Below the pieces are notes generated by a model, which saw only the letters and a list, made by a program, of their open reading frames with translations, had not been told where the DNA came from and ran no database searches. Below, piece after piece: positions 1 through 64,000 of a stretch of 64,000 nucleotides of DNA. This DNA is from Aquificota bacterium (GTDB lineage: Bacteria; Aquificota; Aquificia; Aquificales; Hydrogenothermaceae). The stretch spans positions 1 through 64,000 of the forward strand of contig JAADDZ010000015.1 of NCBI GenBank assembly GCA_013153635.1, read 5' to 3'. Position 1 is the first letter of the stretch. Each line of letters opens with the position of its first letter. The translations under genes were made by a program, and so were the position numbers.

Positions 1-2
1 CT

Positions 3-185
3 TTTAATGATGAATTTTCTTTTAATGAAGATAAACAGGAAAGCATTCAAAAAACTTTAAATCCAATTGCTCTAATTGGAAACATTTTTACTTATGGAAT
101 TGGTTATGTTATAGATTATTTTAGTGGTGGATTATGGGATATTACTAAAAAAACTTATGATGTAGAATTAAAACCTAAACAGTAA
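3..185 (+). CDS. C-terminal 60 residues of a small probable envelope/lipoprotein gene (partial)
   Basis: An open frame runs in from the window edge and stops with TAA at 183-185. The residues contain a hydrophobic, glycine-rich stretch (roughly NPIALIGNIFTYGIGYVIDYF) followed by a short charged tail. This arrangement resembles the C-termini of many small bacterial lipoproteins, which carry a G-x-x-I-D-x-x-[ST]-G-x-x-[WY] pattern; here it reads YVIDYFSGGLW. The start and any signal peptide are off the window. It converges with the viral holin gene and the two stops overlap. It may be the flanking host gene or cargo of the element; function unknown. Confidence 0.55.
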   Translation, partial: FNDEFSFNEDKQESIQKTLNPIALIGNIFTYGIGYVIDYFSGGLWDITKKTYDVELKPKQ

Positions 186-564
186 CTTTCCATTTCTTTT
201 CAAATGTTCTACCTGTTAGATATCCACCTACTCCAATAATTAACAAAATCCAGAATTTTTCAGGAAATTCTAAAACTTTTACTTTATCGGTAAAGATAGA
301 CATATAAGGAACTAAAACATAATTATTGAAAAGAATTAAAACAAAATTCATCATTAAAAGTGGTCGCCAATTTCTTTGAAGCCATGATTTACCTTGAATT
401 TCGGACTTTACAATCTCGGCTTTGAGTTTTTCTATTTCTTGCTGATTTTCAATCAGTTCTAATTCTATCTCTTTTTTTATTTTTTCTTTTTCTTCTTTAC
501 TTTTTATATACTTTGATAAGACTTTATCAATTATCGGAAGTATGGAAGTTATTAGATTTATCAT
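175..564 (-). CDS. Holin of the 3-TM (gene-transfer-agent holin) superfamily
   Basis: This 129-aa protein has a lysine/glutamate-rich coiled-coil N-terminus (about residues 15-55). The motif SWLQRNWRPLLMMNF (about 59-73) follows, leading into two or three membrane segments (about 66-90 and 102-118). The [GK]SWLQRNWRP motif is characteristic of Pfam GTA_holin_3TM. The protein would permeabilise the inner membrane so that the transglycosylase encoded just upstream (713-1204) can reach the cell wall. Its start lies inside the preceding 61-aa gene, a 38-base overlap suggesting translational coupling. Its last codons overlap the convergent gene at 3-185. Family assignment is strong; the role in lysis is inferred. 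Confidence 0.8.
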   Translation of the reverse strand: MINLITSILPIIDKVLSKYIKSKEEKEKIKKEIELELIENQQEIEKLKAEIVKSEIQGKSWLQRNWRPLLMMNFVLILFNNYVLVPYMSIFTDKVKVLEFPEKFWILLIIGVGGYLTGRTFEKKWKVTV

Positions 565-712
565 TTTTCAACTCTTTGATTTCACTTATTAAGTATTCAA
601 TATCTTTTGTAATTGTTGCTAATCTTATTTCAAGCTTAATTATATAAAAAACAGCTGGAATAATAGCAAGATTAAAAATTTGAAGAATTTGTAAGATACT
701 TTGAAAATCCAT
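527..712 (-). CDS. Small single-span membrane protein of the lysis region
   Basis: This 61-aa protein has one hydrophobic segment (about residues 8-27) followed by an amphipathic coiled-coil-like helix (about 28-52) and a polar tail. It lies immediately after the transglycosylase stop and overlaps the holin start. Position and topology suggest a lysis accessory such as a spanin-like, antiholin-like or holin-regulating protein. No diagnostic motif is visible, so the function is unassigned. Confidence 0.6.
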   Translation of the reverse strand: MDFQSILQILQIFNLAIIPAVFYIIKLEIRLATITKDIEYLISEIKELKNDKSNNFHTSDN

Positions 713-1204
713 CTATACCACCATTCTATATTTTTGAAGTTTCTCCAAAACTTTTGAATGATACTTATTTACTCTTTTTCCTTTTTTATAGTTTCCATAT
801 CCTTCATTATATGAATGAATAACACAATCTAATTTCCCATCACATTGTTTATAAAGCCAATAAATGAAATGCATTCCTAATGTTATGTTTATTCTTGGAG
901 AAAGCAGACTAAACCAGCCCTTATAAATATTTAATGAGTAGATCTCATCTATCCATTCGGCTGTTGATGTTAAAAGTTGCATTAAACCAATAGAACCATC
1001 GTTAATATGAAATTCTGGACGAACAGCAAGAGCGTTAAAGGAACTTTCTGTATCTATTATAGCCAAAATGAGTTCTTCTGGAATTTTTGATAAATAAGGA
1101 TACTGTTTTTTTATTTCTCTTATTATGTTTAAGGCTTGCTCTACTGTTACATGTTGCAATCTATATACCCCTAATAAAGTTATTATCAATAATAGTTTTT
1201 TCAT
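713..1204 (-). CDS. Lytic transglycosylase (SLT/lysozyme-like fold), viral endolysin
   Basis: The 163-aa protein starts with a short hydrophobic signal or signal-anchor sequence (residues 1-14) and continues as a Slt-type domain. The catalytic glutamate sits in LAIIDTESSFN (about 47-57). The GSIGLMQLL motif (about 70-78) and the SYNEGYGNYKKG motif near the C-terminus complete the GEMS/GLMQ/AYNxG pattern of family 1 transglycosylases. It would cleave peptidoglycan for host lysis or, if packaged, for genome entry as in PRD1 (P7). It overlaps the upstream gene by four bases. Confidence 0.85.
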   Translation of the reverse strand: MKKLLLIITLLGVYRLQHVTVEQALNIIREIKKQYPYLSKIPEELILAIIDTESSFNALAVRPEFHINDGSIGLMQLLTSTAEWIDEIYSLNIYKGWFSLLSPRINITLGMHFIYWLYKQCDGKLDCVIHSYNEGYGNYKKGKRVNKYHSKVLEKLQKYRMVV

Positions 1205-1599
1205 TTTTTTACAGCTAAATATAAAAATGCAATAGCTCCTAATATCCCTACTAATGCTATATTTTTAGATGTGTTTTCAATTGTTTTTGTAAAGTTTTTA
1301 ACAGGTCTAAAAACATTTTCATCAATTTTTAATGCAATTTTGTCTGCAATTGGAAGTTGTTCAGAAATTTCTTTTTCAATATCTATTGGCTCAACTTCTG
1401 TTGTTTGTTCGCATTGATTAAGTATATAGCCATTGTCTAATCTAAACTTACAATCATCTATTTTATACGCTGGCATAATTGTTTTCTTGCAAATTTCAGC
1501 TTCACATTCAGGATTTTTCCAATATATGTATGCTGTATATCTACCATCAGGTTCTTTAACTATATTAATTGTGGCTCCCAGTGTTTCAAACTTTATCAT
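1201..1599 (-). CDS. C-tail-anchored protein with a cysteine-rich ectodomain, probable virion or entry protein
   Basis: The 132-aa protein has a soluble N-terminal part with four cysteines between about residues 32 and 63 (CEAEICKK, CKF, NQCEQ). An acidic linker and a single hydrophobic segment near the C-terminus (about 113-129) ending in KK follow. It matches the layout of the 126-aa and 87-aa proteins at 3906-4286 and 4288-4551. It lies between the spike and the endolysin genes. I infer a membrane-anchored structural or spike-associated protein; I know of no family for it. Confidence 0.6.
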   Translation of the reverse strand: MIKFETLGATINIVKEPDGRYTAYIYWKNPECEAEICKKTIMPAYKIDDCKFRLDNGYILNQCEQTTEVEPIDIEKEISEQLPIADKIALKIDENVFRPVKNFTKTIENTSKNIALVGILGAIAFLYLAVKK

Positions 1600-1613
1600 T
1601 TTCTCTTATCCTT

Positions 1614-3287
1614 TTAGAGATTTTTACAAATAACTTCCAAATTATAAGTATTAGTTGTGTTTACTTGACTAACAGCTATATCAAATGTGGTTCCATCAGG
1701 AGCTACATTTAATATATCTATAGCCAAATCTGTTGGACTGTTTGCTGAAAAGTTTATTTTGTTTGCTGATAAGTTATCGGATTTGGTTGCTGTTATATAG
1801 GCATTACCTCCCTCTCTTGCAATCATAAAATACAGTTTCTCAATAATTCTTGTACCAGTATTCGCAACTCGAACAAATATATCTATTTCGTATACATTTC
1901 CTATTTGGTAATTTTTAACAACATAGCTTATGATGGTGTCTTGTGCTGTAGTAGTAGTTCCGTCAAGCGTACTAACTATATATCCCTCACCAGAAACATT
2001 CCTAAACCCTTTAGTGTTATTAATATTTATTAAGGGATACTTTTGATTTGAAAACGCTACCGTCCAACTATCAGATATATTGCTATTTGAAATATAAACT
2101 TTAGATGTAGTGTTTCTATATATAGCATATTTCGGAGTTAAACTTCCTATACCCCCATCGTCTGTCCCCTTTTCCATTTTGACATTTGATAGATATATCT
2201 CGCTAACCCCTCCCATGCGAATATTTGCACTATCAAAATTATCATTTCGTCCCCCTCTTGTAATCTGCCCTCCAGAAATAAATACTACACAGTCGTTGAC
2301 TGAAATGTTATAGTTGTATCCTCTGTCAAATGAACAAGAAAGAAAAAAGTTTTTCTCTGCCTTGTAAAGATCTACATTTTTGTCTGAACACCATTCAAAT
2401 CTACACGCTACCCAATCTGTAGAGTTCGCCCCAACGCCTTGAACGACGCCTCGTACGCAGGCATTTACTTCAGCGTTTATTACTCTACAATCGATAAGGT
2501 TCTTGAAACCTTCATCACAATAAGTGGCTTTACAATTAATAAACCTTGAATTTCGCAGATAATTTGATGTCCCAAAGCCTTTCTTGAACCAATATATATA
2601 TACATTTTCAAAATGCATGTGCTTTCCATATGAAGTGCTATTTGCTGGTGTTTCTAGAAAGTCTCCAGCCTTATCCCTCCCTACAAAAATAAGATTTTTA
2701 ATTGTAACTGCATTTTCTATATTCAACATAGGTGCAGTTTGTCCAGCAGGTCTTACTAAGGCTACAAGTTTTTCAAAATATGCAAGATTGAGTGGGGCAT
2801 ATGGACTTCTATCTATGTATTCACCAATCATCTGCGTGTGTGGCGGAATATTCAAGCTCGAAACAACATAATACACTGGTGGTTTTGGAATATAGACAGT
2901 ATTTTTTAGATTTATCGCTTTCTGAAAAGCTTGAGTATCATCATTCGTCCCATCGCCAACCGCTCCGAACCATTGTGGGTATACTTGCTCTGCGTCTATG
3001 TTTGAAACTGTGAGATTTTCACCGAATATCTGAAACAGTCCAGCCTTTATTTTTGCATTTTTGATTATGCCATTATCAAGCATACCACCAGAAATAAATA
3101 CTAATTCAGAACTATGCAAATCTAGACTTTCACCTTCTAAATCAATTTTAGAATTAATTACTATTGTTTTTGGTTCTGATATATGTTCTAAATATTTTTT
3201 CAGATCCTTAACATTCTCTGGATAGAAAGCATTATTTAGATTTGTTATATATGCAGTTCCAACCTTTATGAAATCTTGAAGGTTCAT
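1614..3287 (-). CDS. Receptor-binding spike with pectate-lyase-like right-handed beta-helix
   Basis: The 557-aa protein has an N-terminal adaptor region (about 1-110). The signature PQWFGAVGDGTNDDTQAF (about 104-121) opens the Pectate_lyase_3 domain used by many viral spikes. Beta-helix-type repeats continue to about residue 420, rich in I/V-x-N/D and NC patterns. A beta-rich C-terminal domain of about 120 residues follows. Such proteins bind and often depolymerise surface glycans. The gene sits next to the penton-like protein (3292-3894), fitting a vertex-spike complex. Its central part (about 2,130-3,010) looks clearly richer in G+C than the flanks, suggesting recent exchange of the specificity domain. 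Confidence 0.8.
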   Translation of the reverse strand: MNLQDFIKVGTAYITNLNNAFYPENVKDLKKYLEHISEPKTIVINSKIDLEGESLDLHSSELVFISGGMLDNGIIKNAKIKAGLFQIFGENLTVSNIDAEQVYPQWFGAVGDGTNDDTQAFQKAINLKNTVYIPKPPVYYVVSSLNIPPHTQMIGEYIDRSPYAPLNLAYFEKLVALVRPAGQTAPMLNIENAVTIKNLIFVGRDKAGDFLETPANSTSYGKHMHFENVYIYWFKKGFGTSNYLRNSRFINCKATYCDEGFKNLIDCRVINAEVNACVRGVVQGVGANSTDWVACRFEWCSDKNVDLYKAEKNFFLSCSFDRGYNYNISVNDCVVFISGGQITRGGRNDNFDSANIRMGGVSEIYLSNVKMEKGTDDGGIGSLTPKYAIYRNTTSKVYISNSNISDSWTVAFSNQKYPLININNTKGFRNVSGEGYIVSTLDGTTTTAQDTIISYVVKNYQIGNVYEIDIFVRVANTGTRIIEKLYFMIAREGGNAYITATKSDNLSANKINFSANSPTDLAIDILNVAPDGTTFDIAVSQVNTTNTYNLEVICKNL

Positions 3288-3291
3288 TTTT

Positions 3292-3894
3292 TTATACTCC
3301 TTCCTCTATCACTGATATTTGAGAAGTTAAACCACTATCGCAATAAAAAGTTAAACCACCAGTATAATGTTTAAGCTCAAGTGTGTCTCCTGTATTTAGT
3401 TTAATACTGTTTGAGCTACTTACAGTTGACACATAAATAAGATTAGACCCTATATTTTTTATTAACAGTCTTTTTCTACTTGGATTACTACTGATGAGTT
3501 CTGTTTCTGTATCTGAAACAGATATTTCCCTTAAAGATATACTGTTTGTTCTTTCTACATTTGCAACATTATCAACGTTTTGCACATTTACAACTTGAGA
3601 TACCGAATTAATAGTATTTACTGTTCCTATATTGCTTTGAAAATCTGAGCCTAATTTAAATTCTTTGTCTGCTACTATTAGTTCTATATCCCCAGTTTGA
3701 GATGAGCTGATATAAAGAAAATTAAAATCTGTTCTGATATATTCTTTATTTCTTAGTTTTATTTTTTGTTGTGCAGGATTATCAAACGCTATCTCTACAT
3801 CAACTGTTGTATTATTTAAAAAAACCAGGTTACCTTGAGGAAAATGTACCTCATAATCCTTTACTGGAGCTTTTATTTTTACTATTTTAAACAT
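3292..3894 (-). CDS. Beta-rich structural protein, candidate penton or fibre-base protein
   Basis: The 200-aa protein is mostly beta-forming. Residues 88-118 form a low-complexity linker rich in Asn, Val and Thr (NTINSVSQVVNVQNVDNVANV), typical of viral fibre shafts. The C-terminal 75 residues carry NPSRKRLLIKNIGSNLIYVS, which resembles small beta-sandwich modules in viral structural proteins. It lies four bases upstream of the spike and downstream of the tail-anchored proteins. In DJR viruses the penton and spike genes are commonly adjacent, so penton or spike base is my best inference. No family is firmly recognised. Confidence 0.55.
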   Translation of the reverse strand: MFKIVKIKAPVKDYEVHFPQGNLVFLNNTTVDVEIAFDNPAQQKIKLRNKEYIRTDFNFLYISSSQTGDIELIVADKEFKLGSDFQSNIGTVNTINSVSQVVNVQNVDNVANVERTNSISLREISVSDTETELISSNPSRKRLLIKNIGSNLIYVSTVSSSNSIKLNTGDTLELKHYTGGLTFYCDSGLTSQISVIEEGV

Positions 3895-3905
3895 CTTTTT
3901 CCCTC

Positions 3906-4286
3906 TTAATCTCTTAAAATTAATGCCACGATTATAGATACACCGACAGCTACTAGGATTTGATACATAAATTCTTGATTTAAATCAATTGTTTGTCTTT
4001 GTTTCGGTTGTTGTGTTTTTGGTAAGGATTGAGCTTGAATTGGTGCTGTTTGAGTTCTACCAGTTCCTATTCCTTCTCCATAGGCTCTTGCTATTTCTGG
4101 CAAAACCTTTTCACCAAATTCCCCAACTTCTTCTCCTATATTTGATACAAACTTTGCTACATCTTTTGGTGCATCTTTCATTTCCGCAAAAGTATGCCCA
4201 ACAAAATTAGCAATATCTCCTGGAGCTTCTATTATTTCTTTTCCTATATGTTCAACAAACCTCCCAATGTCTCCTAAGAAAGCCAT
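3906..4286 (-). CDS. C-tail-anchored probable virion membrane protein with amphipathic repeats
   Basis: The 126-aa protein has three amphipathic segments of similar pattern (GDIGRFVEHIGKEI, GDIANFVGHTFAEM, KDVAKFVSNIGEEV; about residues 5-55). A Gln/Pro-rich linker (about 78-100) and a single C-terminal membrane span (about 107-123) ending in LRD follow. Its start is two bases from the stop of the 87-aa gene. The same topology recurs in two other genes of the element, which suggests proteins embedded in an internal viral membrane. Function inferred from context only. Confidence 0.6.
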   Translation of the reverse strand: MAFLGDIGRFVEHIGKEIIEAPGDIANFVGHTFAEMKDAPKDVAKFVSNIGEEVGEFGEKVLPEIARAYGEGIGTGRTQTAPIQAQSLPKTQQPKQRQTIDLNQEFMYQILVAVGVSIIVALILRD

Positions 4287-4287
4287 A

Positions 4288-4551
4288 TTATTTTCCCTTT
4301 ACAAATAAAACAATGCCTACCATACCAGCAACTATAAAAAGTAATGTTTTTGTATTTAAACTTTCTTCTTTTTTTACCTCTACAGATGGTTCACCTTGTG
4401 GTTGCTTTTCCCCAGCTTTTCCCTGTGTTAACTGTGTCTGTAGATATATGTCTAAATATTTAGGCACCAAATCTAAAACATTATTTACTGTCTCTTTTGC
4501 TTTATACCAAATATCATTCTGCGGTTGTTCTTGCTTCACTACAGCTTCCAT
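4288..4551 (-). CDS. C-tail-anchored small membrane protein, probable virion component
   Basis: This 87-aa protein has a polar, Gln/Glu/Lys-rich N-terminal part and a single hydrophobic segment (about 67-83) ending in KGK. It is the first gene after the terminator that overlaps the capsid gene, and its start is preceded by a GGAG box. DJR viruses with an inner membrane carry several such small proteins. I do not recognise a family. Confidence 0.6.
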   Translation of the reverse strand: MEAVVKQEQPQNDIWYKAKETVNNVLDLVPKYLDIYLQTQLTQGKAGEKQPQGEPSVEVKKEESLNTKTLLFIVAGMVGIVLFVKGK

Positions 4552-4565
4552 ATTTTTTCTCCTTC

Positions 4566-4596
4566 AAAAAAAGAAGTGGCTTTTAAACCACTTCTT
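4566..4596 (-). terminator. Intrinsic terminator overlapping the end of the capsid gene
   Basis: On the minus strand a perfect 9-bp stem (AAGAAGTGG / CCACTTCTT) encloses an 8-base loop and is followed by five further T residues (4570-4566). The capsid stop codon (4585-4583) falls in the loop, so the left arm is coding sequence. It should end most capsid-operon transcripts and allow partial read-through to the tail-anchored, spike and lysis genes. Confidence 0.75.
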
Positions 4597-5500
4597 CTGG
4601 AAGTATTAAAATTTTTGGATTAGTTCCATTTGCTTGCTGGTCAATATACAGTTCAACATTTGGAACATTCTTAGCTTTGAGTGTATCTGTTAAATATCCC
4701 CTTGGAGCAAAATCTAAACGATAAAGCCCATCTACATCATCTTGCAAGCCAAAAATGTTGTTGTTTTTATGTCGTAATGTTTCAGCTTCTACATCCTTGA
4801 ATACAACAGCACCAATTGAAATTTTTGTTCTTGTTATGATGTCGTTCCTAAGACCATTATCATCGAAAGTTACTAAATTTATAGCTCTATATGTAGTTTC
4901 TGGATTAAGCCTTATAAGTCTTCCAGTTTGTGAACCTGTTACATCCTCAATTCTAAATGTCTCTTTAAACAACGATACTGGATTTTTCTCAATATCCCAA
5001 TCAACAAATTCCTCTGTTGCTATTTTTAGTTCTGCATCTGTAACAGTTACTCCAGTTCCTATTGCTGTTTCATTTGCCCAATTAACAGATAAATCTAAGC
5101 TTGTTAAGTTCGGTGCAAAAAGCAGTGCATCGTGTGGTCTTATCATTCTTGGCAACTTGAAAAATAGTGGAGCTGTTACAGTCGCCTTTAATCCAGTAGA
5201 ACTTGGAGTGGTTGAATAATTTACATATGGAAGCTTGCCTGTATAAAAAAGAGTTTTTATAGGCAATGCCTTAAACGGAAGATCTTTTACTACTAAATTA
5301 GAGTTAGCTGTTATTGTTAATCTTTCTATAAGATTGTAAAAATGCCATGGTTTTAAGTTTACAGATGCACTAGTGTTATAAGTTACCGATAATGTTAAAA
5401 ATAGCATTGAATATGCGTTATTTCGTGGCATAGGAATTGAACGATTACCATCTGGAACAAAAGGAACTTTTTCTAATTGTCTCTCTAAGCTGTATGCCAT
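4583..5500 (-). CDS. Major capsid protein, double-jelly-roll type
   Basis: The protein is about 305 aa from the ATG at 5500; a GTG at 5503 is the alternative, and AAGGA precedes both. The pattern is typical of prokaryotic DJR capsid proteins. An early Ser/Thr/Asn-rich strand region is followed by IERLTITANSNLVVKDL (about 47-63). Then comes LPRMIRPHDALLFAPNLTSLDLSVNWAN (about 115-142), equivalent to the RPLDTLLP...LSSLxLxVxWG segment of the family. A C-terminal half of similar strand-rich character follows. The length fits this group (PM2 P2 is 269 aa). It follows two tiny membrane proteins and ends in a terminator, as expected for a highly expressed gene. The fold is an inference from sequence pattern and from the adjacent packaging ATPase. 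Confidence 0.8.
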   Translation of the reverse strand: MAYSLERQLEKVPFVPDGNRSIPMPRNNAYSMLFLTLSVTYNTSASVNLKPWHFYNLIERLTITANSNLVVKDLPFKALPIKTLFYTGKLPYVNYSTTPSSTGLKATVTAPLFFKLPRMIRPHDALLFAPNLTSLDLSVNWANETAIGTGVTVTDAELKIATEEFVDWDIEKNPVSLFKETFRIEDVTGSQTGRLIRLNPETTYRAINLVTFDDNGLRNDIITRTKISIGAVVFKDVEAETLRHKNNNIFGLQDDVDGLYRLDFAPRGYLTDTLKAKNVPNVELYIDQQANGTNPKILILPEEVV

Positions 5501-5510
5501 CACTCCTTCC

Positions 5511-5618
5511 TTATTTTCCTGGAATAAACTTATCTACAACCTGAGAAATAACCATGTTATAAATAAGCAAACCACCAACTATAAAAGTTGCATTAATAAG
5601 ATCATTTTTTGTAACCAT
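5511..5618 (-). CDS. 35-aa single-span membrane protein upstream of the capsid gene
   Basis: The ATG at 5618 is preceded by GGGGGT with good spacing, and the frame ends with TAA at 5513-5511. The product begins MVTKNDLINATFIVGG and is a single hydrophobic helix with short polar ends. It lies between the 30-aa gene and the capsid gene with spacings of 2 and 10 bases. PM2- and PRD1-like viruses encode several virion membrane proteins of this size, so a virion lipid-layer protein is likely. Confidence 0.65.
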   Translation of the reverse strand: MVTKNDLINATFIVGGLLIYNMVISQVVDKFIPGK

Positions 5619-5620
5619 AC

Positions 5621-5713
5621 TTATACCCCCTTAACAATTCCCTGTTTTTTTGCAATGTGCAAAATAAGACCTGCCAATACTCCATAGAGTATAAATTTTC
5701 CTTTGCCTTTCAT
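5621..5713 (-). CDS. 30-aa single-span membrane protein
   Basis: The ATG at 5713 has an excellent GGAGGA box eight bases upstream, and the frame ends at 5623-5621. The product begins MKGKGKFILYGVLAGLILHI and has a basic N-terminus, one hydrophobic helix and a basic tail. It is the first gene of the structural segment after the hairpin at 5769-5799. The strong ribosome-binding site and conserved topology support a real gene, probably a virion membrane protein. Confidence 0.65.
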   Translation of the reverse strand: MKGKGKFILYGVLAGLILHIAKKQGIVKGV

Positions 5714-5768
5714 AACTTCCTCCTACGAAATTTAAAGTTAAAAATATTAATTTTTGTTTTTTTTGTCT

Positions 5769-5799
5769 TTGTCAGATAACTAATAACTAATTCTGACAA
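5769..5799 (-). promoter_or_regulatory. Inverted repeat at the end of the XRE gene, before the structural genes
   Basis: TTGTCAGA (5769-5776) and TCTGACAA (5792-5799) form a perfect 8-bp inverted repeat around 15 bases containing a tandem TAACTAA repeat. It includes the stop codon of the XRE gene. On the minus strand it is followed by an A-rich run, not a T-run, so it is not a classical terminator. An operator for the XRE protein or an mRNA processing/stabilising hairpin at the start of the late genes is possible. Confidence 0.45.
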
Positions 5800-6005
5800 T
5801 AAATTTTTTGAATAGGATACCCTTCTTCTAAAAGAGTCTTTACAATTCTCAACAATAATTTTGTTGTTGCCTTCGGTTCAACAACCTCATTTTCCCACTT
5901 GGACACTAACGATGGATCTGTCCCTAGAAAAAGTGCGAACTCTAGTTGTGTCATACCCAAAGCATGCCGCAAATTCCTAATTTCCTTCCCACTCATTTTA
6001 TACAT
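5787..6005 (-). CDS. XRE-family helix-turn-helix regulator of the element
   Basis: The 72-aa protein consists almost entirely of one Cro/CI-type HTH. The pattern GKEIRNLRHALGMTQLEFAL (about 6-25) includes the first helix and the T-Q turn. LGTDPSLVSKWENEVVEP (about 27-44) is the recognition helix region. The start overlaps the end of the ATPase gene by eight bases, so the two are probably co-translated. A regulator between packaging and capsid genes may control late expression; the inverted repeats at 5769-5799 and 8349-8368 are candidate targets. Confidence 0.8.
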   Translation of the reverse strand: MYKMSGKEIRNLRHALGMTQLEFALFLGTDPSLVSKWENEVVEPKATTKLLLRIVKTLLEEGYPIQKIYCQN

Positions 6006-6642
6006 ACCTTAATATTGATTTATCTAAACTCTTTATTTTGAACTCATCTTTTTCTGTATCATATTCCATATATTTGAATCTTTCTAAATTTCTTAATGTT
6101 TCAAATACTTCCTGTCCATATAGATATTGAGAAAGATATTTAATATCATTGTTTTCTTTTGTCTGGAATAGACAAAATATATCTGTTTGAGATGTCAAAT
6201 CTTTCGGTATGTTTGCTGGTCTTCTAGAAGTTGTTATTATGTCAATTCTGCTATGCCTTCCATAATGTATTAGCTTATAAAATGCTGTTTCATCATTGAA
6301 ATTTCTTTGATTATAAAACATATCAACTTCATCAATTACTAAAACAATGTCCTTAAAGTATTTATAAATAAACTCTAAAAATTTATCTACTTTCTGCTTT
6401 TCAGCTGACTGAATAACTATTTTTTTATTAAATGCGTAAAATCTTTGATAGTTTTCTTTTAACCATTCTTCAACTTCTTCAATATTTTGAAAATATAAAT
6501 AATGCTCATTTTCAAACTGAAATCTTGGATCAATTATAATAGCTGGTTTTGAAGATAATAAAACTAACAATTTTACCAGTGTAGTTTTACCATAACCTTT
6601 TTTACCAATTACTGTTATTATTTTGTTTAGTATTGCTTCCAT
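5998..6642 (-). CDS. Genome-packaging ATPase, FtsK/HerA superfamily (DJR-virus type)
   Basis: The 214-aa protein carries a Walker A motif GKKGYGKTTL (about 13-22) and a Walker B motif IVLVIDEVD (about 95-103). A downstream GRHSRIDIITTSRRPANIP segment (about 124-142) is typical of the FtsK/HerA family and of A32-like packaging ATPases. The short length with no extra domains matches PM2 P9 and PRD1 P9 types. It should power translocation of viral DNA into the procapsid. Its start lies inside the upstream 163-aa gene, with AGGAG 11 bases before the ATG. Confidence 0.85.
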   Translation of the reverse strand: MEAILNKIITVIGKKGYGKTTLVKLLVLLSSKPAIIIDPRFQFENEHYLYFQNIEEVEEWLKENYQRFYAFNKKIVIQSAEKQKVDKFLEFIYKYFKDIVLVIDEVDMFYNQRNFNDETAFYKLIHYGRHSRIDIITTSRRPANIPKDLTSQTDIFCLFQTKENNDIKYLSQYLYGQEVFETLRNLERFKYMEYDTEKDEFKIKSLDKSILRYV

Positions 6643-7093
6643 TGTTTTTATTTCTCCTGAAAAGCTTTTTTAAATTAGAAAAAACCGTAAATAATTTGAT
6701 TTTGATTTTATCCATCATTGATAAAGTATTTTCAGTTCCTAAGCTATCTATAATCAGTCCAACTGATGCAATAGCTAAAACCAATTCAGGTTTTGAATTC
6801 ATAGATATTCCATACTTTTCAGCTGTATTAATATATGAATTTTTCCAAACGGTTTTTAGCATAGGATTTAGCTGTTCACCTCTTACTTGTACTTTTATTC
6901 CTTCAAACATTTGTAATATAAATTCTGCTTCTGCTTCATATGGATTTACTTTTTTTCCAGTAGAGCCTTTAGGTCTACCTCTCTTTTTTTTCTGTTCTTG
7001 TCCTTGATTTTCCTGATTTTCTTCCTGCGGTGGTATAAAATCTCCTGGTACTTCTCCTAAAATTTCTGGACCTATATTTTTTTCGTCATTCAT
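6602..7093 (-). CDS. Unknown protein with an AT-hook-like basic motif and a hydrophobic segment
   Basis: The 163-aa protein has an acidic, Glu/Gln-rich N-terminus and then KKKRGRPKGS (about 35-44), matching the RGRP core of AT-hooks. A conserved-looking helical region and a hydrophobic stretch (LVLAIASVGLIIDSL, about 104-118) follow. The tail is very basic and Asn-rich. It precedes and overlaps the packaging ATPase by 41 bases. It could tether DNA to the viral membrane or to the ATPase. This is inference; I recognise no family. Confidence 0.55.
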   Translation of the reverse strand: MNDEKNIGPEILGEVPGDFIPPQEENQENQGQEQKKKRGRPKGSTGKKVNPYEAEAEFILQMFEGIKVQVRGEQLNPMLKTVWKNSYINTAEKYGISMNSKPELVLAIASVGLIIDSLGTENTLSMMDKIKIKLFTVFSNLKKLFRRNKNNGSNTKQNNNSNW

Positions 7094-7344
7094 TCTTCAA
7101 CCTCTCCAAAAAAGAAATCTTTTAGTTTTTCAAAAAAATTGTCAGTTTGATATGCTTCCTTGCTTTTCAATTTTTGTTGAAGTTTATCTAATTCCTTCAG
7201 TAGTTTTTCATTTTCAGCCTTCAACTTTGCCAATTCCGTTTCTGAATCTACAGACGCTTGTTTTTCTTGATTTCTTTTTATCGCTTCAGAAATTTCATGT
7301 ATTTGCTTTTTCAGTAGTTCTAAATCATCTCTTATCTTGCCCAT
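7090..7344 (-). CDS. Small coiled-coil protein
   Basis: The 84-aa protein is predicted to be almost entirely a coiled coil (heptads from about residue 5 to 65). It has a short aromatic C-terminus (NFFEKLKDFFFGEVEE). A GGAGGA box lies at the right distance from ATG 7344. It overlaps its neighbours by 4 and 13 bases. Function unknown; a scaffolding or assembly role is conceivable. Confidence 0.6.
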   Translation of the reverse strand: MGKIRDDLELLKKQIHEISEAIKRNQEKQASVDSETELAKLKAENEKLLKELDKLQQKLKSKEAYQTDNFFEKLKDFFFGEVEE

Positions 7345-7649
7345 ATTTTCCTCCTTATATTTTTTATAATTGTTATAATTTTCTTTGTGATTCTTTTTAT
7401 AAAGTTCATTTCAAGATGCTCATAAATATTTTCAAGTTCGCAATCAATTTGGTCTAATGCTCTATCAACTATATCAACACGATTGTTTATTTTTCTTAAG
7501 TTCATATCAAGCTCATGCATTAGATCTAGAATAGACTTTTCCTCAGAAATCAATTGTTTCGCAAGATCTTCGAATATTTTGAGTTTCCGTTCTAAAATCA
7601 TTACTTTCTCCTCTAGCTCCCTTATCCTTTGTTCGTTTGATTTCATCAT
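7332..7649 (-). CDS. Coiled-coil protein with basic amphipathic C-terminus
   Basis: The protein is 105 aa if it starts at ATG 7649, which has GGAGGG six bases upstream. A second well-placed box (GAGGAG) precedes an internal ATG at 7601 that would give 89 aa. The first 85 residues form heptad repeats with many Leu/Ile. The last 20 residues are Ile/Lys-rich (IKRITKKIITIIKNIRRKI) and could bind membrane or nucleic acid. The gene overlaps the upstream frame by 107 bases, unusual even for this element. Function unknown. Confidence 0.55.
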   Translation of the reverse strand: MMKSNEQRIRELEEKVMILERKLKIFEDLAKQLISEEKSILDLMHELDMNLRKINNRVDIVDRALDQIDCELENIYEHLEMNFIKRITKKIITIIKNIRRKIWAR

Positions 7650-8343
7650 TTACAACCCTCCAGATTTTTTGATATAGCTTTAATTCTTTCTTCATTTGCT
7701 TTTGATTTGCTATTGTCATAGCTCTGAAAAGTATTTCGTTTATTTCTCTTCTTAAAGTTTTTATCCTCTTGGAGCTGATTTTTTTGTCAAGATAGAAAAT
7801 TTCAGAGATTATTTTTGAGATTCGGATTAACTTTTTAAGTTCATCTAAATTTGATTTTTCTAATCGATAAATTCTTTTTCTGATTTTTTCATAATTTTTT
7901 TTGTCAAGATAGAAAATTTTTAATTCTTCTTTCGGTCGTATCGATCGTAAAAAATGGACGCTCGGATTTTTTATAGTTTTTTTATACTTTTTAATTCGTG
8001 TATTTAGGAAAAGAGAAGAGATTAAATCTAACTTAGATCTCTTTGTATACCAACCACCACCAAAAGTAAGTTTAGAAAAACTTATTATATTATCTAACTT
8101 GACATTTCTCTGATTAAAAAAAGTTTTTTCTTCTTGCTCTTTAAAATCAACAGGTTTAAAGATTTTCTCTTTATGTATTTTCTTAAATCTTTCCCATTCT
8201 ATTTTCTTTTTCCCCTGGAACCCTCCCTTTGGCTTAAAAATAGATCGAACATATATTGTAAATAGCTCTAGTGGTAATTCTTTTTTCATTAAAATAGTTA
8301 TTCCGCCAGTTCTTCCTTTTGATATATGAATTTTATATATCAT
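7543..8343 (-). CDS. First gene of the viral operon, unknown basic protein (candidate replication or early protein)
   Basis: About 266 aa from ATG 8343; a TTG at 8349 is the alternative. No ribosome-binding site is visible, and a possible -10 box (TATACA, minus strand) lies within the palindrome just upstream, so the message may be leaderless. The product is very Lys/Arg/Ile-rich, with an N-terminal beta-like part and a long helical C-terminal half. The heptapeptide IFYLDKK occurs twice (about residues 144-150 and 183-189), encoded by identical 24-base runs. Being promoter-proximal in a DJR element, an early or replication role is plausible, but I see no HUH, primase or initiator motif. Confidence 0.5.
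   Translation of the reverse strand: MIYKIHISKGRTGGITILMKKELPLELFTIYVRSIFKPKGGFQGKKKIEWERFKKIHKEKIFKPVDFKEQEEKTFFNQRNVKLDNIISFSKLTFGGGWYTKRSKLDLISSLFLNTRIKKYKKTIKNPSVHFLRSIRPKEELKIFYLDKKNYEKIRKRIYRLEKSNLDELKKLIRISKIISEIFYLDKKISSKRIKTLRREINEILFRAMTIANQKQMKKELKLYQKIWRVVNDEIKRTKDKGARGESNDFRTETQNIRRSCETIDF
7779..7802. repeat. 24-base direct repeat, copy 1
   Basis: This run is identical to 7896-7919 and starts TTTTTTTGTCAAGATAGAAA. Both copies lie in frame inside the first viral gene and encode IFYLDKK, so an internal duplication of a peptide motif is the simplest explanation. Confidence 0.7.
7896..7919. repeat. 24-base direct repeat, copy 2
   Basis: Second copy of the 24-base run at 7779-7802, 117 bases apart start to start (39 codons), in the same reading frame. 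The spacing is a multiple of three, which is consistent with a protein-level repeat. Confidence 0.7.
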
Positions 8344-8348
8344 TTTCA

Positions 8349-8368
8349 AAGATAATGTATATTATCTT
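8349..8368. promoter_or_regulatory. dif-like palindrome / operator at the right edge of the provirus
   Basis: AAGATAAT and ATTATCTT form perfect 8-bp arms around GTAT. The core ATAATGTATATTAT is identical to the centre of the Escherichia coli dif site, where XerC and XerD half-sites flank TGTATA. It lies at the element-host junction, which carries no integrase gene. It also overlaps the presumed start of the leftward viral operon, with TATACA on the minus strand as a possible -10 box. Either a Xer attachment site or a repressor operator would fit. Confidence 0.45.
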
Positions 8369-8419
8369 AGAAATTAATATATAGATTTCATATACTAGCC
8401 AAAAACAAAAACTAGCTTA

Positions 8420-8428
8420 TGTTATAAT
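8420..8428 (+). promoter_or_regulatory. Extended -10 promoter for kamA
   Basis: TGTTATAAT matches the extended -10 consensus TGnTATAAT. It is 42 bases upstream of the kamA start, leaving room for a leader of about 35 bases that contains GGAGGTGG. No good -35 hexamer is visible, as expected for an extended -10 promoter. Confidence 0.6.
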
Positions 8429-8469
8429 TGTTTCCCACATTTGTACAAAATTTAATGGAGGTGGAAAGT

Positions 8470-9777
8470 TTGCCTAAATATAAAAATTACACTCTTCGAA
8501 ATTTCAAGGATATTCCCCAGATTAGCAAACTTCCCGAAGATTATATATTTGCAATAGAAGTAGTAGGACATGTTCTTCCTTTTAAGGTCAATAACTATGT
8601 AATAGATGAACTTATAGACTGGGATAATTACGAAAATGATGCTATTTTTACCTTAACCTTTCCTAGAAAGGAGATGTTAAAACCTCATCATTTTGAGGCG
8701 ATGGCAGACCTATTAAGGAGGGGTGCTTCAAAAGAAGAGATACAAAAGAAAGCTAATGAGATAAGGTTTGAACTAAATCCCCACCCGGCAGGGCAGTTTA
8801 AAAATATTCCTAAATTTAATGGAAAAGAGCTAAAAGGGATTCAGCACAAGTACAAAGAGACAGTTCTTTTTTTCCCAAGTCAAGGGCAAACTTGTCACGC
8901 TTACTGTTCTTTTTGTTTTAGATGGCCTCAATTTGTGGGTATAAGTGAACTAAAGTTTGCGATGAAAGAAGTAGAGCTACTGATTGAATATTTATCCGCT
9001 CACCCAGAGGTTACTGATGTACTATTTACTGGTGGTGACCCTCTGATAATGAAAACGAGAGTTTTGGAACATTATATAAGACCTTTACTTGAAGCTGATT
9101 TGCCAAATTTACAAACTATTAGAATAGGGACTAAGGCTTTAGGTTTTTGGCCTTATAGATTTTTGAGTGATGATGATTCTGATGAACTTTTAAAACTCTT
9201 TGAAGACATTGTAAAATCTGGAAAACATCTAGCATTTATGGCTCATTTTAACCATCAAAAAGAATTAGAAACGCCAGCTGTAGAAAAAGCGGTAGAAAGG
9301 ATTTTAAATACAGGGGCAGTAATAAGAACCCAGTCTCCAGTTATGAAAAACATAAATGACGACCCACAGGTTTGGTCTTCGATGTGGAAAAAGCAGGTTT
9401 CTATGAATATGATTCCATATTATATGTTTATAGCTAGAGATACAGGGGCTCAACACTATTTTGGTGTACCTCTTTATAAAGCGTATGAAATATTCAAGGA
9501 AGCGTACAAAAATGTTAGTGGTATAGCTAGGACTGTAAGAGGTCCTAGCATGTCAGCAGAGCCGGGAAAGATTCAAGTAAGTGGCGTAACCCAGATAAAC
9601 GGAGAAAAGGTCTTTGTACTAAATTTTTTACAAGGTAGAAATCCTAACTGGGTTATGAGACCTTTCTTTGCTAAGTATGATGAATCTGCTATGTGGGTTT
9701 CAGATTTGGAGCCTGCGTTTGATAAAAGATTTTTTTATGAGGAGGAACTAGAGAAAATTCTTGCAGGGGACCTTTAA
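8470..9777 (+). CDS. kamA: Lysine 2,3-aminomutase family radical SAM/PLP enzyme
   Basis: The start is taken as TTG 8470, preceded by GGAGGTGG at ideal spacing; an ATG at 8455 lies upstream of most of that box and is unlikely. The protein (about 435 aa) has the radical-SAM motif CHAYCSFC (CxxxCxxC), then the FTGGDPL motif that contacts SAM and a TIM-barrel core. A C-terminal segment around SGIARTVRGPSMSAEPGKI should carry the PLP site region. KamA-family enzymes move the alpha-amino group of lysine to the beta carbon; some members modify EF-P. The C-terminal half differs from classical clostridial KamA, so the exact substrate is uncertain. The gene is convergent with the TonB receptor. Confidence 0.75.
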   Translation: MPKYKNYTLRNFKDIPQISKLPEDYIFAIEVVGHVLPFKVNNYVIDELIDWDNYENDAIFTLTFPRKEMLKPHHFEAMADLLRRGASKEEIQKKANEIRFELNPHPAGQFKNIPKFNGKELKGIQHKYKETVLFFPSQGQTCHAYCSFCFRWPQFVGISELKFAMKEVELLIEYLSAHPEVTDVLFTGGDPLIMKTRVLEHYIRPLLEADLPNLQTIRIGTKALGFWPYRFLSDDDSDELLKLFEDIVKSGKHLAFMAHFNHQKELETPAVEKAVERILNTGAVIRTQSPVMKNINDDPQVWSSMWKKQVSMNMIPYYMFIARDTGAQHYFGVPLYKAYEIFKEAYKNVSGIARTVRGPSMSAEPGKIQVSGVTQINGEKVFVLNFLQGRNPNWVMRPFFAKYDESAMWVSDLEPAFDKRFFYEEELEKILAGDL

Positions 9778-9784
9778 GCCCCCT
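9765..9784. terminator. Possible short bidirectional terminator between kamA and the TonB receptor
   Basis: AGGGG (9765-9769) and CCCCT (9780-9784) can pair around ten bases spanning the kamA stop, between two convergent genes. There is no clear T-run on either side, so termination strength is doubtful. Confidence 0.3.
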
Positions 9785-9790
9785 ACAGAC

Positions 9791-11761
9791 TTATAGTCTA
9801 ACGTCAACCTTCACATATAAGAATCTTCCGGGTTCAGGCACTCTAACCCCTGTAGAAAAAGGATTTCTAAGATAAGAGAGATGTAAATAATAAAATTCGT
9901 CAAACAGGTTTTCTACTCCAAATGTAAAGTTCATAGATTTTTTGGTATAACTGAATCTCAAGTTTACTACATTCCAGCTATCAGTTGGAAGCTCGTTAAG
10001 AGTAGAATCTATATCGTCTTGGTCGTGATTATATATATCTTCTAGATAAACAGCCAAATTATCCCTTTTATACACAAGAGAAAGCATAGCTTTTAAAGGA
10101 GGTATCTCTGCTAGGTCTTTATCTTCCCCCTCTTTCTTTTTACCTACTTGATAAGACAGTCCTGTTGAAACAGATATACTATCTGTTATAGAGAAAAATC
10201 CGTTAACAGACCCTCCATACATGTATGCATCTATATTTGTGTAAGAGAGAGCTGGTGCAGGGGTCATAAATTTGTATAAATATATGTAATCTTTCAAATC
10301 ACTATAAAACAGGGTAAAGTTTAACTTTCCTTTTATAAACTTTTTATCTAAGGCTAGTTCTATCTGTCTATTTTTGGTAGGTTTTAAGAAAGGATTCCCA
10401 ACCCAGTTTGGTTTGGTTGGAGGTCTTTGTAGAGCTATAAATAACTCTTGAGGGTCAGGAAATCTAATGGTATGACTTAGTGTTACTCTTGTAGAAAGAT
10501 TTTTCCCTATGTTTTTTCTTCCTTCCACTAGCCCGCTTATGTAGTCGTGATTCACTGTGGTTTTTGTAGTACCGTAGTACATAGAATATAGATTTTTATT
10601 ATCTCCCATTACTCCAATATTCGCTTTTGAATAAAAATGGTCGAATCTAATTCCTGCTTTGACATTTATATTTTTTAGTTTTGTTTTGTAGAAACCAAAA
10701 ATGCCAAAATTAAAGTTCTTAACATCAGGTATCATACCTTTATTGTCAATCATCATAAGCTGGTTGTCTGCTAACCATTCTCTATTGAAAAGCTCTACTC
10801 CTGCATCTACTTTTGAAAATCCTTTTACTATCTTTGTTCCATAAACTTTAGAACTGGCAATAGTTCTCATCATATAACCTCTAGATGAGAGGGTTCCATC
10901 TGTCCAAGGTACTGCTGATACTCTGTATGTATCGCTCATGTCGTGATCCATTTGGGAGTAGTATAGGTTTATATTTAAGTTATCTTTTGAATTGTATTCT
11001 ATACCAAATCTAAGATTTTCATCTTTTGTTGAGTCCATCATTAGATAAGGGTAAAGTACACTTTTTGCATCAAAATAGGAAGCTGTAAAATTTAAGCTTT
11101 TGTATTTTAACTTCATAGTTGTCTGTTTTAAGTCTATAGCTTTTTTATCTATGTATTTATCTTGATATGCAGACATACCAGTTGGGTATTCGGTAACTTT
11201 TTTTCCTTCACCTGTTTCGTATGGTTTACTGTACAAAGAAGCAAATCCTACCCAAAATCCAGACAGATTAGATACTAAAGATGTATAGTTGTAGCCAAAA
11301 CTTCCCCCAGTAACATTTAAATCAAACTCGTTTTTATCAGGTTGAGGTTTTTTTGTAATGACATTAATCACTCCTCCCAAAGAGCCTTGGTTTTGAATGT
11401 CGTTGGTTTTTATAGATATACCTTCTATCTCAAAAGGTCTTACAAAAAATGCTGGGTTGTCCATTCCGTTAGGACAAGCCCCATAGACTCTAGTATCATC
11501 AATGAGTACATTAATATTATTTCGTCCAAAACCTCTTAGAAAAATTTCTGTAACAGAAACCCCTTTTCTGACTATACTTATCTCCGGATAATTCTTAAAC
11601 AAGATTTCCCCAAGGTCAAAATCTTTGTTTTTTTCGATTTCTTCTTTCTCAATTTGATAGGCTGGTTCTTTAATAGAGATTTTTTCTACTTTTGTTACTT
11701 CTGCAAAAGAAACAAAAGGTATAAAAGTACATGATACTAAAGGAAATATCACTCTCTTCAT
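9791..11761 (-). CDS. TonB-dependent outer-membrane receptor, OprC/NosA-like (copper)
   Basis: The 656-aa precursor has a signal peptide (about 1-20). A TonB-box-like segment and plug domain follow (about 35-140, with FLRGFGRNNINVLIDD and GGVINVITKKP). A 22-strand-type barrel ends in the expected aromatic/charged strand FLYVKVDVRL. The plug contains GACPNGMD, giving a CxxxM motif (Cys96, Met100). An extracellular-loop region contains MDHDM, giving an HxM motif (His273, Met275). These match the copper-binding ligands known for Pseudomonas OprC. GGAGGGG precedes the ATG. Copper import is thus a good inference; ExbB/ExbD are encoded at 54.3-55.4 kb. Confidence 0.85.
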   Translation of the reverse strand: MKRVIFPLVSCTFIPFVSFAEVTKVEKISIKEPAYQIEKEEIEKNKDFDLGEILFKNYPEISIVRKGVSVTEIFLRGFGRNNINVLIDDTRVYGACPNGMDNPAFFVRPFEIEGISIKTNDIQNQGSLGGVINVITKKPQPDKNEFDLNVTGGSFGYNYTSLVSNLSGFWVGFASLYSKPYETGEGKKVTEYPTGMSAYQDKYIDKKAIDLKQTTMKLKYKSLNFTASYFDAKSVLYPYLMMDSTKDENLRFGIEYNSKDNLNINLYYSQMDHDMSDTYRVSAVPWTDGTLSSRGYMMRTIASSKVYGTKIVKGFSKVDAGVELFNREWLADNQLMMIDNKGMIPDVKNFNFGIFGFYKTKLKNINVKAGIRFDHFYSKANIGVMGDNKNLYSMYYGTTKTTVNHDYISGLVEGRKNIGKNLSTRVTLSHTIRFPDPQELFIALQRPPTKPNWVGNPFLKPTKNRQIELALDKKFIKGKLNFTLFYSDLKDYIYLYKFMTPAPALSYTNIDAYMYGGSVNGFFSITDSISVSTGLSYQVGKKKEGEDKDLAEIPPLKAMLSLVYKRDNLAVYLEDIYNHDQDDIDSTLNELPTDSWNVVNLRFSYTKKSMNFTFGVENLFDEFYYLHLSYLRNPFSTGVRVPEPGRFLYVKVDVRL

Positions 11762-11955
11762 GACCCCTCCATTTTAAAAATTTTGTTGATTTAACAAAAA
11801 AGTAACATAAAAACAAAAAAGAATCAATGTATTGTTTTATGAAATAATTTCCATATTTTTCTTTTGATGCAGAGATTAAAGATATAAGTATTTATGTATA
11901 TTTATGGTATTGTATTTTGTATAGTTTCTGTAAAAATTAAATAAGGAAGAAAGGA

Positions 11956-12234
11956 ATGGAGGATTTGTACTTTATGGTAAATTCTGAAAAGAAGAAAAAG
12001 ACATACGTTTTTGATAACCATATACTAGCTCTTTTAGAGGAGCTAAAGCTTATAACAGGTAAAAGTGAGACCCGTATAATTAGTGAAGCTCTAGAGCTTT
12101 ATGAAAAACATATAAAAGAAGAGGAGAGCTTAAAAAATTCTTTAGGTATGTTATTAGATAAAATCTCTGACCTTAGCTACAAATTAGGTCAGTGTGAAGC
12201 TCAACTAGATGAACTAAAGAGACAGAAAAATTAG
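11956..12234 (+). CDS. Ribbon-helix-helix DNA-binding protein with C-terminal coiled coil
   Basis: The 92-aa protein has a beta strand [18 protein letters not shown] followed by a helix-turn-helix pair ([20 protein letters not shown]), as in CopG/Arc-type repressors (residues about 15-55). A coiled-coil tail follows (about 60-90). It is transcribed divergently from the TonB receptor across a 195-base AT-rich gap, so it could regulate that gene. An internal ATG (residue 7) with GGAGG upstream is an alternative start. Its stop overlaps the convergent surE stop. Confidence 0.7.
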
Positions 12235-12995
12235 CTTGGAAATATAAGAAAGTTATCTTTGTCTAACTGGGATAAGGCTTCGTAAGAAGTCAAATCTAGC
12301 CTAATAGGTGTTATAGATACAAAGCCGTTTTTTACCGCAGTATAATCACTGCCGGGTTCACATTCTTCTGTTAAACTCTCTTCTCCACCTATCCAGTAGT
12401 ATACTTCTTTGGAAGGGGAGAGGTATTTTACGATTTGCTCTTTGTAAGCACCTCTCCCTTGCTTAGTTAGTAAAAATCCTTTTATCTCTTTAGGGACATT
12501 TACATTTAGGAAAACTCCTTTTGGTAAACCTTTGCGAAGTACCTGTTTAGCTATCCTTAGTCCTACCTGTGCTATAGAACTAAAATCTGGATTTTTAGAT
12601 GAGGAAGGGGAAATGGCGATAGAAGGAATACCAAACAATGTACCTTCTCTAGCCGCTCCAACTGTTCCTGAATAAAATATATCGTTGCCAAGGTTTGGAC
12701 CAAGGTTGATACCAGATATTAACAGGTCTGGTTTTTGTTCTTTGAGTACCACATAGTATCCAAGATGTACACAATCAGCAGGAGTACCATCGATTACTAT
12801 GTAGAAGTTTTCTTCTTTTTGTTCTATTTTTAAAGGGCGTGTAAATGTGAGAGAGTGGCTAGTACCGCTCATATTTCTGTCTGGGGTTACAGTTATAACC
12901 TCAAATCCTTCTGAAAGGAGTTTTTCTCTTATTGTGTTAAGACCTTCTGATAAATATCCGTCGTCATTTGTCAAAAAGATTTTGTATTTACTCAT
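12231..12995 (-). CDS. surE: 5'/3'-nucleotidase SurE
   Basis: The 254-aa protein opens with [13 protein letters not shown] (Asp-Asp metal ligands) and has [14 protein letters not shown] and [24 protein letters not shown], all SurE signatures. It dephosphorylates nucleoside monophosphates and is linked to stress survival. It is the last gene of the leftward tamB-MPN-rpe-def-lgt-surE operon and overlaps lgt by eight bases. Confidence 0.95.
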
Positions 12996-13773
12996 CTGTC
13001 TCTAACAACCTTTGAGATTTTAGTTTGTACAGTAGTATAGACACTCCTACTACTACCATCGTCATACTTATAATCTGATTCCATGTTAGTCCTATAGGTT
13101 CTATAGGAGGCGTTACATTTCTTATAAATTCTAAAAGGAATCTTTCTGTTCCATACAGCACCAAGTACATACCAAAAATCTGACCATCGAAAAGCTTTTT
13201 TCTATAAAATAAAAACAAAATACCAAATATCACAAAATTGAAAAACGCTTCCAAGGGTTGAGTTGGATAGAGTGTCATTCCCGGAGGAGCGGCTGAATCT
13301 TCTGGAAATTTTAGTCCAAAATGTTCCCAAAATGAGTGTTCTGGTACAGGTTTACCGTAACAGCACCCTGCGGCTGTACACCCTAATCTTCCGATACCAT
13401 GTCCTATGATAATTGCTATAGCCGCCGCATCAGCTACTTTCCACAGATTGATTTTGTATATCTTTATCAATATTAACGCTGTAATTATGCCTCCAATAAA
13501 ACCTCCAAACCAGTCAATCCCTCCTTTCCATATAGCTATATAGTCCACAAATGTTTTAAATTGGTCGTGGTGTTCTAAGATGTACGCAAATCTAGCCCCT
13601 ACTAAGCCTCCTATTATAGTAAGGATAAAAAGGTTCTCTGCCTGCTTTTCTTTGATACCTTCTTTTTTGGCAAAATGCAAAAATATGTAAAAAGATACAA
13701 TCATTCCAATAGCAACGAGAACGCCGTAGGTACTTATTACAAAATCTCCGATTCTAAATAGCTCTGGACACAT
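12988..13773 (-). CDS. lgt: Prolipoprotein diacylglyceryl transferase
   Basis: The 261-aa polytopic membrane protein has about seven spans. It carries the family signature [19 protein letters not shown] (about 124-142), containing the Lgt GRxGNFxNxExxG-equivalent region as found in deeply branching bacteria, plus a conserved [12 protein letters not shown]. It attaches diacylglycerol to lipobox cysteines, the first step of lipoprotein maturation. It overlaps def by one base upstream and surE downstream. Confidence 0.93.
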
Positions 13774-14306
13774 TACTTTGCCTTTGTTGATTGTTTTATA
13801 TTCTTTAGATATTTATTTAGTACCATTCTCTTCTTGACTGGAGGAAGATAGTTTATAAATGGAATTCCATTTAGGTGGTCTATTTCATGCTGAAGAACTA
13901 TGGCTAAAAAACCATCTGTATCTATTTCTATATCTTTCCCTTCTATATCTTTTGCTATCACTTTTACTCTTTCTGCCCGTGGTATAGTTATCTGTACTCC
14001 GGGAAAGCTAAGACACCCTTCTGTAGATTCTATCTCTCCTTCTTTGTGTACTATTTTTGGGTTTACAAGCGCTAGTTTTACTCCGTCTTCATCTTCTTGG
14101 GATTCATACTTTCTTATATTTGTATCAATTACTAGAATCTGGTAAGGGATTCCTATCTGATTAGCGGCTAAACCTACTCCCTCTTCTTGATACATTTTTT
14201 GAAACATTATATCTGTATAGGTTTTTAGTTTATCATCAAAATATGTTATTTCTTTTGTTTTTTGTTTTAGTATCTTATCTGGCCATGTTCTTATCTTGTA
14301 ATCCAT
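13773..14306 (-). CDS. def: Peptide deformylase
   Basis: The 177-aa protein contains all three deformylase motifs: GVGLAANQIG, EGCLSFPG and LQHEIDHLNG. The metal ligands are the Cys of motif 2 and the two His of motif 3. It removes the N-formyl group from nascent proteins. The gene lies between rpe and lgt in the leftward operon. Confidence 0.96.
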   Translation of the reverse strand: MDYKIRTWPDKILKQKTKEITYFDDKLKTYTDIMFQKMYQEEGVGLAANQIGIPYQILVIDTNIRKYESQEDEDGVKLALVNPKIVHKEGEIESTEGCLSFPGVQITIPRAERVKVIAKDIEGKDIEIDTDGFLAIVLQHEIDHLNGIPFINYLPPVKKRMVLNKYLKNIKQSTKAK

Positions 14307-14316
14307 TTTAAACCTC

Positions 14317-14991
14317 TTAAACTAGCAGTTGGTTCATTTTTTCTTTTAGTGTCTTAACTGCCTGTTTTTTGTCAGAAGCTCTATAGATAGAACTTCCTGC
14401 TACAAATATATCAATACCCATTTTTGATATTTGTGCAATGTTATCTTGATTTATTCCTCCATCTATCTCTATAAGTACGTCTGTTCTCCCTGTTTCTTCC
14501 ATCAATTTTTTTAGTTTTGGTATTTTGTTTAGAACTTCTGGTATAAATTTTTGTCCGCTAAATCCGGGATTTACAGACATTATAAGAACATAATCTATAA
14601 AATAGATTATCTCTTCCAAAGTGTTTACAGGGTTTGATGGATTTAGGGCGATGCCTGCTTTTACTCCTTTTGATTTTATGTGTTCTACTAATCTATGGGC
14701 ATGTATCGTTGCATCTAGATGGAATGACAGCATATTTACCCCTGCTTGTATAAAGTCGTCTACATACCTTTCTGGTTCTACTATCATAAGATGAGCATCA
14801 AACGGCAATTGGGTAACTTTTCTTAGAGATTTTATCACTGGGACTCCTATTGTAATATTTGGAACATATCTTCCGTCCATTACATCAAGATGAATGATGT
14901 CAGCTCCAGCCTCTTCTACTATTTTTATTTCTTCTCCTAATTTGGAAAAATCACCTGCAAGTATAGATGGTGCTAACAGTTTAGTGTTCAT
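14317..14991 (-). CDS. rpe: Ribulose-phosphate 3-epimerase
   Basis: The start is placed at ATG 14991, which has GAGGT five bases upstream; this gives 224 aa. The motifs LAPSILAGDFSKLG, HLDVMDGRYVPN, MSVNPGFSGQKFI and EIDGGINQDN define the family and its metal-binding TIM barrel. It interconverts ribulose-5-phosphate and xylulose-5-phosphate in the pentose phosphate pathway. Confidence 0.95.
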   Translation of the reverse strand: MNTKLLAPSILAGDFSKLGEEIKIVEEAGADIIHLDVMDGRYVPNITIGVPVIKSLRKVTQLPFDAHLMIVEPERYVDDFIQAGVNMLSFHLDATIHAHRLVEHIKSKGVKAGIALNPSNPVNTLEEIIYFIDYVLIMSVNPGFSGQKFIPEVLNKIPKLKKLMEETGRTDVLIEIDGGINQDNIAQISKMGIDIFVAGSSIYRASDKKQAVKTLKEKMNQLLV

Positions 14992-15006
14992 GTTTAACCT
15001 CAAATC

Positions 15007-15426
15007 TTAGAGTATTTCTACTTTTTCTTCTATAAACCTATCTTTGTCTAGTTTCCAGCTTCTCCAGTTAGAAGCTTTTTTGTTTTTAACAGACATAATA
15101 ATATATGACATATCCGGTTGAGCAAACATTAAATCTGTGGCAGATGGTTCGTCTGGGTGGTCTGGGTGAGTATGATATATTCCCACTATAGATAGTCCTT
15201 TTTTGTCAGCGTAGTTTTCTACTTTTATGTAATCTTTTGGGGCGATTTGGAATCTATCGTTTGCTCTTTCTTTATTTTGGTTTTCTACTTGATATATCTC
15301 TACTGCTTCAGTTGTATCTGTGTTGTAATCTATTTTTCCAATTAAAAATCCGCATATCTCGTATGGGTAACCTTCTTCTGCCTGTTTTTTTATTTGGTCT
15401 ATTAACTCCTTTTTTATCTTTAGCAT
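15007..15426 (-). CDS. MPN/JAMM (Mov34, M67-type) metalloprotease-like protein
   Basis: The start is placed at ATG 15426, preceded by GAGGT with normal spacing; the frame is open to 15447. The 139-aa protein is a single JAMM domain: YPYEICGFLIGK supplies the glutamate and GIYHTHPDHPDEPSATD supplies the HxH...SxxD zinc site. Bacterial relatives act in removal of C-terminal extensions from ThiS/MoaD-like sulfur carriers or in cysteine synthesis. A ThiS gene is present at the far end of this window but not adjacent. It lies directly upstream of rpe. Confidence 0.85.
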   Translation of the reverse strand: MLKIKKELIDQIKKQAEEGYPYEICGFLIGKIDYNTDTTEAVEIYQVENQNKERANDRFQIAPKDYIKVENYADKKGLSIVGIYHTHPDHPDEPSATDLMFAQPDMSYIIMSVKNKKASNWRSWKLDKDRFIEEKVEIL

Positions 15427-15436
15427 TTTTTTTACC

Positions 15437-18400
15437 TCAAAAGTCAAATGGCAAACTAAATGTTATCTCTGTTTCTGTTATATTGTTTTCGTACTGTCTA
15501 AATACTATAGCAGTTCTTTCTGTTATTTTAAACCCAAGCTCATACCAGCCAAAAAATTCAGTAACCGTTTGTAGTATAGGTCTAGATATAGCTATATACA
15601 ATCTTCTTGTTATTGATTTTCTTGCATAGATTGATGCTATTATCCCTTGTATTGGTGAGTATTTTGGATTAATTGATATTTCAAAGCCTGTTTGGAAAAT
15701 CCCCCCTTTCTCTGGGGAGGCAGGGAATATAGTTTTTATTATTTTCCCTACTAGTGTAAAAAATGGTAGTTCTGCTAGAGCCGCAGGAGTTTCTTTTAAA
15801 AAGAGTATCGCTAATATCTCTTCTTTTGTTTTTGGGGGTGTAGATACATACTCAAACTGGAGGTCATCGATAGGACCTGTCACGTTTAGATATATAAATG
15901 TTTGAGCTATGTTTGTAGATAGTCTAGCATTAACGAAAGGTTTATTATCTATAATCCTTATATTGATGAAATCAACGTTATATAGATTTTTTGCTATGTA
16001 TATTTTTCCATAGGTTATGTTTATCTCTCCATTTAATATAGGTTTGGCAAGAGTCCCAGTTATATGAAGGCTTGCTTCTGCATAAACATTTCCCCAATTA
16101 CTGTATATGTATATAGGGGAAAACGTAGTTACATTTATATCTAGTGATATTTTTTCAAAAATTGGAGGTTTTTCTTCTACTGTTCTTTTCTCTGTAAGGA
16201 AGGACATAGGGAGTTTGCTTCTTCCAGATACAGATACATTTCCTTTTATTATATGGTTTTGGTTTTGGGTTGTTATTATATCTAGATTTGAGTTTAATGT
16301 ACCAACGAAGAGGTTTTCGTATTTTACTGATAGCATCTCTATAAATGTTTTTAGGTTGTAAGTTAGCGGATTTAATTTAGCCCACCCTTGAATCTGTATA
16401 GGATTTTCTCCAAAAAGAGAGCTGATTGTTTTTCCTACTATATCTATCTTTAATTCTTTTTTGTACTCGATGAGAAATTTGTCTATATTGATAGTACCTA
16501 TCACATATGGAGTCCTTATAATTAAATCGTTAGAGTATAACTTTACAAAGATATTTTTATTGATATTTTCTATTACATCTTCGTATAAGATTTGGTATTT
16601 TATATCTCCTTTTAAAGAGAAAAACTGTAAAAGCTCTGGAATTATGTCTTTACCAATATTACCTTCTGTGTAAAGAGAAAGGATATTGTTTTCTATATTG
16701 TAAGTGAGCCTTTTTAGATACCCTTCTAGAATTCCAGCATACTTAAAAGGTTTTACTATAAGAGTTTTATCTATCAGTTGAAAATGGATAGGTTCAGAAT
16801 AGAGTATTTTTAGATTTTCTTTTTTTACTGTTATAGAGTTTATAACTGCATCTATCTTAGGCAGTTTTTGTTTTTCTATGGTTGTGTTTATATCTATTTT
16901 GTTAAATAGTAAGCTTAGGGTTTCTTTATTTTCTTCTGTAAAGATATGTAAGCTTATTTTTTCTGTAAAAATATGGCTTTGTATTTTGTCGTCCAAAATG
17001 TTAACAAGATAGTTAAATGTACTATCTAACGCTACGTAACCATTTTGTTTCACAGATAGTAGAGAGACTCCTCCTATCTTTTTTAGATTTCCAGTTGCTA
17101 GTATTTCATCGGTAAATGATACTGAATCTTTCTTCCCTTCAATCCAAAGGTTGCCTAAGACTTTTTCATTTTTTAGTTCAGTGTACAAAAATCCAACAGC
17201 CTCGAACCTATCAAACCCTTCTAGTTTTTTTGAGTAAACTTCAATAAAAAAGTCCTTGTTTAGTAGTTCAAACTTACCTTTTACAGAAATTTTCTTTTTT
17301 AGGAGAGTTAATTCTTGGTTGTAAAAATTTATAGTAAGATTCGTATCTTCCTTAGAAATCTTTCCTTTTCCATATCCATAGATAGTATCTTTTATGGGGA
17401 CTAAAAAAGCTGAACCTTTTTCTACATCTAGATTTACTTCCCAGTAGTTTTTTTGCGCTTTTATTTTTACATTTCCGGTGGCTTTTTTTGGTTTTATTTT
17501 TTCGAATATTTTTGGTAGTAATGCTTCTAGATAAGGATTTATGGGAGCTAAGTCTGTATCTATACCGTAGATGTCAACTAGCATAGAAAAGGGTAGAAAT
17601 TCTACAAATATGTTTGTGGTGAGGTTTTCTTCTTCTTTTTCTCCAACTACTAGCAATTTCTTATCTCTGTATAGTACTGCATAGTTTAGATTTTCTAGAT
17701 ATATCTGTTTATATCTCATCTGGTCTGACTTACCATACAACATAACTTCTGGGGAGAGGATATTCCCTTTTATGTATCCGTTTCCAGAAACAATAGTGGA
17801 AAAGTCGAACTTTTTTGTAAAGATGAGGTTTTCTAAAGAGATGTTATTGTAGTTTAAACTCAAGGATAGATTCATATTTTTAATAGTACCTGTATAAAAC
17901 AGTCTTGAGTTTTTACTTTGGGTAGTTCCTGATATGTCAATACTATTTTTTAGTACATCTATATTGATATTTGATATACCTTCCTTAAAGGTAATACCAA
18001 AGAAGTTTAAGTCTTTTCCATTTACGATAGCATTAGCTAGAGATTTGGTAGGATAATAAGTGAGATTTAATTTTGTTTTACCTTTTATGAGGAACAATTC
18101 CCTTTTTTTAGGTTTTAAAAAATCTACAATCTTCTCAAGCTCAAAATACAAAGTTTCTAGCTTAAAAATAGGGGTTTGTTCATCAGAATAGAAAAAATCT
18201 GCGTCTAACAGCTGTGTCCTTATTGTTCCGTTTAACCTAACTGTTTTTTCTTTTTCGAAAGAAAGATTTAGATATGTGTCTTCTAATTTGTAGTTTCTAT
18301 ACTGAAAGGTTTTTATCTTAATATCGCCTATCCCTTTGTATCTATCTTTTTTCTTTGAGATATGTGTGTTTATATCTATCTTTTTTGTGTGCAACTCTTC

Positions 18401-19324
18401 TACAAAAACATCTGAAATATTTATAGTAGAATCTCCTATCACATGGTTTAGGTTTTTTAAGGTATATCTACCAAAAGTTCTTATGTCATAGGCGTTTATG
18501 CTCTCTTTTTCATTTTTTATCCTATGGGTTGAGGTTAGAAATTTGATATAGATAGGTTTTTGTCTAGTTTCTTTTTTTCCTGTTATGAAGATTTTTGAGT
18601 TATATATTTTTGTTTTATCAGTTTCAAAGTAAGGAATATCTACCAAAGCATTAAGATACATCTGCTTACTGATACTTATGTATCCAGAGGCAGAAATATA
18701 AATTTGGTTTTCCCAAGAAGCTCTCAAATCTTCTAAAAAAGCTTTGTGTTCAGTAAGTTTTATCCTAAATTTGGACAGATGCGTTGTGTATCTATTATCT
18801 GTTCGTATCAGGATAGGTTTTTTATTATAGATAGAAGAGTCCTTTACTAGAAAGTTTATATTATCTAGGTTGACTATGTTTTTAGGTAAGTTTATCAAAA
18901 ATGAACCTTTTTTTAGTTCAAAATTTACGAATTTTGAAGCAAGATAAAATGTGTATATAGGAAGAAGAGAGCCTTTTTTCTTTGTTTTCTTTTTTGGATA
19001 TTTATAAAAACCAGTGAGATTTTCTACTTTTGCTTGGAAAATAGGCTTATCTTTTAAAAAATTTTGAAAAATAATACTACCTTCTAGATTGGACATTTTT
19101 ATCTGAAACAGTCCTTTTTCACTGGTTATCGTGTAATAAGAGCAAACAAAATTACCTTTTTCTATCTGACAGTCGTGCTGTACAGAAACTCCCATATACC
19201 TTAAAAATATCTTGTGATTTGTGATAAGCAGTAAAATTATGAGTATAATTATGGTTATGGACAAAAGAGCAATTAAAGCTGATATGAAGATTCGTCCTAA
19301 AATTTTTGTTATTTTCTTAATCAT
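15437..19324 (-). CDS. tamB: TamB-like (DUF490) translocation/assembly protein
   Basis: The 1,295-aa protein has an N-terminal membrane anchor (about 9-33) and a long, repetitive beta-rich body of the AsmA/TamB lipid-channel type. The conserved C-terminal TamB domain follows (about 1,100-1,295), including GTLAKPILNGEINITYG and TKEEILAILFL. TamB-family proteins span the periplasm and move phospholipid or assist outer-membrane protein insertion. It is the first gene of the leftward operon, divergent from the TPR gene at 19380, with AGGCG upstream of its ATG. No TamA/BamA gene is adjacent here. Confidence 0.9.
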   Translation of the reverse strand: MIKKITKILGRIFISALIALLSITIIILIILLLITNHKIFLRYMGVSVQHDCQIEKGNFVCSYYTITSEKGLFQIKMSNLEGSIIFQNFLKDKPIFQAKVENLTGFYKYPKKKTKKKGSLLPIYTFYLASKFVNFELKKGSFLINLPKNIVNLDNINFLVKDSSIYNKKPILIRTDNRYTTHLSKFRIKLTEHKAFLEDLRASWENQIYISASGYISISKQMYLNALVDIPYFETDKTKIYNSKIFITGKKETRQKPIYIKFLTSTHRIKNEKESINAYDIRTFGRYTLKNLNHVIGDSTINISDVFVEELHTKKIDINTHISKKKDRYKGIGDIKIKTFQYRNYKLEDTYLNLSFEKEKTVRLNGTIRTQLLDADFFYSDEQTPIFKLETLYFELEKIVDFLKPKKRELFLIKGKTKLNLTYYPTKSLANAIVNGKDLNFFGITFKEGISNINIDVLKNSIDISGTTQSKNSRLFYTGTIKNMNLSLSLNYNNISLENLIFTKKFDFSTIVSGNGYIKGNILSPEVMLYGKSDQMRYKQIYLENLNYAVLYRDKKLLVVGEKEEENLTTNIFVEFLPFSMLVDIYGIDTDLAPINPYLEALLPKIFEKIKPKKATGNVKIKAQKNYWEVNLDVEKGSAFLVPIKDTIYGYGKGKISKEDTNLTINFYNQELTLLKKKISVKGKFELLNKDFFIEVYSKKLEGFDRFEAVGFLYTELKNEKVLGNLWIEGKKDSVSFTDEILATGNLKKIGGVSLLSVKQNGYVALDSTFNYLVNILDDKIQSHIFTEKISLHIFTEENKETLSLLFNKIDINTTIEKQKLPKIDAVINSITVKKENLKILYSEPIHFQLIDKTLIVKPFKYAGILEGYLKRLTYNIENNILSLYTEGNIGKDIIPELLQFFSLKGDIKYQILYEDVIENINKNIFVKLYSNDLIIRTPYVIGTINIDKFLIEYKKELKIDIVGKTISSLFGENPIQIQGWAKLNPLTYNLKTFIEMLSVKYENLFVGTLNSNLDIITTQNQNHIIKGNVSVSGRSKLPMSFLTEKRTVEEKPPIFEKISLDINVTTFSPIYIYSNWGNVYAEASLHITGTLAKPILNGEINITYGKIYIAKNLYNVDFINIRIIDNKPFVNARLSTNIAQTFIYLNVTGPIDDLQFEYVSTPPKTKEEILAILFLKETPAALAELPFFTLVGKIIKTIFPASPEKGGIFQTGFEISINPKYSPIQGIIASIYARKSITRRLYIAISRPILQTVTEFFGWYELGFKITERTAIVFRQYENNITETEITFSLPFDF

Positions 19325-19379
19325 ACGCCTATTTATCCCAAACTTGAAGTGATAAATATTATATTTCGGAGGAATAAAA

Positions 19380-20345
19380 ATGTCACAGGAAAACTATCTC
19401 TATTATCTAGAAAAAGCCCTTACAAGCTTCAAAAACAAAGATTACGACACTGCTCTTTCTCTATTAGACGAAGCTCTCCAGTACAACTATGATGTTCCAC
19501 AGTTACATTTTTTAATGGGAAAGATATACGCTAAGGAACTTACCACAGAGAGATTAAAAATGGCAGTAATAAGCTTCTCTCAAGCTATAGAGTTAAAACC
19601 TGACTATGAAGAAGCTTTTTTTGAAAGGGGAAAAATCTATCTTCAAACAGAACAGATAGAAGAAGCTATTCAAGATTTGGAAAAAGCCACTAATCTGAAC
19701 CCATCTAATAAAGAAGCTTATGTCTTATTAGCTCAAGGCTATCTCTCAAAAGGAGAGACCCAAAAAGCTCTAGACCTCCTAAAAGGTATATCTTCAGACC
19801 AAAACATAGATTTTTATATTCAAATGGGAAAGATTCTTATAGGCGTAGGAGATTATGACCAAGCCTTAAAATACCTAGAAAAGGGAAAAGAGATAGACAG
19901 AAACTTTGTGATTTTGTATGAGCTATCAGCTAAAGCATACGAAGGGCTAAAGAATTATATAAAAGCGGTACAAGAGCTAGAAAAAGCCGCATACCTAAAT
20001 CCCTCTCAAGACCAGTACTTTAAACAGATAGCAACAGATTTACTAAAACAAGCAGAAGAAGAATATAAAAAACAGAATCTAAAAAAAGCCGCAAAATATA
20101 TAGCTATGGCTATAGATATAGATTATGATGTCCCCTTAGAATCAAAACATAGACAAATCCTAAAAGAAGCTGTAAGCAGTTGTATCCTAGAAAATAAAAA
20201 CAAAGAGGCGTTATCCTTTATAGACTGCATAGAAAGAATAGCCCAATACGACCCCCAGCTAAAAGAGCTAAAGAAAAAAGCGGTAAAAGGACTTCCTTTA
20301 AAGGATAAGATAATGAGATTCTTAACTGACATTTACACTAAATAG
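19380..20345 (+). CDS. Tetratricopeptide-repeat protein
   Basis: The 321-aa protein is built of about eight TPR units from residue 4 to 280 (for example PDYEEAFFERGKIYLQTEQ, PSNKEAYVLLAQGYLSKGE). It has no signal peptide, so it is probably a cytoplasmic scaffold. GGAGG lies at good spacing before the ATG. It is followed after nine bases by the glycerophosphodiester phosphodiesterase gene. The partner is unknown. Confidence 0.8.
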   Translation: MSQENYLYYLEKALTSFKNKDYDTALSLLDEALQYNYDVPQLHFLMGKIYAKELTTERLKMAVISFSQAIELKPDYEEAFFERGKIYLQTEQIEEAIQDLEKATNLNPSNKEAYVLLAQGYLSKGETQKALDLLKGISSDQNIDFYIQMGKILIGVGDYDQALKYLEKGKEIDRNFVILYELSAKAYEGLKNYIKAVQELEKAAYLNPSQDQYFKQIATDLLKQAEEEYKKQNLKKAAKYIAMAIDIDYDVPLESKHRQILKEAVSSCILENKNKEALSFIDCIERIAQYDPQLKELKKKAVKGLPLKDKIMRFLTDIYTK

Positions 20346-20353
20346 ATACAGAT

Positions 20354-21079
20354 ATGGAAATTTTACAGAAATTAACAAGAAAACCTTTTTCTATAGTAGG
20401 ACACAGAGGAGCTAAAGGAGTTAAACCAGAAAATACGATAGCTTCCTTAAAATATGCTATAGAACATGGAGCAGACATTGTAGAAATCGATGTGAGAAAG
20501 ACAAAAGACAGACAGTTAATATTACTACATGACCCAGATTTTAGAAGATTGGCAGGAAAGGCAGTATCTCCAAGAGATGTAGATTATTCCTTTATAAAAG
20601 AGCATATAACAATACAAGGGGAACCTGTACCTACTCTCGAAGAAGCTATAAAATTTGTAAACGCAAGAGTAGGAATGTTCATAGAGATAAAAGAACCTGA
20701 CACAGTAGAAAAAGTTCTCACAATACTACAAAAATATAATGCCCTAGAGTGGACAGCGGTTATCAGCTTTTACGATACTGCGATTAAAACAGCAAAAAAA
20801 TTACTTCCCTCTATCACCACCGGTCTTATATACAGTAAACCTCCGGGAAGAATAAAAGAGGCTCACTTGCTAGAGGCACAGATAGTACTTCCCTATTACA
20901 AACTAGCCACCTTAAAAGCAAACAATTTTGCTCATAGTTTAGGCTTAAAAGTAGTAGCATGGACTATAAATGATGAAAAACTCGCCTTAAAAATATTAAA
21001 AAATAGAACAGATGCCTTAGCAACAGACTATCCCCACAAACTATCAGTATTAAGAGAACAGCTGTTAAACGAAAAATAA
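20354..21079 (+). CDS. ugpQ: Glycerophosphodiester phosphodiesterase
   Basis: The 241-aa protein carries VGHRGAKGVKPENT (catalytic His and substrate loop), EIDVRKTKDRQLILLHD (metal Glu/Asp and second His), and FIEIKEP. These are the motifs of the GDPD TIM-barrel family. There is no signal sequence, so it resembles cytoplasmic UgpQ more than periplasmic GlpQ. It releases glycerol-3-phosphate from phospholipid headgroups. Confidence 0.88.
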   Translation: MEILQKLTRKPFSIVGHRGAKGVKPENTIASLKYAIEHGADIVEIDVRKTKDRQLILLHDPDFRRLAGKAVSPRDVDYSFIKEHITIQGEPVPTLEEAIKFVNARVGMFIEIKEPDTVEKVLTILQKYNALEWTAVISFYDTAIKTAKKLLPSITTGLIYSKPPGRIKEAHLLEAQIVLPYYKLATLKANNFAHSLGLKVVAWTINDEKLALKILKNRTDALATDYPHKLSVLREQLLNEK

Positions 21080-21085
21080 ACCTTG

Positions 21086-21110
21086 ATTATACTATTTAGT
21101 ATAATTTTTT
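21086..21110. terminator. AT-only hairpin between the phosphodiesterase and yebC
   Basis: ATTATACTA (21086-21094) and TAGTATAAT (21097-21105) are a perfect 9-bp inverted repeat followed by TTTTT. It could be a weak intrinsic terminator for the upstream pair or an operator/promoter for yebC, since it contains TATAAT. The stem has only two G-C pairs, which would be unstable in a thermophile. Confidence 0.4.
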
Positions 21111-21172
21111 AAATTGAATTTTTAGACATTTGAAATATCTTTCAACCTAGAAGAACCCAAAGGAGGTTTTAT

Positions 21173-21922
21173 ATGGCAGGACACAGCAAATGGCACAACA
21201 TAAGACATAAAAAAGCAAAAATGGACGCGAAAAGAGGACAGATATTTACAAAACTAATCAAAGAAATTACCGTTGCGGCAAGACAAGGAGGAGCAGACCC
21301 AGAATTTAATCCTAGACTCCGTATAGCCATAGAAAAAGCAAAAAAAGCAAACATGCCTGTAGAAAACATAGAAAGAGCTATAAAAAGAGGTACAGGAGAA
21401 CTAGAAGGAGTACAGTACGAAGAGGTTATATATGAAGGATATGGACCAGAAGGAGTAGCTATCATAGTAGAATGTCTTACAGATAACAGAAACAGAACAA
21501 CAGGAGAGATAAGACACATATTTACAAAACAAGGAGGGAATCTAGGTACAACTGGTTGTGTATCCTTCTTATTTGAAGAAAAAGGGATAATACAAGTACC
21601 AAAATCAGAATATTCAGAAGAAGAAATATTTGAAAAAGCTATAGAAGCTGGAGCGCAAGACGTTATAACCGAAGACGAATATTACGAAATACGAACCGAG
21701 CCAAAAGAGCTATACGCAGTGAAAGAAGCTTTAGAGAATATGGGAATAAAAGTAGAAAAAGCTGAACTAACAAAAATACCAACCACAACCATAGAGATAA
21801 AAGATGAAGAAACAGCAACCAAACTTATGAAACTTCTAGATGCCTTAGAAGAAAATGACGACGTCCAAAAAGTTTATGCCAACTTTGACATGTCAACAAA
21901 GCTAATGGAGAAGATAACATAA
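21173..21922 (+). CDS. yebC: YebC/PmpR family protein (TACO1-like)
   Basis: The 249-aa protein starts with [20 protein letters not shown] and has [19 protein letters not shown], both diagnostic. AGGAGG precedes the ATG. The family was described as transcriptional regulators, and more recent work links it to relief of ribosome stalling at polyproline. It directly precedes ruvC, a common bacterial order. Confidence 0.96.
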
Positions 21923-21923
21923 C

Positions 21924-22385
21924 TTGAAAGAAACAAGAGTCATCGGAATAGACCCGGGAAGCTACAAAACAGGATACGCTGTATTAGAAATACACAATAA
22001 TAGTTACAAACTGTTAACATCAGGAACTATACTAGCCAAAAAAAAGCCAGAAAACCTAAAAAAAATATTTGAAGAGCTAAACACTGTAATAAAAGATTTC
22101 CTACCTGATGAGATAGCCTTAGAATCATCTTTTTACGGAAAAAATCCTCAAACATTGATAAGACTTGGAGAGATAAGAGGAGTTATACTATTAGTTAGCT
22201 CTATAAACGACACCCCTATTTTTGAGTACACCCCACAACAGATAAAAAGTGCTGTTACAGGATACGGGTGGGCAAAAAAAGAAGATGTACTAGAGATGGT
22301 AACAAGACTTTTTCAAGTAACACCAAAACATCAAGACGAAGCAGACGCTATAGCTACCGCATTTTGTCATTTCTTAAGTAGATAA
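21924..22385 (+). CDS. ruvC: Holliday junction resolvase RuvC
   Basis: The 153-aa protein starts at TTG 21924, one base after the yebC stop. It contains the first catalytic Asp in VIGIDPGSYKTGYA, a Glu in IALESSFYGKN and the C-terminal DEADAIATAFCH pair, i.e. the RNase H-like active site. It resolves four-way junctions together with RuvAB, which are not in this window. Confidence 0.95.
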   Translation: MKETRVIGIDPGSYKTGYAVLEIHNNSYKLLTSGTILAKKKPENLKKIFEELNTVIKDFLPDEIALESSFYGKNPQTLIRLGEIRGVILLVSSINDTPIFEYTPQQIKSAVTGYGWAKKEDVLEMVTRLFQVTPKHQDEADAIATAFCHFLSR

Positions 22386-22395
22386 GGAGAAAAAT

Positions 22396-23694
22396 ATGAA
22401 AATTGGAGTAATAAGCCTAGGCTGTCCAAAAAATCTAGTAGACACAGAAACCCTCTTAGGGCTTTTAAACATATCAGGAGCGAAAATAACCACCAACATA
22501 AAAAATGCAGACATAATCCTAATAAACACCTGTGGTTTTATAGATACAGCCAAAGAAGAATCTATAAACACAATACTACAAGCAGTTAATCTAAAAGAGA
22601 AAGACCCAAAAAAGAAGATAATAGTTACAGGTTGCCTAGTAGAAAGATACAAAAAAGAACTAGAAAAAGAAATACCTGAAGTAGACATCTTTGTAGACCT
22701 TAAAAACGAACTAAAAATCCCCCAAATAATAGGATTACCTTCTAAAAAGGTAGAAAATCCATATCTAACAAGGATTATATCAACCCCAAAACATACCGCC
22801 TATCTAAAGATTTCTGAAGGTTGCGACCACACATGCTCTTTTTGTGCAATACCAAATATCAGAGGGAAACACAGGTCAAAACCTATAGACATACTAGTAA
22901 AAGAAGCCCAATTCTTAGCCAAAAATGGAGTAAAGGAGCTAAACATAGTATCCCAAGATACAAGCTCCTACGGGATAGACATCTATGGCAAACCTATGCT
23001 ATGGAAGCTTATAAGCCAATTAGAAAAAATAAAAGAGATACAATGGATAAGACTGTACTACCTATACCCAACCACTGTAACAGAAGACTTTATAAAGGCT
23101 ATCGCAGACAGCGAGAAGGTAGTTAGATATTTTGAGATGCCAATACAGCACAGCGAAGATAAACTCCTAAAAGATATGATGAGAGGGTACAGAAAAAGAA
23201 GAATAGAAAAAATATTACAATGGAAAGAAAAATACATACCAGATACAGCCATAAGAACATCTGTTATAGTCGGGTTTCCAACAGAAACAGAAAAAGATTT
23301 TCAAGCCTTAAAAGATTTTATAAAAGACGCAAAATTCCAATGGCTAGGAGTTTTTACCTATTCTCACGAAGAAGGAACCCCAGCATACAAAACCTTTGAA
23401 GACACCATACCCCAAGAGGAAAAAATCCAAAGAAAAAATGAAATCTCCCAACTCCAAGAAACCATAACCCTAGAGAAAAACAGTCAGCTAATAGGAACAG
23501 TACAAAAAGTCTTGATAGATGGGTTCTCACCTGAATGGGAAACTCTACCTATAGGCAGAACTTACAAAAGCGCCTATGAAATAGACGGAGTAGTATACAT
23601 AGAGACCACACAACCTCTAAATCCCGGTGAATTTGTAAACATAAAGATAAAAGACAACATAGACGCGTACGATTTAGTAGGAGAAGTACAGTGA
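22396..23694 (+). CDS. rimO: Ribosomal protein S12 methylthiotransferase RimO
   Basis: The 432-aa protein has an N-terminal UPF0004 domain opening with MKIGVISLGCPKNLVDTE, the RimO version rather than MiaB. The radical-SAM motif CDHTCSFCAIP (CxxxCxxC) and a C-terminal TRAM domain follow. It methylthiolates an aspartate of ribosomal protein S12 using two iron-sulphur clusters. It overlaps dtd by four bases. Confidence 0.93.
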   Translation: MKIGVISLGCPKNLVDTETLLGLLNISGAKITTNIKNADIILINTCGFIDTAKEESINTILQAVNLKEKDPKKKIIVTGCLVERYKKELEKEIPEVDIFVDLKNELKIPQIIGLPSKKVENPYLTRIISTPKHTAYLKISEGCDHTCSFCAIPNIRGKHRSKPIDILVKEAQFLAKNGVKELNIVSQDTSSYGIDIYGKPMLWKLISQLEKIKEIQWIRLYYLYPTTVTEDFIKAIADSEKVVRYFEMPIQHSEDKLLKDMMRGYRKRRIEKILQWKEKYIPDTAIRTSVIVGFPTETEKDFQALKDFIKDAKFQWLGVFTYSHEEGTPAYKTFEDTIPQEEKIQRKNEISQLQETITLEKNSQLIGTVQKVLIDGFSPEWETLPIGRTYKSAYEIDGVVYIETTQPLNPGEFVNIKIKDNIDAYDLVGEVQ

Positions 23695-24134
23695 AAGCTG
23701 TAATACAGAGAGTAAAACATTCATCAGTCAAAGTAAACAACAAAACAGTAGGAAAAATAGGAAAAGGTCTAAACATACTTCTAGGAATAGAAAAAGAAGA
23801 CCAACAAGAAGATATACAAAAAATCATCAACAAAATAATAAATCTGCGAATATTCGAAGATGAAAAAGGCAAGATGAACTTATCAATAAAAGATATAAAA
23901 GGAGAAGCCTTAGTAATATCCCAGTTCACTCTAACAGCAAACATAAAAAAAGGAAGAAGACCAAGCTTCGAAAATGCAGAAACCCCACAAAAAGCAAAAC
24001 AGCTATATGAAAAATTTGTACAAGAACTGTCTAGACATATACCAGTACAAACAGGCATATTCGCCGAACATATGGAAGTACTCATACTAAACGACGGACC
24101 AGTAACCTTTATAATAGATTCAAAACAGCTATAA
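23691..24134 (+). CDS. dtd: D-aminoacyl-tRNA deacylase
   Basis: The 147-aa protein begins with KAVIQRVKHSSVKV and carries the SQFTLTA motif (catalytic Thr) and the NDGPVTFIID C-terminal motif with the Gly-Pro chirality filter. It hydrolyses D-amino acids, and glycine mischarged on tRNA-Ala. The GTG start overlaps the rimO stop. Confidence 0.95.
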   Translation: MKAVIQRVKHSSVKVNNKTVGKIGKGLNILLGIEKEDQQEDIQKIINKIINLRIFEDEKGKMNLSIKDIKGEALVISQFTLTANIKKGRRPSFENAETPQKAKQLYEKFVQELSRHIPVQTGIFAEHMEVLILNDGPVTFIIDSKQL

Positions 24135-24152
24135 CAAAAGGAGGAATCTATA

Positions 24153-24638
24153 ATGAAATATGAGATAACAAAGCGATTCAAATTTGAAGCAGGTCATAGA
24201 GTTTGGAAACAGAACCTAACAGAAGGAAAAGGGGCAAAACTATTAGGGACAGAAATCCCTCCAAACCCATGTCTAAACATTCACGGACACAGCTACAAAC
24301 TAGAAGTTACAGTCGGGTCGAACACCTTAAACCAACAAGAGATGGTGATAGACTTTTATCACATAAAAGCCGCTTTAAAAGACCTTGTAGACAATGTATT
24401 TGACCACTCTTTCATCATAGACAAAAACGACCCTATATACCCTATCTTCAAAGAAAACTTCCAATGTTATAAAATAACAGAAGTAGACTTCTGTCCAACA
24501 GCTGAAGCATTAGCTAGATATTTTTACGAATTTTTAGAAAAAAAATTAAAAGAAGCAGAACTACTAGAAGACATAAAAGTAATAAGCGTTACAGTGTGGG
24601 AAACAGAAACAGGGAAAGCAACCTACAAAGGTGATTAA
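24153..24638 (+). CDS. queD: 6-carboxy-tetrahydropterin synthase (QueD/PTPS family)
   Basis: The 161-aa protein has the zinc ligands in FEAGHRVW and NIHGHSYKLEV and the catalytic Cys in NPCLNIHGH. The FDHSFIID and TAEALARYFYE segments complete the family pattern. It converts dihydroneopterin triphosphate, the product of FolE (encoded at 59.9-61.5 kb), toward queuosine. A PTPS-type side activity in folate synthesis is possible. Confidence 0.88.
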   Translation: MKYEITKRFKFEAGHRVWKQNLTEGKGAKLLGTEIPPNPCLNIHGHSYKLEVTVGSNTLNQQEMVIDFYHIKAALKDLVDNVFDHSFIIDKNDPIYPIFKENFQCYKITEVDFCPTAEALARYFYEFLEKKLKEAELLEDIKVISVTVWETETGKATYKGD

Positions 24639-24769
24639 TGGATATAAAACTGATAATACCTCCTATCTTAATGGTAATAGCTTTTATACTCTACTTTATT
24701 GTGGGATACAGATTTATAAAAAAACATAAGAGGGAAAAAGATGGCTCTAATAAAACCGTACAAAGGTAG
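24638..24769 (+). CDS. 43-aa single-span membrane protein
   Basis: The ATG overlaps the queD stop (TAATG) and the frame ends at TAG 24767-24769, 29 bases inside the next gene. The product begins MDIKLIIPPILMVIAFILYF and is one hydrophobic helix followed by a basic tail (KKHKREKDG). Coupled start and a clean helix support translation. The function is unknown, and the overlap suggests it also helps place ribosomes for the carbonic-anhydrase gene. Confidence 0.5.
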   Translation: MDIKLIIPPILMVIAFILYFIVGYRFIKKHKREKDGSNKTVQR

Positions 24770-25253
24770 ATTTCCCAAGATAGACCCATCTGTCTTTTTA
24801 GCAGAAAATGCAGTAATCATAGGAGATGTAGAAATAAAAAAAGACTCAAGCGTATGGTACAGCGTTGTTATTAGAGGAGATGTAAACTACATAAGGATAG
24901 GAGAAAGAACAAACATACAAGACGGAACGATAATACATGTAGACCATGAAAAACACCCAACTATAATAGGAAATGAAGTTACAGTAGGACACAATGTAAC
25001 CCTCCACGCATGTACAGTAGAAGACAGATGTCTAATAGGTATGTCATCAACGATAATGGACGCAGTTATAGTCGAAACAGGGTCTATAGTAGCCGCAGGA
25101 GCATTAGTAACTCCGGGAAAAATTATAAAGTCAGGTACCCTTTGGGCTGGCGTACCTGCTAAATATATCAGAGACTTAACCCAAAAAGAGAAAGACTGGC
25201 TAGAAAAATCATATAAAAACTATGTAAAATATAAAAATAGCTATATCTATTAA
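24741..25253 (+). CDS. Gamma-carbonic-anhydrase family hexapeptide-repeat protein
   Basis: The 170-aa protein is a left-handed beta-helix with hexapeptide repeats (VEIKKDSSVWYSVVIRGD, IGERTNIQDGTIIHVDHEKH). It has three histidines in HVD, GHN and LHAC that match the metal ligands of gamma-class carbonic anhydrases. Many YrdA/PaaY-like members have unproven activity. In an autotrophic organism a CO2-hydration role is reasonable but inferred. Confidence 0.85.
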   Translation: MALIKPYKGRFPKIDPSVFLAENAVIIGDVEIKKDSSVWYSVVIRGDVNYIRIGERTNIQDGTIIHVDHEKHPTIIGNEVTVGHNVTLHACTVEDRCLIGMSSTIMDAVIVETGSIVAAGALVTPGKIIKSGTLWAGVPAKYIRDLTQKEKDWLEKSYKNYVKYKNSYIY

Positions 25254-25266
25254 AAGGAGATAAACA

Positions 25267-25560
25267 ATGACTAAGGCAGATATTGTAAACTGGATACTTC
25301 AAAACACAAATACAAAACTATCAAAGAAAGACGTAAGTCGGATAGTAAATGCTGTTTTTGAAGAAATAGAAAAAGAGATGACCTCTGCAACAGACGAGAA
25401 AAAAATACAGATTTCTGGATTTGGGACATTCCTTATCAAAAAAAGAGCACCTAAGATAGGTAGAAACCCAAGAACAAAAGAAGAAACTTTGATACCAGAA
25501 AGATTAGGAATATCTTTTAAGCCGGGAAAAAAACTAAAAGAAAAAATAAAAGCATCATAA
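25267..25560 (+). CDS. hup: HU/IHF-family DNA-binding protein
   Basis: The 97-aa protein has the full HU fold: an N-terminal helical pair, then ISGFGTFLIKKRAPKIGRNP (the family signature and beta arm) and RLGISFKPGKKLKEKI at the end. AAAGGAG precedes the ATG. It bends and compacts DNA. It could be an HU homodimer subunit or an IHF-like subunit; sequence alone does not settle this. Confidence 0.92.
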   Translation: MTKADIVNWILQNTNTKLSKKDVSRIVNAVFEEIEKEMTSATDEKKIQISGFGTFLIKKRAPKIGRNPRTKEETLIPERLGISFKPGKKLKEKIKAS

Positions 25561-25562
25561 AA

Positions 25563-25635
25563 CGGAGCGTAGCTCAGGCGGTAGAGCACTGGCATGGGGG
25601 GCCAGAGGTCGGCGGTTCGAGTCCGCTCGCTCCGA
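25563..25635 (+). tRNA. tRNA-Pro (anticodon GGG)
   Basis: A 73-base cloverleaf is readable by eye. The acceptor stem is CGGAGCG/CGCTCCG, the D stem GCTC/GAGC, the anticodon stem CTGGC/GCCAG with loop ATGGGGG (anticodon GGG), and the T stem GGCGG/CCGCT with loop TTCGAGT. The discriminator is A and CCA is not encoded. The first pair C1-G72 is typical of bacterial tRNA-Pro. It reads CCC/CCU codons. Confidence 0.95.
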
Positions 25636-25714
25636 TAAAATGAACAAATGAAATCACTCTAATTTTGATATATATTAAAATTTAAAATCCCTAACATACA
25701 CAGGAGGAACAGGC

Positions 25715-27103
25715 ATGCCAAAAATAGCTCAAACGACAGATGAACTAAATTCAATACTAGAAGGAGCCGTTCAAGCAACCAACGGCGAAATTAAAATATT
25801 AGACGAAGAGAAATTAAGAGAATCAACGATAGACTCCCTTATATATACAGCAGTCTTCTCAAACAGTGAAGATATAAAAGAAGAGGCAAAAATCCTAATA
25901 AGAAATATCGCTAATGAATATGGAGCTATACCAGCATCAATTCACGATTTATACATGGCACTAGGAAGAGGAGAAGTTAGGGACTTTACAACACCAGCAG
26001 TAAACATAAGAGGAATGACCTACGATGTAGCTAGACAGATATTCAAAGTCGCCCTAAAACACAACGTAGGTGCATTCATATTCGAAATAGCAAAATCAGA
26101 GATAAGCTATACATTCCAAAGACCCTCTGAATATGCATCAGCAGTTCTAGCCGCCGCAATAAAAGAGGGGTACAAAGGAGCAGTATTCATACAAGGAGAC
26201 CACTTCCAGTTTAACGCAAAAAAATACAAAGAAAACCCAGAAAAAGAAAGAGAAAGTATAAAATCTCTAACAAAAGAAGCTATAGAGGCAGGATTTTACA
26301 ATATAGATATAGACCCATCTACACTAGTAGACTACTCAAAACCAACCCTAAAAGAACAACAGTATGCAAACTACCTAGAAACAGCATATATGACAGATTT
26401 CATAAGAAAAATACAACCAGAAGAGATAACCGTCTCCATAGGAGGTGAGATAGGACACATAGGAGGTAAAAACTCAACAGTAGAGGAGTTCGAAGCATTT
26501 ATGGAAGGATACAAAGAGACATTAAAAGAACTTGGAGATGAAAACCAACCGGGAATATCAAAAATATCTGTCCAAACAGGAACAGAACACGGAGGAGTAC
26601 CTCTACCAGACGGTACTGTAGCAGAAGTAAAACTTGACTTTAGCGTATTAAGAGATATAGGAAAAGTGGCAAGACAAAAATATGGGCTAGGTGGGACTGT
26701 CCAACACGGAGCATCAACCCTGCCAGACGAATTGTTTGATAAATTTCCACAGAATAACTGCTGTGAGATACATCTAGCAACAGGATTTCAAAACATCATG
26801 TATGACCTTATACCAGAAGACTTCAAACAGCAGATATACAATTACATAAAAGAACACTTTAAAAACGAATGGAAAGAAAACTGGACAGAAGAGCAGTTCA
26901 TATACAAAACAAGGAAAAAAGGTTTTGGTCCCTTCAAATACCAATGGTGGACTTTAGACAAAGAATATAAAGACAAGATACTACAGGCACTATATAACAA
27001 ATTCGAGTTTTTATTTGAAAAACTAGCAGTTTTCGATACTAAAGAGTATGCAGACAGATATGTAAAGCTAGTAAAAGTTCCCTATGGATACGTTAAAGCT
27101 TAA
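25715..27103 (+). CDS. fba: Class II fructose-1,6-bisphosphate aldolase, long form
   Basis: The 462-aa protein has a zinc-dependent aldolase core with IQGDHFQFNAKKY, SIGGEIGHIGG, SVQTGTEHGG (zinc His) and GGTVQHGAST. These resemble the long bacterial/archaeal-type class II enzyme. AGGAGGAACAGGC precedes the ATG. It condenses or cleaves triose phosphates for gluconeogenesis and glycolysis. Pyruvate kinase and Rpe elsewhere in the window are its pathway partners. Confidence 0.85.
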   Translation: MPKIAQTTDELNSILEGAVQATNGEIKILDEEKLRESTIDSLIYTAVFSNSEDIKEEAKILIRNIANEYGAIPASIHDLYMALGRGEVRDFTTPAVNIRGMTYDVARQIFKVALKHNVGAFIFEIAKSEISYTFQRPSEYASAVLAAAIKEGYKGAVFIQGDHFQFNAKKYKENPEKERESIKSLTKEAIEAGFYNIDIDPSTLVDYSKPTLKEQQYANYLETAYMTDFIRKIQPEEITVSIGGEIGHIGGKNSTVEEFEAFMEGYKETLKELGDENQPGISKISVQTGTEHGGVPLPDGTVAEVKLDFSVLRDIGKVARQKYGLGGTVQHGASTLPDELFDKFPQNNCCEIHLATGFQNIMYDLIPEDFKQQIYNYIKEHFKNEWKENWTEEQFIYKTRKKGFGPFKYQWWTLDKEYKDKILQALYNKFEFLFEKLAVFDTKEYADRYVKLVKVPYGYVKA

Positions 27104-27114
27104 TAGGTACAGTT

Positions 27115-27612
27115 GTGTCCTTATTAGATAAACAGATAGAAGCTATAAAACAGATATACACACATATAAAGAACAAAGAGCTAAAGGCAGAGCCTATAAT
27201 AATAGGAAAGTTTGCTCTTACAGTATATACCCAAGGTATGTACCCTTCTTCTGTTATTACCTTTCTCTATCCAGACATGAACACATTGGCAAAAATCCTA
27301 ACAGAGCTTGGGTATAACCAAATAGGAGACAGTTTTAAAAAAGATGACATAACTATACAGATAACAAATAATCCTCACCTTAATACAGGAAAATTCAACA
27401 AAATAGAAGTAGATGGGACAACGATAAATGTCCTCTCATTAGAAGACCTCCTTATTGATATGATGAAAGAGTGCGTACAAGGAGACCAAGTCGTTTGTGA
27501 CCTTATCAAAATGCTTATAAACTCATATAGACAGAGTATAGACTTTCACCATATATTTATGAATACAAAAGACAAAAGAGCCATCATCAAGTTTAAAGAG
27601 TTTAGGAGATAA
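27115..27612 (+). CDS. Unknown protein, possibly nucleotidyltransferase-like (DUF6036-type)
   Basis: The 165-aa protein starts at GTG 27115, 11 bases after fba. The region IIIGKFALTVYTQGMYPSS, followed by LTELGYNQIG and SLEDLLIDMMK, loosely recalls AbiEii/DUF6036 nucleotidyltransferase-fold proteins (GG-A-x-x-H, EDL). The catalytic GS...DxD motif is not evident, however. Function unknown; probably co-transcribed with fba and the next small gene. Confidence 0.45.
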   Translation: MSLLDKQIEAIKQIYTHIKNKELKAEPIIIGKFALTVYTQGMYPSSVITFLYPDMNTLAKILTELGYNQIGDSFKKDDITIQITNNPHLNTGKFNKIEVDGTTINVLSLEDLLIDMMKECVQGDQVVCDLIKMLINSYRQSIDFHHIFMNTKDKRAIIKFKEFRR

Positions 27613-27614
27613 TC

Positions 27615-27938
27615 ATGGATAACGACGAATTTACTGAAGAGATAAAAAAGATAATCAGCAAAGTATTTAGTATAGAACTAAAAGAAGATTCCCAGCTCAT
27701 ACTAAAAGAACTAGTTGAGACATATAAGATGTATGGAAGTACCGCAGGTTCTCCTCTAGCAGGCTTAGTAGATTCTGTAGAAAATCCAACCCTTCAGATA
27801 AGAAAAATCTTCAAAGGCAAAAACCAAAAAGATGAAGAAGTTTTACTTATATATTTTGAAGAAGCCCATGGAATAATCTTAAACCTTACAAACCCTTCAA
27901 AATCCCAAATAGGAACATTACCTATTCTAAAACTTTAA
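27615..27938 (+). CDS. Unknown small protein
   Basis: This 107-aa protein has a helical N-terminal half and a strand-rich C-terminal half (LLIYFEEAHGIILNL). It has no signal peptide, no membrane segment and no recognisable catalytic motif. It sits two bases after the preceding unknown gene and nine bases before the DUF72 gene, so it is part of the same run of genes. Confidence 0.5.
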   Translation: MDNDEFTEEIKKIISKVFSIELKEDSQLILKELVETYKMYGSTAGSPLAGLVDSVENPTLQIRKIFKGKNQKDEEVLLIYFEEAHGIILNLTNPSKSQIGTLPILKL

Positions 27939-27947
27939 GGATAAATA

Positions 27948-28670
27948 GTGAAAGCATACATAGGTACTTGTGGCTATTTTTACTGGGATTGGAAAGGCAA
28001 ATTTTATCCCAACGAGTTAAAACCTCACCAATGGTTTTCCTTCTATGCAAAACATTTTGACACCTTGGAGATAAATTCTACATTTTACAAATTCCCTACC
28101 CCTTCCTCGTTGACAGCATGGTATAAAAAAGCCCCAAAAGACTTTATATTCTCTCTAAAAGTTAATAAAACTATAACCCACATAAAAAGATTCAAAGATA
28201 CAAAAGAAGAATTAAACAGATTTTACATGTTATCTGCAAAGTATCTAAAAGAAAAACTAGGCATCTTCCTATTTCAACTACCACCTTCCTTTAGATACTC
28301 TCCCCAGAATCTAGAGCTTATAGTAAACCAGATAGACCCAACATTTAAAAACTGCATAGAGTTTAGACACGAGAGCTGGTTTAGAGAAGAAACCTTTAGT
28401 ATGCTAAAGACAAAAAATATAATTTTTTGCTGTATTAGTACTCCTAAATTTGGTGATATATGTAAAAATACAGCAAATATGGTGTATGTTAGACTTCATG
28501 GCAAGACCCAATGGTACAAATATAGATATACAACTGATGAACTAGTTCAATGGGCAGATAAAATAAAAAGTATTAATCCAACAGAAGCTTTTATATACTT
28601 TAATAATACTTACAATGCCTATGCTGTAGAGAACGCTTTACTAATGAAGAAGATAATCAATCAAGTATAA
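27948..28670 (+). CDS. DUF72 family protein
   Basis: The 240-aa protein opens with YIGTCGYFYWDWKGKFYP and contains LEINSTFYKFP, FLFQLPPSF, EFRHESWF and YVRLHG, the conserved signature of DUF72 (YecE-like TIM barrel). The biochemical role of the family is not established. It converges on rsmE, overlapping its 3' end by 14 bases. Confidence 0.88.
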   Translation: MKAYIGTCGYFYWDWKGKFYPNELKPHQWFSFYAKHFDTLEINSTFYKFPTPSSLTAWYKKAPKDFIFSLKVNKTITHIKRFKDTKEELNRFYMLSAKYLKEKLGIFLFQLPPSFRYSPQNLELIVNQIDPTFKNCIEFRHESWFREETFSMLKTKNIIFCCISTPKFGDICKNTANMVYVRLHGKTQWYKYRYTTDELVQWADKIKSINPTEAFIYFNNTYNAYAVENALLMKKIINQV

Positions 28671-29361
28671 ATTTTACCTGACATACACCAACAACCACAG
28701 CTGTTTCTAGTCTAAGTATATTTCTACCTAGAGAAAAAGGCTCAAAACCTTTCTTTTTTAAGATTTCAATCTCTTCTCGTGTTAAACCACCTTCAGCTCC
28801 AATCAAAACTCCCACATTCTCGATACCATTATTTTTCTCGCAAGCTAGTTTTTGAGAGCTTTTTTCGTAGAAAACTATGTTCCACTGGTGGCTAGGTTTT
28901 ATATCTACTAACTTTATAGGTTTTTCTATCTTCAGAGGAAAAGCCCTTTTACACTGTTTTATAGAGTTTAGGGCTATTTTTTCCCATTTTTTTATCTTTT
29001 TAAGTACATCTTTCTCTTTTATAGCGCTAAATGCTGAAAGTACAGGTACAAGCTCGTAAACTCCAAGCTCACTGATAGGCTCAATAATGTTATCAATCTT
29101 AGAAAGATGATTAGGAACGCACTGATAAAGGGTTATCCGAACTTTTTCTTCTACTAACGGGATTGGTTCTATGATAGAGCCGATTATTTTACCTTTTTCT
29201 ACCTTTGTAACTTCACAAAGATAAATGCCATTACCAAGAGTATTTATCTCAACCTTATCACCTTGTTTAATCCTCCTTACCTTCGCGTGATGGAACTCAT
29301 CTCCTTCAATAACAAACCTTCCCGTTTCTTCAAGCCTTCCTATGAATCTAGGATAAGACAT
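28657..29361 (-). CDS. rsmE: 16S rRNA (uracil1498-N3)-methyltransferase RsmE
   Basis: The 234-aa protein begins with a PUA-like domain (GDEFHHAKVRRIKQGDKVEI) and has the SPOUT signature LIGAEGGLTREEIE and LGRNILRLETA at the C-terminus, forming the knotted SAM site. It methylates U1498 of 16S rRNA. Its start overlaps the permease gene by 14 bases. Confidence 0.92.
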   Translation of the reverse strand: MSYPRFIGRLEETGRFVIEGDEFHHAKVRRIKQGDKVEINTLGNGIYLCEVTKVEKGKIIGSIIEPIPLVEEKVRITLYQCVPNHLSKIDNIIEPISELGVYELVPVLSAFSAIKEKDVLKKIKKWEKIALNSIKQCKRAFPLKIEKPIKLVDIKPSHQWNIVFYEKSSQKLACEKNNGIENVGVLIGAEGGLTREEIEILKKKGFEPFSLGRNILRLETAVVVGVCQVKFILD

Positions 29362-30169
29362 TTATCTTCCTTAACACTGTTTTGATACTTACAATCAAAG
29401 AAAACAAAACAGAATACAGAAAAACAATCGTTGCCCCAGAAGGTAGATTAAACTCATAAGATACAACTATACCTACTAGTACCATAGTTATACTTATGGT
29501 GATAGACAGTAAAATCAAGGCTCTATAATGCCAAACTATCTGATTAGCAAAGGCAACTGGCAGTATCATCATAGCAGAAGAGAGGATAACTCCTACCAAC
29601 TTTACAGACAGAACTGTAGCTATAGCGATAATCAAAATCAAACTGTAGTAATAAAAAGCCGTATTAACTCCGCTTGTAAAGGCTACATCTTCATCAAAAC
29701 AACAGTACATAATTTTTTGAAAACTAAAAGCGATAAATGACAGAGCAAACACACTAAACAAAGCTAAAACATAAATGTCCCATGTGGTCATAGTGAGAAT
29801 ATTTCCAAATAAAAAAGTGAACAAATCAGTATTGTAATTTGGGGTTAAAGTGATAAAGATAACCCCTAGCGCCATGGACATAGAAAATAGTATGCCGATA
29901 GACACATCTTCATGAACTTTACCATGTCTACTTATATAGGCGATAAGTAAACCTATAAACACTGCAAAAACTACTCCTACCAAAGACGGAGAAAGTCCCA
30001 TATAAAATCCAATAGCCAAACCTCCAAAAGCCGCATGGGATATACCGACAGTGATAAAAGACCAGTTTTTCAAGTTTATAAAAAGAGAAAGCACAGATAG
30101 AACTACAGCTAGCAAAATACCACCGACAACCGCATTTCTTAAAAAAGGAATCTCAATAATCTCTACCAT
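29348..30169 (-). CDS. znuB: ABC-3 type metal (Zn/Mn) transporter permease
   Basis: The 273-aa protein has eight or so membrane segments and the features of the ZnuB/MntB permease family (WSFITVGISHAAFGGLAIG, KLVGVILSSAMMILPVA). It would form the channel of a zinc or manganese importer. No ATP-binding or solute-binding gene is adjacent: it is flanked by purT and rsmE. The start overlaps the purT stop (TAATG). Confidence 0.85.
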   Translation of the reverse strand: MVEIIEIPFLRNAVVGGILLAVVLSVLSLFINLKNWSFITVGISHAAFGGLAIGFYMGLSPSLVGVVFAVFIGLLIAYISRHGKVHEDVSIGILFSMSMALGVIFITLTPNYNTDLFTFLFGNILTMTTWDIYVLALFSVFALSFIAFSFQKIMYCCFDEDVAFTSGVNTAFYYYSLILIIAIATVLSVKLVGVILSSAMMILPVAFANQIVWHYRALILLSITISITMVLVGIVVSYEFNLPSGATIVFLYSVLFSLIVSIKTVLRKINVLS

Positions 30170-31350
30170 TACTGTACCAGTACCTTTATAGCTTTAGCCG
30201 CTCTTTTTGCTTTATCTCTCGCCTCTTCTACTGTATGTCCTGTGGCTAGAGCAACACCCATTCTCCTTTTTGGTCTAGTGGTAGGTTTGCCAAAAATTCT
30301 TATCTTCGTGTCTGGTATAGATAAAGCTTCTTCTATTCCCTCATACACAGGGGCTACTCCCCATCTATCAGCGTGAAAACAGTAAGAAGCTCCTGTTTTT
30401 ATTAGCTTAATATCTATTGGAAGACCTAAGATAGCCCTTAAGTGTATTTCAAACTCTGACATATCTTGAGAAACCATTGTTACCATTCCTGTATCGTGAG
30501 GTCTTGGTGATATTTCGTTGAACCATACCTCATCATCTTTTACAAAAAGCTCACACCCAAAGATACCAAAGCCCCCTAAAGCATCTGTTATTTTCTTTGC
30601 TATCTGTTTGGCTTTTTCTAAAGCTATGTGTGACATAGCTTGAGGTTGCCAGCTTTCCCAATAATCTCCTTCTACTTGGATATGACCTATAGGTTCACAA
30701 AAAAGAGTTCCTTGGGTCTTAGTTCTAACTGTAAGTAGTGTTATCTCAAAATCAAAATCTATAAACTCCTCGATGATAACTTGAGAGCCTTTACCTCTAG
30801 CATTCTCTTGAGCATAGTACCAAGCCCTTTCTACATCTTTTTCCTCATTTACTACAGTTTGACCTTTGCCTGAAGAACTCATTACAGGTTTTACCACAAC
30901 CGGTAAACCTAACTCTTTTACCGCCTTCTTGTACTCCTCAAGGGTAGAGGCAAACCTGTAACCAGAAGTCTTTAGACCTACCTCTTCTGCGGCTAACCTC
31001 CTTATACCTATTCTATCCATTGTGTATTTTACAGCTTTGGCACACGGTACAACTGTAAAACCTTCCTCTTCTAACTCTAACAAAACATCTGTATTTATAG
31101 CCTCTATCTCTGGTACTATAAAATCAGGTTTTTCTCTATAGATTATATTTTTTATAGCTTCTGGATTTTTCATATCGATAACATAATAGGAATGTGCTAC
31201 TTGCTGTGCTGGAGCGAACTGGTAGCTGTCTACAGCAACTATCTCTATACCCATTCTCATGGCTTCGATAGCAAACTCTTTGCCAAGCTCTCCGCTCCCA
31301 AGAAGAACCATTTTAGTCCTATTGAAAGAAAGAGGTGTTCCTATTCGCAT
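30169..31350 (-). CDS. purT: Formate-dependent phosphoribosylglycinamide formyltransferase
   Basis: The 393-aa ATP-grasp enzyme opens with [21 protein letters not shown]. It has [13 protein letters not shown] (ATP loop) and [16 protein letters not shown], which separate PurT from PurK. It formylates GAR with formate and ATP, so purine synthesis does not need 10-formyl-THF at this step. GAGGT lies upstream of the ATG. It is first in a purT-permease-rsmE operon. Confidence 0.93.
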
Positions 31351-31463
31351 TTTGAAACCTCAAAATTTTGTTTTTAATTGAAAATTATTATATATCGTCC
31401 AGAAATATAATTAATGATGTTAAAATAATAAATCAAAATAACACACCAAGAGGTGTATAACTG

Positions 31464-32897
31464 ATGAAATCTCTTCCTATGATAATTGGAGGGAAAAAAG
31501 TAGACAGACCAGAAAAAATCGATGTTATCTATCCCTATACTCAAGAAAAAATAGGAGAAGTACCAAAAGGAACCCCTGAAGATGTAGAAGAAGCTATCCA
31601 AAAAGCAAAAATAGGTCTTGAAAGATTAAAATCCCTTACAAGTTATCAAATCTATGAAAAACTGTTAAAGGTAGCCCACCTGTTAAAAGAGAACAGAGAG
31701 GAATTTGCAAAAACCTTAGTCTACGAAGTAGGGAAAACTATAAGAGAAGCTAGAACGGAAGTGGACAGAGCGGTTAACACGATAACCCTTTCTGCTGAAG
31801 AAGCAAAAAGGATACCCGGAGAATATGTTCAATTTGATGCATCCCCTAATGGTGTAGGAAAAAGAGGGTTTTACTTTAGAGAACCAGCAGGTATAGTGTC
31901 AGCGATAACCCCTTTTAACTTCCCTTTAAACTTAACAGCACATAAAATAGCTCCAGCAATAGCCGCAAAATGCCCATTTGTACTAAAACCAAGTGAAAAA
32001 ACACCTCTTACTCCTATTATGCTGTGTGAGTTATTTTTAGAAGCTGGTCTACCAGAAGAGGCAATATCTGTTATTCCCGGATTTGCAGATGTTGGAGAGG
32101 CAATGACTACTCACAAAGATGTTAGGGTAGTATCTTTTACTGGAAGCCTAAAAGTAGGAGACATCATTGCAAGACAGGTAGGTATAAAAAAACTTGTATT
32201 AGAACTAGGTTCTAACTCGGCTGTTATCGTAGATAAAGATGCAAATCTTGAATTAGCCGCAAAAAAATCTGTACTTGGTGGATTTGCTATAGCAGGACAA
32301 GTATGTATATCTGTACAACGAATACTAGTCCATCAAGATGTATATGACGAATTTAATAAGCTCCTTAGAGAAGAGGTTTCTAAACTAAAATTTGGAGACC
32401 CTATGGACGAAGACACAGATGTAGGTCCTGTTATAGCGGTAAGTGAAGTTGAAAGAATCAATACATGGATTAGTGAAGCTGTCAAGAAAGGAGCGAAAAT
32501 CGTAACTGGTGGTACTCCTTCCAAAGACGGAAAAACGGTATTTCAACCTACAGTGATAGCAGAAGTGCCAGAAGAGACAAAACTATTCTATGAGGAAGCT
32601 TTTGCCCCCATTGTAGCAACTAAAAAGTTTTCATCTATAGAAGAAGCTGTACAGTTAGTTAACAAGACAAATTATGGTCTACAGGTAGGAGTTTTTACAA
32701 ATAATCTAAAAAATGCGTGGAAAGTTATTGAAAATGCAGAAGTTGGTGGAGTTATAATTAACGATATTCCTACCTTTAGGGCAGACAATATGCCGTACGG
32801 AGGTGTGAAAGGAAGTGGAATAGGAAGAGAGGGACCTAAATTTGCGATTGAAGATTATACAGAGATAAAAGTGGTCGCATTTGATATAAATGCATAA
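31464..32897 (+). CDS. NAD(P)-dependent aldehyde dehydrogenase
   Basis: The 477-aa protein has the ALDH family motifs: TPFNFPLNLTAHKIAPA, VSFTGSLKVGD, the catalytic glutamate in LVLELGSNSAVIV and the catalytic cysteine in AIAGQVCISVQRI. It resembles non-phosphorylating glyceraldehyde-3-phosphate or lactaldehyde dehydrogenase groups. The substrate cannot be set from sequence. GAGGTG precedes the ATG. Its stop codon lies in the upstream NtrC-like site of glnB. Confidence 0.88.
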   Translation: MKSLPMIIGGKKVDRPEKIDVIYPYTQEKIGEVPKGTPEDVEEAIQKAKIGLERLKSLTSYQIYEKLLKVAHLLKENREEFAKTLVYEVGKTIREARTEVDRAVNTITLSAEEAKRIPGEYVQFDASPNGVGKRGFYFREPAGIVSAITPFNFPLNLTAHKIAPAIAAKCPFVLKPSEKTPLTPIMLCELFLEAGLPEEAISVIPGFADVGEAMTTHKDVRVVSFTGSLKVGDIIARQVGIKKLVLELGSNSAVIVDKDANLELAAKKSVLGGFAIAGQVCISVQRILVHQDVYDEFNKLLREEVSKLKFGDPMDEDTDVGPVIAVSEVERINTWISEAVKKGAKIVTGGTPSKDGKTVFQPTVIAEVPEETKLFYEEAFAPIVATKKFSSIEEAVQLVNKTNYGLQVGVFTNNLKNAWKVIENAEVGGVIINDIPTFRADNMPYGGVKGSGIGREGPKFAIEDYTEIKVVAFDINA

Positions 32898-32907
32898 AGA
32901 TTATGCA
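32891..32907. promoter_or_regulatory. NtrC-like binding site 1 (distal) upstream of glnB
   Basis: TGCATAAAGATTATGCA is a palindrome with arms TGCAT/ATGCA and seven bases between. It is one mismatch per arm away from the NtrC pattern TGCAC-N7-GTGCA. Its centre is 21 bases (two helical turns) from the stronger site at 32912-32928. It overlaps the aldehyde dehydrogenase stop codon. Confidence 0.55.
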
Positions 32908-32911
32908 AAAA

Positions 32912-32928
32912 TGCACAAATATTGTGCA
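32912..32928. promoter_or_regulatory. NtrC-like binding site 2 (proximal) upstream of glnB
   Basis: TGCACAAATATTGTGCA matches TGCAC-N7-GTGCA exactly, the consensus of NtrC enhancer sites in proteobacterial glnA promoters. Its centre is roughly 83 bases upstream of the transcription start expected from the sigma-54 element at 32977. Confidence 0.7.
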
Positions 32929-32976
32929 GTAAAGCAAGAAACGTTCACTAAAAAAAAGATATATGTAACATTTTCT

Positions 32977-32993
32977 TTGGCACAAAATTTGAA
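32977..32993 (+). promoter_or_regulatory. Sigma-54 (-24/-12) promoter of glnB-glnA
   Basis: TTGGCACAAAATTTGAA fits TTGGCAC-N5-TTGCA with the GG and the downstream G at the obligatory spacing; only the C of the -12 GC dinucleotide is changed (GA). It is 28 bases upstream of the glnB ATG. Together with the two NtrC-like sites it predicts nitrogen-limitation control. Confidence 0.7.
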
Positions 32994-33020
32994 ATAAAAA
33001 ATATAACGGAGGTCTTTTGA

Positions 33021-33359
<339 letters not shown>

Positions 33360-33407
33360 TATAGGTTGTAATAATTTCAATAAAATAAATCTAAGGAGGA
33401 TTGTACC

Positions 33408-34835
33408 ATGGCAATGATTCAGTGTGAAACACCAGACGACGTAATGAGGGTCATTTCAGAAAAGGGTATCGTTTTTATCGACCTTAAATTTTCAGACCCT
33501 TTTGGACAGTGGCAACACCTTACTATACCTACTCACGAATTTTCTCTAGAGAGTTTTGAAAGTGGGATTCCTTTTGATGGGTCTTCTATAAGAGGGTGGA
33601 AAGGAATCCAAGAGTCAGATATGTTACTTATCCCAGACCCTAAATCTGCATTTATAGACCCATTTATAGAAGAACCTACTATATCTTTAGTATGTAATGT
33701 TATAGACCCAATTACCAAAGAGCCTTACAATAGAGACCCAAGAAACATAGCCCTAAAAGCTATAGAGTTTTTAAAATCTACAGGTATTGGAGATACTGCC
33801 TTTTTTGGACCAGAAGCAGAATTTTTCATATTCGACGAGATTAAGTTCAGTAATGGACCAAATCATGCTTACTATGAGGTAGATTCGATAGAAGGTTGGT
33901 GGAATACAGGTAGAGAAGAGATGCCTAACACAGGTTATAAAACTCCTTACAAGAGAGGATATTTCCCTGTACCACCTTTAGACAAAGTAGCTCCTATCAG
34001 AAGAGAGATGGTTAAGACATTAGAAGAAGTAGGTATCACAGTAGAAAGAGAACACCACGAGGTTGGAACTGCTGGTCAAGGAGAGATTAACTTTAGATTT
34101 TCTGACCTTGTAAGAACTGGAGATAATGTACTCAAATACAAATACGTCCTTAGAAATGTTGGTTATAAACATAATAAATTTGTAACATTCTTACCTAAAC
34201 CTCTAGCTGGGGATAACGGTTCAGGAATGCATACCCACTTTTCTATATGGAAAGATGGAGAGAATATGTTCGCTGGAGATAAATACGCAGGTCTATCTGA
34301 AATAGCTCTCTATGCAATAGGTGGAATCATCAAACATGGAAAAGCTATAGCCGCTTTTACAAACCCAACTACAAACTCTTACCATAGACTTGTTCCCGGA
34401 TTTGAAGCTCCTGTAAGATTAGCTTATTCTGCAAGAAATAGGTCAGCCGCTATAAGAATCCCTATGGGTTCTCAATCACCAAAAGCTAAAAGGATAGAAG
34501 TTAGATTCCCTGACGCTTCATCAAATCCTTATTTAGCATTTGTAGCTCTCCTCATGGCGGCTATAGACGGTATAGAAAACAAGATAGACCCGGGAGAACC
34601 TCTTGAAAAAGACATCTATGCATTACCTCCTGAAGAGTTAGAAAACATACCTACGACTCCAGCTTCTCTCCAAGAAGCTATAGACTCTCTCAAAGAGGAT
34701 ATGGACTTCCTCCTAAAAGGTGGTGTTTTGGACGAGGACTTTATCAATATGTGGATAGAGACAAAACAAGAAGAAGTTGATGCTATTAGGCTAGTCCCTC
34801 ACCCTAAAGAGTTTGAGCTGTATTACGACATCTAA
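33408..34835 (+). CDS. glnA: Glutamine synthetase type I
   Basis: The 475-aa GSI enzyme carries FDGSSIRGW, the metal ligands in FGPEAEFFIFDE, HHEVGTAGQGEINFRF, GSGMHTHFS and NPTTNSYHRLVPGFEAP. The KDIYALPPEE loop near the C-terminus has the tyrosine that is adenylylated in GSI-beta enzymes. It assimilates ammonium into glutamine. AAGGAGGA precedes the ATG. A terminator follows immediately. Confidence 0.97.
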   Translation: MAMIQCETPDDVMRVISEKGIVFIDLKFSDPFGQWQHLTIPTHEFSLESFESGIPFDGSSIRGWKGIQESDMLLIPDPKSAFIDPFIEEPTISLVCNVIDPITKEPYNRDPRNIALKAIEFLKSTGIGDTAFFGPEAEFFIFDEIKFSNGPNHAYYEVDSIEGWWNTGREEMPNTGYKTPYKRGYFPVPPLDKVAPIRREMVKTLEEVGITVEREHHEVGTAGQGEINFRFSDLVRTGDNVLKYKYVLRNVGYKHNKFVTFLPKPLAGDNGSGMHTHFSIWKDGENMFAGDKYAGLSEIALYAIGGIIKHGKAIAAFTNPTTNSYHRLVPGFEAPVRLAYSARNRSAAIRIPMGSQSPKAKRIEVRFPDASSNPYLAFVALLMAAIDGIENKIDPGEPLEKDIYALPPEELENIPTTPASLQEAIDSLKEDMDFLLKGGVLDEDFINMWIETKQEEVDAIRLVPHPKEFELYYDI

Positions 34836-34840
34836 ATATC

Positions 34841-34863
34841 AGCCCTCCGTTTTGGGGGGCTTT
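34841..34863. terminator. Terminator after glnA
   Basis: AGCCCTCC and GGGGGGCT form an 8-bp G+C-rich stem (one G-T pair) with a five-base loop, followed by TTTATAT. It is the strongest hairpin seen in the region and lies between the convergent glnA and diguanylate cyclase genes, overlapping the last bases of the latter. Confidence 0.8.
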
Positions 34864-36277
34864 ATATCATAACGAATACCTTATTTTTTCCTCCCTCTTT
34901 TGCTTGATAGAGTGCTTTATCTGCCCTCTTATAAAGGTCATCTATACTTTTGTCACTCTCTTTTATCTCTGTTACTCCAAAACTTGCGGTCACTTTTGGT
35001 ACTACGTCTATAGATGTAGATTCAATCATCTTTCTAAGCTTTTCCGCTAATCTTTTTGCTCCAGCTATATCTGTCTCTGGAACTAGTATCACAAACTCTT
35101 CACCTCCAAAGCGTGCAAAAATATCTGTCTTTCTGATACTGTTTTTCACTTTATCTGCTATCTCTACTAAAACTTTATCCCCTACTTGATGTCCATACCT
35201 ATCGTTTATCTTTTTGAAATCGTCTATATCAAAAATGATAAAAGACAGAGGTCTATTGTATCTTTTAGCTTTTTCAAATTCATACTGGGCAAGCTCATCA
35301 AATTTTCTCCTGTTTGTTATCTTTGTAAGAGGGTCTTGGGCGGCTAGCTGTTCGAATTTCTCTTTGTCTTTAAATCTATAGAACATAAGCAGTAAAAGTC
35401 CTCCAAATACTCCATTTCCTAGTAAAAACACTTCCCAAAAACTCCTCCGTATAGAAGGTATGTAGCTGTCTTTTTCGTAAGAAATCAGGTAACCTACATC
35501 TTGAGGTAAGTTATTAAAAAGAGCGGATATCGGTACAAAAGATACTACATACCAGTCTTTATCAAGTTTTGTGGATACATTAAAACTTTCAAATAGAGAT
35601 AAGTTATCTTTGACCTGTTCTAACAGTTGCAGATTTATCCTAGACACATATGGGTGCATATCTTTTGCAAAAAAATAGTAAAATTCTTTTCCAAACTCAC
35701 TCTCTATGTATCCTTTAAACTCTTTAAAAGATAGGTATTTATCTTTTATCAAAAACAGATACTCCTTATCTGGAAAAGATTTTTTTAAAATGTTTCTTGC
35801 ATACCCAAAAGGTACTATCATCTTTATATTTGCCAAAACTCTTTTATTAGACACTTGAGAGAAAAATGTTATCCCTAGGTCTTTTAGAGGTATAAACTTA
35901 TCTCCAAATCTCTTTGGATTGTGAAATCTTAATATGATTTTTCCTGTAGGAGAGTACAGATATATCTTTTCAATACCATACTTCTTTAGGTATGAATAAT
36001 CGTACTTATATCTTTCAAAAATCCATTTAGATAGACGAACCAAATCTTTTTCTTTTGCTAACTTTTCTTTTAGGTCTTGGTCTGTATTTATCTTAAATAG
36101 GAAATACTTTGCGATAATATCAAAGGTACTAAACGAGTTTCTGTAGTAAGAAAACTCTTGTTTTAGCTTTGTACTAAGATAACTCTTTTCTCTAGAGGAG
36201 TGGTCAGTTATCGTTATTGCTCCGTAAAGAATTATAAAAATGATGTATATAAAAATATAAAATATTAATCTTTTCAT
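34862..36277 (-). CDS. Membrane-bound diguanylate cyclase (GGDEF)
   Basis: The 471-aa protein has a first membrane span (about 4-24) and an extracytoplasmic sensor region of about 260 residues (Cache/CHASE-like in size, no sure family). A second span (about 287-308) and a GGDEF domain follow. The active site is GGEEF in FARFGGEEFVILVPETD. An RxxD inhibitory site (RKTD) lies five residues before it, so it should be active and product-inhibited. It makes c-di-GMP, which the two PilZ proteins at 50.7-52.8 kb could bind. Confidence 0.92.
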   Translation of the reverse strand: MKRLIFYIFIYIIFIILYGAITITDHSSREKSYLSTKLKQEFSYYRNSFSTFDIIAKYFLFKINTDQDLKEKLAKEKDLVRLSKWIFERYKYDYSYLKKYGIEKIYLYSPTGKIILRFHNPKRFGDKFIPLKDLGITFFSQVSNKRVLANIKMIVPFGYARNILKKSFPDKEYLFLIKDKYLSFKEFKGYIESEFGKEFYYFFAKDMHPYVSRINLQLLEQVKDNLSLFESFNVSTKLDKDWYVVSFVPISALFNNLPQDVGYLISYEKDSYIPSIRRSFWEVFLLGNGVFGGLLLLMFYRFKDKEKFEQLAAQDPLTKITNRRKFDELAQYEFEKAKRYNRPLSFIIFDIDDFKKINDRYGHQVGDKVLVEIADKVKNSIRKTDIFARFGGEEFVILVPETDIAGAKRLAEKLRKMIESTSIDVVPKVTASFGVTEIKESDKSIDDLYKRADKALYQAKEGGKNKVFVMI

Positions 36278-36334
36278 AATTTTTATCTTTTATAAATTTA
36301 TTTTTAAGCTTTTTCGTTTTATATAGTAAAACTA

Positions 36335-36952
36335 TTAAGAAGATTGGACAAAGTTTTTAAAATTCTTTAAAAGTTTTAATCCAGCTTTTTGGCTTTTTTC
36401 TGGGTGGAACTGAACTGCCCAGATGTTATCCTTTTGGACTCCAGAACAAAAATGCTGGATATAATCTGTGGTAGAGGCTATAACATCATCTTCTTTTGGT
36501 ACTACATAAAAAGAGTGTACAAAGTAGAAAAATTCCCCATTTTTTATATCTGAAAAGAGTCCTTTTTCTTTTTTTATCCATACTTGATTCCAACCCATAT
36601 GGGGAACTTTAAACCCTTCTTTCTCTTGGAATCTTATAACTTTTCCTTTCAGTATTCCTAGTCCTTCATGCTCTCCAAACTCATAACCGTACTCAAACAA
36701 GATTTGAAGTCCCAAGCATATACCTAGATAAGGTTTTCCTGACTCTATAGCCTTTATGATAGGCTCTAAAAGTTTAAACCGTTGGAGGTTATGTATCGCA
36801 TCTCCAAAAGCTCCTACGCCGGGAACTACCACAGCTTTTGCATCTTTTATATCTTTTGGATTTGAAGAAACTTTTACGTCAAAGTTCACTGTTTCTAGAG
36901 CTTTTGATACACTCCTAAGGTTACCCATTCCATAATCTACTACTACTATCAT
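36335..36952 (-). CDS. hisH: Imidazole glycerol phosphate synthase glutaminase subunit
   Basis: The 205-aa class I glutamine amidotransferase has VDYGMGNLRSVSKALE at the N-terminus, the nucleophile in YLGICLGLQILFE and the His-Glu pair in VQFHPEKSQKAG. It supplies ammonia to HisF in histidine synthesis; HisF is not adjacent. It overlaps trpA by four bases. Confidence 0.95.
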   Translation of the reverse strand: MIVVVDYGMGNLRSVSKALETVNFDVKVSSNPKDIKDAKAVVVPGVGAFGDAIHNLQRFKLLEPIIKAIESGKPYLGICLGLQILFEYGYEFGEHEGLGILKGKVIRFQEKEGFKVPHMGWNQVWIKKEKGLFSDIKNGEFFYFVHSFYVVPKEDDVIASTTDYIQHFCSGVQKDNIWAVQFHPEKSQKAGLKLLKNFKNFVQSS

Positions 36953-37734
36953 TTTTCAGCCTCTTTTATACCTTCTTTTAGCTCTCTTACAAGCTTGTCT
37001 ATCCCCATCATGTCTCTTTTACCTTGTAATTTTACTATGGCACTTCCTACAATGACTCCATCAGCTATCTTAGCTAGATTATAGGAATGTTCTTTTTTGG
37101 AGACTCCAAATCCTACAGCTACCGGTTTATCTGTAAAGGACTTTATCTGGTTTATTTTTGTCTTTAACTCTTCCCAAGGTAGAGTGTCTCTAGCTCCTGT
37201 GATTCCTGTAAGAGACACATAATATATAAAACTATCAGACATCTCACTCACCAGTTGGATTCTTTCTTGATTAGAGGTAGGAGCTAAAAGGAAGATAACA
37301 TCTAATCCGTAAGAATTTGCGATATTCTTAAAGTTTTCCGCCTCTTCTGGGGGTAAGTCTGGAATAATAAACCCATCTATACCAGATTCTTTTGCTGTTT
37401 TACAGAATTTTTCTTCTCCTATAACGAATATCGGATTATAGTATGTCATCGCTATAATAGGTATATATGGGAATCTCTCTTTGAGCTGTTTTGTTATCCA
37501 AAACACATTTATAGGAGTTACACCATTTTTTAGAGCAACTTCGTGGGCTACTTGGATAGTCGTTCCATCAGCCACCGGGTCTGAAAAAGGAATTCCTACT
37601 TCTAAGATGTCTGTACCACTTCTTATCATTAATCTAGCAACGTCAAGACTGTCATGCACATTAGGGTAACCTGCCATAAAATAACATATAAGAGGTTTCT
37701 TTTTCTGGAAAACTTCACTAATTGTATATTTCAT
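36949..37734 (-). CDS. trpA: Tryptophan synthase alpha chain
   Basis: The 261-aa TIM barrel has the catalytic Glu in ILEVGIPFSDPVADGTTIQ, the catalytic Asp in GIDGFIIPDLPPEEA, and VSLTGITGAR. It cleaves indole-3-glycerol phosphate and passes indole to TrpB, which is not here. The trpA-hisH pairing shows dispersed amino-acid genes, as is usual in Aquificota. Confidence 0.96.
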   Translation of the reverse strand: MKYTISEVFQKKKPLICYFMAGYPNVHDSLDVARLMIRSGTDILEVGIPFSDPVADGTTIQVAHEVALKNGVTPINVFWITKQLKERFPYIPIIAMTYYNPIFVIGEEKFCKTAKESGIDGFIIPDLPPEEAENFKNIANSYGLDVIFLLAPTSNQERIQLVSEMSDSFIYYVSLTGITGARDTLPWEELKTKINQIKSFTDKPVAVGFGVSKKEHSYNLAKIADGVIVGSAIVKLQGKRDMMGIDKLVRELKEGIKEAEK

Positions 37735-37818
37735 ACTTTTTATCCCGTTAATTTAGTATTGGGAATTTTATTATATATTAGTTATTATATTTTTAACATT
37801 TTTATTTGGAGTTCCTAA

Positions 37819-39798
37819 ATGGAAAAAGTGACTGTTACGATAGATGGTAAACAGGTAAAAGTACCTTCAGGAATAACTGTTTTAGAAGCCGCAAAAAAAT
37901 TGAACATACTTATACCTACTTTCTGTTATCACGAAAAGCTCCCTATCTTTGGTGGCTGTCGTATGTGTCTAGTGTGGGACGTAAACGCAAAAAGAAGCAT
38001 TATAGCATGTGGAACACAGGTTTATGATGGTATGGAGATAGAAACCCTTAACGATGAGGTTCTAAAAGATAGGAAATTTATACTAGAGATGCTGTTTACA
38101 AGACACCCGTTAGATTGCCCTGTATGTGATAAATCTGGGGAGTGTGACCTTCAAAACTGGGGAACATACTACGGACCTCAACACAATATACTCCCTATAT
38201 CTCCTTTCGAAAAGGTAAGACCAGAAGAAGATTGGGAAAGTGATTATTTAGAGTTTGTATCTAATAGATGTGTTTTGTGTTTAAAATGTACGTCTGTATG
38301 TGACAATATAAATAAATCCCACACTCTCTACCAAGAAGAGAGAGGGTTTGAGATTGTTATAGCTCCTGACAAAAAACCTATGAATACCAAAAGTAGTTGT
38401 GAGATGTGTGGACTTTGTGTAGATGTCTGTCCAGTAGGGGCAATCGTTTTCAAACCTTTCAAATACAAAGCAAGACCATGGCTTTTAGAAGAAAAAGTTA
38501 CTTACTGTGGAATGTGTAGCTTACAATGTCCAGTGGCTATAGACCACGACAGCCAAAACATATATAGGATTCGTTCAACAGCAGACCTTATGGTGTGTAG
38601 CGGTGCATATCTTGGGTATGATATTTTTGACTCTAACCGCCTTTACAACGGATTGATAAATTTAAGACCTGTAGAAAGGAAAGAAGCATTAGACAAAGTA
38701 GCCTCTATTATAAACCAAAACTCACAAAAAACAGCTATAGTTCTTTCTCCATGGAGTTTAAACGAATCTTTTGAGGCTATAAAAGAGCTAATAGAGAAAA
38801 CAGGCATTATCCCAACTTCTACAGTTACATTGGATACCCTTCCCATTTTGGCAGGTATAACACAAGAAATCGGAGAGTACACACTTCCCTCCCAGTTAGA
38901 TATAGAAAAAGCAAAAAAAATCGTAGTTATTGGAGACGACATAGCAAATACCCACCCAGTAATATCGTACCTATTTGGCAGTATCTATGAGTTAGGAAAA
39001 CCTGTAAAACCGAACCGAAAAGAAGTGATATTTATAGGAGAGAAGATAGATAGATTAAAGAAATACTACCCAAGAGAGATTTTAGTCAAAACACCAAAAG
39101 AGCTTTTAAAACTCCTAAAAACAGAAGATATTTTTGACGAAGATACGGTAGTTCTTTACAGCAGTTCATATACAAAAGGGAACATTGCATATGAGCTAGG
39201 AAAGGCTTTAGGAAGAATTCAAAAAGAGAAAAGTTCAAAAATCGTTATTCTTCCCATTGAGAGAAATGCTTTTGGTTTGATTAACAACATCAAGTCATTA
39301 GCGTACCTTTTAGATGTTTTGAATCAGATACAAGAAGGCAAAATCGAGAACCTGATTATCTTTGGTGAAGACCTGTTAGAACATTTTGACCAAGATTATT
39401 TGAAAGAGATATTTTTGCATCTGAAAAATCTGGTAGTGTTCACTCCTTTTGATGATGGTATAGCTCTATCAGCAAACATCGCTGTAGGTATTCCGCTATG
39501 GTTTGAAGAAGAAGGGACTACAGAAGGATTTAGAGGTAGAAAACCTATCAAAAAAGCTATAAACTACCCACAAGAAGAAAAAGAAATGATAAAACAGTTA
39601 ACTGATATTGCTGAATATCAGCCAAAAGCTATCAGAGAAGAGGTCAAGATAAAAGAGTTTTACGACAGCCAGTTTTTTGAGAAAAAAGAGATAAAGATAT
39701 GGGATTTTGGATATTTTACATATAGGTCTAAAAATCTTATGAACTGGAAATTAAAAAACACTCAAAACAATACATACGAGGTCATTAGCGATGAGTAA
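37819..39798 (+). CDS. nuoG: NuoG-like NADH-quinone oxidoreductase iron-sulphur subunit
   Basis: In the 659-aa protein a 2Fe-2S domain (Cys36, 47, 50, 64) is followed by a His-Cys3 cluster (HPLDCPVCDKSGEC, residues 96-109). Two CxxCxxCxxxC clusters (151-161 and 194-204) and an N7-type CxxCxxxC...C site (230, 233, 237, 260) follow. A shortened molybdopterin-oxidoreductase-like region completes it. This is the NuoG/75-kDa arrangement. No other nuo gene is adjacent; the next gene, an alcohol dehydrogenase, overlaps by eight bases. A hydrogenase or formate-dehydrogenase-linked diaphorase subunit is an alternative. Confidence 0.82.
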   Translation: MEKVTVTIDGKQVKVPSGITVLEAAKKLNILIPTFCYHEKLPIFGGCRMCLVWDVNAKRSIIACGTQVYDGMEIETLNDEVLKDRKFILEMLFTRHPLDCPVCDKSGECDLQNWGTYYGPQHNILPISPFEKVRPEEDWESDYLEFVSNRCVLCLKCTSVCDNINKSHTLYQEERGFEIVIAPDKKPMNTKSSCEMCGLCVDVCPVGAIVFKPFKYKARPWLLEEKVTYCGMCSLQCPVAIDHDSQNIYRIRSTADLMVCSGAYLGYDIFDSNRLYNGLINLRPVERKEALDKVASIINQNSQKTAIVLSPWSLNESFEAIKELIEKTGIIPTSTVTLDTLPILAGITQEIGEYTLPSQLDIEKAKKIVVIGDDIANTHPVISYLFGSIYELGKPVKPNRKEVIFIGEKIDRLKKYYPREILVKTPKELLKLLKTEDIFDEDTVVLYSSSYTKGNIAYELGKALGRIQKEKSSKIVILPIERNAFGLINNIKSLAYLLDVLNQIQEGKIENLIIFGEDLLEHFDQDYLKEIFLHLKNLVVFTPFDDGIALSANIAVGIPLWFEEEGTTEGFRGRKPIKKAINYPQEEKEMIKQLTDIAEYQPKAIREEVKIKEFYDSQFFEKKEIKIWDFGYFTYRSKNLMNWKLKNTQNNTYEVISDE

Positions 39799-40831
39799 AA
39801 AAATGAAGGCTCTATATTACGATACATTAGGAAGTTACAAAAATATCAAAATAGGGGAGTTTCCTATACCTAACATAGAAGAAAATGAGGTACTAGTAAG
39901 AGTAAAAGCATTCTCCTTAAATCATCTTGATGTATGGGTCATGGAGGGAAAATATCCACAAAAAATCTCACTACCTCACATTTTTGCTTCTGATGCATCT
40001 GGAATCGTAGAGAAAGTAGGAAAGTTAGTTAAGAATGTTAATGTAGGAGACGAAGTTATCGTTTATCCGGGACTATCTTGTGGATACTGTGAAAAATGTA
40101 TATCAGGTAGAGATAACCTCTGTCCAAGCTACACACTTCTTGGGGTTATCGAAAATGGGGTCTCTGCCCAGTATGTAAAAGTTCCTTTTCAAAATGTATA
40201 CCCAAAACCAAAAGGTCTATCTTTTGAAGAGGCTTCTGGTATAGGGATAACATATACGACTATGTGGCATTCTTTAGTTACAAGAGGAAAAATAAAACAG
40301 AAAGATACTGTTTTGATTCATGGAGGAGGTAGCGGAGTAGGTACTGCTGGTATTCAGATAGCGAAACTGTTCAATGCTACAGTAATCACTACTGTTGGTG
40401 ATGATTGGAAAGTAGAAAAGGCGAAACAGTTGGGAGCTGATTTTGTGATTAACTACAAGAAAGAAAATTTTGTAGAAAGGGTAAAAGAAGTCACAAATAA
40501 TCAGCTGTGTGATATAGTCGTAGACCACATAGGTTCTACAACGTTTAATGATTCTCTTGCAACTGGAAAGAAAGGAGCTAATATCATTACATTTGGGACA
40601 ACCACTGGTGCAGAGGTTGAGATAAACTTAAGACACATCTTTGGTAAAAATCATACTATACATGGCGTATACATGGGAACAAAGGCAGAGCTGTTTGACT
40701 ATCTAAAGTTATTCCCTGAAAAACTAAAAACAGTTATTGACTCTGTATTTGAGTTTGAAAAAACACCAAAAGCTTATGAAAAATTACTGTCTAGACAGTT
40801 TTTTGGGAAGATAGTGGTTAAAGTCCCATAA
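39791..40831 (+). CDS. Zinc-containing alcohol dehydrogenase / quinone reductase family (MDR)
   Basis: The 346-aa protein has a GroES-like N-terminal half with a structural-zinc lobe (CGYCEKCISGRDNLC). The Rossmann motif VLIHGGGSGVGTAGIQIAK marks the cofactor domain. It belongs to the medium-chain dehydrogenase/reductase family. Substrate unknown. Its start overlaps the nuoG-like gene, so the two are probably co-expressed. Confidence 0.87.
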   Translation: MSKKMKALYYDTLGSYKNIKIGEFPIPNIEENEVLVRVKAFSLNHLDVWVMEGKYPQKISLPHIFASDASGIVEKVGKLVKNVNVGDEVIVYPGLSCGYCEKCISGRDNLCPSYTLLGVIENGVSAQYVKVPFQNVYPKPKGLSFEEASGIGITYTTMWHSLVTRGKIKQKDTVLIHGGGSGVGTAGIQIAKLFNATVITTVGDDWKVEKAKQLGADFVINYKKENFVERVKEVTNNQLCDIVVDHIGSTTFNDSLATGKKGANIITFGTTTGAEVEINLRHIFGKNHTIHGVYMGTKAELFDYLKLFPEKLKTVIDSVFEFEKTPKAYEKLLSRQFFGKIVVKVP

Positions 40832-40838
40832 GATATAT

Positions 40839-41369
40839 CTATTCCTTAGAAGATAGATAATCAGAGTGTTTAGACATATCTGCCATCTGGAATCTTCTAT
40901 TTACTACATATTTTAGATACTCTCTAATCAATCTCTGCTCCGATGGAAAAATCACAAAACTCAACCTTCTATCTTTAGATACAGATATATTTAAGAATAG
41001 TTTTCCTTGATATATTCTTAGAGAGATTATCTTATCTCCTGTCTCTGTTTTGTGGTAAAATTCAAGATAATCCTTTCCACATATCCTTTTTGCTTCTTTT
41101 TTAAAGGAGTCCTCTCCTTTCTCATAAAAAGTGTTTATAAGTCCTTCTATATTCAGAACTTCACTTTCAGAAAGTTTTACAATTTCGCTGTCTTCTGTCT
41201 CTTTACCTCTCCAGCCAAAAGTGTTCGCTCCTGCCTCTGATTTACCTGTAGCATTTGCTATCTCTAAAAAGATACCGTTTTTACTTGCAGAAACTCTAAG
41301 GGCAGATTTTTGATTGTAGAACTCTCTAGAGGTTGGGATTAGATAAACCTTTATAAGCTCTTTTATCAA
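40839..41369 (-). CDS. Unknown protein (about 176 aa)
   Basis: The start is placed at TTG 41369, which has GGAGG seven bases upstream; the frame is open to 41429, but that would overlap the divergent transporter promoter. The protein is strand-rich, with clusters such as LRVSASKNGIFLEIANA and LSFVIFPSEQRLIREYLKY, and no membrane segment. I do not recognise a family. It converges on the dehydrogenase. Confidence 0.6.
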   Translation of the reverse strand: MIKELIKVYLIPTSREFYNQKSALRVSASKNGIFLEIANATGKSEAGANTFGWRGKETEDSEIVKLSESEVLNIEGLINTFYEKGEDSFKKEAKRICGKDYLEFYHKTETGDKIISLRIYQGKLFLNISVSKDRRLSFVIFPSEQRLIREYLKYVVNRRFQMADMSKHSDYLSSKE

Positions 41370-41438
41370 GTTTTTTCCTCCGTGTTTTAAAATTTGCCAT
41401 AAATATAGGCATTTTGTATGTATGTACAAGTTTTTCGT

Positions 41439-41444
41439 TATAAT
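41439..41444 (+). promoter_or_regulatory. -10 box seven bases before the AEC transporter ATG (leaderless mRNA candidate)
   Basis: A perfect TATAAT lies at 41439-41444 and the likely ATG is at 41451, so transcription would start at or next to the start codon. No Shine-Dalgarno sequence is visible. Confidence 0.45.
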
Positions 41445-41450
41445 AATCGT

Positions 41451-42353
41451 ATGATTGAAAATCTCTTTTCTGTAGTTTTATTTTTTTCTCTAGGTTATAT
41501 ATCAAGAAAATTTGGGCTTTTTGATGAAAAAAGTGCCAAAACCTTGATAGACTTTATTTTGTATATATCCTTTCCTGCTTTAGTAATCTACAATGTTTAT
41601 CATCTAGAGTTAGGCTCTGATGTACTTTTTTTGGTTATTACTGGGTGGTTGGTCATTATTTTTTCCATAATTTTAAGTTTTTTTGTAGGTAGACTTTTAA
41701 AATTAGATAGGAAGAGTTTGGCTTCGTTTGTAATGATGTCCTCTTTTGGGAACACATCTTTTCTTGGATTTCCGTATCAGATGGCTTTTTTTGGAGAGGA
41801 GGGGTTAAGATATGCGGTTATCTTTGACCAGCTTGCATCTTTCTTGCCAGTAACTTTTCTTTCGCCTTTTATTTTGGCTTATGGTTCAGGAGAACACCCT
41901 AAAATAGATATAAAAAGAGTTATAACCTTTCCTCCTTTTATAGCTCTTATTGGAGCTTTTTTTATTAAATTTTTAGGAGTATATATACCAGATTTTGTTT
42001 TGGGAAGTTTGAACAGTTTAGGATTTACGGTTATTCCTCTAGCTTTGTTTTCTGTAGGGATAAACCTAAAGTTCTCTTCTGTCTCTAGATACAAACATGT
42101 TATAGGAGTAATCCTTTTTATAAAGATGATATTCGTGCCTGTAGCTCTTATATTTATACTAAATTTGCTTGGTGTACAGATGGATATTGTATGGAAATCT
42201 GGCATACTAGAAATATCTATGCCTCCTATGGTTTTGGCTTCTATACTGGTTATTGGAGCTGGGCTTAATAGAGAGATAGCAGTTGGCTCTGTAGCCATTG
42301 GTATAATTCTTAGTTTTTTTACTGTACCGTTAATAATTTCTTTTATAAATTAA
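41451..42353 (+). CDS. AEC-family (auxin efflux carrier-like) transporter
   Basis: The start is taken at ATG 41451 (MIENLFSVVLFFSLGYISRK), because the 11 codons upstream are not hydrophobic and overlap promoter sequence. The 300-aa protein has about ten membrane spans with the AEC pattern of two five-helix halves and a conserved NTSFLGFPYQMAFFGEEG segment. Bacterial members export or import malate and other carboxylates. The substrate is unknown here. Confidence 0.83.
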   Translation: MIENLFSVVLFFSLGYISRKFGLFDEKSAKTLIDFILYISFPALVIYNVYHLELGSDVLFLVITGWLVIIFSIILSFFVGRLLKLDRKSLASFVMMSSFGNTSFLGFPYQMAFFGEEGLRYAVIFDQLASFLPVTFLSPFILAYGSGEHPKIDIKRVITFPPFIALIGAFFIKFLGVYIPDFVLGSLNSLGFTVIPLALFSVGINLKFSSVSRYKHVIGVILFIKMIFVPVALIFILNLLGVQMDIVWKSGILEISMPPMVLASILVIGAGLNREIAVGSVAIGIILSFFTVPLIISFIN

Positions 42354-42399
42354 ATATAGCTTATAATAGAACTATTAAAGATATTATCCACTTTTATGT

Positions 42400-42840
42400 A
42401 TGATGGAACAGTTTGATTATGAAAAGATAAAAGAATACATAAGGAACACTTCACATCATACATCTATCTATGTAGGTTGTGACTCAAGACAGACTTCAGG
42501 AAGTACGCTATTTGTGGTAGTTATAGTAGTACATTTAGACTCTAGCAGAGGAGCGAAGGTTTTCTTTGAAGTAAAAAAAGAGAGAAAAATAGTCTCTCTT
42601 AGAGAGAGATTGATGAGAGAAGTAGATTATGCCGTTTTAACCGCACTGAACATAATAGACGCTGTTGAGAACAGACCTTTTGAAGTTCATCTAGACATAA
42701 ACCCAGATGAGAATTTTAGGTCTAGTATAGTAGTAAAAGAAGCTATTGGTTATGTCAAAGCTCAAGGGTTAAAACCTGTACTAAAACCTCACTCTATAGC
42801 CGCGTATGCTGTAGCAGACTATATAACAAATAAATATTAA
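42400..42840 (+). CDS. DUF458/YkuK-like RNase H-fold protein
   Basis: The 146-aa protein has IYVGCDSRQTSGSTLFVVVIVVH with an Asp at the end of the first strand, VHLDINPDENFRSS in the middle and a C-terminal helix (IAAYAVADYITNKY). This matches the RNase H-like DUF458 family, whose function is not known. A TATAAT lies 33 bases upstream. It is followed after ten bases by an aminotransferase. Confidence 0.75.
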   Translation: MMEQFDYEKIKEYIRNTSHHTSIYVGCDSRQTSGSTLFVVVIVVHLDSSRGAKVFFEVKKERKIVSLRERLMREVDYAVLTALNIIDAVENRPFEVHLDINPDENFRSSIVVKEAIGYVKAQGLKPVLKPHSIAAYAVADYITNKY

Positions 42841-42850
42841 GGAGTAGATT

Positions 42851-43966
42851 TTGGGTAGAATAGACAAAGTTTCCCCTTTTATAGTCATGGACATAGTAAA
42901 AGAGTCTCAAAAGTATAAAGACACTATCCATTTTGAGATAGGAGAACCAGACCTTGATGCATCTGAAAAGGTTTATCATGCTTTAGATAAAGCTATAAAA
43001 GAAAAGAAGTTGCATTATACAGAGAGTTTAGGTCTTTTGGAATTGAGAGAAAAGATAGCCGAATTTTATGCCAAAAAATACAGGGTAGATGTATCTCCAG
43101 ACCGTATCCTTATAACATGTGGTACTTCTGGAGGTTTTTTGATAGTGTACTCGATACTTTTAAACGCCGGAGAAAAACTCGCTTTAACTGACCCGGGCTA
43201 CCCATGTTATAAAAATTTTTCGTATCTTTTAGATGAGGTACCTATTTTAATACCTGTAGACAAAAGTACTGACTACCAGTTAACTTCTGAACATCTTAAA
43301 GCCTATACAGATATTAAGGCGGTACAAATATCTTCTCCTTCTAACCCTACTGGAAACATATACAGTGAGGAAGTTCTAAAAGAGCTTATTCAGTACTGTG
43401 AGGAAAAAGATATATATTTTATATCTGATGAGATATATCACGGACTTGTGTATGACAAGAGGGAGCATACAGCTTTAGAGTTCTCTGATAAAGCGATTGT
43501 GGTAAACGGATTTTCTAAGTATTTCTGCCTACCGGGGTTAAGACTAGGGTGGGTAATTCTTCCAAAAGATTTAGTAAGAAAAGCAGAAATCGTGATGCAA
43601 AATGTATTTATATCAGCTCCAACCTTGAGTCAGTATGGTGCATTGGAAGCTTTTGATTATGAACATCTAAATAATGTTACACACACCTTTAAAAAGAGGA
43701 GAGATTTTTTATACAGTCAGCTAAAAGATATATTTGATATAGATGTAAAACCTGAAGGGGCTTTTTATATCTGGGCTAACATAGAAAAGTACTCAAATGA
43801 CAGCTATAGATTTTCTAAAGAGCTTTTAGAAAAGATACATGTAGCGGTAACTCCCGGGATAGACTTTGGAAAGAATAACACCCACAAATATATAAGGTTT
43901 GCTTATACAAGGGAGATTTCTCACTTAGAAGAGGGGGTAAAGAGGTTAAAAGAGTATCTTCTTTAG
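42851..43966 (+). CDS. PLP-dependent class I/II aminotransferase
   Basis: The 371-aa protein starts at TTG 42851 (GGAG upstream). It has the fold-type I motifs: FEIGEPDLDA, SSPSNPTGNIYS, ISDEIYHGLVY, the PLP lysine in VNGFSKYFCLPGLRLGW and the C-terminal arginine in IRFAYT. It resembles aspartate/aromatic or LL-DAP-type aminotransferases. The exact substrate is open. It converges on the next gene with a four-base overlap. Confidence 0.88.
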   Translation: MGRIDKVSPFIVMDIVKESQKYKDTIHFEIGEPDLDASEKVYHALDKAIKEKKLHYTESLGLLELREKIAEFYAKKYRVDVSPDRILITCGTSGGFLIVYSILLNAGEKLALTDPGYPCYKNFSYLLDEVPILIPVDKSTDYQLTSEHLKAYTDIKAVQISSPSNPTGNIYSEEVLKELIQYCEEKDIYFISDEIYHGLVYDKREHTALEFSDKAIVVNGFSKYFCLPGLRLGWVILPKDLVRKAEIVMQNVFISAPTLSQYGALEAFDYEHLNNVTHTFKKRRDFLYSQLKDIFDIDVKPEGAFYIWANIEKYSNDSYRFSKELLEKIHVAVTPGIDFGKNNTHKYIRFAYTREISHLEEGVKRLKEYLL

Positions 43967-45618
43967 GGGGTTACTATCTCTAGTTTAGATGGGTGTATCC
44001 TTATTAAGCTGTTTTTCCAGCATCTAAAACTGTTTTCCTCACTTGGCAGGGAGATAAAGCTTTTTAGTCTATTTTTCTCTTTTGAAAAAAACTTTATTAA
44101 GTTATTAGATTCAGGATTTTCAAAGAAAACAAAAAATCTACCTATGTCACAGATAGGTCTTTGGAGAAAAGAGTATTTTTGTTTTTTAGGATATATGGTG
44201 TAGAGATTAAAAAATCCTTCATCACACAGCCTAAAGTTACTGAAAGGCTCGCAATATTTCCCAAGATATATAAGTTTCTTGCCGTTAAAGAAATAGTTCC
44301 CTTCTTCTGTTTTAAACAGGACATATTCACCAATTTCTCTTATGCTAATAGGTTTTATCTCGTATATCTCAAAATCTCCATCAGGTTTTAGGTGAACCAA
44401 ACTCTCATCAATATAGAATACTCCAAACTTTGTAAGCTCTACTTTCTGTGCGCTTAGGGGTAGTTTGTCCTTTAGTACTAAATCACCGTTAAAATCGTAT
44501 CTATAAAAGATACCTTTTTCTAGGATAAAAAGACCATAGTTTGAAAGTTTGTAGTATGTTTTGGAAGATATTCGTTTACAGAATTTATGGTCATTCTCAA
44601 AGGAGAAAAGACAAACTTTATTCTTTTGCTCATAAAGAGCGTAAATTTGGTCTTGAATTTGATAGAGTTTAGCCTTTAATGAAAAAGGATAGCTTTTTAT
44701 AAATGAAAAATTTGCATCGTACAGCTTAATCTGGTTTTCCCCTTTTATAGCTAAAAAATCTTTTAAAAAGAATATGTTTTGTATCTTTCCAACATCTAAA
44801 GGGGTTATCTTTGGCTTAGGTAAGTTTTTTAAGACTTTTATTTTTGGGGCTGGTTTTACATCACCTTTGGAAGATAGTATATAAAATGTGTTTAATCCTG
44901 AAAGGACTATACCATTAGTACCACAGCCAGCTATTTTGTACTGCCAGTCTTTGATTTTTAGTTTTTTTGTCAGCTTTTTTGAAACTGTATCTATGATAAA
45001 GAGAAAAGCGTTTTTATTCTTTTGGGATATTTCAAGTATGTACAAAAATCTTTCGCATGGAAAAATCTCATAAGAGTATCCATTAAACAATGGAATCCTT
45101 TTTATTATCTTTGGGTAGAATTTAGGAGGTTTTATGTAGTAAATCTCTAACTTATTAGGTTTTGGCACTATCAAGAAAGGCTCTTTGGAATCTTCTAAGA
45201 GTACAGGTTGGTATCTTGTTTTGAACCTTAACTTTTTTTTGCTGTTCTTTTGCAAAAATAAATACCATCTACCGTCTTTTTGTTCTATTGAGAAGATACT
45301 ATCTTTAGACTCTTCTTTTTGGAGAATGCTTCCTTTTCTGTAATCGTAAACTATATTCCCAATATGAATGATGCCATTTTTTATGTTTGGAATGTAACCA
45401 CTGTTTTTAACTACTATTTTTCCATTTTTTAGTACAAAGCTATAGATACGGTGGTTCTTTCCTATTGATATTAGATGATGATTTTTGATTTTTTTGTACA
45501 AAAGTAAGTCCACTTCTATCTGATTGATTGAGAGTAAAAAATCTTCTAAGAATTTGTCTGTCTTTGCAGTAGAAGTAAAGAGTATAGATAGAACAGATAA
45601 AATTATTAACAGATACAT
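43963..45618 (-). CDS. Unknown secreted protein, probable beta-propeller
   Basis: The 551-aa protein has a cleavable signal peptide (about 1-19). The rest is strand-rich, with repeating aromatic/charged blocks (for example DGRWYLFLQKN, RYDFNGDLVLKDK, SSKGDVKP) reminiscent of a WD/PQQ-like propeller, but no consensus blade is clear. It follows pyruvate kinase and overlaps it by 13 bases. I do not recognise a family. Confidence 0.6.
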   Translation of the reverse strand: MYLLIILSVLSILFTSTAKTDKFLEDFLLSINQIEVDLLLYKKIKNHHLISIGKNHRIYSFVLKNGKIVVKNSGYIPNIKNGIIHIGNIVYDYRKGSILQKEESKDSIFSIEQKDGRWYLFLQKNSKKKLRFKTRYQPVLLEDSKEPFLIVPKPNKLEIYYIKPPKFYPKIIKRIPLFNGYSYEIFPCERFLYILEISQKNKNAFLFIIDTVSKKLTKKLKIKDWQYKIAGCGTNGIVLSGLNTFYILSSKGDVKPAPKIKVLKNLPKPKITPLDVGKIQNIFFLKDFLAIKGENQIKLYDANFSFIKSYPFSLKAKLYQIQDQIYALYEQKNKVCLFSFENDHKFCKRISSKTYYKLSNYGLFILEKGIFYRYDFNGDLVLKDKLPLSAQKVELTKFGVFYIDESLVHLKPDGDFEIYEIKPISIREIGEYVLFKTEEGNYFFNGKKLIYLGKYCEPFSNFRLCDEGFFNLYTIYPKKQKYSFLQRPICDIGRFFVFFENPESNNLIKFFSKEKNRLKSFISLPSEENSFRCWKNSLIRIHPSKLEIVTP

Positions 45619-47027
45619 GATATTTTCTCTATATCTTCCTGTCTCATAATTCTTATCATGTTTGTTTTTCCAGACACATTCCCTATAGAACCTATCGTTA
45701 CCACAAAGTTCCCTTTTAGGGACTTTCCTTTGTTTTTTAGTTTTCTTATAAACTTACACAACATTATCTCTGGGTCTTCTTCTTTTTCTACTGTTTCAAA
45801 TGGAACTACTCCCCAGATTATAGTAGCTCTTCGAAGAGTTTCTATATCGTGAGATACGACGAAGATAGGACATTTAGGTCTAAATTTTGAAACAGTTCTA
45901 GCTGACCTGCCAGTAGTGGTAAAAACGATGATTCCATCAGCTTGTATATCTTTGGCTATAGAAGAGCTTGCGTTGGCTATAGCCTCGTCAGGAGTTACCT
46001 TTCCAGACATATCTCTATAGTAATTATAGATTTTTTCTGTCTCTTCTATCGTCTTTTTCATAACAGAGACAGCTTCTACTGGATATTTCCCTATAGTTGT
46101 TTCATCAGAGAGCATAACTGCATCTGTTCCATCTAGGACAGCATTTGCTATATCAGAAACCTCTGCACGTGTAGGACGCATAGAAGAAACCATTGATATT
46201 AACATCTGGGTTGCAGTGATAACAGGCTTTGCATTTTCATTCGCTTTTTTTATGAGCATTTTTTGGATAACTGGCACTTTTTCCATCTCAATCTCTACTC
46301 CAAGGTCTCCCCTAGCTACCATGATACCGTCTGATACTTCTAAAATGCTGTCTATGTTTTCTACAGCTTCGTGCTTTTCTATTTTAGCAAAAACAGGTAT
46401 ATCTATATCTTTGATAGATTTGATATAGCTTTTTGTGTCTAAAACATCTTGGGGATTTTTCACAAAGGAAAGGGCTATAATGTCTACTCCGTTTTGTATA
46501 CCAAATTTTATATCTTCTTTGTCTTTCTGTGTCAAAGCAGGAATGTTTAGATGAATCTTTGGAAAATTTACACCTTTTCGTGAGGATATAAGTCCTCCGA
46601 GTATCACCTTTGCTATAATTCCATCTTCAGTTTTTTCTATTACCTTTAGTCTGATAGTACCGTCTGCTATATATATCCTATCTCCGGGTTTTAACTGGTC
46701 TAGAATCTCTGGATAGTTTATAGACAGAGCTTCTTTTGTACCGATTATCTGCTCTTTTACTATCTTTATAATATCTCCATACTTTACATAAAAAGGCTCT
46801 TTTACTTCTCCAAGTCTTATCTTAGGTCCAGATAAGTCTTGTAAAATTCCTACAGGAACACCTATCTTATCCTCCCAGTATCTTATACTTTTTATGTATT
46901 CTTTGTGAATCTCATGGGTGCCATGAGAAAAATTTAACCTAAACACATTTACTCCAGCTTCTATCAACTGGTTAATCTTATCCTGTGAAGAAGGTCCCAA
47001 AGTAGCTACAATCTTTGTTTTATTCAT
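45606..47027 (-). CDS. pyk: Pyruvate kinase
   Basis: The 473-aa protein opens with KTKIVATLGPSSQDKINQLI and has VFRLNFSHGTHE, the active-site lysine/glutamate motif IPVFAKIEKHEAVENI and MVARGDLGVEIEMEKVP. A C-terminal domain follows with TTTGRSARTVSKFRP. It makes ATP and pyruvate from phosphoenolpyruvate. It is transcribed divergently from the Fur-family gene. Confidence 0.97.
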   Translation of the reverse strand: MNKTKIVATLGPSSQDKINQLIEAGVNVFRLNFSHGTHEIHKEYIKSIRYWEDKIGVPVGILQDLSGPKIRLGEVKEPFYVKYGDIIKIVKEQIIGTKEALSINYPEILDQLKPGDRIYIADGTIRLKVIEKTEDGIIAKVILGGLISSRKGVNFPKIHLNIPALTQKDKEDIKFGIQNGVDIIALSFVKNPQDVLDTKSYIKSIKDIDIPVFAKIEKHEAVENIDSILEVSDGIMVARGDLGVEIEMEKVPVIQKMLIKKANENAKPVITATQMLISMVSSMRPTRAEVSDIANAVLDGTDAVMLSDETTIGKYPVEAVSVMKKTIEETEKIYNYYRDMSGKVTPDEAIANASSSIAKDIQADGIIVFTTTGRSARTVSKFRPKCPIFVVSHDIETLRRATIIWGVVPFETVEKEEDPEIMLCKFIRKLKNKGKSLKGNFVVTIGSIGNVSGKTNMIRIMRQEDIEKISCIC

Positions 47028-47122
47028 GTTATACTCTCCGGTATTAGTAATCGTTATTGAAAATTTGTATAATATTCATATTTATATTTCTATTGAATAT
47101 CTTATCTTAAGAGGTGTATTGT

Positions 47123-47509
47123 ATGCAAAGAAGAAACACAAACCAAAGAAAGCTTATATACGAGGTTTTAAAAAATACCAACATACACCCTACAGCTGAT
47201 TGGATATATGAACAAGTTAGAAAAGAAATATCAAACATAAGTCTTGGAACAGTTTACAGAAATCTAAAAGTACTAAAAGAAGAAGGGAAGATTTTAGAGA
47301 TAAACGACGGTAAACAAAGTAGGTTTGATGCTAGAACAGATAAACATTTTCACTTTAAGTGTACTTCTTGTGCTGGAATATATGACATAGATAAAGAAGG
47401 GATAATAGAGATAAATGATGCCAAACTAGCCCAGATGGGATACTTTGTTCAAGATTTAGATGTGGTATTTGTAGGGATATGTTACAAATGTAAAACTGGA
47501 GAAAATTAG
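47123..47509 (+). CDS. Fur-family metalloregulator (PerR/Fur-like)
   Basis: The start is at ATG 47123, preceded by GAGGTG; the frame is open back to a GTG at 47114. The 128-aa protein has a winged helix with HPTADWIYEQVRKEISNISLGTVYRNLKVLKEEG. The regulatory metal segment DKHFHFKCTSCAGIYDI and a second CxxC (CYKC) near the C-terminus form the structural zinc site. The subtype is uncertain: PerR, Fur and Zur share these features. It directly precedes two genes that may be under its control. Confidence 0.88.
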   Translation: MQRRNTNQRKLIYEVLKNTNIHPTADWIYEQVRKEISNISLGTVYRNLKVLKEEGKILEINDGKQSRFDARTDKHFHFKCTSCAGIYDIDKEGIIEINDAKLAQMGYFVQDLDVVFVGICYKCKTGEN

Positions 47510-48100
47510 ATGAAAACAATTGTAAGTCCCATAAATTCCCGTCCAGACAGGCTTCCTCCGGGACAGCACTGGACAGATAGACTTCACATCTTAGACATAG
47601 CAGGAGCCCCTTTTGTAGATTTGGAAAATTATCGTTTTAAGATATTTGGAGAAGTAGAAGAAAAAGTAGTTCTATCTTGGGACGATATAGAATCTTTGGA
47701 AAAAGTAGAGCTTATCGCTGATTTTCACTGTGTAACAAGATGGAGCTGTCCAGACGTTAGATGGATAGGATTTCATGTGGAAGAGATAAAAAAACTCGTC
47801 AAGATAAAGGATACTGCCAAGGCGGTTATGCTCCACAGTTTAGATGGTTATACTACTAATGTTCCTTTGGAGTACTTTTTTGACGAAGATGTGATATTTG
47901 CTTATTTCTTAAATGGAAAACCTCTGCCTGCTGATAACGGTTATCCCCTTAGGCTAATCGTACCTAAACTGTATGCATGGAAAAGTGCCAAATTCGTCTA
48001 TGGTGTAGAGTTTATAGATGAGAATAGACCCGGTTTTTGGGAACAAAGAGGTTATCATCTTATTGGAGACCCTTGGAAAGAACAGAGATATTCTTATTAA
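47510..48100 (+). CDS. Sulfite-oxidase-like molybdopterin oxidoreductase (cofactor domain only)
   Basis: The 196-aa protein contains RLPPGQHWTDRLHILDIAG, then ADFHCVTRWSCPDVRWIG with the molybdenum-ligating cysteine, and SLDGYTTNVPLEYFFDEDVIFAY. It matches the small cytoplasmic oxidoreductase members of the sulfite oxidase/YedY family, with no signal peptide and no dimerisation domain. The substrate is unknown. It starts one base after the Fur-family stop. Confidence 0.85.
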   Translation: MKTIVSPINSRPDRLPPGQHWTDRLHILDIAGAPFVDLENYRFKIFGEVEEKVVLSWDDIESLEKVELIADFHCVTRWSCPDVRWIGFHVEEIKKLVKIKDTAKAVMLHSLDGYTTNVPLEYFFDEDVIFAYFLNGKPLPADNGYPLRLIVPKLYAWKSAKFVYGVEFIDENRPGFWEQRGYHLIGDPWKEQRYSY

Positions 48101-48112
48101 AAGGGGTAGGGA

Positions 48113-49327
48113 TTGACCAACCAACAAGAAAAAGAACGCTGGGCTTTAGGCTCTCTATTACTTAACTTATCTCTTACTGTACTAAAATTTGTCTTTGCAG
48201 TATACACAGGAAGTTTGGCATTGATGGCAGAAGCTATCCACTCTTTTTCTGATTTAGCCGCATCAGTAATATCTTTTATCAGTGTAAAACTGTCAGCGAA
48301 AAAAAGTAAAGAGTTCCCTTATGGATTATACAAAATTGAGAATATTGCGGCTATCATCATCTCTATATTTCTATTTTTTGCCGCATTTGAGATAGTAAAA
48401 GAAGCCCTATTTTCAAAAGAAGAGATACAAGTAAAATACCCACATATAGCTATACTAGTTATGATAATAGCTATGGTTTCTACATTTGTGTACTCAAAGT
48501 TAGAAGCCAAAGCCGCAAAAAGATTAAACTCCCCTGTTCTTCTTTCTGATGCAGAACATATCTGGGCTGATTTTTTATCATCTACAGTGGTGGTAATTGG
48601 GTTAATAGGAGTATATCTTGGTTACAATATAGATAGATACGCGGCGGTTATCGTTGCTCTATTTATTATCAAGAGTGGTTGGGAGATACTGTCATCAGGT
48701 ATAAAAGTCCTTTTAGATGTATCCCTTAGCGAAGAAGAGATAAAAAAGATAGAAGAAATCGTGTATAAACACCCATCAGTAGTAAGGATAAAAAATATAA
48801 GAGGGAGAGAAGCAGGTAGTTACAAATTTTTGGAGATAGAGCTTTTACTTCACAACTATTCTCTAAGAGAAACTCACAAAATCGTTGATGAGATAGCAGA
48901 ACAGATAAAAAAAGAGATTCCAAATATAGACTCTATATATATACATTACGAGCCAATAAGACAGGAAGGGTTGCGGGTAGCTTTTTTGGTAGATGAGAAC
49001 AAAAAAATAAAAGATTTTTCTTCTGCAACAAAAATCATAACAGTTGACATATCAAAAAACCTCGATGTACATATCAATCCACCGATAGATACAAAACCAG
49101 ACGAGGAGTTTGTAGGAAATCTTGTATCAAAGATAGATGTAGATATAGTGGTCTCCAAAAACCACCCATTGAGTTTTGATACGAGATGGGAACTGTCAAG
49201 AGCAGGTGTTATGGTGTGGGAAACAGAAAAAGAAACTTTTGAAGAAGCTTTAGAAGAGATTCTCCAGTCTTGGAAAAGCTTTATAACCAAATCCCAGGCC
49301 TCATCAAAACAAAAATCCCAAAGCTAA
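48113..49327 (+). CDS. Cation diffusion facilitator with C-terminal NifX-like domain
   Basis: The 404-aa protein starts at TTG 48113 (GGGGT upstream). Residues 1-205 form the six-span CDF transporter with the metal-site motif HSFSDLAASV and the second HxxxD (DAEHIWADFLSS). Residues 206-285 are the cytoplasmic CDF dimerisation domain. An extra domain (about 288-395; RVAFLVDENKKIKDFSSATKI) resembles the dinitrogenase iron-molybdenum cofactor (NifX/NafY) family. The protein exports Zn, Fe, Mn or Co. The extra domain may sense or hand over metal clusters. Confidence 0.85.
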   Translation: MTNQQEKERWALGSLLLNLSLTVLKFVFAVYTGSLALMAEAIHSFSDLAASVISFISVKLSAKKSKEFPYGLYKIENIAAIIISIFLFFAAFEIVKEALFSKEEIQVKYPHIAILVMIIAMVSTFVYSKLEAKAAKRLNSPVLLSDAEHIWADFLSSTVVVIGLIGVYLGYNIDRYAAVIVALFIIKSGWEILSSGIKVLLDVSLSEEEIKKIEEIVYKHPSVVRIKNIRGREAGSYKFLEIELLLHNYSLRETHKIVDEIAEQIKKEIPNIDSIYIHYEPIRQEGLRVAFLVDENKKIKDFSSATKIITVDISKNLDVHINPPIDTKPDEEFVGNLVSKIDVDIVVSKNHPLSFDTRWELSRAGVMVWETEKETFEEALEEILQSWKSFITKSQASSKQKSQS

Positions 49328-49397
49328 TATATTCTTTTAAAATTCACCAGATAAAGTCCGAAAACAAATATATCTAAAAATATCTACGGAGTTAAAA

Positions 49398-50648
49398 ATG
49401 AAAATATCGATAGTTATCTACAACCAAGACAAAACCCAATTAAAAAATTTAACAAAATCTCTTGAAGAAAATGACCTATCTATGGTTGGAGAGATACTGT
49501 ACACCGGAAAAAAAGAAGATACTACAGGTCTAGAAACATCTTTAGTCATTGAGCCGTTAGAACTAGATACAGAAAATAAAGCATACCTAAAAAATGTCCT
49601 TTTGGGCAGAGCAAAAGAAGATTATATCTTATGGCTTAGCACCAACACAGTATTAGAAGATACTACTATAGCAGAACTAATAGAGACAGCCCAAGAACAC
49701 AAAGATGCAGACGTAATATACCCTAATGAAGTGATAATACAAGACGAAGAAGAAATCGTTAGAAACTTTGATGACTTATACAAAAGAGAAAATCTAATTT
49801 TACACAACCTTTCGATAGAAGATAACCTCCCAGAGTTTGGAATTTTGCTGAAAAAAGACAAATTCAAAAAGCTTGGAGGATTTGATGAGCAGTTCGAAGA
49901 TTTTGATTTTTATAAGTTCGTATACGACAATATAAACGAAATCACAGTAAAACATTCTGATTTGAGCTTTGTAGAATACCACATAACCGAAGACTTTATA
50001 GATACCTCATACAGAAGTAAAGCCATTAGAGATACTGTATCCAAATACGACTGGAAAACAGAGATTTTCCCCTATCTATCGTGGGAAAAAGAAGAAAATT
50101 CAGCATTAGCCACTGCTTACACATTTATAGGAGACAAACTGTCTAGATACCACGACTTTTTTAATGCTTCTCAATTGTACACAAAAGCTTTACTTACCTT
50201 TCACAATAAACTATCTTTCCAAAGCTTAATAAACGCATATCTCAACATGGGACTTTTTGAAGAAGCAAAAGCTTTAATAACCTCACAGCAAACACTGAAA
50301 AAAGAAGAAAAAGATAGCATGATACAGCGAATAAACCAGACCCAAAAATTCGTCAAAACCTTAGAAGAGTCTATAAAAGAAGGAAAAACAGGTGAAATCC
50401 TATTAGCCTCTAAAGACATTATAGATTTTTACCAAGGAGCCCCTGTATACAACCTCTTTGGGGTTGTTTACTACCTTATGAACGATTTAGAAAATGCATA
50501 CAAATTCTTTTATAAAGGAGTAATCATAAATCCTTTAGAAGAAAACATAGTAAAAAATCTAGTTGACGTTGCAAAACAGATAGGAAAAGAAGAAAGCGTA
50601 AAGAATCTCATCTATAGAATCGTTCCACAGCAAGAAAAAGTAGCCTAA
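49398..50648 (+). CDS. GT2-like glycosyltransferase domain fused to TPR-like repeats
   Basis: In the 416-aa protein the first 200 residues follow the GT-A fold plan (MKISIVIYNQ, a long helix, GRAKEDYILWLSTNTVLED in place of the DxD region, and GGFDEQFEDFDFYKFV). The usual DxD is not obvious, so activity is uncertain. Residues 230-416 form TPR-like helix pairs (for example FGVVYYLMNDLENAYKFFYKG). It heads a run of four genes with two PilZ proteins. Confidence 0.65.
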   Translation: MKISIVIYNQDKTQLKNLTKSLEENDLSMVGEILYTGKKEDTTGLETSLVIEPLELDTENKAYLKNVLLGRAKEDYILWLSTNTVLEDTTIAELIETAQEHKDADVIYPNEVIIQDEEEIVRNFDDLYKRENLILHNLSIEDNLPEFGILLKKDKFKKLGGFDEQFEDFDFYKFVYDNINEITVKHSDLSFVEYHITEDFIDTSYRSKAIRDTVSKYDWKTEIFPYLSWEKEENSALATAYTFIGDKLSRYHDFFNASQLYTKALLTFHNKLSFQSLINAYLNMGLFEEAKALITSQQTLKKEEKDSMIQRINQTQKFVKTLEESIKEGKTGEILLASKDIIDFYQGAPVYNLFGVVYYLMNDLENAYKFFYKGVIINPLEENIVKNLVDVAKQIGKEESVKNLIYRIVPQQEKVA

Positions 50649-50661
50649 AGAGGACAAAGGA

Positions 50662-51723
50662 TTGGACTCATATACCAAAAGTATTGCTAATATTAATTAC
50701 CTAGATACAACTACAGTATTAATATTAGTAATCTTAGGTTTATCTATATTGCTGATAGTCATAATATTTCTTCTGTATGGTAAAAATATAAAAAAAAGAT
50801 ACAAACTAAAACTTTTCAAAAAATACGCCAAAGAAAGAGAGCTAAACGAAAACCAGATAAAAATACTGTGTAAGTATTCCAAATATCTAAACAGAGACCC
50901 TTTCTTAGCCTTGGAGTTTAAAGCACCTTTTGAAAAAGTCATAAACGAATACATAAACAAAGAACCAGATTTTGAGCAAGAACTGATAAAAGATATGAGA
51001 AAGAAACTTGGCTTTGACGTTGTTCCTGAAATGATGCCTTTAGTTGTTACCAAAGATATAGACCTATTTCAAGCAGGAAAACTTATAACTCCTGAAAATC
51101 TCACCTACGACATAGTCCTGTTTGACAAAGATGAAAGATATATGTACTGGATAGTCGTTGGAGACTACGACTACATAAACGTATCAAAAGGAGAAGTAGT
51201 GAGAATCTCTTTCACCAGAAAAAACGATGCGATATACAATACCCACCTTCCCATAATAGACATCATAGAAGAAAACGACAAAACTATACTAAAATTCCCT
51301 CACACATTTGACCTTGTTAGAATCCAAAGAAGAGAGTATCCAAGGATAAAAGTAAACATAGACGCTTTTGTAAGAAGGATAGATTATGACAAAAAGATAA
51401 CAAAAAATAGACTCCTAAAATGGCACTATGTAAGGATAGACAACCTAAGTGCAGGAGGCGTAAGGATATGTATTCCCCACGAAAAAAGGATAGAACTTAA
51501 CATATACACAAACCATAGAATACAGATAAAATTCGAACTAAACTCTAGAGAGATAAAAGTAGAAGGTATCGTTGTAAATATAAACGAGAAAAAAAACAAT
51601 ATCTGCTACGGAATAAAATTTACAGATGTTCCAAAAGAGATACTAGAATTTATCTCCAAATTCGTACAAAAAGAACAGCAAAAGCTCCTAAAAGTGGTCA
51701 AAGGAAAAAGAAATGCAAGTTGA
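50662..51723 (+). CDS. Membrane-anchored PilZ-domain protein
   Basis: The 353-aa protein starts at TTG 50662. An N-terminal membrane span (about 17-39) precedes a helical region (45-115). A beta-rich YcgR-N-like domain (120-215) and a PilZ domain (about 218-345) follow. The c-di-GMP ligands are present: RxxxR at Arg224-Arg228 and NxSxxG at Asn261-Gly266. It likely binds c-di-GMP and changes motility, polysaccharide or adhesion. It overlaps the next PilZ gene by 11 bases. Confidence 0.82.
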   Translation: MDSYTKSIANINYLDTTTVLILVILGLSILLIVIIFLLYGKNIKKRYKLKLFKKYAKERELNENQIKILCKYSKYLNRDPFLALEFKAPFEKVINEYINKEPDFEQELIKDMRKKLGFDVVPEMMPLVVTKDIDLFQAGKLITPENLTYDIVLFDKDERYMYWIVVGDYDYINVSKGEVVRISFTRKNDAIYNTHLPIIDIIEENDKTILKFPHTFDLVRIQRREYPRIKVNIDAFVRRIDYDKKITKNRLLKWHYVRIDNLSAGGVRICIPHEKRIELNIYTNHRIQIKFELNSREIKVEGIVVNINEKKNNICYGIKFTDVPKEILEFISKFVQKEQQKLLKVVKGKRNAS

Positions 51724-52765
51724 GGAAATCCACAAAATACTCAAAGAAGACCGTTCATTTTTTTTATCTAAAAAAGAAAAGTTTTTAAAATGTATAGACA
51801 TAGGCAGTATAAACGACACAGCACAGAAACTATACATATCTTTGTTCTCTTTTGAAAAAAATGAGAAAGATATAGAAAAACTGATAAGAGAGCTTCTTCG
51901 CCACAGAGCAGACATAAAACCAGAAATCACAAGCTTTCTAATGAACCTTGTAAATGAATATCTTGAGTACTGTATAAAAAACAAAAAAAGCATAAAAAAC
52001 GTAAAAGCGTTATTACAGCTGATAAACCATTATATCTATCTCATCGACAAAACATACATCTCTTATGTGTCCCACATAACCAACCACATAAAACAGCTGT
52101 CAAAAGAAAAAAGAAAAGCACATAAAGAACTGGCACTGTCTATATTTAGGAAACTAAAAGAAGAAAAAAAATCAGTTAGATTAGTATCTTTCTATAAGGA
52201 AGTCCCAATAATATGTAAAACCAAAATAGAAAGAATCACAGATGAATTTGTAGTCTTACAGTCTCATAACTGTAGTACAAAAGCGTTCTATCCAGAAAAA
52301 AATGTATATATAAAGATAGATAATCTACAAAAAAAGATAAAAGCCACCATTATCAATATCATACCCAAAGAAGAGAAGATAGTACTTGGTAATTTTGAGC
52401 TTACCCAGCTCCCTCAAGAGAAAAGGAAATTCGTTAGAGTTCAACCTACAGAAAATATAGAAGTAAAACTTCAAAAAGGAAAACATATCCTAACAGGTAA
52501 ACTTTCGGATATATCCATCGGAGGTATAGGAGTTTATCTATCAAAAATAGATAACATAGAAGAGAAAGATACTGTTAAAATATCTTTTAAACTTCCCTCT
52601 GGAGACACAGAGATAGAGCTGTTAGGAGAGGTGGTATACATTATGGATATGGACGGTATGTACAGAGTAGGAATAAAATATTCTCCAGACGTATTAACAG
52701 AAGAAAAGATAAACGATTATGTTATAAACAGGCAGTTTGAAATACTAAAAGAAATAAAATCCTAA
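51713..52765 (+). CDS. Cytoplasmic PilZ-domain protein
   Basis: The 350-aa protein has a helical N-terminal half (about 1-150) and a beta-rich intermediate domain (155-232). A PilZ domain follows, with RxxxR at Arg238-Arg242 and DxSxxG at Asp266-Gly271. There is no membrane span. The domain order is like its upstream neighbour's, so the two probably arose by duplication and may respond to the same c-di-GMP pool. Confidence 0.82.
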   Translation: MQVEEIHKILKEDRSFFLSKKEKFLKCIDIGSINDTAQKLYISLFSFEKNEKDIEKLIRELLRHRADIKPEITSFLMNLVNEYLEYCIKNKKSIKNVKALLQLINHYIYLIDKTYISYVSHITNHIKQLSKEKRKAHKELALSIFRKLKEEKKSVRLVSFYKEVPIICKTKIERITDEFVVLQSHNCSTKAFYPEKNVYIKIDNLQKKIKATIINIIPKEEKIVLGNFELTQLPQEKRKFVRVQPTENIEVKLQKGKHILTGKLSDISIGGIGVYLSKIDNIEEKDTVKISFKLPSGDTEIELLGEVVYIMDMDGMYRVGIKYSPDVLTEEKINDYVINRQFEILKEIKS

Positions 52766-52776
52766 AAGGTAAAAAT

Positions 52777-53829
52777 TTGAAAACAAAAACAGCTGTTTTC
52801 TTTCTTTTTCTGTGGATAAGCTGTGCAAACTCCATAGAAAGAACACAACTTCCCTTTTTTCCAATAAAAGATTTTGAAGATTTTCAAGGATTGATAGAAA
52901 ACTTAATAACATACAGTCCAATAATTATAGATAGTATCATGGTAGAAAGCTCAAACATAGGTATAGATGCTCCAGCACTATCCACAATAGAAGAGATGTT
53001 AGAAAATGAATCCAAAAAGTTGACCCAAGATTTTACACAGCAAAACCAGCAACTAGAGGAAGAAGAAACTCCAGAATTTTTGTATTTCTATGGAGTTCAA
53101 GCATATCTAAGTAAAACGGTATCCGCCTATTACATTCCTGTAGGTATAACTTCTGACGAGATATTAAACCTAAAAATAGTCGTAAAATTTCCGTACATTG
53201 TAAGAAAAGTAAAAAAAGAAGACAAAGAATACCAAAACAGTGGTTTTGGGGATTTGGCTGTCTATATAAGTCGGTTTTTCTACCTGTTTAAAAATTCAAT
53301 AATATTGATTCCTTCTGTTTTTATGAAATTTCCTACAGGAGAGCATAAAACTATAGATAAAGTAGATGTAAGTACAGGTACAGGTTCTTTAGATTATGGA
53401 GGAGGAATCACAGCTGTATTTATCAAAAACTCAAACATGGTAATTACAGCTGTCTCTTATACAGCAACAGGTAGCTATGACCCTCCAGACAAAGACCTTA
53501 TCCATTATGGAGATATATTCTCTAGCTCTCTTGCCTACCAAAGAGGCTTTATGAGAAAGAATAAGTTATGGGTAGGATTAAAACTTTCATATGTAAAACT
53601 TTTTGAAAGCATATCTGACGGCAAAGGTCTAAACGATGATATGAACTTGATAGATATTACTCCGTATTTACGAATAAGGATAGATTCTGATATAGATTTT
53701 ATAGGGCATAAATTTTACTTTAACATAGGAATGTCTATACCTGTGTCTACCAAGGTAGACCCAGACCTTAGAGTACCTCAAGTATCTAGAGACCCTATTT
53801 TTAATATAGGTTTTAGCTCCATATTCTAA
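52777..53829 (+). CDS. Outer-membrane beta-barrel-like secreted protein
   Basis: The 350-aa protein starts at TTG 52777 with a signal peptide (about 1-18). A short helical/Gln-rich linker (about 80-105) is followed by strands of a barrel-type protein (FPYIVRKVKKED, LDYGGGITAVFI, KLWVGLKLSYVKLF). It ends in aromatic FNIGFSSIF, a typical last strand with terminal Phe. Function unknown; it may act with the upstream PilZ/glycosyltransferase genes in export. Confidence 0.65.
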   Translation: MKTKTAVFFLFLWISCANSIERTQLPFFPIKDFEDFQGLIENLITYSPIIIDSIMVESSNIGIDAPALSTIEEMLENESKKLTQDFTQQNQQLEEEETPEFLYFYGVQAYLSKTVSAYYIPVGITSDEILNLKIVVKFPYIVRKVKKEDKEYQNSGFGDLAVYISRFFYLFKNSIILIPSVFMKFPTGEHKTIDKVDVSTGTGSLDYGGGITAVFIKNSNMVITAVSYTATGSYDPPDKDLIHYGDIFSSSLAYQRGFMRKNKLWVGLKLSYVKLFESISDGKGLNDDMNLIDITPYLRIRIDSDIDFIGHKFYFNIGMSIPVSTKVDPDLRVPQVSRDPIFNIGFSSIF

Positions 53830-54377
53830 AGCTCCTCCCAACCTTCAGGTAGAGACAGTTCTATCCTTTTTTTCTCCAAATCCACATCTTTTACAAACTC
53901 ATTTATAAAAGGAATATGAAGAGTCTTTTTCTCTGGACTTTCTATGACTAACAAAACATCAGGTAATCTATCATCTACTTGGATAACCTTACCAAGATGT
54001 GTATCCCCTTGATAAACATCTAATCCTACAAGCTGATAAACATAATACTGATTTTTTTCTAAAGGAGGAAGATGGCTCTTATGTGTAAATAGGAATCTAT
54101 TTGTTATTTCTCTTGCTTTCTCTTTTGTATTGTATCCTTTGAATCTAACAAGACCTTTTTTTATTGAGATGTTCTCAACTTCGACAGGAATAAACACACC
54201 ATCTTTGGTCTGTAGGTAAAAAATATCAGGGAGTTTCATTTTAGGTGGAAAAAGCTCAAAACGAATATCCCCTTTCACTCCAAAAGTTCTATGTAACTTT
54301 CCAACCGCTACTAACTCTTCTTTATCTACTTGACCTTGTGGCGATATTGATTTCTTCGACTCCTGCTTTCTTTGCAA
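53826..54377 (-). CDS. rimM: Ribosome maturation factor RimM
   Basis: Up to 183 aa from TTG 54377; the conserved part begins at LVAVGKLHRTFGVKGDIRF (about 21-39) and ends with a PRC-barrel domain (YYVYQLVGLDVYQGDTHLGKV). The start overlaps exbD by 56 bases, and no standard start codon exists closer to the conserved region, so a long N-terminal extension is probable. It helps mature the 30S subunit head. Confidence 0.88.
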   Translation of the reverse strand: MQRKQESKKSISPQGQVDKEELVAVGKLHRTFGVKGDIRFELFPPKMKLPDIFYLQTKDGVFIPVEVENISIKKGLVRFKGYNTKEKAREITNRFLFTHKSHLPPLEKNQYYVYQLVGLDVYQGDTHLGKVIQVDDRLPDVLLVIESPEKKTLHIPFINEFVKDVDLEKKRIELSLPEGWEEL

Positions 54378-54717
54378 TGTCCATCACCTTAACAACATTT
54401 TCATATATTACCCTTCTATCTGCTAAAACGACTACTGTTTTTTCCTTTTTCTGTTTTAGATAATTAAGTAACTCTTTTTCTGTCATCTTTTTTCTATTTA
54501 TGTATATGTTTCCTTCTCTATCTACGACTATCTTTATAGGTTCTATTTTTTTAGCCTTTAAGCTAGCTTTAGGTAACTCTACATTGATAGAAGATACAGG
54601 AGCTAATGTGGCTACTATCCCTAAAAAAAGGATAATAATAAAAGCTATGTCAACCAGAGCGGTCATATCAATAACAAAAGAAGAATCTCCTCTAGAGAGA
54701 TATTTTCTAAGATTCAT
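54322..54717 (-). CDS. exbD: ExbD/TolR-family proton-channel subunit
   Basis: The 131-aa protein has one membrane span (about 15-38) with the essential aspartate (Asp23 in DMTALVDIAFIIIL) and a periplasmic domain ending VEEINIATRSSR. It works with ExbB/TolQ to convert proton-motive force into mechanical work on TonB or TolA. It overlaps the upstream exbB gene by 11 bases. Confidence 0.9.
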   Translation of the reverse strand: MNLRKYLSRGDSSFVIDMTALVDIAFIIILFLGIVATLAPVSSINVELPKASLKAKKIEPIKIVVDREGNIYINRKKMTEKELLNYLKQKKEKTVVVLADRRVIYENVVKVMDIAKKAGVEEINIATRSSR

Positions 54718-55360
54718 TTCTTTCTTCCTCTTGAGTTTCTTCTAACGATACAAGCTCATAGACCAAGTTCATAGCAATATTTTCAACCTGTGCCACGATA
54801 AAGGTTACTTTGTTTCTAAAAAACCAGTAAGCCGCAATAGAAGGAATAGCTATCGTTAAACCAAAAGCTGTGGTTAAAAGAGCTTGAGATATACCTTTTG
54901 CTAATACATCTGGATTCCCTAGACCTTCAATAGAAAGTGCTTCAAAGACTTGAATCATTCCTGTAACTGTACCTAAGAACCCTAATAGTGGGGCTATTGC
55001 GGCTATAGCTCCTAATGCGTTTACAAGGGTTTCTAATTTTGGTATTTCTATCTTTGCGGCTTCTTCTGCAAAGGCTATCAAATCTTCTTTCTTCCTTCTT
55101 CCAGATAGATAGGCGTTTAGTATTGCGGCTATTACTTCTGTGGCAAGAGAGTTTTTGCTCCTTGCTATTGTAAAGGCTTCAGCGAATCTCTTTTCTCTTA
55201 TATAAAAATCTATCTCCTCTAAAACTTTAGTAGGTATAACCCTCTTTAGAGACAAGGAATAAAATCTCTCTACGATTAAAGCTATAGATAGTACACCCAA
55301 TATGAGCAGTGGGTACATTATTGGTCCACCTTTTTGGAATACAGAAACTATAAACTCCAT
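54707..55360 (-). CDS. exbB: ExbB/TolQ/MotA-family proton-channel protein
   Basis: The 217-aa protein has three spans (about 14-34, 110-135 and 155-178) and the signature LGAIAAIAPLLGFLGTVTGMIQVF. It pairs with the downstream ExbD. It might energise the copper receptor at 9.8-11.8 kb or a Tol-like envelope machine. Its place directly after the 950-aa TPR gene favours a dedicated partner. Confidence 0.92.
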   Translation of the reverse strand: MEFIVSVFQKGGPIMYPLLILGVLSIALIVERFYSLSLKRVIPTKVLEEIDFYIREKRFAEAFTIARSKNSLATEVIAAILNAYLSGRRKKEDLIAFAEEAAKIEIPKLETLVNALGAIAAIAPLLGFLGTVTGMIQVFEALSIEGLGNPDVLAKGISQALLTTAFGLTIAIPSIAAYWFFRNKVTFIVAQVENIAMNLVYELVSLEETQEEERNES

Positions 55361-55370
55361 GGAACCCTCC

Positions 55371-58223
55371 TTAATCTACACATTTTGGTAAATCTTTAAG
55401 TCTAACTAAAACCATTTCTACTATTTTTTGATTTTCATCATTTAGTAGAGGTTTTAACATACAGGAAGCTTCATATTTCTTGTTTTGCTGGCTTAGTATG
55501 TCTGAAGCCTCTATTCTTGCAATTTTAACAAGCTCTTTTGCTTCTGGGTACAGATATATAACATTTAAGAAGTTGTTTAAAGCTCCTTCTAAGTCTCCCT
55601 TCTTTTTTAGAATCTGTGCCAATAGATAGTAACTCTCTGCCGCATGTCTATAATCGGTAGCTTGAGTTGCTTCTTGTAGATACTCTAAAGCTTTATCGTA
55701 CTCTCCAAGTTTAAAAGATATTTTTCCAAGGAAATAGGCAATATCATTTCTCATTTTTGGATACTTACTATAAAGCTCCAAGAAATATTCGTATGCTTCT
55801 TTGTACCTTCCAGCTTTAAATAGGAGAGTAGCTATTTTGTATATGTGAGTATCTGTTTTTGGTAGTTGTTTATAGTATGCTACCGCTTTATCTATATCTC
55901 CTTCTTCCTCATAGATTTTTGCAAGGAGTTCTTTTGCAGGTATTACAAAGTTACCTTTAGGGAAGGTGGATATATATCTAAGTAGAGTACTTTTTGCTTT
56001 TTCTATCTCCCCTTTTTTATAGTAAAGGTATCCTAATTTGTAAAGGGCAAACTCTTTATCTTTTGAATTTTTCTCTATTAATTCTTGATATATCTTTTCT
56101 GCTTTGTCAAACTTTCCTTTTTCTATGTATATTTCAGCTAACTGGAGTTTTAAAAGGTCTACAAATGGGTAATCTGGATACTTTTTTATAAAGTTTTCTA
56201 TCTGTTTTTCTACATTTCCACTCGAGGACTTCATTTCTAATACAGTTAATTGATATGCCGCATCTACCGCCTCTGGTGAGTTTGCAAATTTCTTTAGAAA
56301 CTGTTCGTATATCTTTCTCGCCTTTTCTATCTTTCCTACATTGTAGTAACTGTCAGCTATTCTTAGAATAGCTTTCCTTGCAAGAGGGTGCTTTTTGTAT
56401 TTTTTTACAAATTTTTTAAATTCTTTAATAGCCTGCCAATATTTCCCTTCAGAAAAGAAGGAATAAGCATATAGATATGCGGCTTGAACTGCTATCTCAT
56501 CGTCTCCTTGAGCCAACTGTTTTAGAATATCTCTTCTTTCGTCTAATTTGTTCTGTTTTAGATATATATAAGCTTTTAGGAATAGGCTTTTTCTATCTTT
56601 TTTGTCTTTTACTATCTCATAAGCTTTTTCTATCATTCCAGCGTTAAAAGCACTAACAGCCTTCATATATGGGTCTTTGAAATATTTGTATGCTCTTTTA
56701 TAGTCTTCTTTTTTGAAGTAATACCAACCAAGTAGATTTGAGGCGTATTCTGGCTCGTATCTCTTTAGTAGTTTAACTACAGCCAAGAATTGAGGGTCTT
56801 TGTTTGACCAGTAGTAAATCTCTGCTAGGTATTTTAAGGCTTCTACTTTTATAGGGTCGTTCCCTTTTTCGAAAGCTTCTTTAAAGAATTTTTCAGCGAT
56901 GTCATACTTCTTCAGTTTATATGCGGCATATCCTCCGTACAGCTTAAAAAGAGGGTCTTTTATAGATTTTATGATGTTTAGGGCGTGTTGGTACTTTCCA
57001 GAATTGTATGCATTTACAGCTATCTTTTTCTTTATGTAGTCTTTTAGTCCCGGAGCTATACCTAGAGCTTTGTGTAGTATCACTAGAGCTTTTTCAAACT
57101 GTTTTTTTTCTACATAGAGGTTTGCAAGCTGAAGGTATAGATTTTGGGCTAACTCTTTATCTCTCGTTTCCAAAGAGCCAGCATATTTTAAAACATCTCT
57201 TGTCTTTTCTTTTTTTAAAGCGACTAGACCTAATCCATACAAGGCATAATTTGCAAGAATATCTGCTGTTCCGTATTCTGCTAGGAATAGTCCAAAATAC
57301 TCTTGTGCTTCATCTAATTTACCTAAGTTCAGATAGTCATAACCAGTTATAAGGATTATATGTTTTTTGTAAGGAAAGCTCTTTACTTTGCCTAGAATTC
57401 TAGCTTCTTCTTCTTCTCTTTTGACGTCTTCTAGGTATTTAAGAGCATACTCAAGGGATTTTTCATAGTTACCTGTGTTTAGATTTATATAAGCTTTTGT
57501 GTAGATACAGTACGGAACTGTTCTTATCTCTAGGTCTGTACAGTTTATCTTCTGCAGTTTTTGTAACGCTTCTTTTTCTCTATTGTTTAGTATATCTACT
57601 ATGGCTTCCCAAAACTTTAGGTCTATCTCATATTCAGGGGTTCTTAGCATATTGTAATATTTTTCTGCTCTAGAAAAGTTTCCTGTTCTTAAGTTTAGGA
57701 TAACTGCTGAAAGACAGGCTTCTTTTTTGTTTTCATGGTCGTATTTTGTCTCACAAGATAACTCAAAGTATTTTCTAGCTTTTTCTTCATCTTTTAATTG
57801 GTAATAGACCATTCCAAGGAAGTATAGACCTCTCGCCGCTTCTGGTGTATTAGGGTACTTTGTTATCAATTTTTTTAGGGTACTTTCTGCGAAGATGTAA
57901 TCTTTCTTGTCGTACAGCTCTATAGCATCTGCTAGATATTTTTTGTGGAGAGGGAGACCGAGAACTGTTTTTGGTTTCTTCATACTTCCAAGGGGTGGTG
58001 GTACATCGTAAGGTGGGTATGGAGGTAGTTTTTTGGTGAAGATTACTATATGTATCTTTTCATCGTACTGAATTTTGTCTGGAGGTTGTAATTTAGGTTT
58101 TGTTTCTAATTTTTTGGCTTGAATTTCTATCGGGAAGATAACTTCTGGAACTTTTATCTGTTTTGCCGATGCTGTTAGTATGGATAGAGTTAATAAAGCT
58201 AACAAGGATTTATATATCCGCAT
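55371..58223 (-). CDS. Large periplasmic/outer-membrane TPR protein partnered with ExbB-ExbD
   Basis: The 950-aa protein has a signal peptide (about 1-20) and a Pro-rich segment (about 60-90). Some twenty TPR units follow, from about residue 90 to the end (for example AADAIELYDKKDYIFAESTLKKLITKYPNTPEAARG and KYWQAIKEFKKFVKKYKKHPLARKAILRIADSYYNVGK). It lies 11 bases upstream of exbB and overlaps ribF. The arrangement TPR-ExbB-ExbD recalls Tol-Pal/CpoB and motility-associated complexes. Its actual role is unknown. Confidence 0.82.
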   Translation of the reverse strand: MRIYKSLLALLTLSILTASAKQIKVPEVIFPIEIQAKKLETKPKLQPPDKIQYDEKIHIVIFTKKLPPYPPYDVPPPLGSMKKPKTVLGLPLHKKYLADAIELYDKKDYIFAESTLKKLITKYPNTPEAARGLYFLGMVYYQLKDEEKARKYFELSCETKYDHENKKEACLSAVILNLRTGNFSRAEKYYNMLRTPEYEIDLKFWEAIVDILNNREKEALQKLQKINCTDLEIRTVPYCIYTKAYINLNTGNYEKSLEYALKYLEDVKREEEEARILGKVKSFPYKKHIILITGYDYLNLGKLDEAQEYFGLFLAEYGTADILANYALYGLGLVALKKEKTRDVLKYAGSLETRDKELAQNLYLQLANLYVEKKQFEKALVILHKALGIAPGLKDYIKKKIAVNAYNSGKYQHALNIIKSIKDPLFKLYGGYAAYKLKKYDIAEKFFKEAFEKGNDPIKVEALKYLAEIYYWSNKDPQFLAVVKLLKRYEPEYASNLLGWYYFKKEDYKRAYKYFKDPYMKAVSAFNAGMIEKAYEIVKDKKDRKSLFLKAYIYLKQNKLDERRDILKQLAQGDDEIAVQAAYLYAYSFFSEGKYWQAIKEFKKFVKKYKKHPLARKAILRIADSYYNVGKIEKARKIYEQFLKKFANSPEAVDAAYQLTVLEMKSSSGNVEKQIENFIKKYPDYPFVDLLKLQLAEIYIEKGKFDKAEKIYQELIEKNSKDKEFALYKLGYLYYKKGEIEKAKSTLLRYISTFPKGNFVIPAKELLAKIYEEEGDIDKAVAYYKQLPKTDTHIYKIATLLFKAGRYKEAYEYFLELYSKYPKMRNDIAYFLGKISFKLGEYDKALEYLQEATQATDYRHAAESYYLLAQILKKKGDLEGALNNFLNVIYLYPEAKELVKIARIEASDILSQQNKKYEASCMLKPLLNDENQKIVEMVLVRLKDLPKCVD

Positions 58224-59151
58224 TTTTGCTTAGAACCTCTTTTATTTTTTCTATGTCTTTTTGTATCTGCATTTTTAATTGGTTTATGTCTGAAAATTTT
58301 TTCTCTTCTCTGATAAATTTTTCAAATATCACTTTTATGTACTCCAGCTTTTTGTTGTTTTCGTATGAGCTTATAATGTGAATCTCTAAAAATTCTTCTT
58401 TCCCATCAATTGTGGGTCTTCTTCCAAAATTAATTGCTGCTGGATAAAATTTATCATCTATTATAACATATCCAGCATACACTCCTCTTTTTAGGCACAT
58501 ACTTTTGGGTAGTTTTACGTTAATAGTAGGGTAGCCTAACTGATGACCTTTTCCTGCTCCTTTTACAACTTTTCCTAATATACAGTATTTTCTTCCTAAG
58601 TATTCTTTGATTTTGTCTACTTTTCCTTCTTGGAGTAGCTTTCTTATAAAGGTACTACTGATTTTTTCTTTTGATAATTTTTCAGCGGGGACTGGTATCA
58701 CTGTTATATTTAGGTGTTTCCCTAGCTCTTTTGCTGTTTTTATATCTCCTGATTTTTTATAGCCAAACTTCCAGTCCTCTCCTACGACTACTGCTTCGCA
58801 GTTTAGCTTTTCTTTTAAGAATTCTAAAAACTGTTTTGGACTTTTTGTGTGAAAATTTTTATCAAATTTTATAACTAGCATGTAATCTATGCCCATCTTA
58901 GATAAAAATGCCAACTTTGTCTCTAGGTTGGTTATTGTACATATCTTTGTTTTTTTTATAAATTCTTTTGGGTGAGGGTCAAAGGTCACTACCACAGCTT
59001 TTAGATTTTTTTGGGTGGTTATCTCTTTGAGTTTTTTTAGTATTTTTTGATGACCTAGATGAAAACCATCAAAGTTACCGATTGTACAGACTGTTTTTTC
59101 TTTGAGGGGCAACTCTTTTTCTGAAATCTTTTTTGTTTTAAACATCTGCAT
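58210..59151 (-). CDS. ribF: Bifunctional riboflavin kinase / FAD synthetase
   Basis: The 313-aa protein has a nucleotidyltransferase domain with CTIGNFDGFHLGHQKILKKL and VVTFDPHPKEF, and ISSTFIRKLLQEG. The C-terminal flavokinase domain carries GKGHQLGYPTINVKL and AAINFGRRPTIDG. It makes FMN and FAD from riboflavin. It overlaps the start of the large TPR gene by 14 bases. Confidence 0.95.
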   Translation of the reverse strand: MQMFKTKKISEKELPLKEKTVCTIGNFDGFHLGHQKILKKLKEITTQKNLKAVVVTFDPHPKEFIKKTKICTITNLETKLAFLSKMGIDYMLVIKFDKNFHTKSPKQFLEFLKEKLNCEAVVVGEDWKFGYKKSGDIKTAKELGKHLNITVIPVPAEKLSKEKISSTFIRKLLQEGKVDKIKEYLGRKYCILGKVVKGAGKGHQLGYPTINVKLPKSMCLKRGVYAGYVIIDDKFYPAAINFGRRPTIDGKEEFLEIHIISSYENNKKLEYIKVIFEKFIREEKKFSDINQLKMQIQKDIEKIKEVLSKNADI

Positions 59152-59865
59152 TTAGAAATTGTACATTATTGAAGTTGTTAATGTGGTGTCAAGTCTTTTA
59201 ATCTGGTCTTCTTTTGGTATGTTTTGGTAGTTTATGTAGTAGCTTATCTGAAGTCCTAACTTTTTTGTTATTTTATTGATAAGGTTGAGTTCTATATTGA
59301 TGTAATAGTTTTGGAAATTTTCATCAGAGACACTGTACAGTCCTTTTTCCTTGAAGGTTAATGTTCTTGTGAATTTGTACCTAAACCTCTCTTCTATATT
59401 GTGAAACAGTGTTCTATCTTCTATAGTGGTAGATAGCTCTTTTATCACATCGTAGTAATAGTAAAGGTAGTAACTTACAGAGAGATATTTCTTTTTTCCT
59501 CTTGTTATGTAGTAACCTATTCCGGGACCTGTAGCTATCCGATGTTCAAAGTTTTGAAATGGGTTACGATAGTAAATCAAATCCCAAAATGGGAAATATC
59601 TACCTCTTCTTAATTCGTACCTTAATTTTCCATCTATCTGCTCTGCATTCTTCTGTCCTTGGGCTGTTCCGTAAAGCACTTTTAGGTCGAAGAAGAGTCT
59701 GTAAGTTGGATACTTGACAACATAATTAGCTGTTAATGAGGCAGTAGCAACGTCTATATTCCCTTGGGACTGGGAATAACCAAAGGTTATAAACCCTTTC
59801 TTTTCTGCTTCTTGTGCTAAGGAAGACGATACTAAAATAAAAATAAAGATTAAAAAACCTACCAA
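59152..59865 (-). CDS. DUF481-type outer-membrane beta-barrel protein
   Basis: The 237-aa protein has a signal peptide (about 1-17, ending SSLAQEA). Alternating aromatic strands follow, and the sequence ends with TTLTTSIMYNF, a terminal-Phe barrel signal. The pattern of GFITFGYSQSQGNIDVATASLTANY fits the DUF481 family of salt- or stress-related outer-membrane proteins. Function unknown; it lies one base upstream of ribF. Confidence 0.75.
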   Translation of the reverse strand: MVGFLIFIFILVSSSLAQEAEKKGFITFGYSQSQGNIDVATASLTANYVVKYPTYRLFFDLKVLYGTAQGQKNAEQIDGKLRYELRRGRYFPFWDLIYYRNPFQNFEHRIATGPGIGYYITRGKKKYLSVSYYLYYYYDVIKELSTTIEDRTLFHNIEERFRYKFTRTLTFKEKGLYSVSDENFQNYYINIELNLINKITKKLGLQISYYINYQNIPKEDQIKRLDTTLTTSIMYNF

Positions 59866-59930
59866 CGCTGTCTCTTTTATAGTTTTTTTGCTAATTTATG
59901 GTACACAATAATCTGTGCCATCTGCAATAT

Positions 59931-61451
59931 CTATTTGGAGTTTATGAGGTTTAAGAACTCTTCCCTAGTTTTTTGATTTTCCATAAAAACTCCTATCAGT
60001 TTACTTGTCACTGTGTAGCTAGTAGGATTTTTGACTCCTCGCATAGACATACAGTTCCCAGATATAGATATTTTTCCGTTACGCCTTATCAATAAAAACC
60101 CTTCTGGTACAGTTACAGAATATATGTAGTCGTTATAAGGAACATCTACTATCTCTTCTACCAAAGAGTAGTTTTCCTGTTGGGTGTTTATCGTTAATTT
60201 AAATTCATTATCCTTGTGTTTCGATAGGGTAGAGGGTATCCCTATAGTCGCATATACAGCTTGAATGGTGTCCAAAAGTTTTTTAGAGCTACTTACAAAG
60301 TAGTACTCATCTTTGTTTTGTTTTGCTTTTAATAAAAGGTAAGCCAAGAATATTTTTTTCTGTCTTTGTGATGCTTTTATCAACCAAAGGGATATATCTG
60401 TATCCTTGACAAAATTTACCAAAGGCTCAAAATCTATTGTGTATTCTATCGTTTTATCTTGATGTAATTTTTTTGTGTAATCAAACGGCAATTCCTGTAA
60501 AACTTTTTCTACTGTAGAAATACTATCTTTTTGAGAAAGATAAATTTTTAATTTTTTTGCATGTATTTTACCTGTAGACAGATATATACCTAAAAATTTG
60601 AAAAATAGGTCTGCTTTTATTTTTGTGTTTATTTTGGTCTTTAGTGATGAATGGGGGATATTCTCTTCTAACTCTATATAATCAATATCTTCTGATTGGG
60701 TGTATCCAGATTGGGGAAGTATCAAATTAGGAAGCTCTTTTATTTTGTAAGCTTGTGATATATTCCATCTTTGGTCTTTTTGGTAGTTTTCTTGTGTAGA
60801 AAAGAGGGTTTTGTGGTCTGGGGAGACTAGCAAATCTATAGATTTTCCTTTGAAATTTATCATCATTCCTTTAAAAGGATACTTTATGTAAGCTTCAGGT
60901 ATAGTAAAGCTGATTTTGAGTGTGTGGGAATTCACTTGAGCTACTTGGTCGTCTGGTTTTAGTTCTTTAAATAGCTTCCAACCTCTTTGAGTTAGGATTT
61001 GGGTGTCAGAGGAGTAACACAAATGTTCTGCTTCTAAAACGACTGCCACTCCTTTGGGGTTCAACTCTTTTTCTAAAAATTCAGCGATTTCTGCGGTAAG
61101 TCTCTCTTGGACTTGGGGTCTGTAGGCAAATTTATTTACTATTCTTACAAGCTTTGACAGACCGCACACTTTTTCATTTGGGATATAGGCTATATGAGCT
61201 TTTCCAAAGAATGGTAAAAGGTGATGCTCACAAAGGCTGTAGAACTGAATATCTTTAACGACAACCATCTCGTTATAATTTCCAATATCTTCAAATACAG
61301 TCATATTAAACTCTTCGTGGGCTTTGAACTCTTCCCACATCTTAGAAACTCTCTTTGGAGTGTCTTTTAGCCCTTCTCTGTCTGGGTCTTCTCCTATACC
61401 TTCTAAAAAGAGTCTTATAGCTTTTTCTATTTTTTCTTTATCTATATGCAT
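59931..61451 (-). CDS. folE: GTP cyclohydrolase I precursor with an in-frame intein
   Basis: Of 506 codons, residues 1-144 and 467-506 together make a normal-sized FolE of 184 aa. Residues 145-466 are an intein (see separate entry). The FolE part has the zinc ligands Cys74 and His77 in [14 protein letters not shown] and the third zinc ligand Cys467 in [10 protein letters not shown]. Because the intein sits directly before that cysteine, the enzyme cannot form its zinc site until splicing. It makes dihydroneopterin triphosphate for folate and, with QueD, for queuosine. Confidence 0.95.
60054..61019 (-). other. FolE intein (322 aa) with splicing domains and a decayed DOD homing endonuclease
   Basis: The intein begins with Cys145 (block [21 protein letters not shown]). 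Block B is [11 protein letters not shown] with His213. Block F is [17 protein letters not shown] (about 444-460), and the end is SISGN before Cys467. The penultimate residue is Gly instead of the usual His, as in some known functional inteins. The middle has a LAGLIDADG-type layout. However, the first motif reads FLGIYLSTG and the second [11 protein letters not shown], both lacking the catalytic acidic residue, so the endonuclease is probably inactive. Splicing competence is inferred. Confidence 0.92.
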
Positions 61452-61478
61452 TATTACTCCCTAGATTTTGATTTGGAT

Positions 61479-61895
61479 TTATAGTAACCTTTGACACTCT
61501 ACCTTCATACATCTACCTTTTACTACATTGTATCCTTCTTTAGATAGCTGTGATGCCACCTCTTCGTTTACTGTACCCGGTTGAAACCAGAAAGTCTTAA
61601 AACCTTTTTCCTTTGCCTCCTCTGCGGTAAACACGACATCAGCAGGTCTTCTAAACACATCTACAATATCTATCTCATCAGGTATATCTTTCAAGGAAGC
61701 ATATACTTTCTCTCCTAATATCTCTTGTCCTGCATATTTTGGATTTACAAAATAGACTTTAAAGCCGTAATCTTTTATCACTTCAGATACAAAATGACTA
61801 GGTCTTGAAGGGTCTGGAGATATTCCTACAACTGCTACTGTTTTGCTCTTTTTTAGAACATTTTTAATTTCGTCATCTGTTTCCAATATTGGCAT
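61479..61895 (-). CDS. CoA-binding domain protein (YccU-like)
   Basis: The start is placed at ATG 61895 with GAGGTGAG upstream; ten further codons are open. The 138-aa protein is a single Rossmann CoA-binding domain: VAVVGISPDPSRPSHFVSEVI, FVNPKYAGQEILG and TFWFQPGTVNEEVA. This family includes YccU and binds CoA; its metabolic role is not established. It is divergent from lipA. Confidence 0.88.
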   Translation of the reverse strand: MPILETDDEIKNVLKKSKTVAVVGISPDPSRPSHFVSEVIKDYGFKVYFVNPKYAGQEILGEKVYASLKDIPDEIDIVDVFRRPADVVFTAEEAKEKGFKTFWFQPGTVNEEVASQLSKEGYNVVKGRCMKVECQRLL

Positions 61896-61984
61896 TTTTC
61901 TCACCTCGAAAGCATTTTTAATCATTATAATTAATAAAAAACAAAATTTATTATGATTTTATTCAGAAATCAGTGAGGTATAAA

Positions 61985-62827
61985 ATGAAACCAAAGGTAA
62001 AATCTCCTCTCTCTCCAGAAGTTTTTGAGCTTAAAAAGACTCTTAGAAAGCTAAATTTACATACTGTTTGTGAGGAGGCTTCTTGTCCTAATATTGGAGA
62101 CTGTTTCTCAAGAAGAACAGCCACTTTTATGATACTTGGGGATAGGTGTACTAGAGCTTGTCCTTACTGTGATGTTTCCCACGGAAAACCTAAACCTCCA
62201 GACCCTAAAGAACCTTTACATATAGCTACCGCTGTTAAAGAACTAGGGCTTAACTACGTTGTTATAACATCTGTAAATAGAGATGACTTGCACGATGGAG
62301 GAGCTTCTCATTTTGTAAAAGTGATACAAGCTATAAGAGAAAACTACCCTAGCTGTAAGATAGAAGTTCTGATTCCAGATTTTCAAGGTGACTTTGAAGC
62401 GTTAAAAATGGTGGTCGAAGCTAAACCAACTGTGGTGAATCACAATATAGAAACAGTTCCTTCTCTTTATGGAGAGATAAGGCATAGAGGGAATTATCAG
62501 CGTTCTATACAGATAATAAAATGGATTAAGGAGATAGACAGTAGTATATATTCTAAATCTGGAATTATGGTAGGGTTAGGAGAAACAAAGCAAGAAGTAT
62601 TCAATGTTATGGACGATTTGGCAAAGGTTGGCTGTGATATTTTTACTGTAGGTCAATACTTGCAACCATCTAAAAATCATATACCTGTAAAGAGATACGT
62701 GTCCACAGAGGAGTTTAAAGAGTATGAAAAGGTAGGATACGAAAAAGGGTTCAAAGAAGTCTACAGCGGTACGTTAGTTAGAAGCTCTTTTCATGCTGAT
62801 GAAATATTTAATAAAGTAAGAGATTGA
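61985..62827 (+). CDS. lipA: Lipoyl synthase
   Basis: The start is placed at ATG 61985, with GAGGT five bases upstream (an open GTG at 61973 contains that box). The 280-aa protein has the auxiliary-cluster cysteines CEEASCPNIGDC, the radical-SAM motif CTRACPYCDV (CxxxCxxC) and the C-terminal LVRSSFHADE serine motif. It inserts two sulphurs into octanoyl chains of lipoyl-dependent proteins. Confidence 0.95.
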   Translation: MKPKVKSPLSPEVFELKKTLRKLNLHTVCEEASCPNIGDCFSRRTATFMILGDRCTRACPYCDVSHGKPKPPDPKEPLHIATAVKELGLNYVVITSVNRDDLHDGGASHFVKVIQAIRENYPSCKIEVLIPDFQGDFEALKMVVEAKPTVVNHNIETVPSLYGEIRHRGNYQRSIQIIKWIKEIDSSIYSKSGIMVGLGETKQEVFNVMDDLAKVGCDIFTVGQYLQPSKNHIPVKRYVSTEEFKEYEKVGYEKGFKEVYSGTLVRSSFHADEIFNKVRD

Positions 62828-62866
62828 TTCCGAATAGTTATATAAACACTATTAGGGGTCTTTTTA

Positions 62867-63082
62867 ATGTATATAGTAAAATGCTCTAGCTGTGGTTACC
62901 AACTAACCCAGAATAACCAAATTATTCTGTATGCTGGTGAAAAAGTCGCTTCCTTGATAGCTGTAGAATGCTCTAGCTGTAGCTCTTTTGGAGAAAAAAG
63001 GAGAAAAGTCGCTTCTATTTTTAATGATTATGATATACGATGCCCACAATGTAAAAGAGCCGGGGAATGGACTTGGCTATAG
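62867..63082 (+). CDS. Small zinc-ribbon protein
   Basis: The 71-aa protein has three CxxC pairs (CSSC near residue 5, CSSC near 36 and CPQC near 62). It ends with RAGEWTWL. It may bind one or two zincs and act in protein or nucleic-acid contacts. The function is unknown. It converges on panC with a six-base overlap. Confidence 0.65.
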   Translation: MYIVKCSSCGYQLTQNNQIILYAGEKVASLIAVECSSCSSFGEKRRKVASIFNDYDIRCPQCKRAGEWTWL

Positions 63083-63922
63083 CTCTATATTGTCTATGAG
63101 TCTCGTTTCTCCAACAAAAACAGCTAAGGCTATAATGTCTCCCTTTTTTACTGTTTTTACTGGTTTTAATGTTTTTGGATTTACAATCTCTATGTATTGA
63201 ATCTCTTTTATTTTTGGGTATCTCATAATAAGAGATTGTATCTCTTTTTTTAAGACTTGTGGGTCTGTCTGTCCTTTGATAAATAGATTTTTAGCTAATA
63301 AAAGGGCTTTGTTTAACGCAGATGCAGATGTTCTCTCTTCTTTTGAGAGATATTTATTCCGTGAAGACATAGCAACGCCATCTTTTTCTCTTATTATGGG
63401 ACACCCTATTACTTGGGTATCCATGTTTAGGTCTTGAACCATCTGTTTAATCACTACTAATTGTTGATAATCTTTTTTACCAAAGTATGCTCTATCTGGT
63501 TTAACAATGTTAAACAGTTTTGCTACTACAGTGGTAACACCTTTGAAATGGTTAGGTCTATATCTGCCACATAAGGTAGAAGTAAGGTCTTCTACCACTA
63601 TGTATGTTTTAAAACCTTTTGGATACATCTCTTTGTACAGTGGATTAAAAAGTATATCCACCTTTTCTTTTTCACATAGTTGAATGTCTTTTTTTATGTT
63701 CCTTGGGTATCTGTCTAAATCTTCATTTTTACCAAACTGGATAGGATTCACAAAAACGCTAACTATCACAATATCGTTCTCTTTTTTTGCACATCTAATC
63801 AAGGATATATGCCCTTCGTGTAGGTAACCCATAGTTGGGACGAATCCTATACTTTTTTTACTGTCTTTATAGTTTTTTATAATACTTTTCATCTTCTTTA
63901 TAGACCTTATCCATCTAGTCAT
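63077..63922 (-). CDS. panC: Pantothenate synthetase
   Basis: The 281-aa protein has the HIGH-type motif GFVPTMGYLHEGHISLI, then VSVFVNPIQFGKNEDLDRYPR, YFGKKDYQQLVVIKQM and the KMSKS-equivalent GVAMSSRNKYLS. It joins pantoate and beta-alanine with ATP. The ATG at 63922 follows a GGGGAGG box that lies at the end of thiS. An internal Met11 is a less likely start. Confidence 0.95.
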   Translation of the reverse strand: MTRWIRSIKKMKSIIKNYKDSKKSIGFVPTMGYLHEGHISLIRCAKKENDIVIVSVFVNPIQFGKNEDLDRYPRNIKKDIQLCEKEKVDILFNPLYKEMYPKGFKTYIVVEDLTSTLCGRYRPNHFKGVTTVVAKLFNIVKPDRAYFGKKDYQQLVVIKQMVQDLNMDTQVIGCPIIREKDGVAMSSRNKYLSKEERTSASALNKALLLAKNLFIKGQTDPQVLKKEIQSLIMRYPKIKEIQYIEIVNPKTLKPVKTVKKGDIIALAVFVGETRLIDNIEL

Positions 63923-63929
63923 CTATCTT

Positions 63930-64000
63930 TTATCCTCCCCCAACAAAGTGTACAATTTCTACTTTGTCTCCGTCTTTTAATCTAAAAGAGCTGTACTCAC
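63930..64000 (-). CDS. thiS: Sulfur carrier protein ThiS, C-terminal part (partial)
   Basis: The last 22 residues (EYSSFRLKDGDKVEIVHFVG plus GG) end in the diglycine that is thiocarboxylated in thiazole synthesis. The LKDGDKVEIVHFVGGG pattern is typical of ThiS. The N-terminal part lies beyond the window. It ends eight bases before the panC start. Confidence 0.85.
   Translation of the reverse strand, partial: EYSSFRLKDGDKVEIVHFVGGG

Follow-up and report, generated by a model that had tools for sequence, protein, structure and literature searches.

Viruses of the double jelly-roll (DJR) lineage are thought to be very old and, to our knowledge, few of them are known from deep-branching thermophilic bacteria. 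The described systems most relevant to the present locus are the Pseudoalteromonas phage PM2 (Corticoviridae, Vinavirales), the Vibrio phage NO16 (proposed Asemoviridae), the Sulfolobus turreted icosahedral virus STIV (Turriviridae) and PRD1 (Tectiviridae). The Corticoviridae/Vinavirales gene order comprises orf h, the packaging ATPase, a small transmembrane (TM) protein, the major capsid protein (MCP), TM proteins, the spike and a lysin; in PM2, a membrane peptide of 34 residues lies between ATPase and MCP. The same gene block is found in NO16, a temperate DJR provirus of 10 kb. Integration of NO16 has been reported to occur at dif through the host XerCD (PMC9966536).

In the window, i.e. the stretch of 64,000 nucleotides analysed here, this order is present in a gene cluster that very probably represents most of a provirus, which resides upstream of kamA in the chromosome of a thermophilic Hydrogenothermaceae bacterium (Aquificota) and derives from a small DNA virus of DJR type with an icosahedral, tailless particle. 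An earlier note, made from the sequence alone, had proposed that the genome, taken to be Aquificota-like, harbours a tailless virus element of DJR type with no well-described counterpart in the phylum: the first claim is supported by the ATPase family, the capsid matches and the PM2/NO16-like gene order, and no report of a DJR virus from Aquificota was found in the searchable literature. The ATPase E-values, the shuffle tests and a second occurrence of the arrangement indicate that the cluster is more than a product of chance.

Gene content and limits of the element

The cluster forms a minus-strand operon (window 175-8343) of 17 intact, tightly packed ORFs (98% coding), all of which start with ATG and most of which are preceded by a recognisable ribosome-binding site (RBS); features listed below lie on the minus strand unless stated otherwise. 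The earlier note had described such a single-strand cluster and had placed its borders at 186-8350. The right border lies near 8348, the point from which the sequence matches host DNA that two congeners also carry upstream of kamA; the left limit adjoins the contig end (window position 1) and is no established border, the left border of the element lying outside the sequence. Genes of replication or integration, none of which was detected in the visible 8.2 kb, may therefore simply lie beyond the sequence. The visible part, the left end being beyond the contig, contained no protein-primed PolB or terminal protein according to Pfam and PHROG, features that in Autolykiviridae and Tectiviridae go with a linear, TIR-bearing genome. 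A search of the element's own assembly with the Phage_GPA profile, the left part of the element being beyond the contig, gave no match to a Rep of this type. At the left edge, the tail of a converging lipoprotein-family gene (3..185, plus strand), which weakly resembles host lipoproteins of 118 aa (E=0.006-0.02), is either host flank or cargo of the element. The lack of visible replication, integrase and Rep genes and this small host-type gene would also fit a DJR provirus that is cryptic and no longer infectious, or a satellite whose replication depends on a helper; however, the missing genes may lie past the contig end and every visible ORF is intact, most with an RBS, so that we consider this reading rather unlikely.

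The operon begins with a very basic protein of 266 aa (7543..8343; net charge of about +39; 24-bp internal direct repeat) that matched no Pfam or PHROG family and is possibly a DNA-binding or replication protein. It is followed by two proteins of 105 aa (7332..7649) and 84 aa (7090..7344) with generic coiled-coil matches only.

The element/host junction (8323..8367), where host homology begins, carries a sequence resembling a leftward promoter, TTGAAA-17-TATATC, with the palindrome AGATAATRTAYATTATCT ahead of it, as well as a mirror-image promoter arm. The exact palindrome occurs once per genome in three congeners, each time upstream of kamA. A dif-like core, ATAATGTATATTAT, is present at the junction as a single copy in the genome; it overlaps a promoter and is not conserved outside the genus. 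No second att copy was seen in the available sequence, the left end of the element being beyond the contig. The classical dif pattern (TAAN6TTATGTNAA) was discarded as a marker, being not clearly commoner than reversed-pattern controls.

Packaging ATPase

The short FtsK/HerA ATPase proposed in the earlier note (214 aa, 5998..6642) matched Zot/AAA in Pfam and PHROG 2666 (E=6e-25), a family that is also matched by the ATPases of PM2, PRD1, STIV and NO16. In a profile search against all PDB sequences, STIV B204 ranked first (E=2e-15), the next match of another kind reaching 5e-6; among phage records (tblastn), the main match was P9 of PRD1 and relatives (E about 0.04). A home-built HMM of DJR ATPases was rejected as sole proof, cellular HerA scoring equally high in two fragments; because the HMM alone fails to separate viral ATPases from cellular HerA, the assignment rests on PHROG 2666, the PDB ranking and the gene context. 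On these grounds the protein is firmly predicted to be the packaging ATPase of a DJR virus, a member of the HerA/FtsK superfamily of the PM2 P9/PRD1 P9/STIV B204 type.

A related ATPase is encoded on L033, a mobilisable plasmid-like Persephonella contig on which no capsid gene was detected, and cellular DJR proteins exist (PMC8812541). Both facts could speak for a plasmid or cellular operon whose HerA-like ATPase and jelly-roll protein serve a non-viral function; this is most improbable given that a lysis cassette, a spike and a PM2-like gene order surround the ATPase and that STIV B204 is its nearest solved relative.

Just before the ATPase gene, in the position of PM2 orf h, lies a gene for a 163-aa protein (6602..7093) with a charged N-terminus and a hydrophobic stretch near the C-terminus; it gave no significant sequence match, and its place and layout agree with those of the counterparts in PM2, NO16, PG21 and the related contig L013 (see below). 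The ATPase gene is followed by that of a 72-aa helix-turn-helix regulator (5787..6005; Pfam HTH_3, E=1.5e-7; PHROG 2104, E=7e-12).

Major capsid protein candidate

The candidate for a DJR-type MCP (305 aa, 4583..5500; preferred start ATG at 5500) carries the residue pattern RPHDALLF..LTSLDLSVNW, as the earlier note had pointed out. Its match to Pfam P2_N was weak (E=0.011, 15.9 bits, below the cut-off of 25). Whereas the tested capsids of Vinavirales and autolykiviruses match PHROG 8536, the candidate did not; it likewise matched neither PHROG 37140 (STIV capsid) nor the P3 family (Pfam PF09018/PHROG 5863), the latter profiles matching the capsid of L069. PHROG 28223 was matched (E=7e-4), but no named virus could be assigned to this family. 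Sequence relatives of the candidate are very scarce, and none was present in 50,697 phage records.

With a two-sequence profile of the window and L013 capsids, the score against PM2 P2 was reached by none of 2000 shuffles and all unrelated ORFs scored lower; the aligning part is the C-terminal half. A Vinavirales/autolykivirus profile gave 5.7 bits on the window and L013 capsids, a value equalled by 1/2000 and 2/2000 shuffles, respectively, and by none of 76 real ORFs. Two separately made AF2 models (one single-sequence) ranked the STIV MCP (2bbd) first among 350,542 PDB chains, with no match at E<=0.001; in the Foldseek search it was followed by the capsids of PRD1, PR772, D13 and mavirus. 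The mean pLDDT of the models was 36 and 40, the N-terminal half alone being of moderate confidence (about 60-73 in strands). In a BFVD fold search, otherwise uninformative, the capsids of STIV and of Gluconobacter GC1 came at ranks 9-10. According to these low-confidence models and the sequence comparisons, the closest matches of the candidate appear to be DJR capsid proteins; no competing cellular family, which according to the earlier note would have spoken against its proposal, emerged from Pfam, PHROG or further searches.

Membrane proteins, spike and lysis cassette

Five small hydrophobic or tail-anchored proteins are encoded around the capsid gene, in agreement with the tiny and tail-anchored membrane proteins of the earlier note; at most indirectly, they hint at a lipid membrane inside the virion. 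Two hydrophobic peptides, of 30 aa (5621..5713; AGGAGG RBS 5 nt upstream) and 35 aa (5511..5618; single predicted TM), are PM2 P7-like by size and position, the latter occupying the same place as P7 (34 aa) and the 36/37-aa peptides of L013. The other three are predicted to possess a C-terminal TM: an 87-aa protein (4288..4551), PM2 P3-like by position and tail, the tail KTLLFIVAGMVGIVLFVKGK resembling that of P3, KTLLLGFGGLLVLGLVMRGNK, by eye; a 126-aa protein (3906..4286; hydropathy 2.55), similar in layout to L013 1900-2379; and a 132-aa protein (1201..1599). A 200-aa protein (3292..3894), which by its position before the spike is a possible vertex or adaptor protein, had no match in Pfam or PHROG and no relative in viral contigs.

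The spike and the lysis cassette of the earlier note were recovered as well. The predicted beta-helix spike (557 aa, 1614..3287) is depolymerase-like (Pfam Pect-lyase_RHGA_epim above cut-off) and has relatives among the depolymerase tail spikes of Klebsiella phages (PHROG 6518, E=7e-35; tail fibre PDB 7xy1, E=4e-17). The cassette comprises a lytic transglycosylase with SLT domain (163 aa, 713..1204; Pfam SLT, E=1.6e-20) and a holin (129 aa, 175..564; Pfam GTA_holin_3TM, E=4.1e-13; PHROG 3427, E=1.3e-31); beside the latter lies the gene of a 61-aa membrane protein with N-terminal TM (527..712). The holin and lysozyme families occur in tailed phages too.

The earlier statement that no tailed-phage hallmark is present is correct as far as genes of terminase, portal, tail and an HK97-type capsid are concerned, all absent from the cluster, but not for the spike, holin and lysozyme, whose kin are shared with tailed phages. 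Homology of the last three is common in tailed phages and could point to a decayed tailed prophage of which the spike, lysis genes and an ATPase are left. This explanation is most improbable: terminase, portal, HK97 capsid and tail genes are missing, the ATPase belongs to the type that packages DJR genomes, the 17 ORFs are intact and packed, and the same core order recurs in a second genome.

Related loci

This second genome is the Aquificota MAG L_MetaBat.11, which belongs to the Hydrogenothermaceae like the window's host. Its 8.3-kb contig JAADDV010000121.1 (L013/L070, here L013) encodes homologues of the capsid protein (23% identity) and the ATPase (33%) in the order found in the window; membrane peptides and an SLT lysozyme are also present in the same order, whereas the depolymerase spike is missing. 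Neither an exact TIR nor a circular overlap was detected in L013. Its 461-aa ORF (5166-6551) was not retained as a PolB, the motifs being recognised by eye only, without support by HMM and hhalign. Phylum-wide capsid matches in L003, L004 and L005 were dropped as ordinary host regions (radical-SAM, restriction-modification and chemotaxis/flagellar genes). Pattern and tblastn searches of the IMG/VR viral contigs revealed no relative, whether with the capsid protein and the ATPase, with alignments of either, with the 461-aa protein of L013 or with the 200-aa protein.

Proposed life cycle and relation to known viruses

The element most likely represents a new family-level lineage, that of a temperate, membrane-containing icosahedral virus. 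Transcription of the operon would start at the junction promoter and run leftward; trimers of the capsid protein would form a shell round an inner membrane, which the small tail-anchored proteins would keep in place, and the genome would be packed by the ATPase. The beta-helix spike would bind and trim host surface glycans, and holin and transglycosylase would open the cell. Replication and lysogeny genes should sit in the part lost beyond the contig end, and a host recombinase may integrate the element at the palindromic core.

Besides the common gene order, the element resembles PM2 in its capsid candidate, the C-terminal half of which aligns with P2, the protein being too divergent for PHROG 8536; it differs by its depolymerase-like beta-helix spike and GTA-type holin, and no P12-type Rep was found in its visible part. 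The NO16 capsid revealed no significant similarity in a single comparison, and in contrast to the dif site reported for NO16 the core of the element is the kamA-upstream palindrome, a putative dif at most. STIV, the source of the nearest solved packaging ATPase and, by the low-confidence models, of the nearest capsid fold, has its ATPase gene before the capsid gene as well, but differs in its archaeal host, 17.7-kb genome, own integrase and pyramid lysis protein. PRD1 and the Tectiviridae have in common with the element that the operon ends with transglycosylase and holin genes; their capsid is longer (395 versus 305 aa), the P3 family was not matched, and their polymerase and terminal protein are absent from the visible part of the element.

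In the capsid families tested, the element does not fit the Corticoviridae, Turriviridae, Autolykiviridae or Tectiviridae. True membership in an existing family, either Corticoviridae/NO16-like or Turriviridae, would account for the PM2/NO16 gene order or the STIV-nearest ATPase and capsid fold; it is nevertheless improbable in view of the capsid matching neither PHROG 8536 nor PHROG 37140, the lack of a Rep in the visible part and the archaeal hosts of STIV. More tentatively, the new lineage could be a thermophilic bacterial one of family or order rank that unites the gene plan of PM2 with an ATPase and a capsid fold like those of STIV, thereby linking bacterial and archaeal DJR viruses, and that relies on host recombinases to integrate at the palindromic core within the promoter of kamA, adding a mirror copy of this promoter; we regard this extended scheme as possible rather than probable. 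The Hydrogenothermaceae provirus supplies a host lineage and two divergent sequences for profile building, and allows a direct test of whether hot environments harbour a bridge between the PM2 branch of bacteria and the STIV branch of archaea.

Operon organization and left edge

The first base of the window is also the first base of contig 3 in the Hydrogenothermaceae (Aquificota) assembly (28 contigs, 1.69 Mb), and positions 3-185 hold the tail of a converging gene of a lipoprotein family with weak host paralogues; the replication and lysogeny genes of the candidate double jelly-roll (DJR) provirus are therefore out of view, and a search of the assembly for a Phage_GPA Rep found none. Exactly at the contig start, positions 1-26 form a 25/26 inverted copy of 335-360, perhaps an assembly artefact. 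The visible part of the element is a single minus-strand operon (8343 to 175) of 17 ORFs with 98% coding density, all starting with ATG and most with good ribosome-binding sites; its G+C content is 30.6% versus 34.0% in the remaining window.

In reading direction, the operon encodes a basic protein of 266 aa, two coiled-coil proteins, a 163-aa protein (position of PM2 h), the packaging ATPase, an HTH protein, hydrophobic peptides of 30 and 35 aa, the capsid candidate, tail-anchored proteins of 87 and 126 aa, a 200-aa protein, the spike (557 aa; 1614-3287), a tail-anchored protein of 132 aa, an SLT lysozyme, a 61-aa protein and a holin. For comparison, the PM2 order is h, IX, VII (34 aa), II, III, IV, VIII, j, I, V, VI, and the gene block of NO16 matches that of PM2; judged by eye, the tail of the 87-aa protein (KTLLFIVAGMVGIVLFVKGK) resembles that of PM2 P3 (KTLLLGFGGLLVLGLVMRGNK). 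The order is alike (139 aa, ATPase, membrane peptides, capsid, 87 aa, 159 aa, 133 aa, SLT) on a contig of an Aquificota MAG from another genus of the Hydrogenothermaceae (L013/L070; JAADDV010000121.1). The latter contig also encodes a 461-aa protein (5166-6551, minus strand) in which motifs resembling those of family-B polymerases can be picked out by eye (DIKSAY, KLARNSIIG, YVNTDG); profile support for a polymerase was not obtained, and the other Aquificota genomes searched contained no relatives. The gene of the basic 266-aa protein harbors a perfect 24-bp direct repeat (7779-7802 and 7896-7919), which may be an iteron or a duplicated IFYLDKK motif.

The spike is a pectate-lyase-like beta-helix akin to Klebsiella phage depolymerases, which suggests that it binds and trims glycans; the family assignments of holin and transglycosylase are clear.

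Capsid candidate and packaging ATPase

The only significant relative found for the 305-aa capsid candidate (4583-5500, minus strand) was the 23%-identical protein of L013/L070. A profile of these two sequences matched PM2 P2 with 8.6 bits (reached by 0/2000 shuffles), and a profile built from nine capsids of Vinavirales and autolykiviruses scored 5.7 bits on both proteins (reached by 1/2000 and 2/2000 shuffles and 0/76 real ORFs); the sequence match sits in the C-terminal half (YRLDFAPRGYLTDTL versus YTIDFMLEGDVYQSV). The structure models had a pLDDT of 36 (single-sequence) and 40 (two-sequence; N-terminal strands about 60-73). Among 350,542 chains, the STIV capsid 2bbd ranked first for both models (E=0.008 and E=0.023, respectively), followed in the two-sequence list by the PRD1, PR772, vaccinia D13 and mavirus capsids; the single-sequence list otherwise comprised mostly unrelated small proteins. 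None of these values is significant taken singly; since sequence and structure concur, each on a different half of the protein, the 305-aa protein is assigned with high, if not full, confidence as a DJR capsid.

The 214-aa ATPase (5998-6642, minus strand) falls into PHROG 2666 (E=6e-25), which also takes in the ATPases of PM2, PRD1, STIV and NO16. Searched against all PDB sequences, a three-sequence profile placed STIV B204 on top (E=2e-15 and 1.8e-14), followed by TdpA (5e-6) and HerA (7e-5); among phage records, the main match was the tectivirus ATPase P9, at a marginal level. As a caveat, a home-made DJR-ATPase HMM also scores cellular HerA with 53-68 bits, split in two fragments. The ATPase profile scan of species genomes also retrieved an Actinomycetes MAG contig (JAJYVS010000050.1) where, near the ATPase gene, lies a gene for a capsid that matches the PRD1 P3 family (Pfam PF09018, E=6e-7): its region 5523-8380 represents a PRD1-like DJR virus with P3-family capsid, P9-type ATPase and a tyrosine recombinase-like ORF. 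A Persephonella MAG contig (L033/L071) carries an STIV/PM2-type packaging ATPase (2614-3351, plus strand) together with a MobA-like relaxase and a resolvase, and no capsid was found on it; the contig may be chimeric, or may belong to a plasmid that bears a viral ATPase.

Right boundary

Upstream of kamA, about 130 bp beginning at position 8348 are conserved in two congeners. The palindrome AGATAATRTAYATTATCT at this junction occurs upstream of kamA, exactly once in each of the three congeneric genomes (the present one and two others). In the two others, a promoter-like stretch comes next (TTGAAA-17-TATACT in L042). Within the window (8323-8400), the palindrome centre is inverted, and on the element side the promoter arm recurs in mirror image, directed at the viral operon. 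The palindrome may be an attachment core working in the opposite orientation or an operator shared by divergent promoters. It is similar to dif (ATAATGTATATTAT), the site at which NO16 reportedly integrates by means of XerCD (PMC9966536); however, the palindrome overlaps a promoter and is not conserved outside the genus, so it is only a possible dif. Further along the window, the GTP cyclohydrolase I (FolE) gene (59931-61451, minus strand) contains an in-frame intein-like insert (about residues 146-470, C...SGN-C ends), and FolE models match two separate stretches of it.

Place among known DJR viruses

Among the papers searched, none was found to report a DJR virus of Aquificota; the one paper on an Aquificae virus that came up (PMC7689252) deals with a virus whose DNA polymerase is of family A. 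Judged by the capsid families tested, the element falls outside the Corticoviridae, Turriviridae, Autolykiviridae and Tectiviridae; Rep, PolB and TIR, if present, would lie in the missing left part. It probably represents a new lineage of DJR viruses at family level. The gene content suggests a temperate, tailless, membrane-containing icosahedral virus, either intact or cryptic, whose capsid would lie on an internal membrane, anchored by the tail-anchored proteins, and whose genome packaging would be driven by ATP; entry may proceed via the depolymerase spike and exit via holin and transglycosylase, a mode of working like that of PM2, NO16 and STIV.
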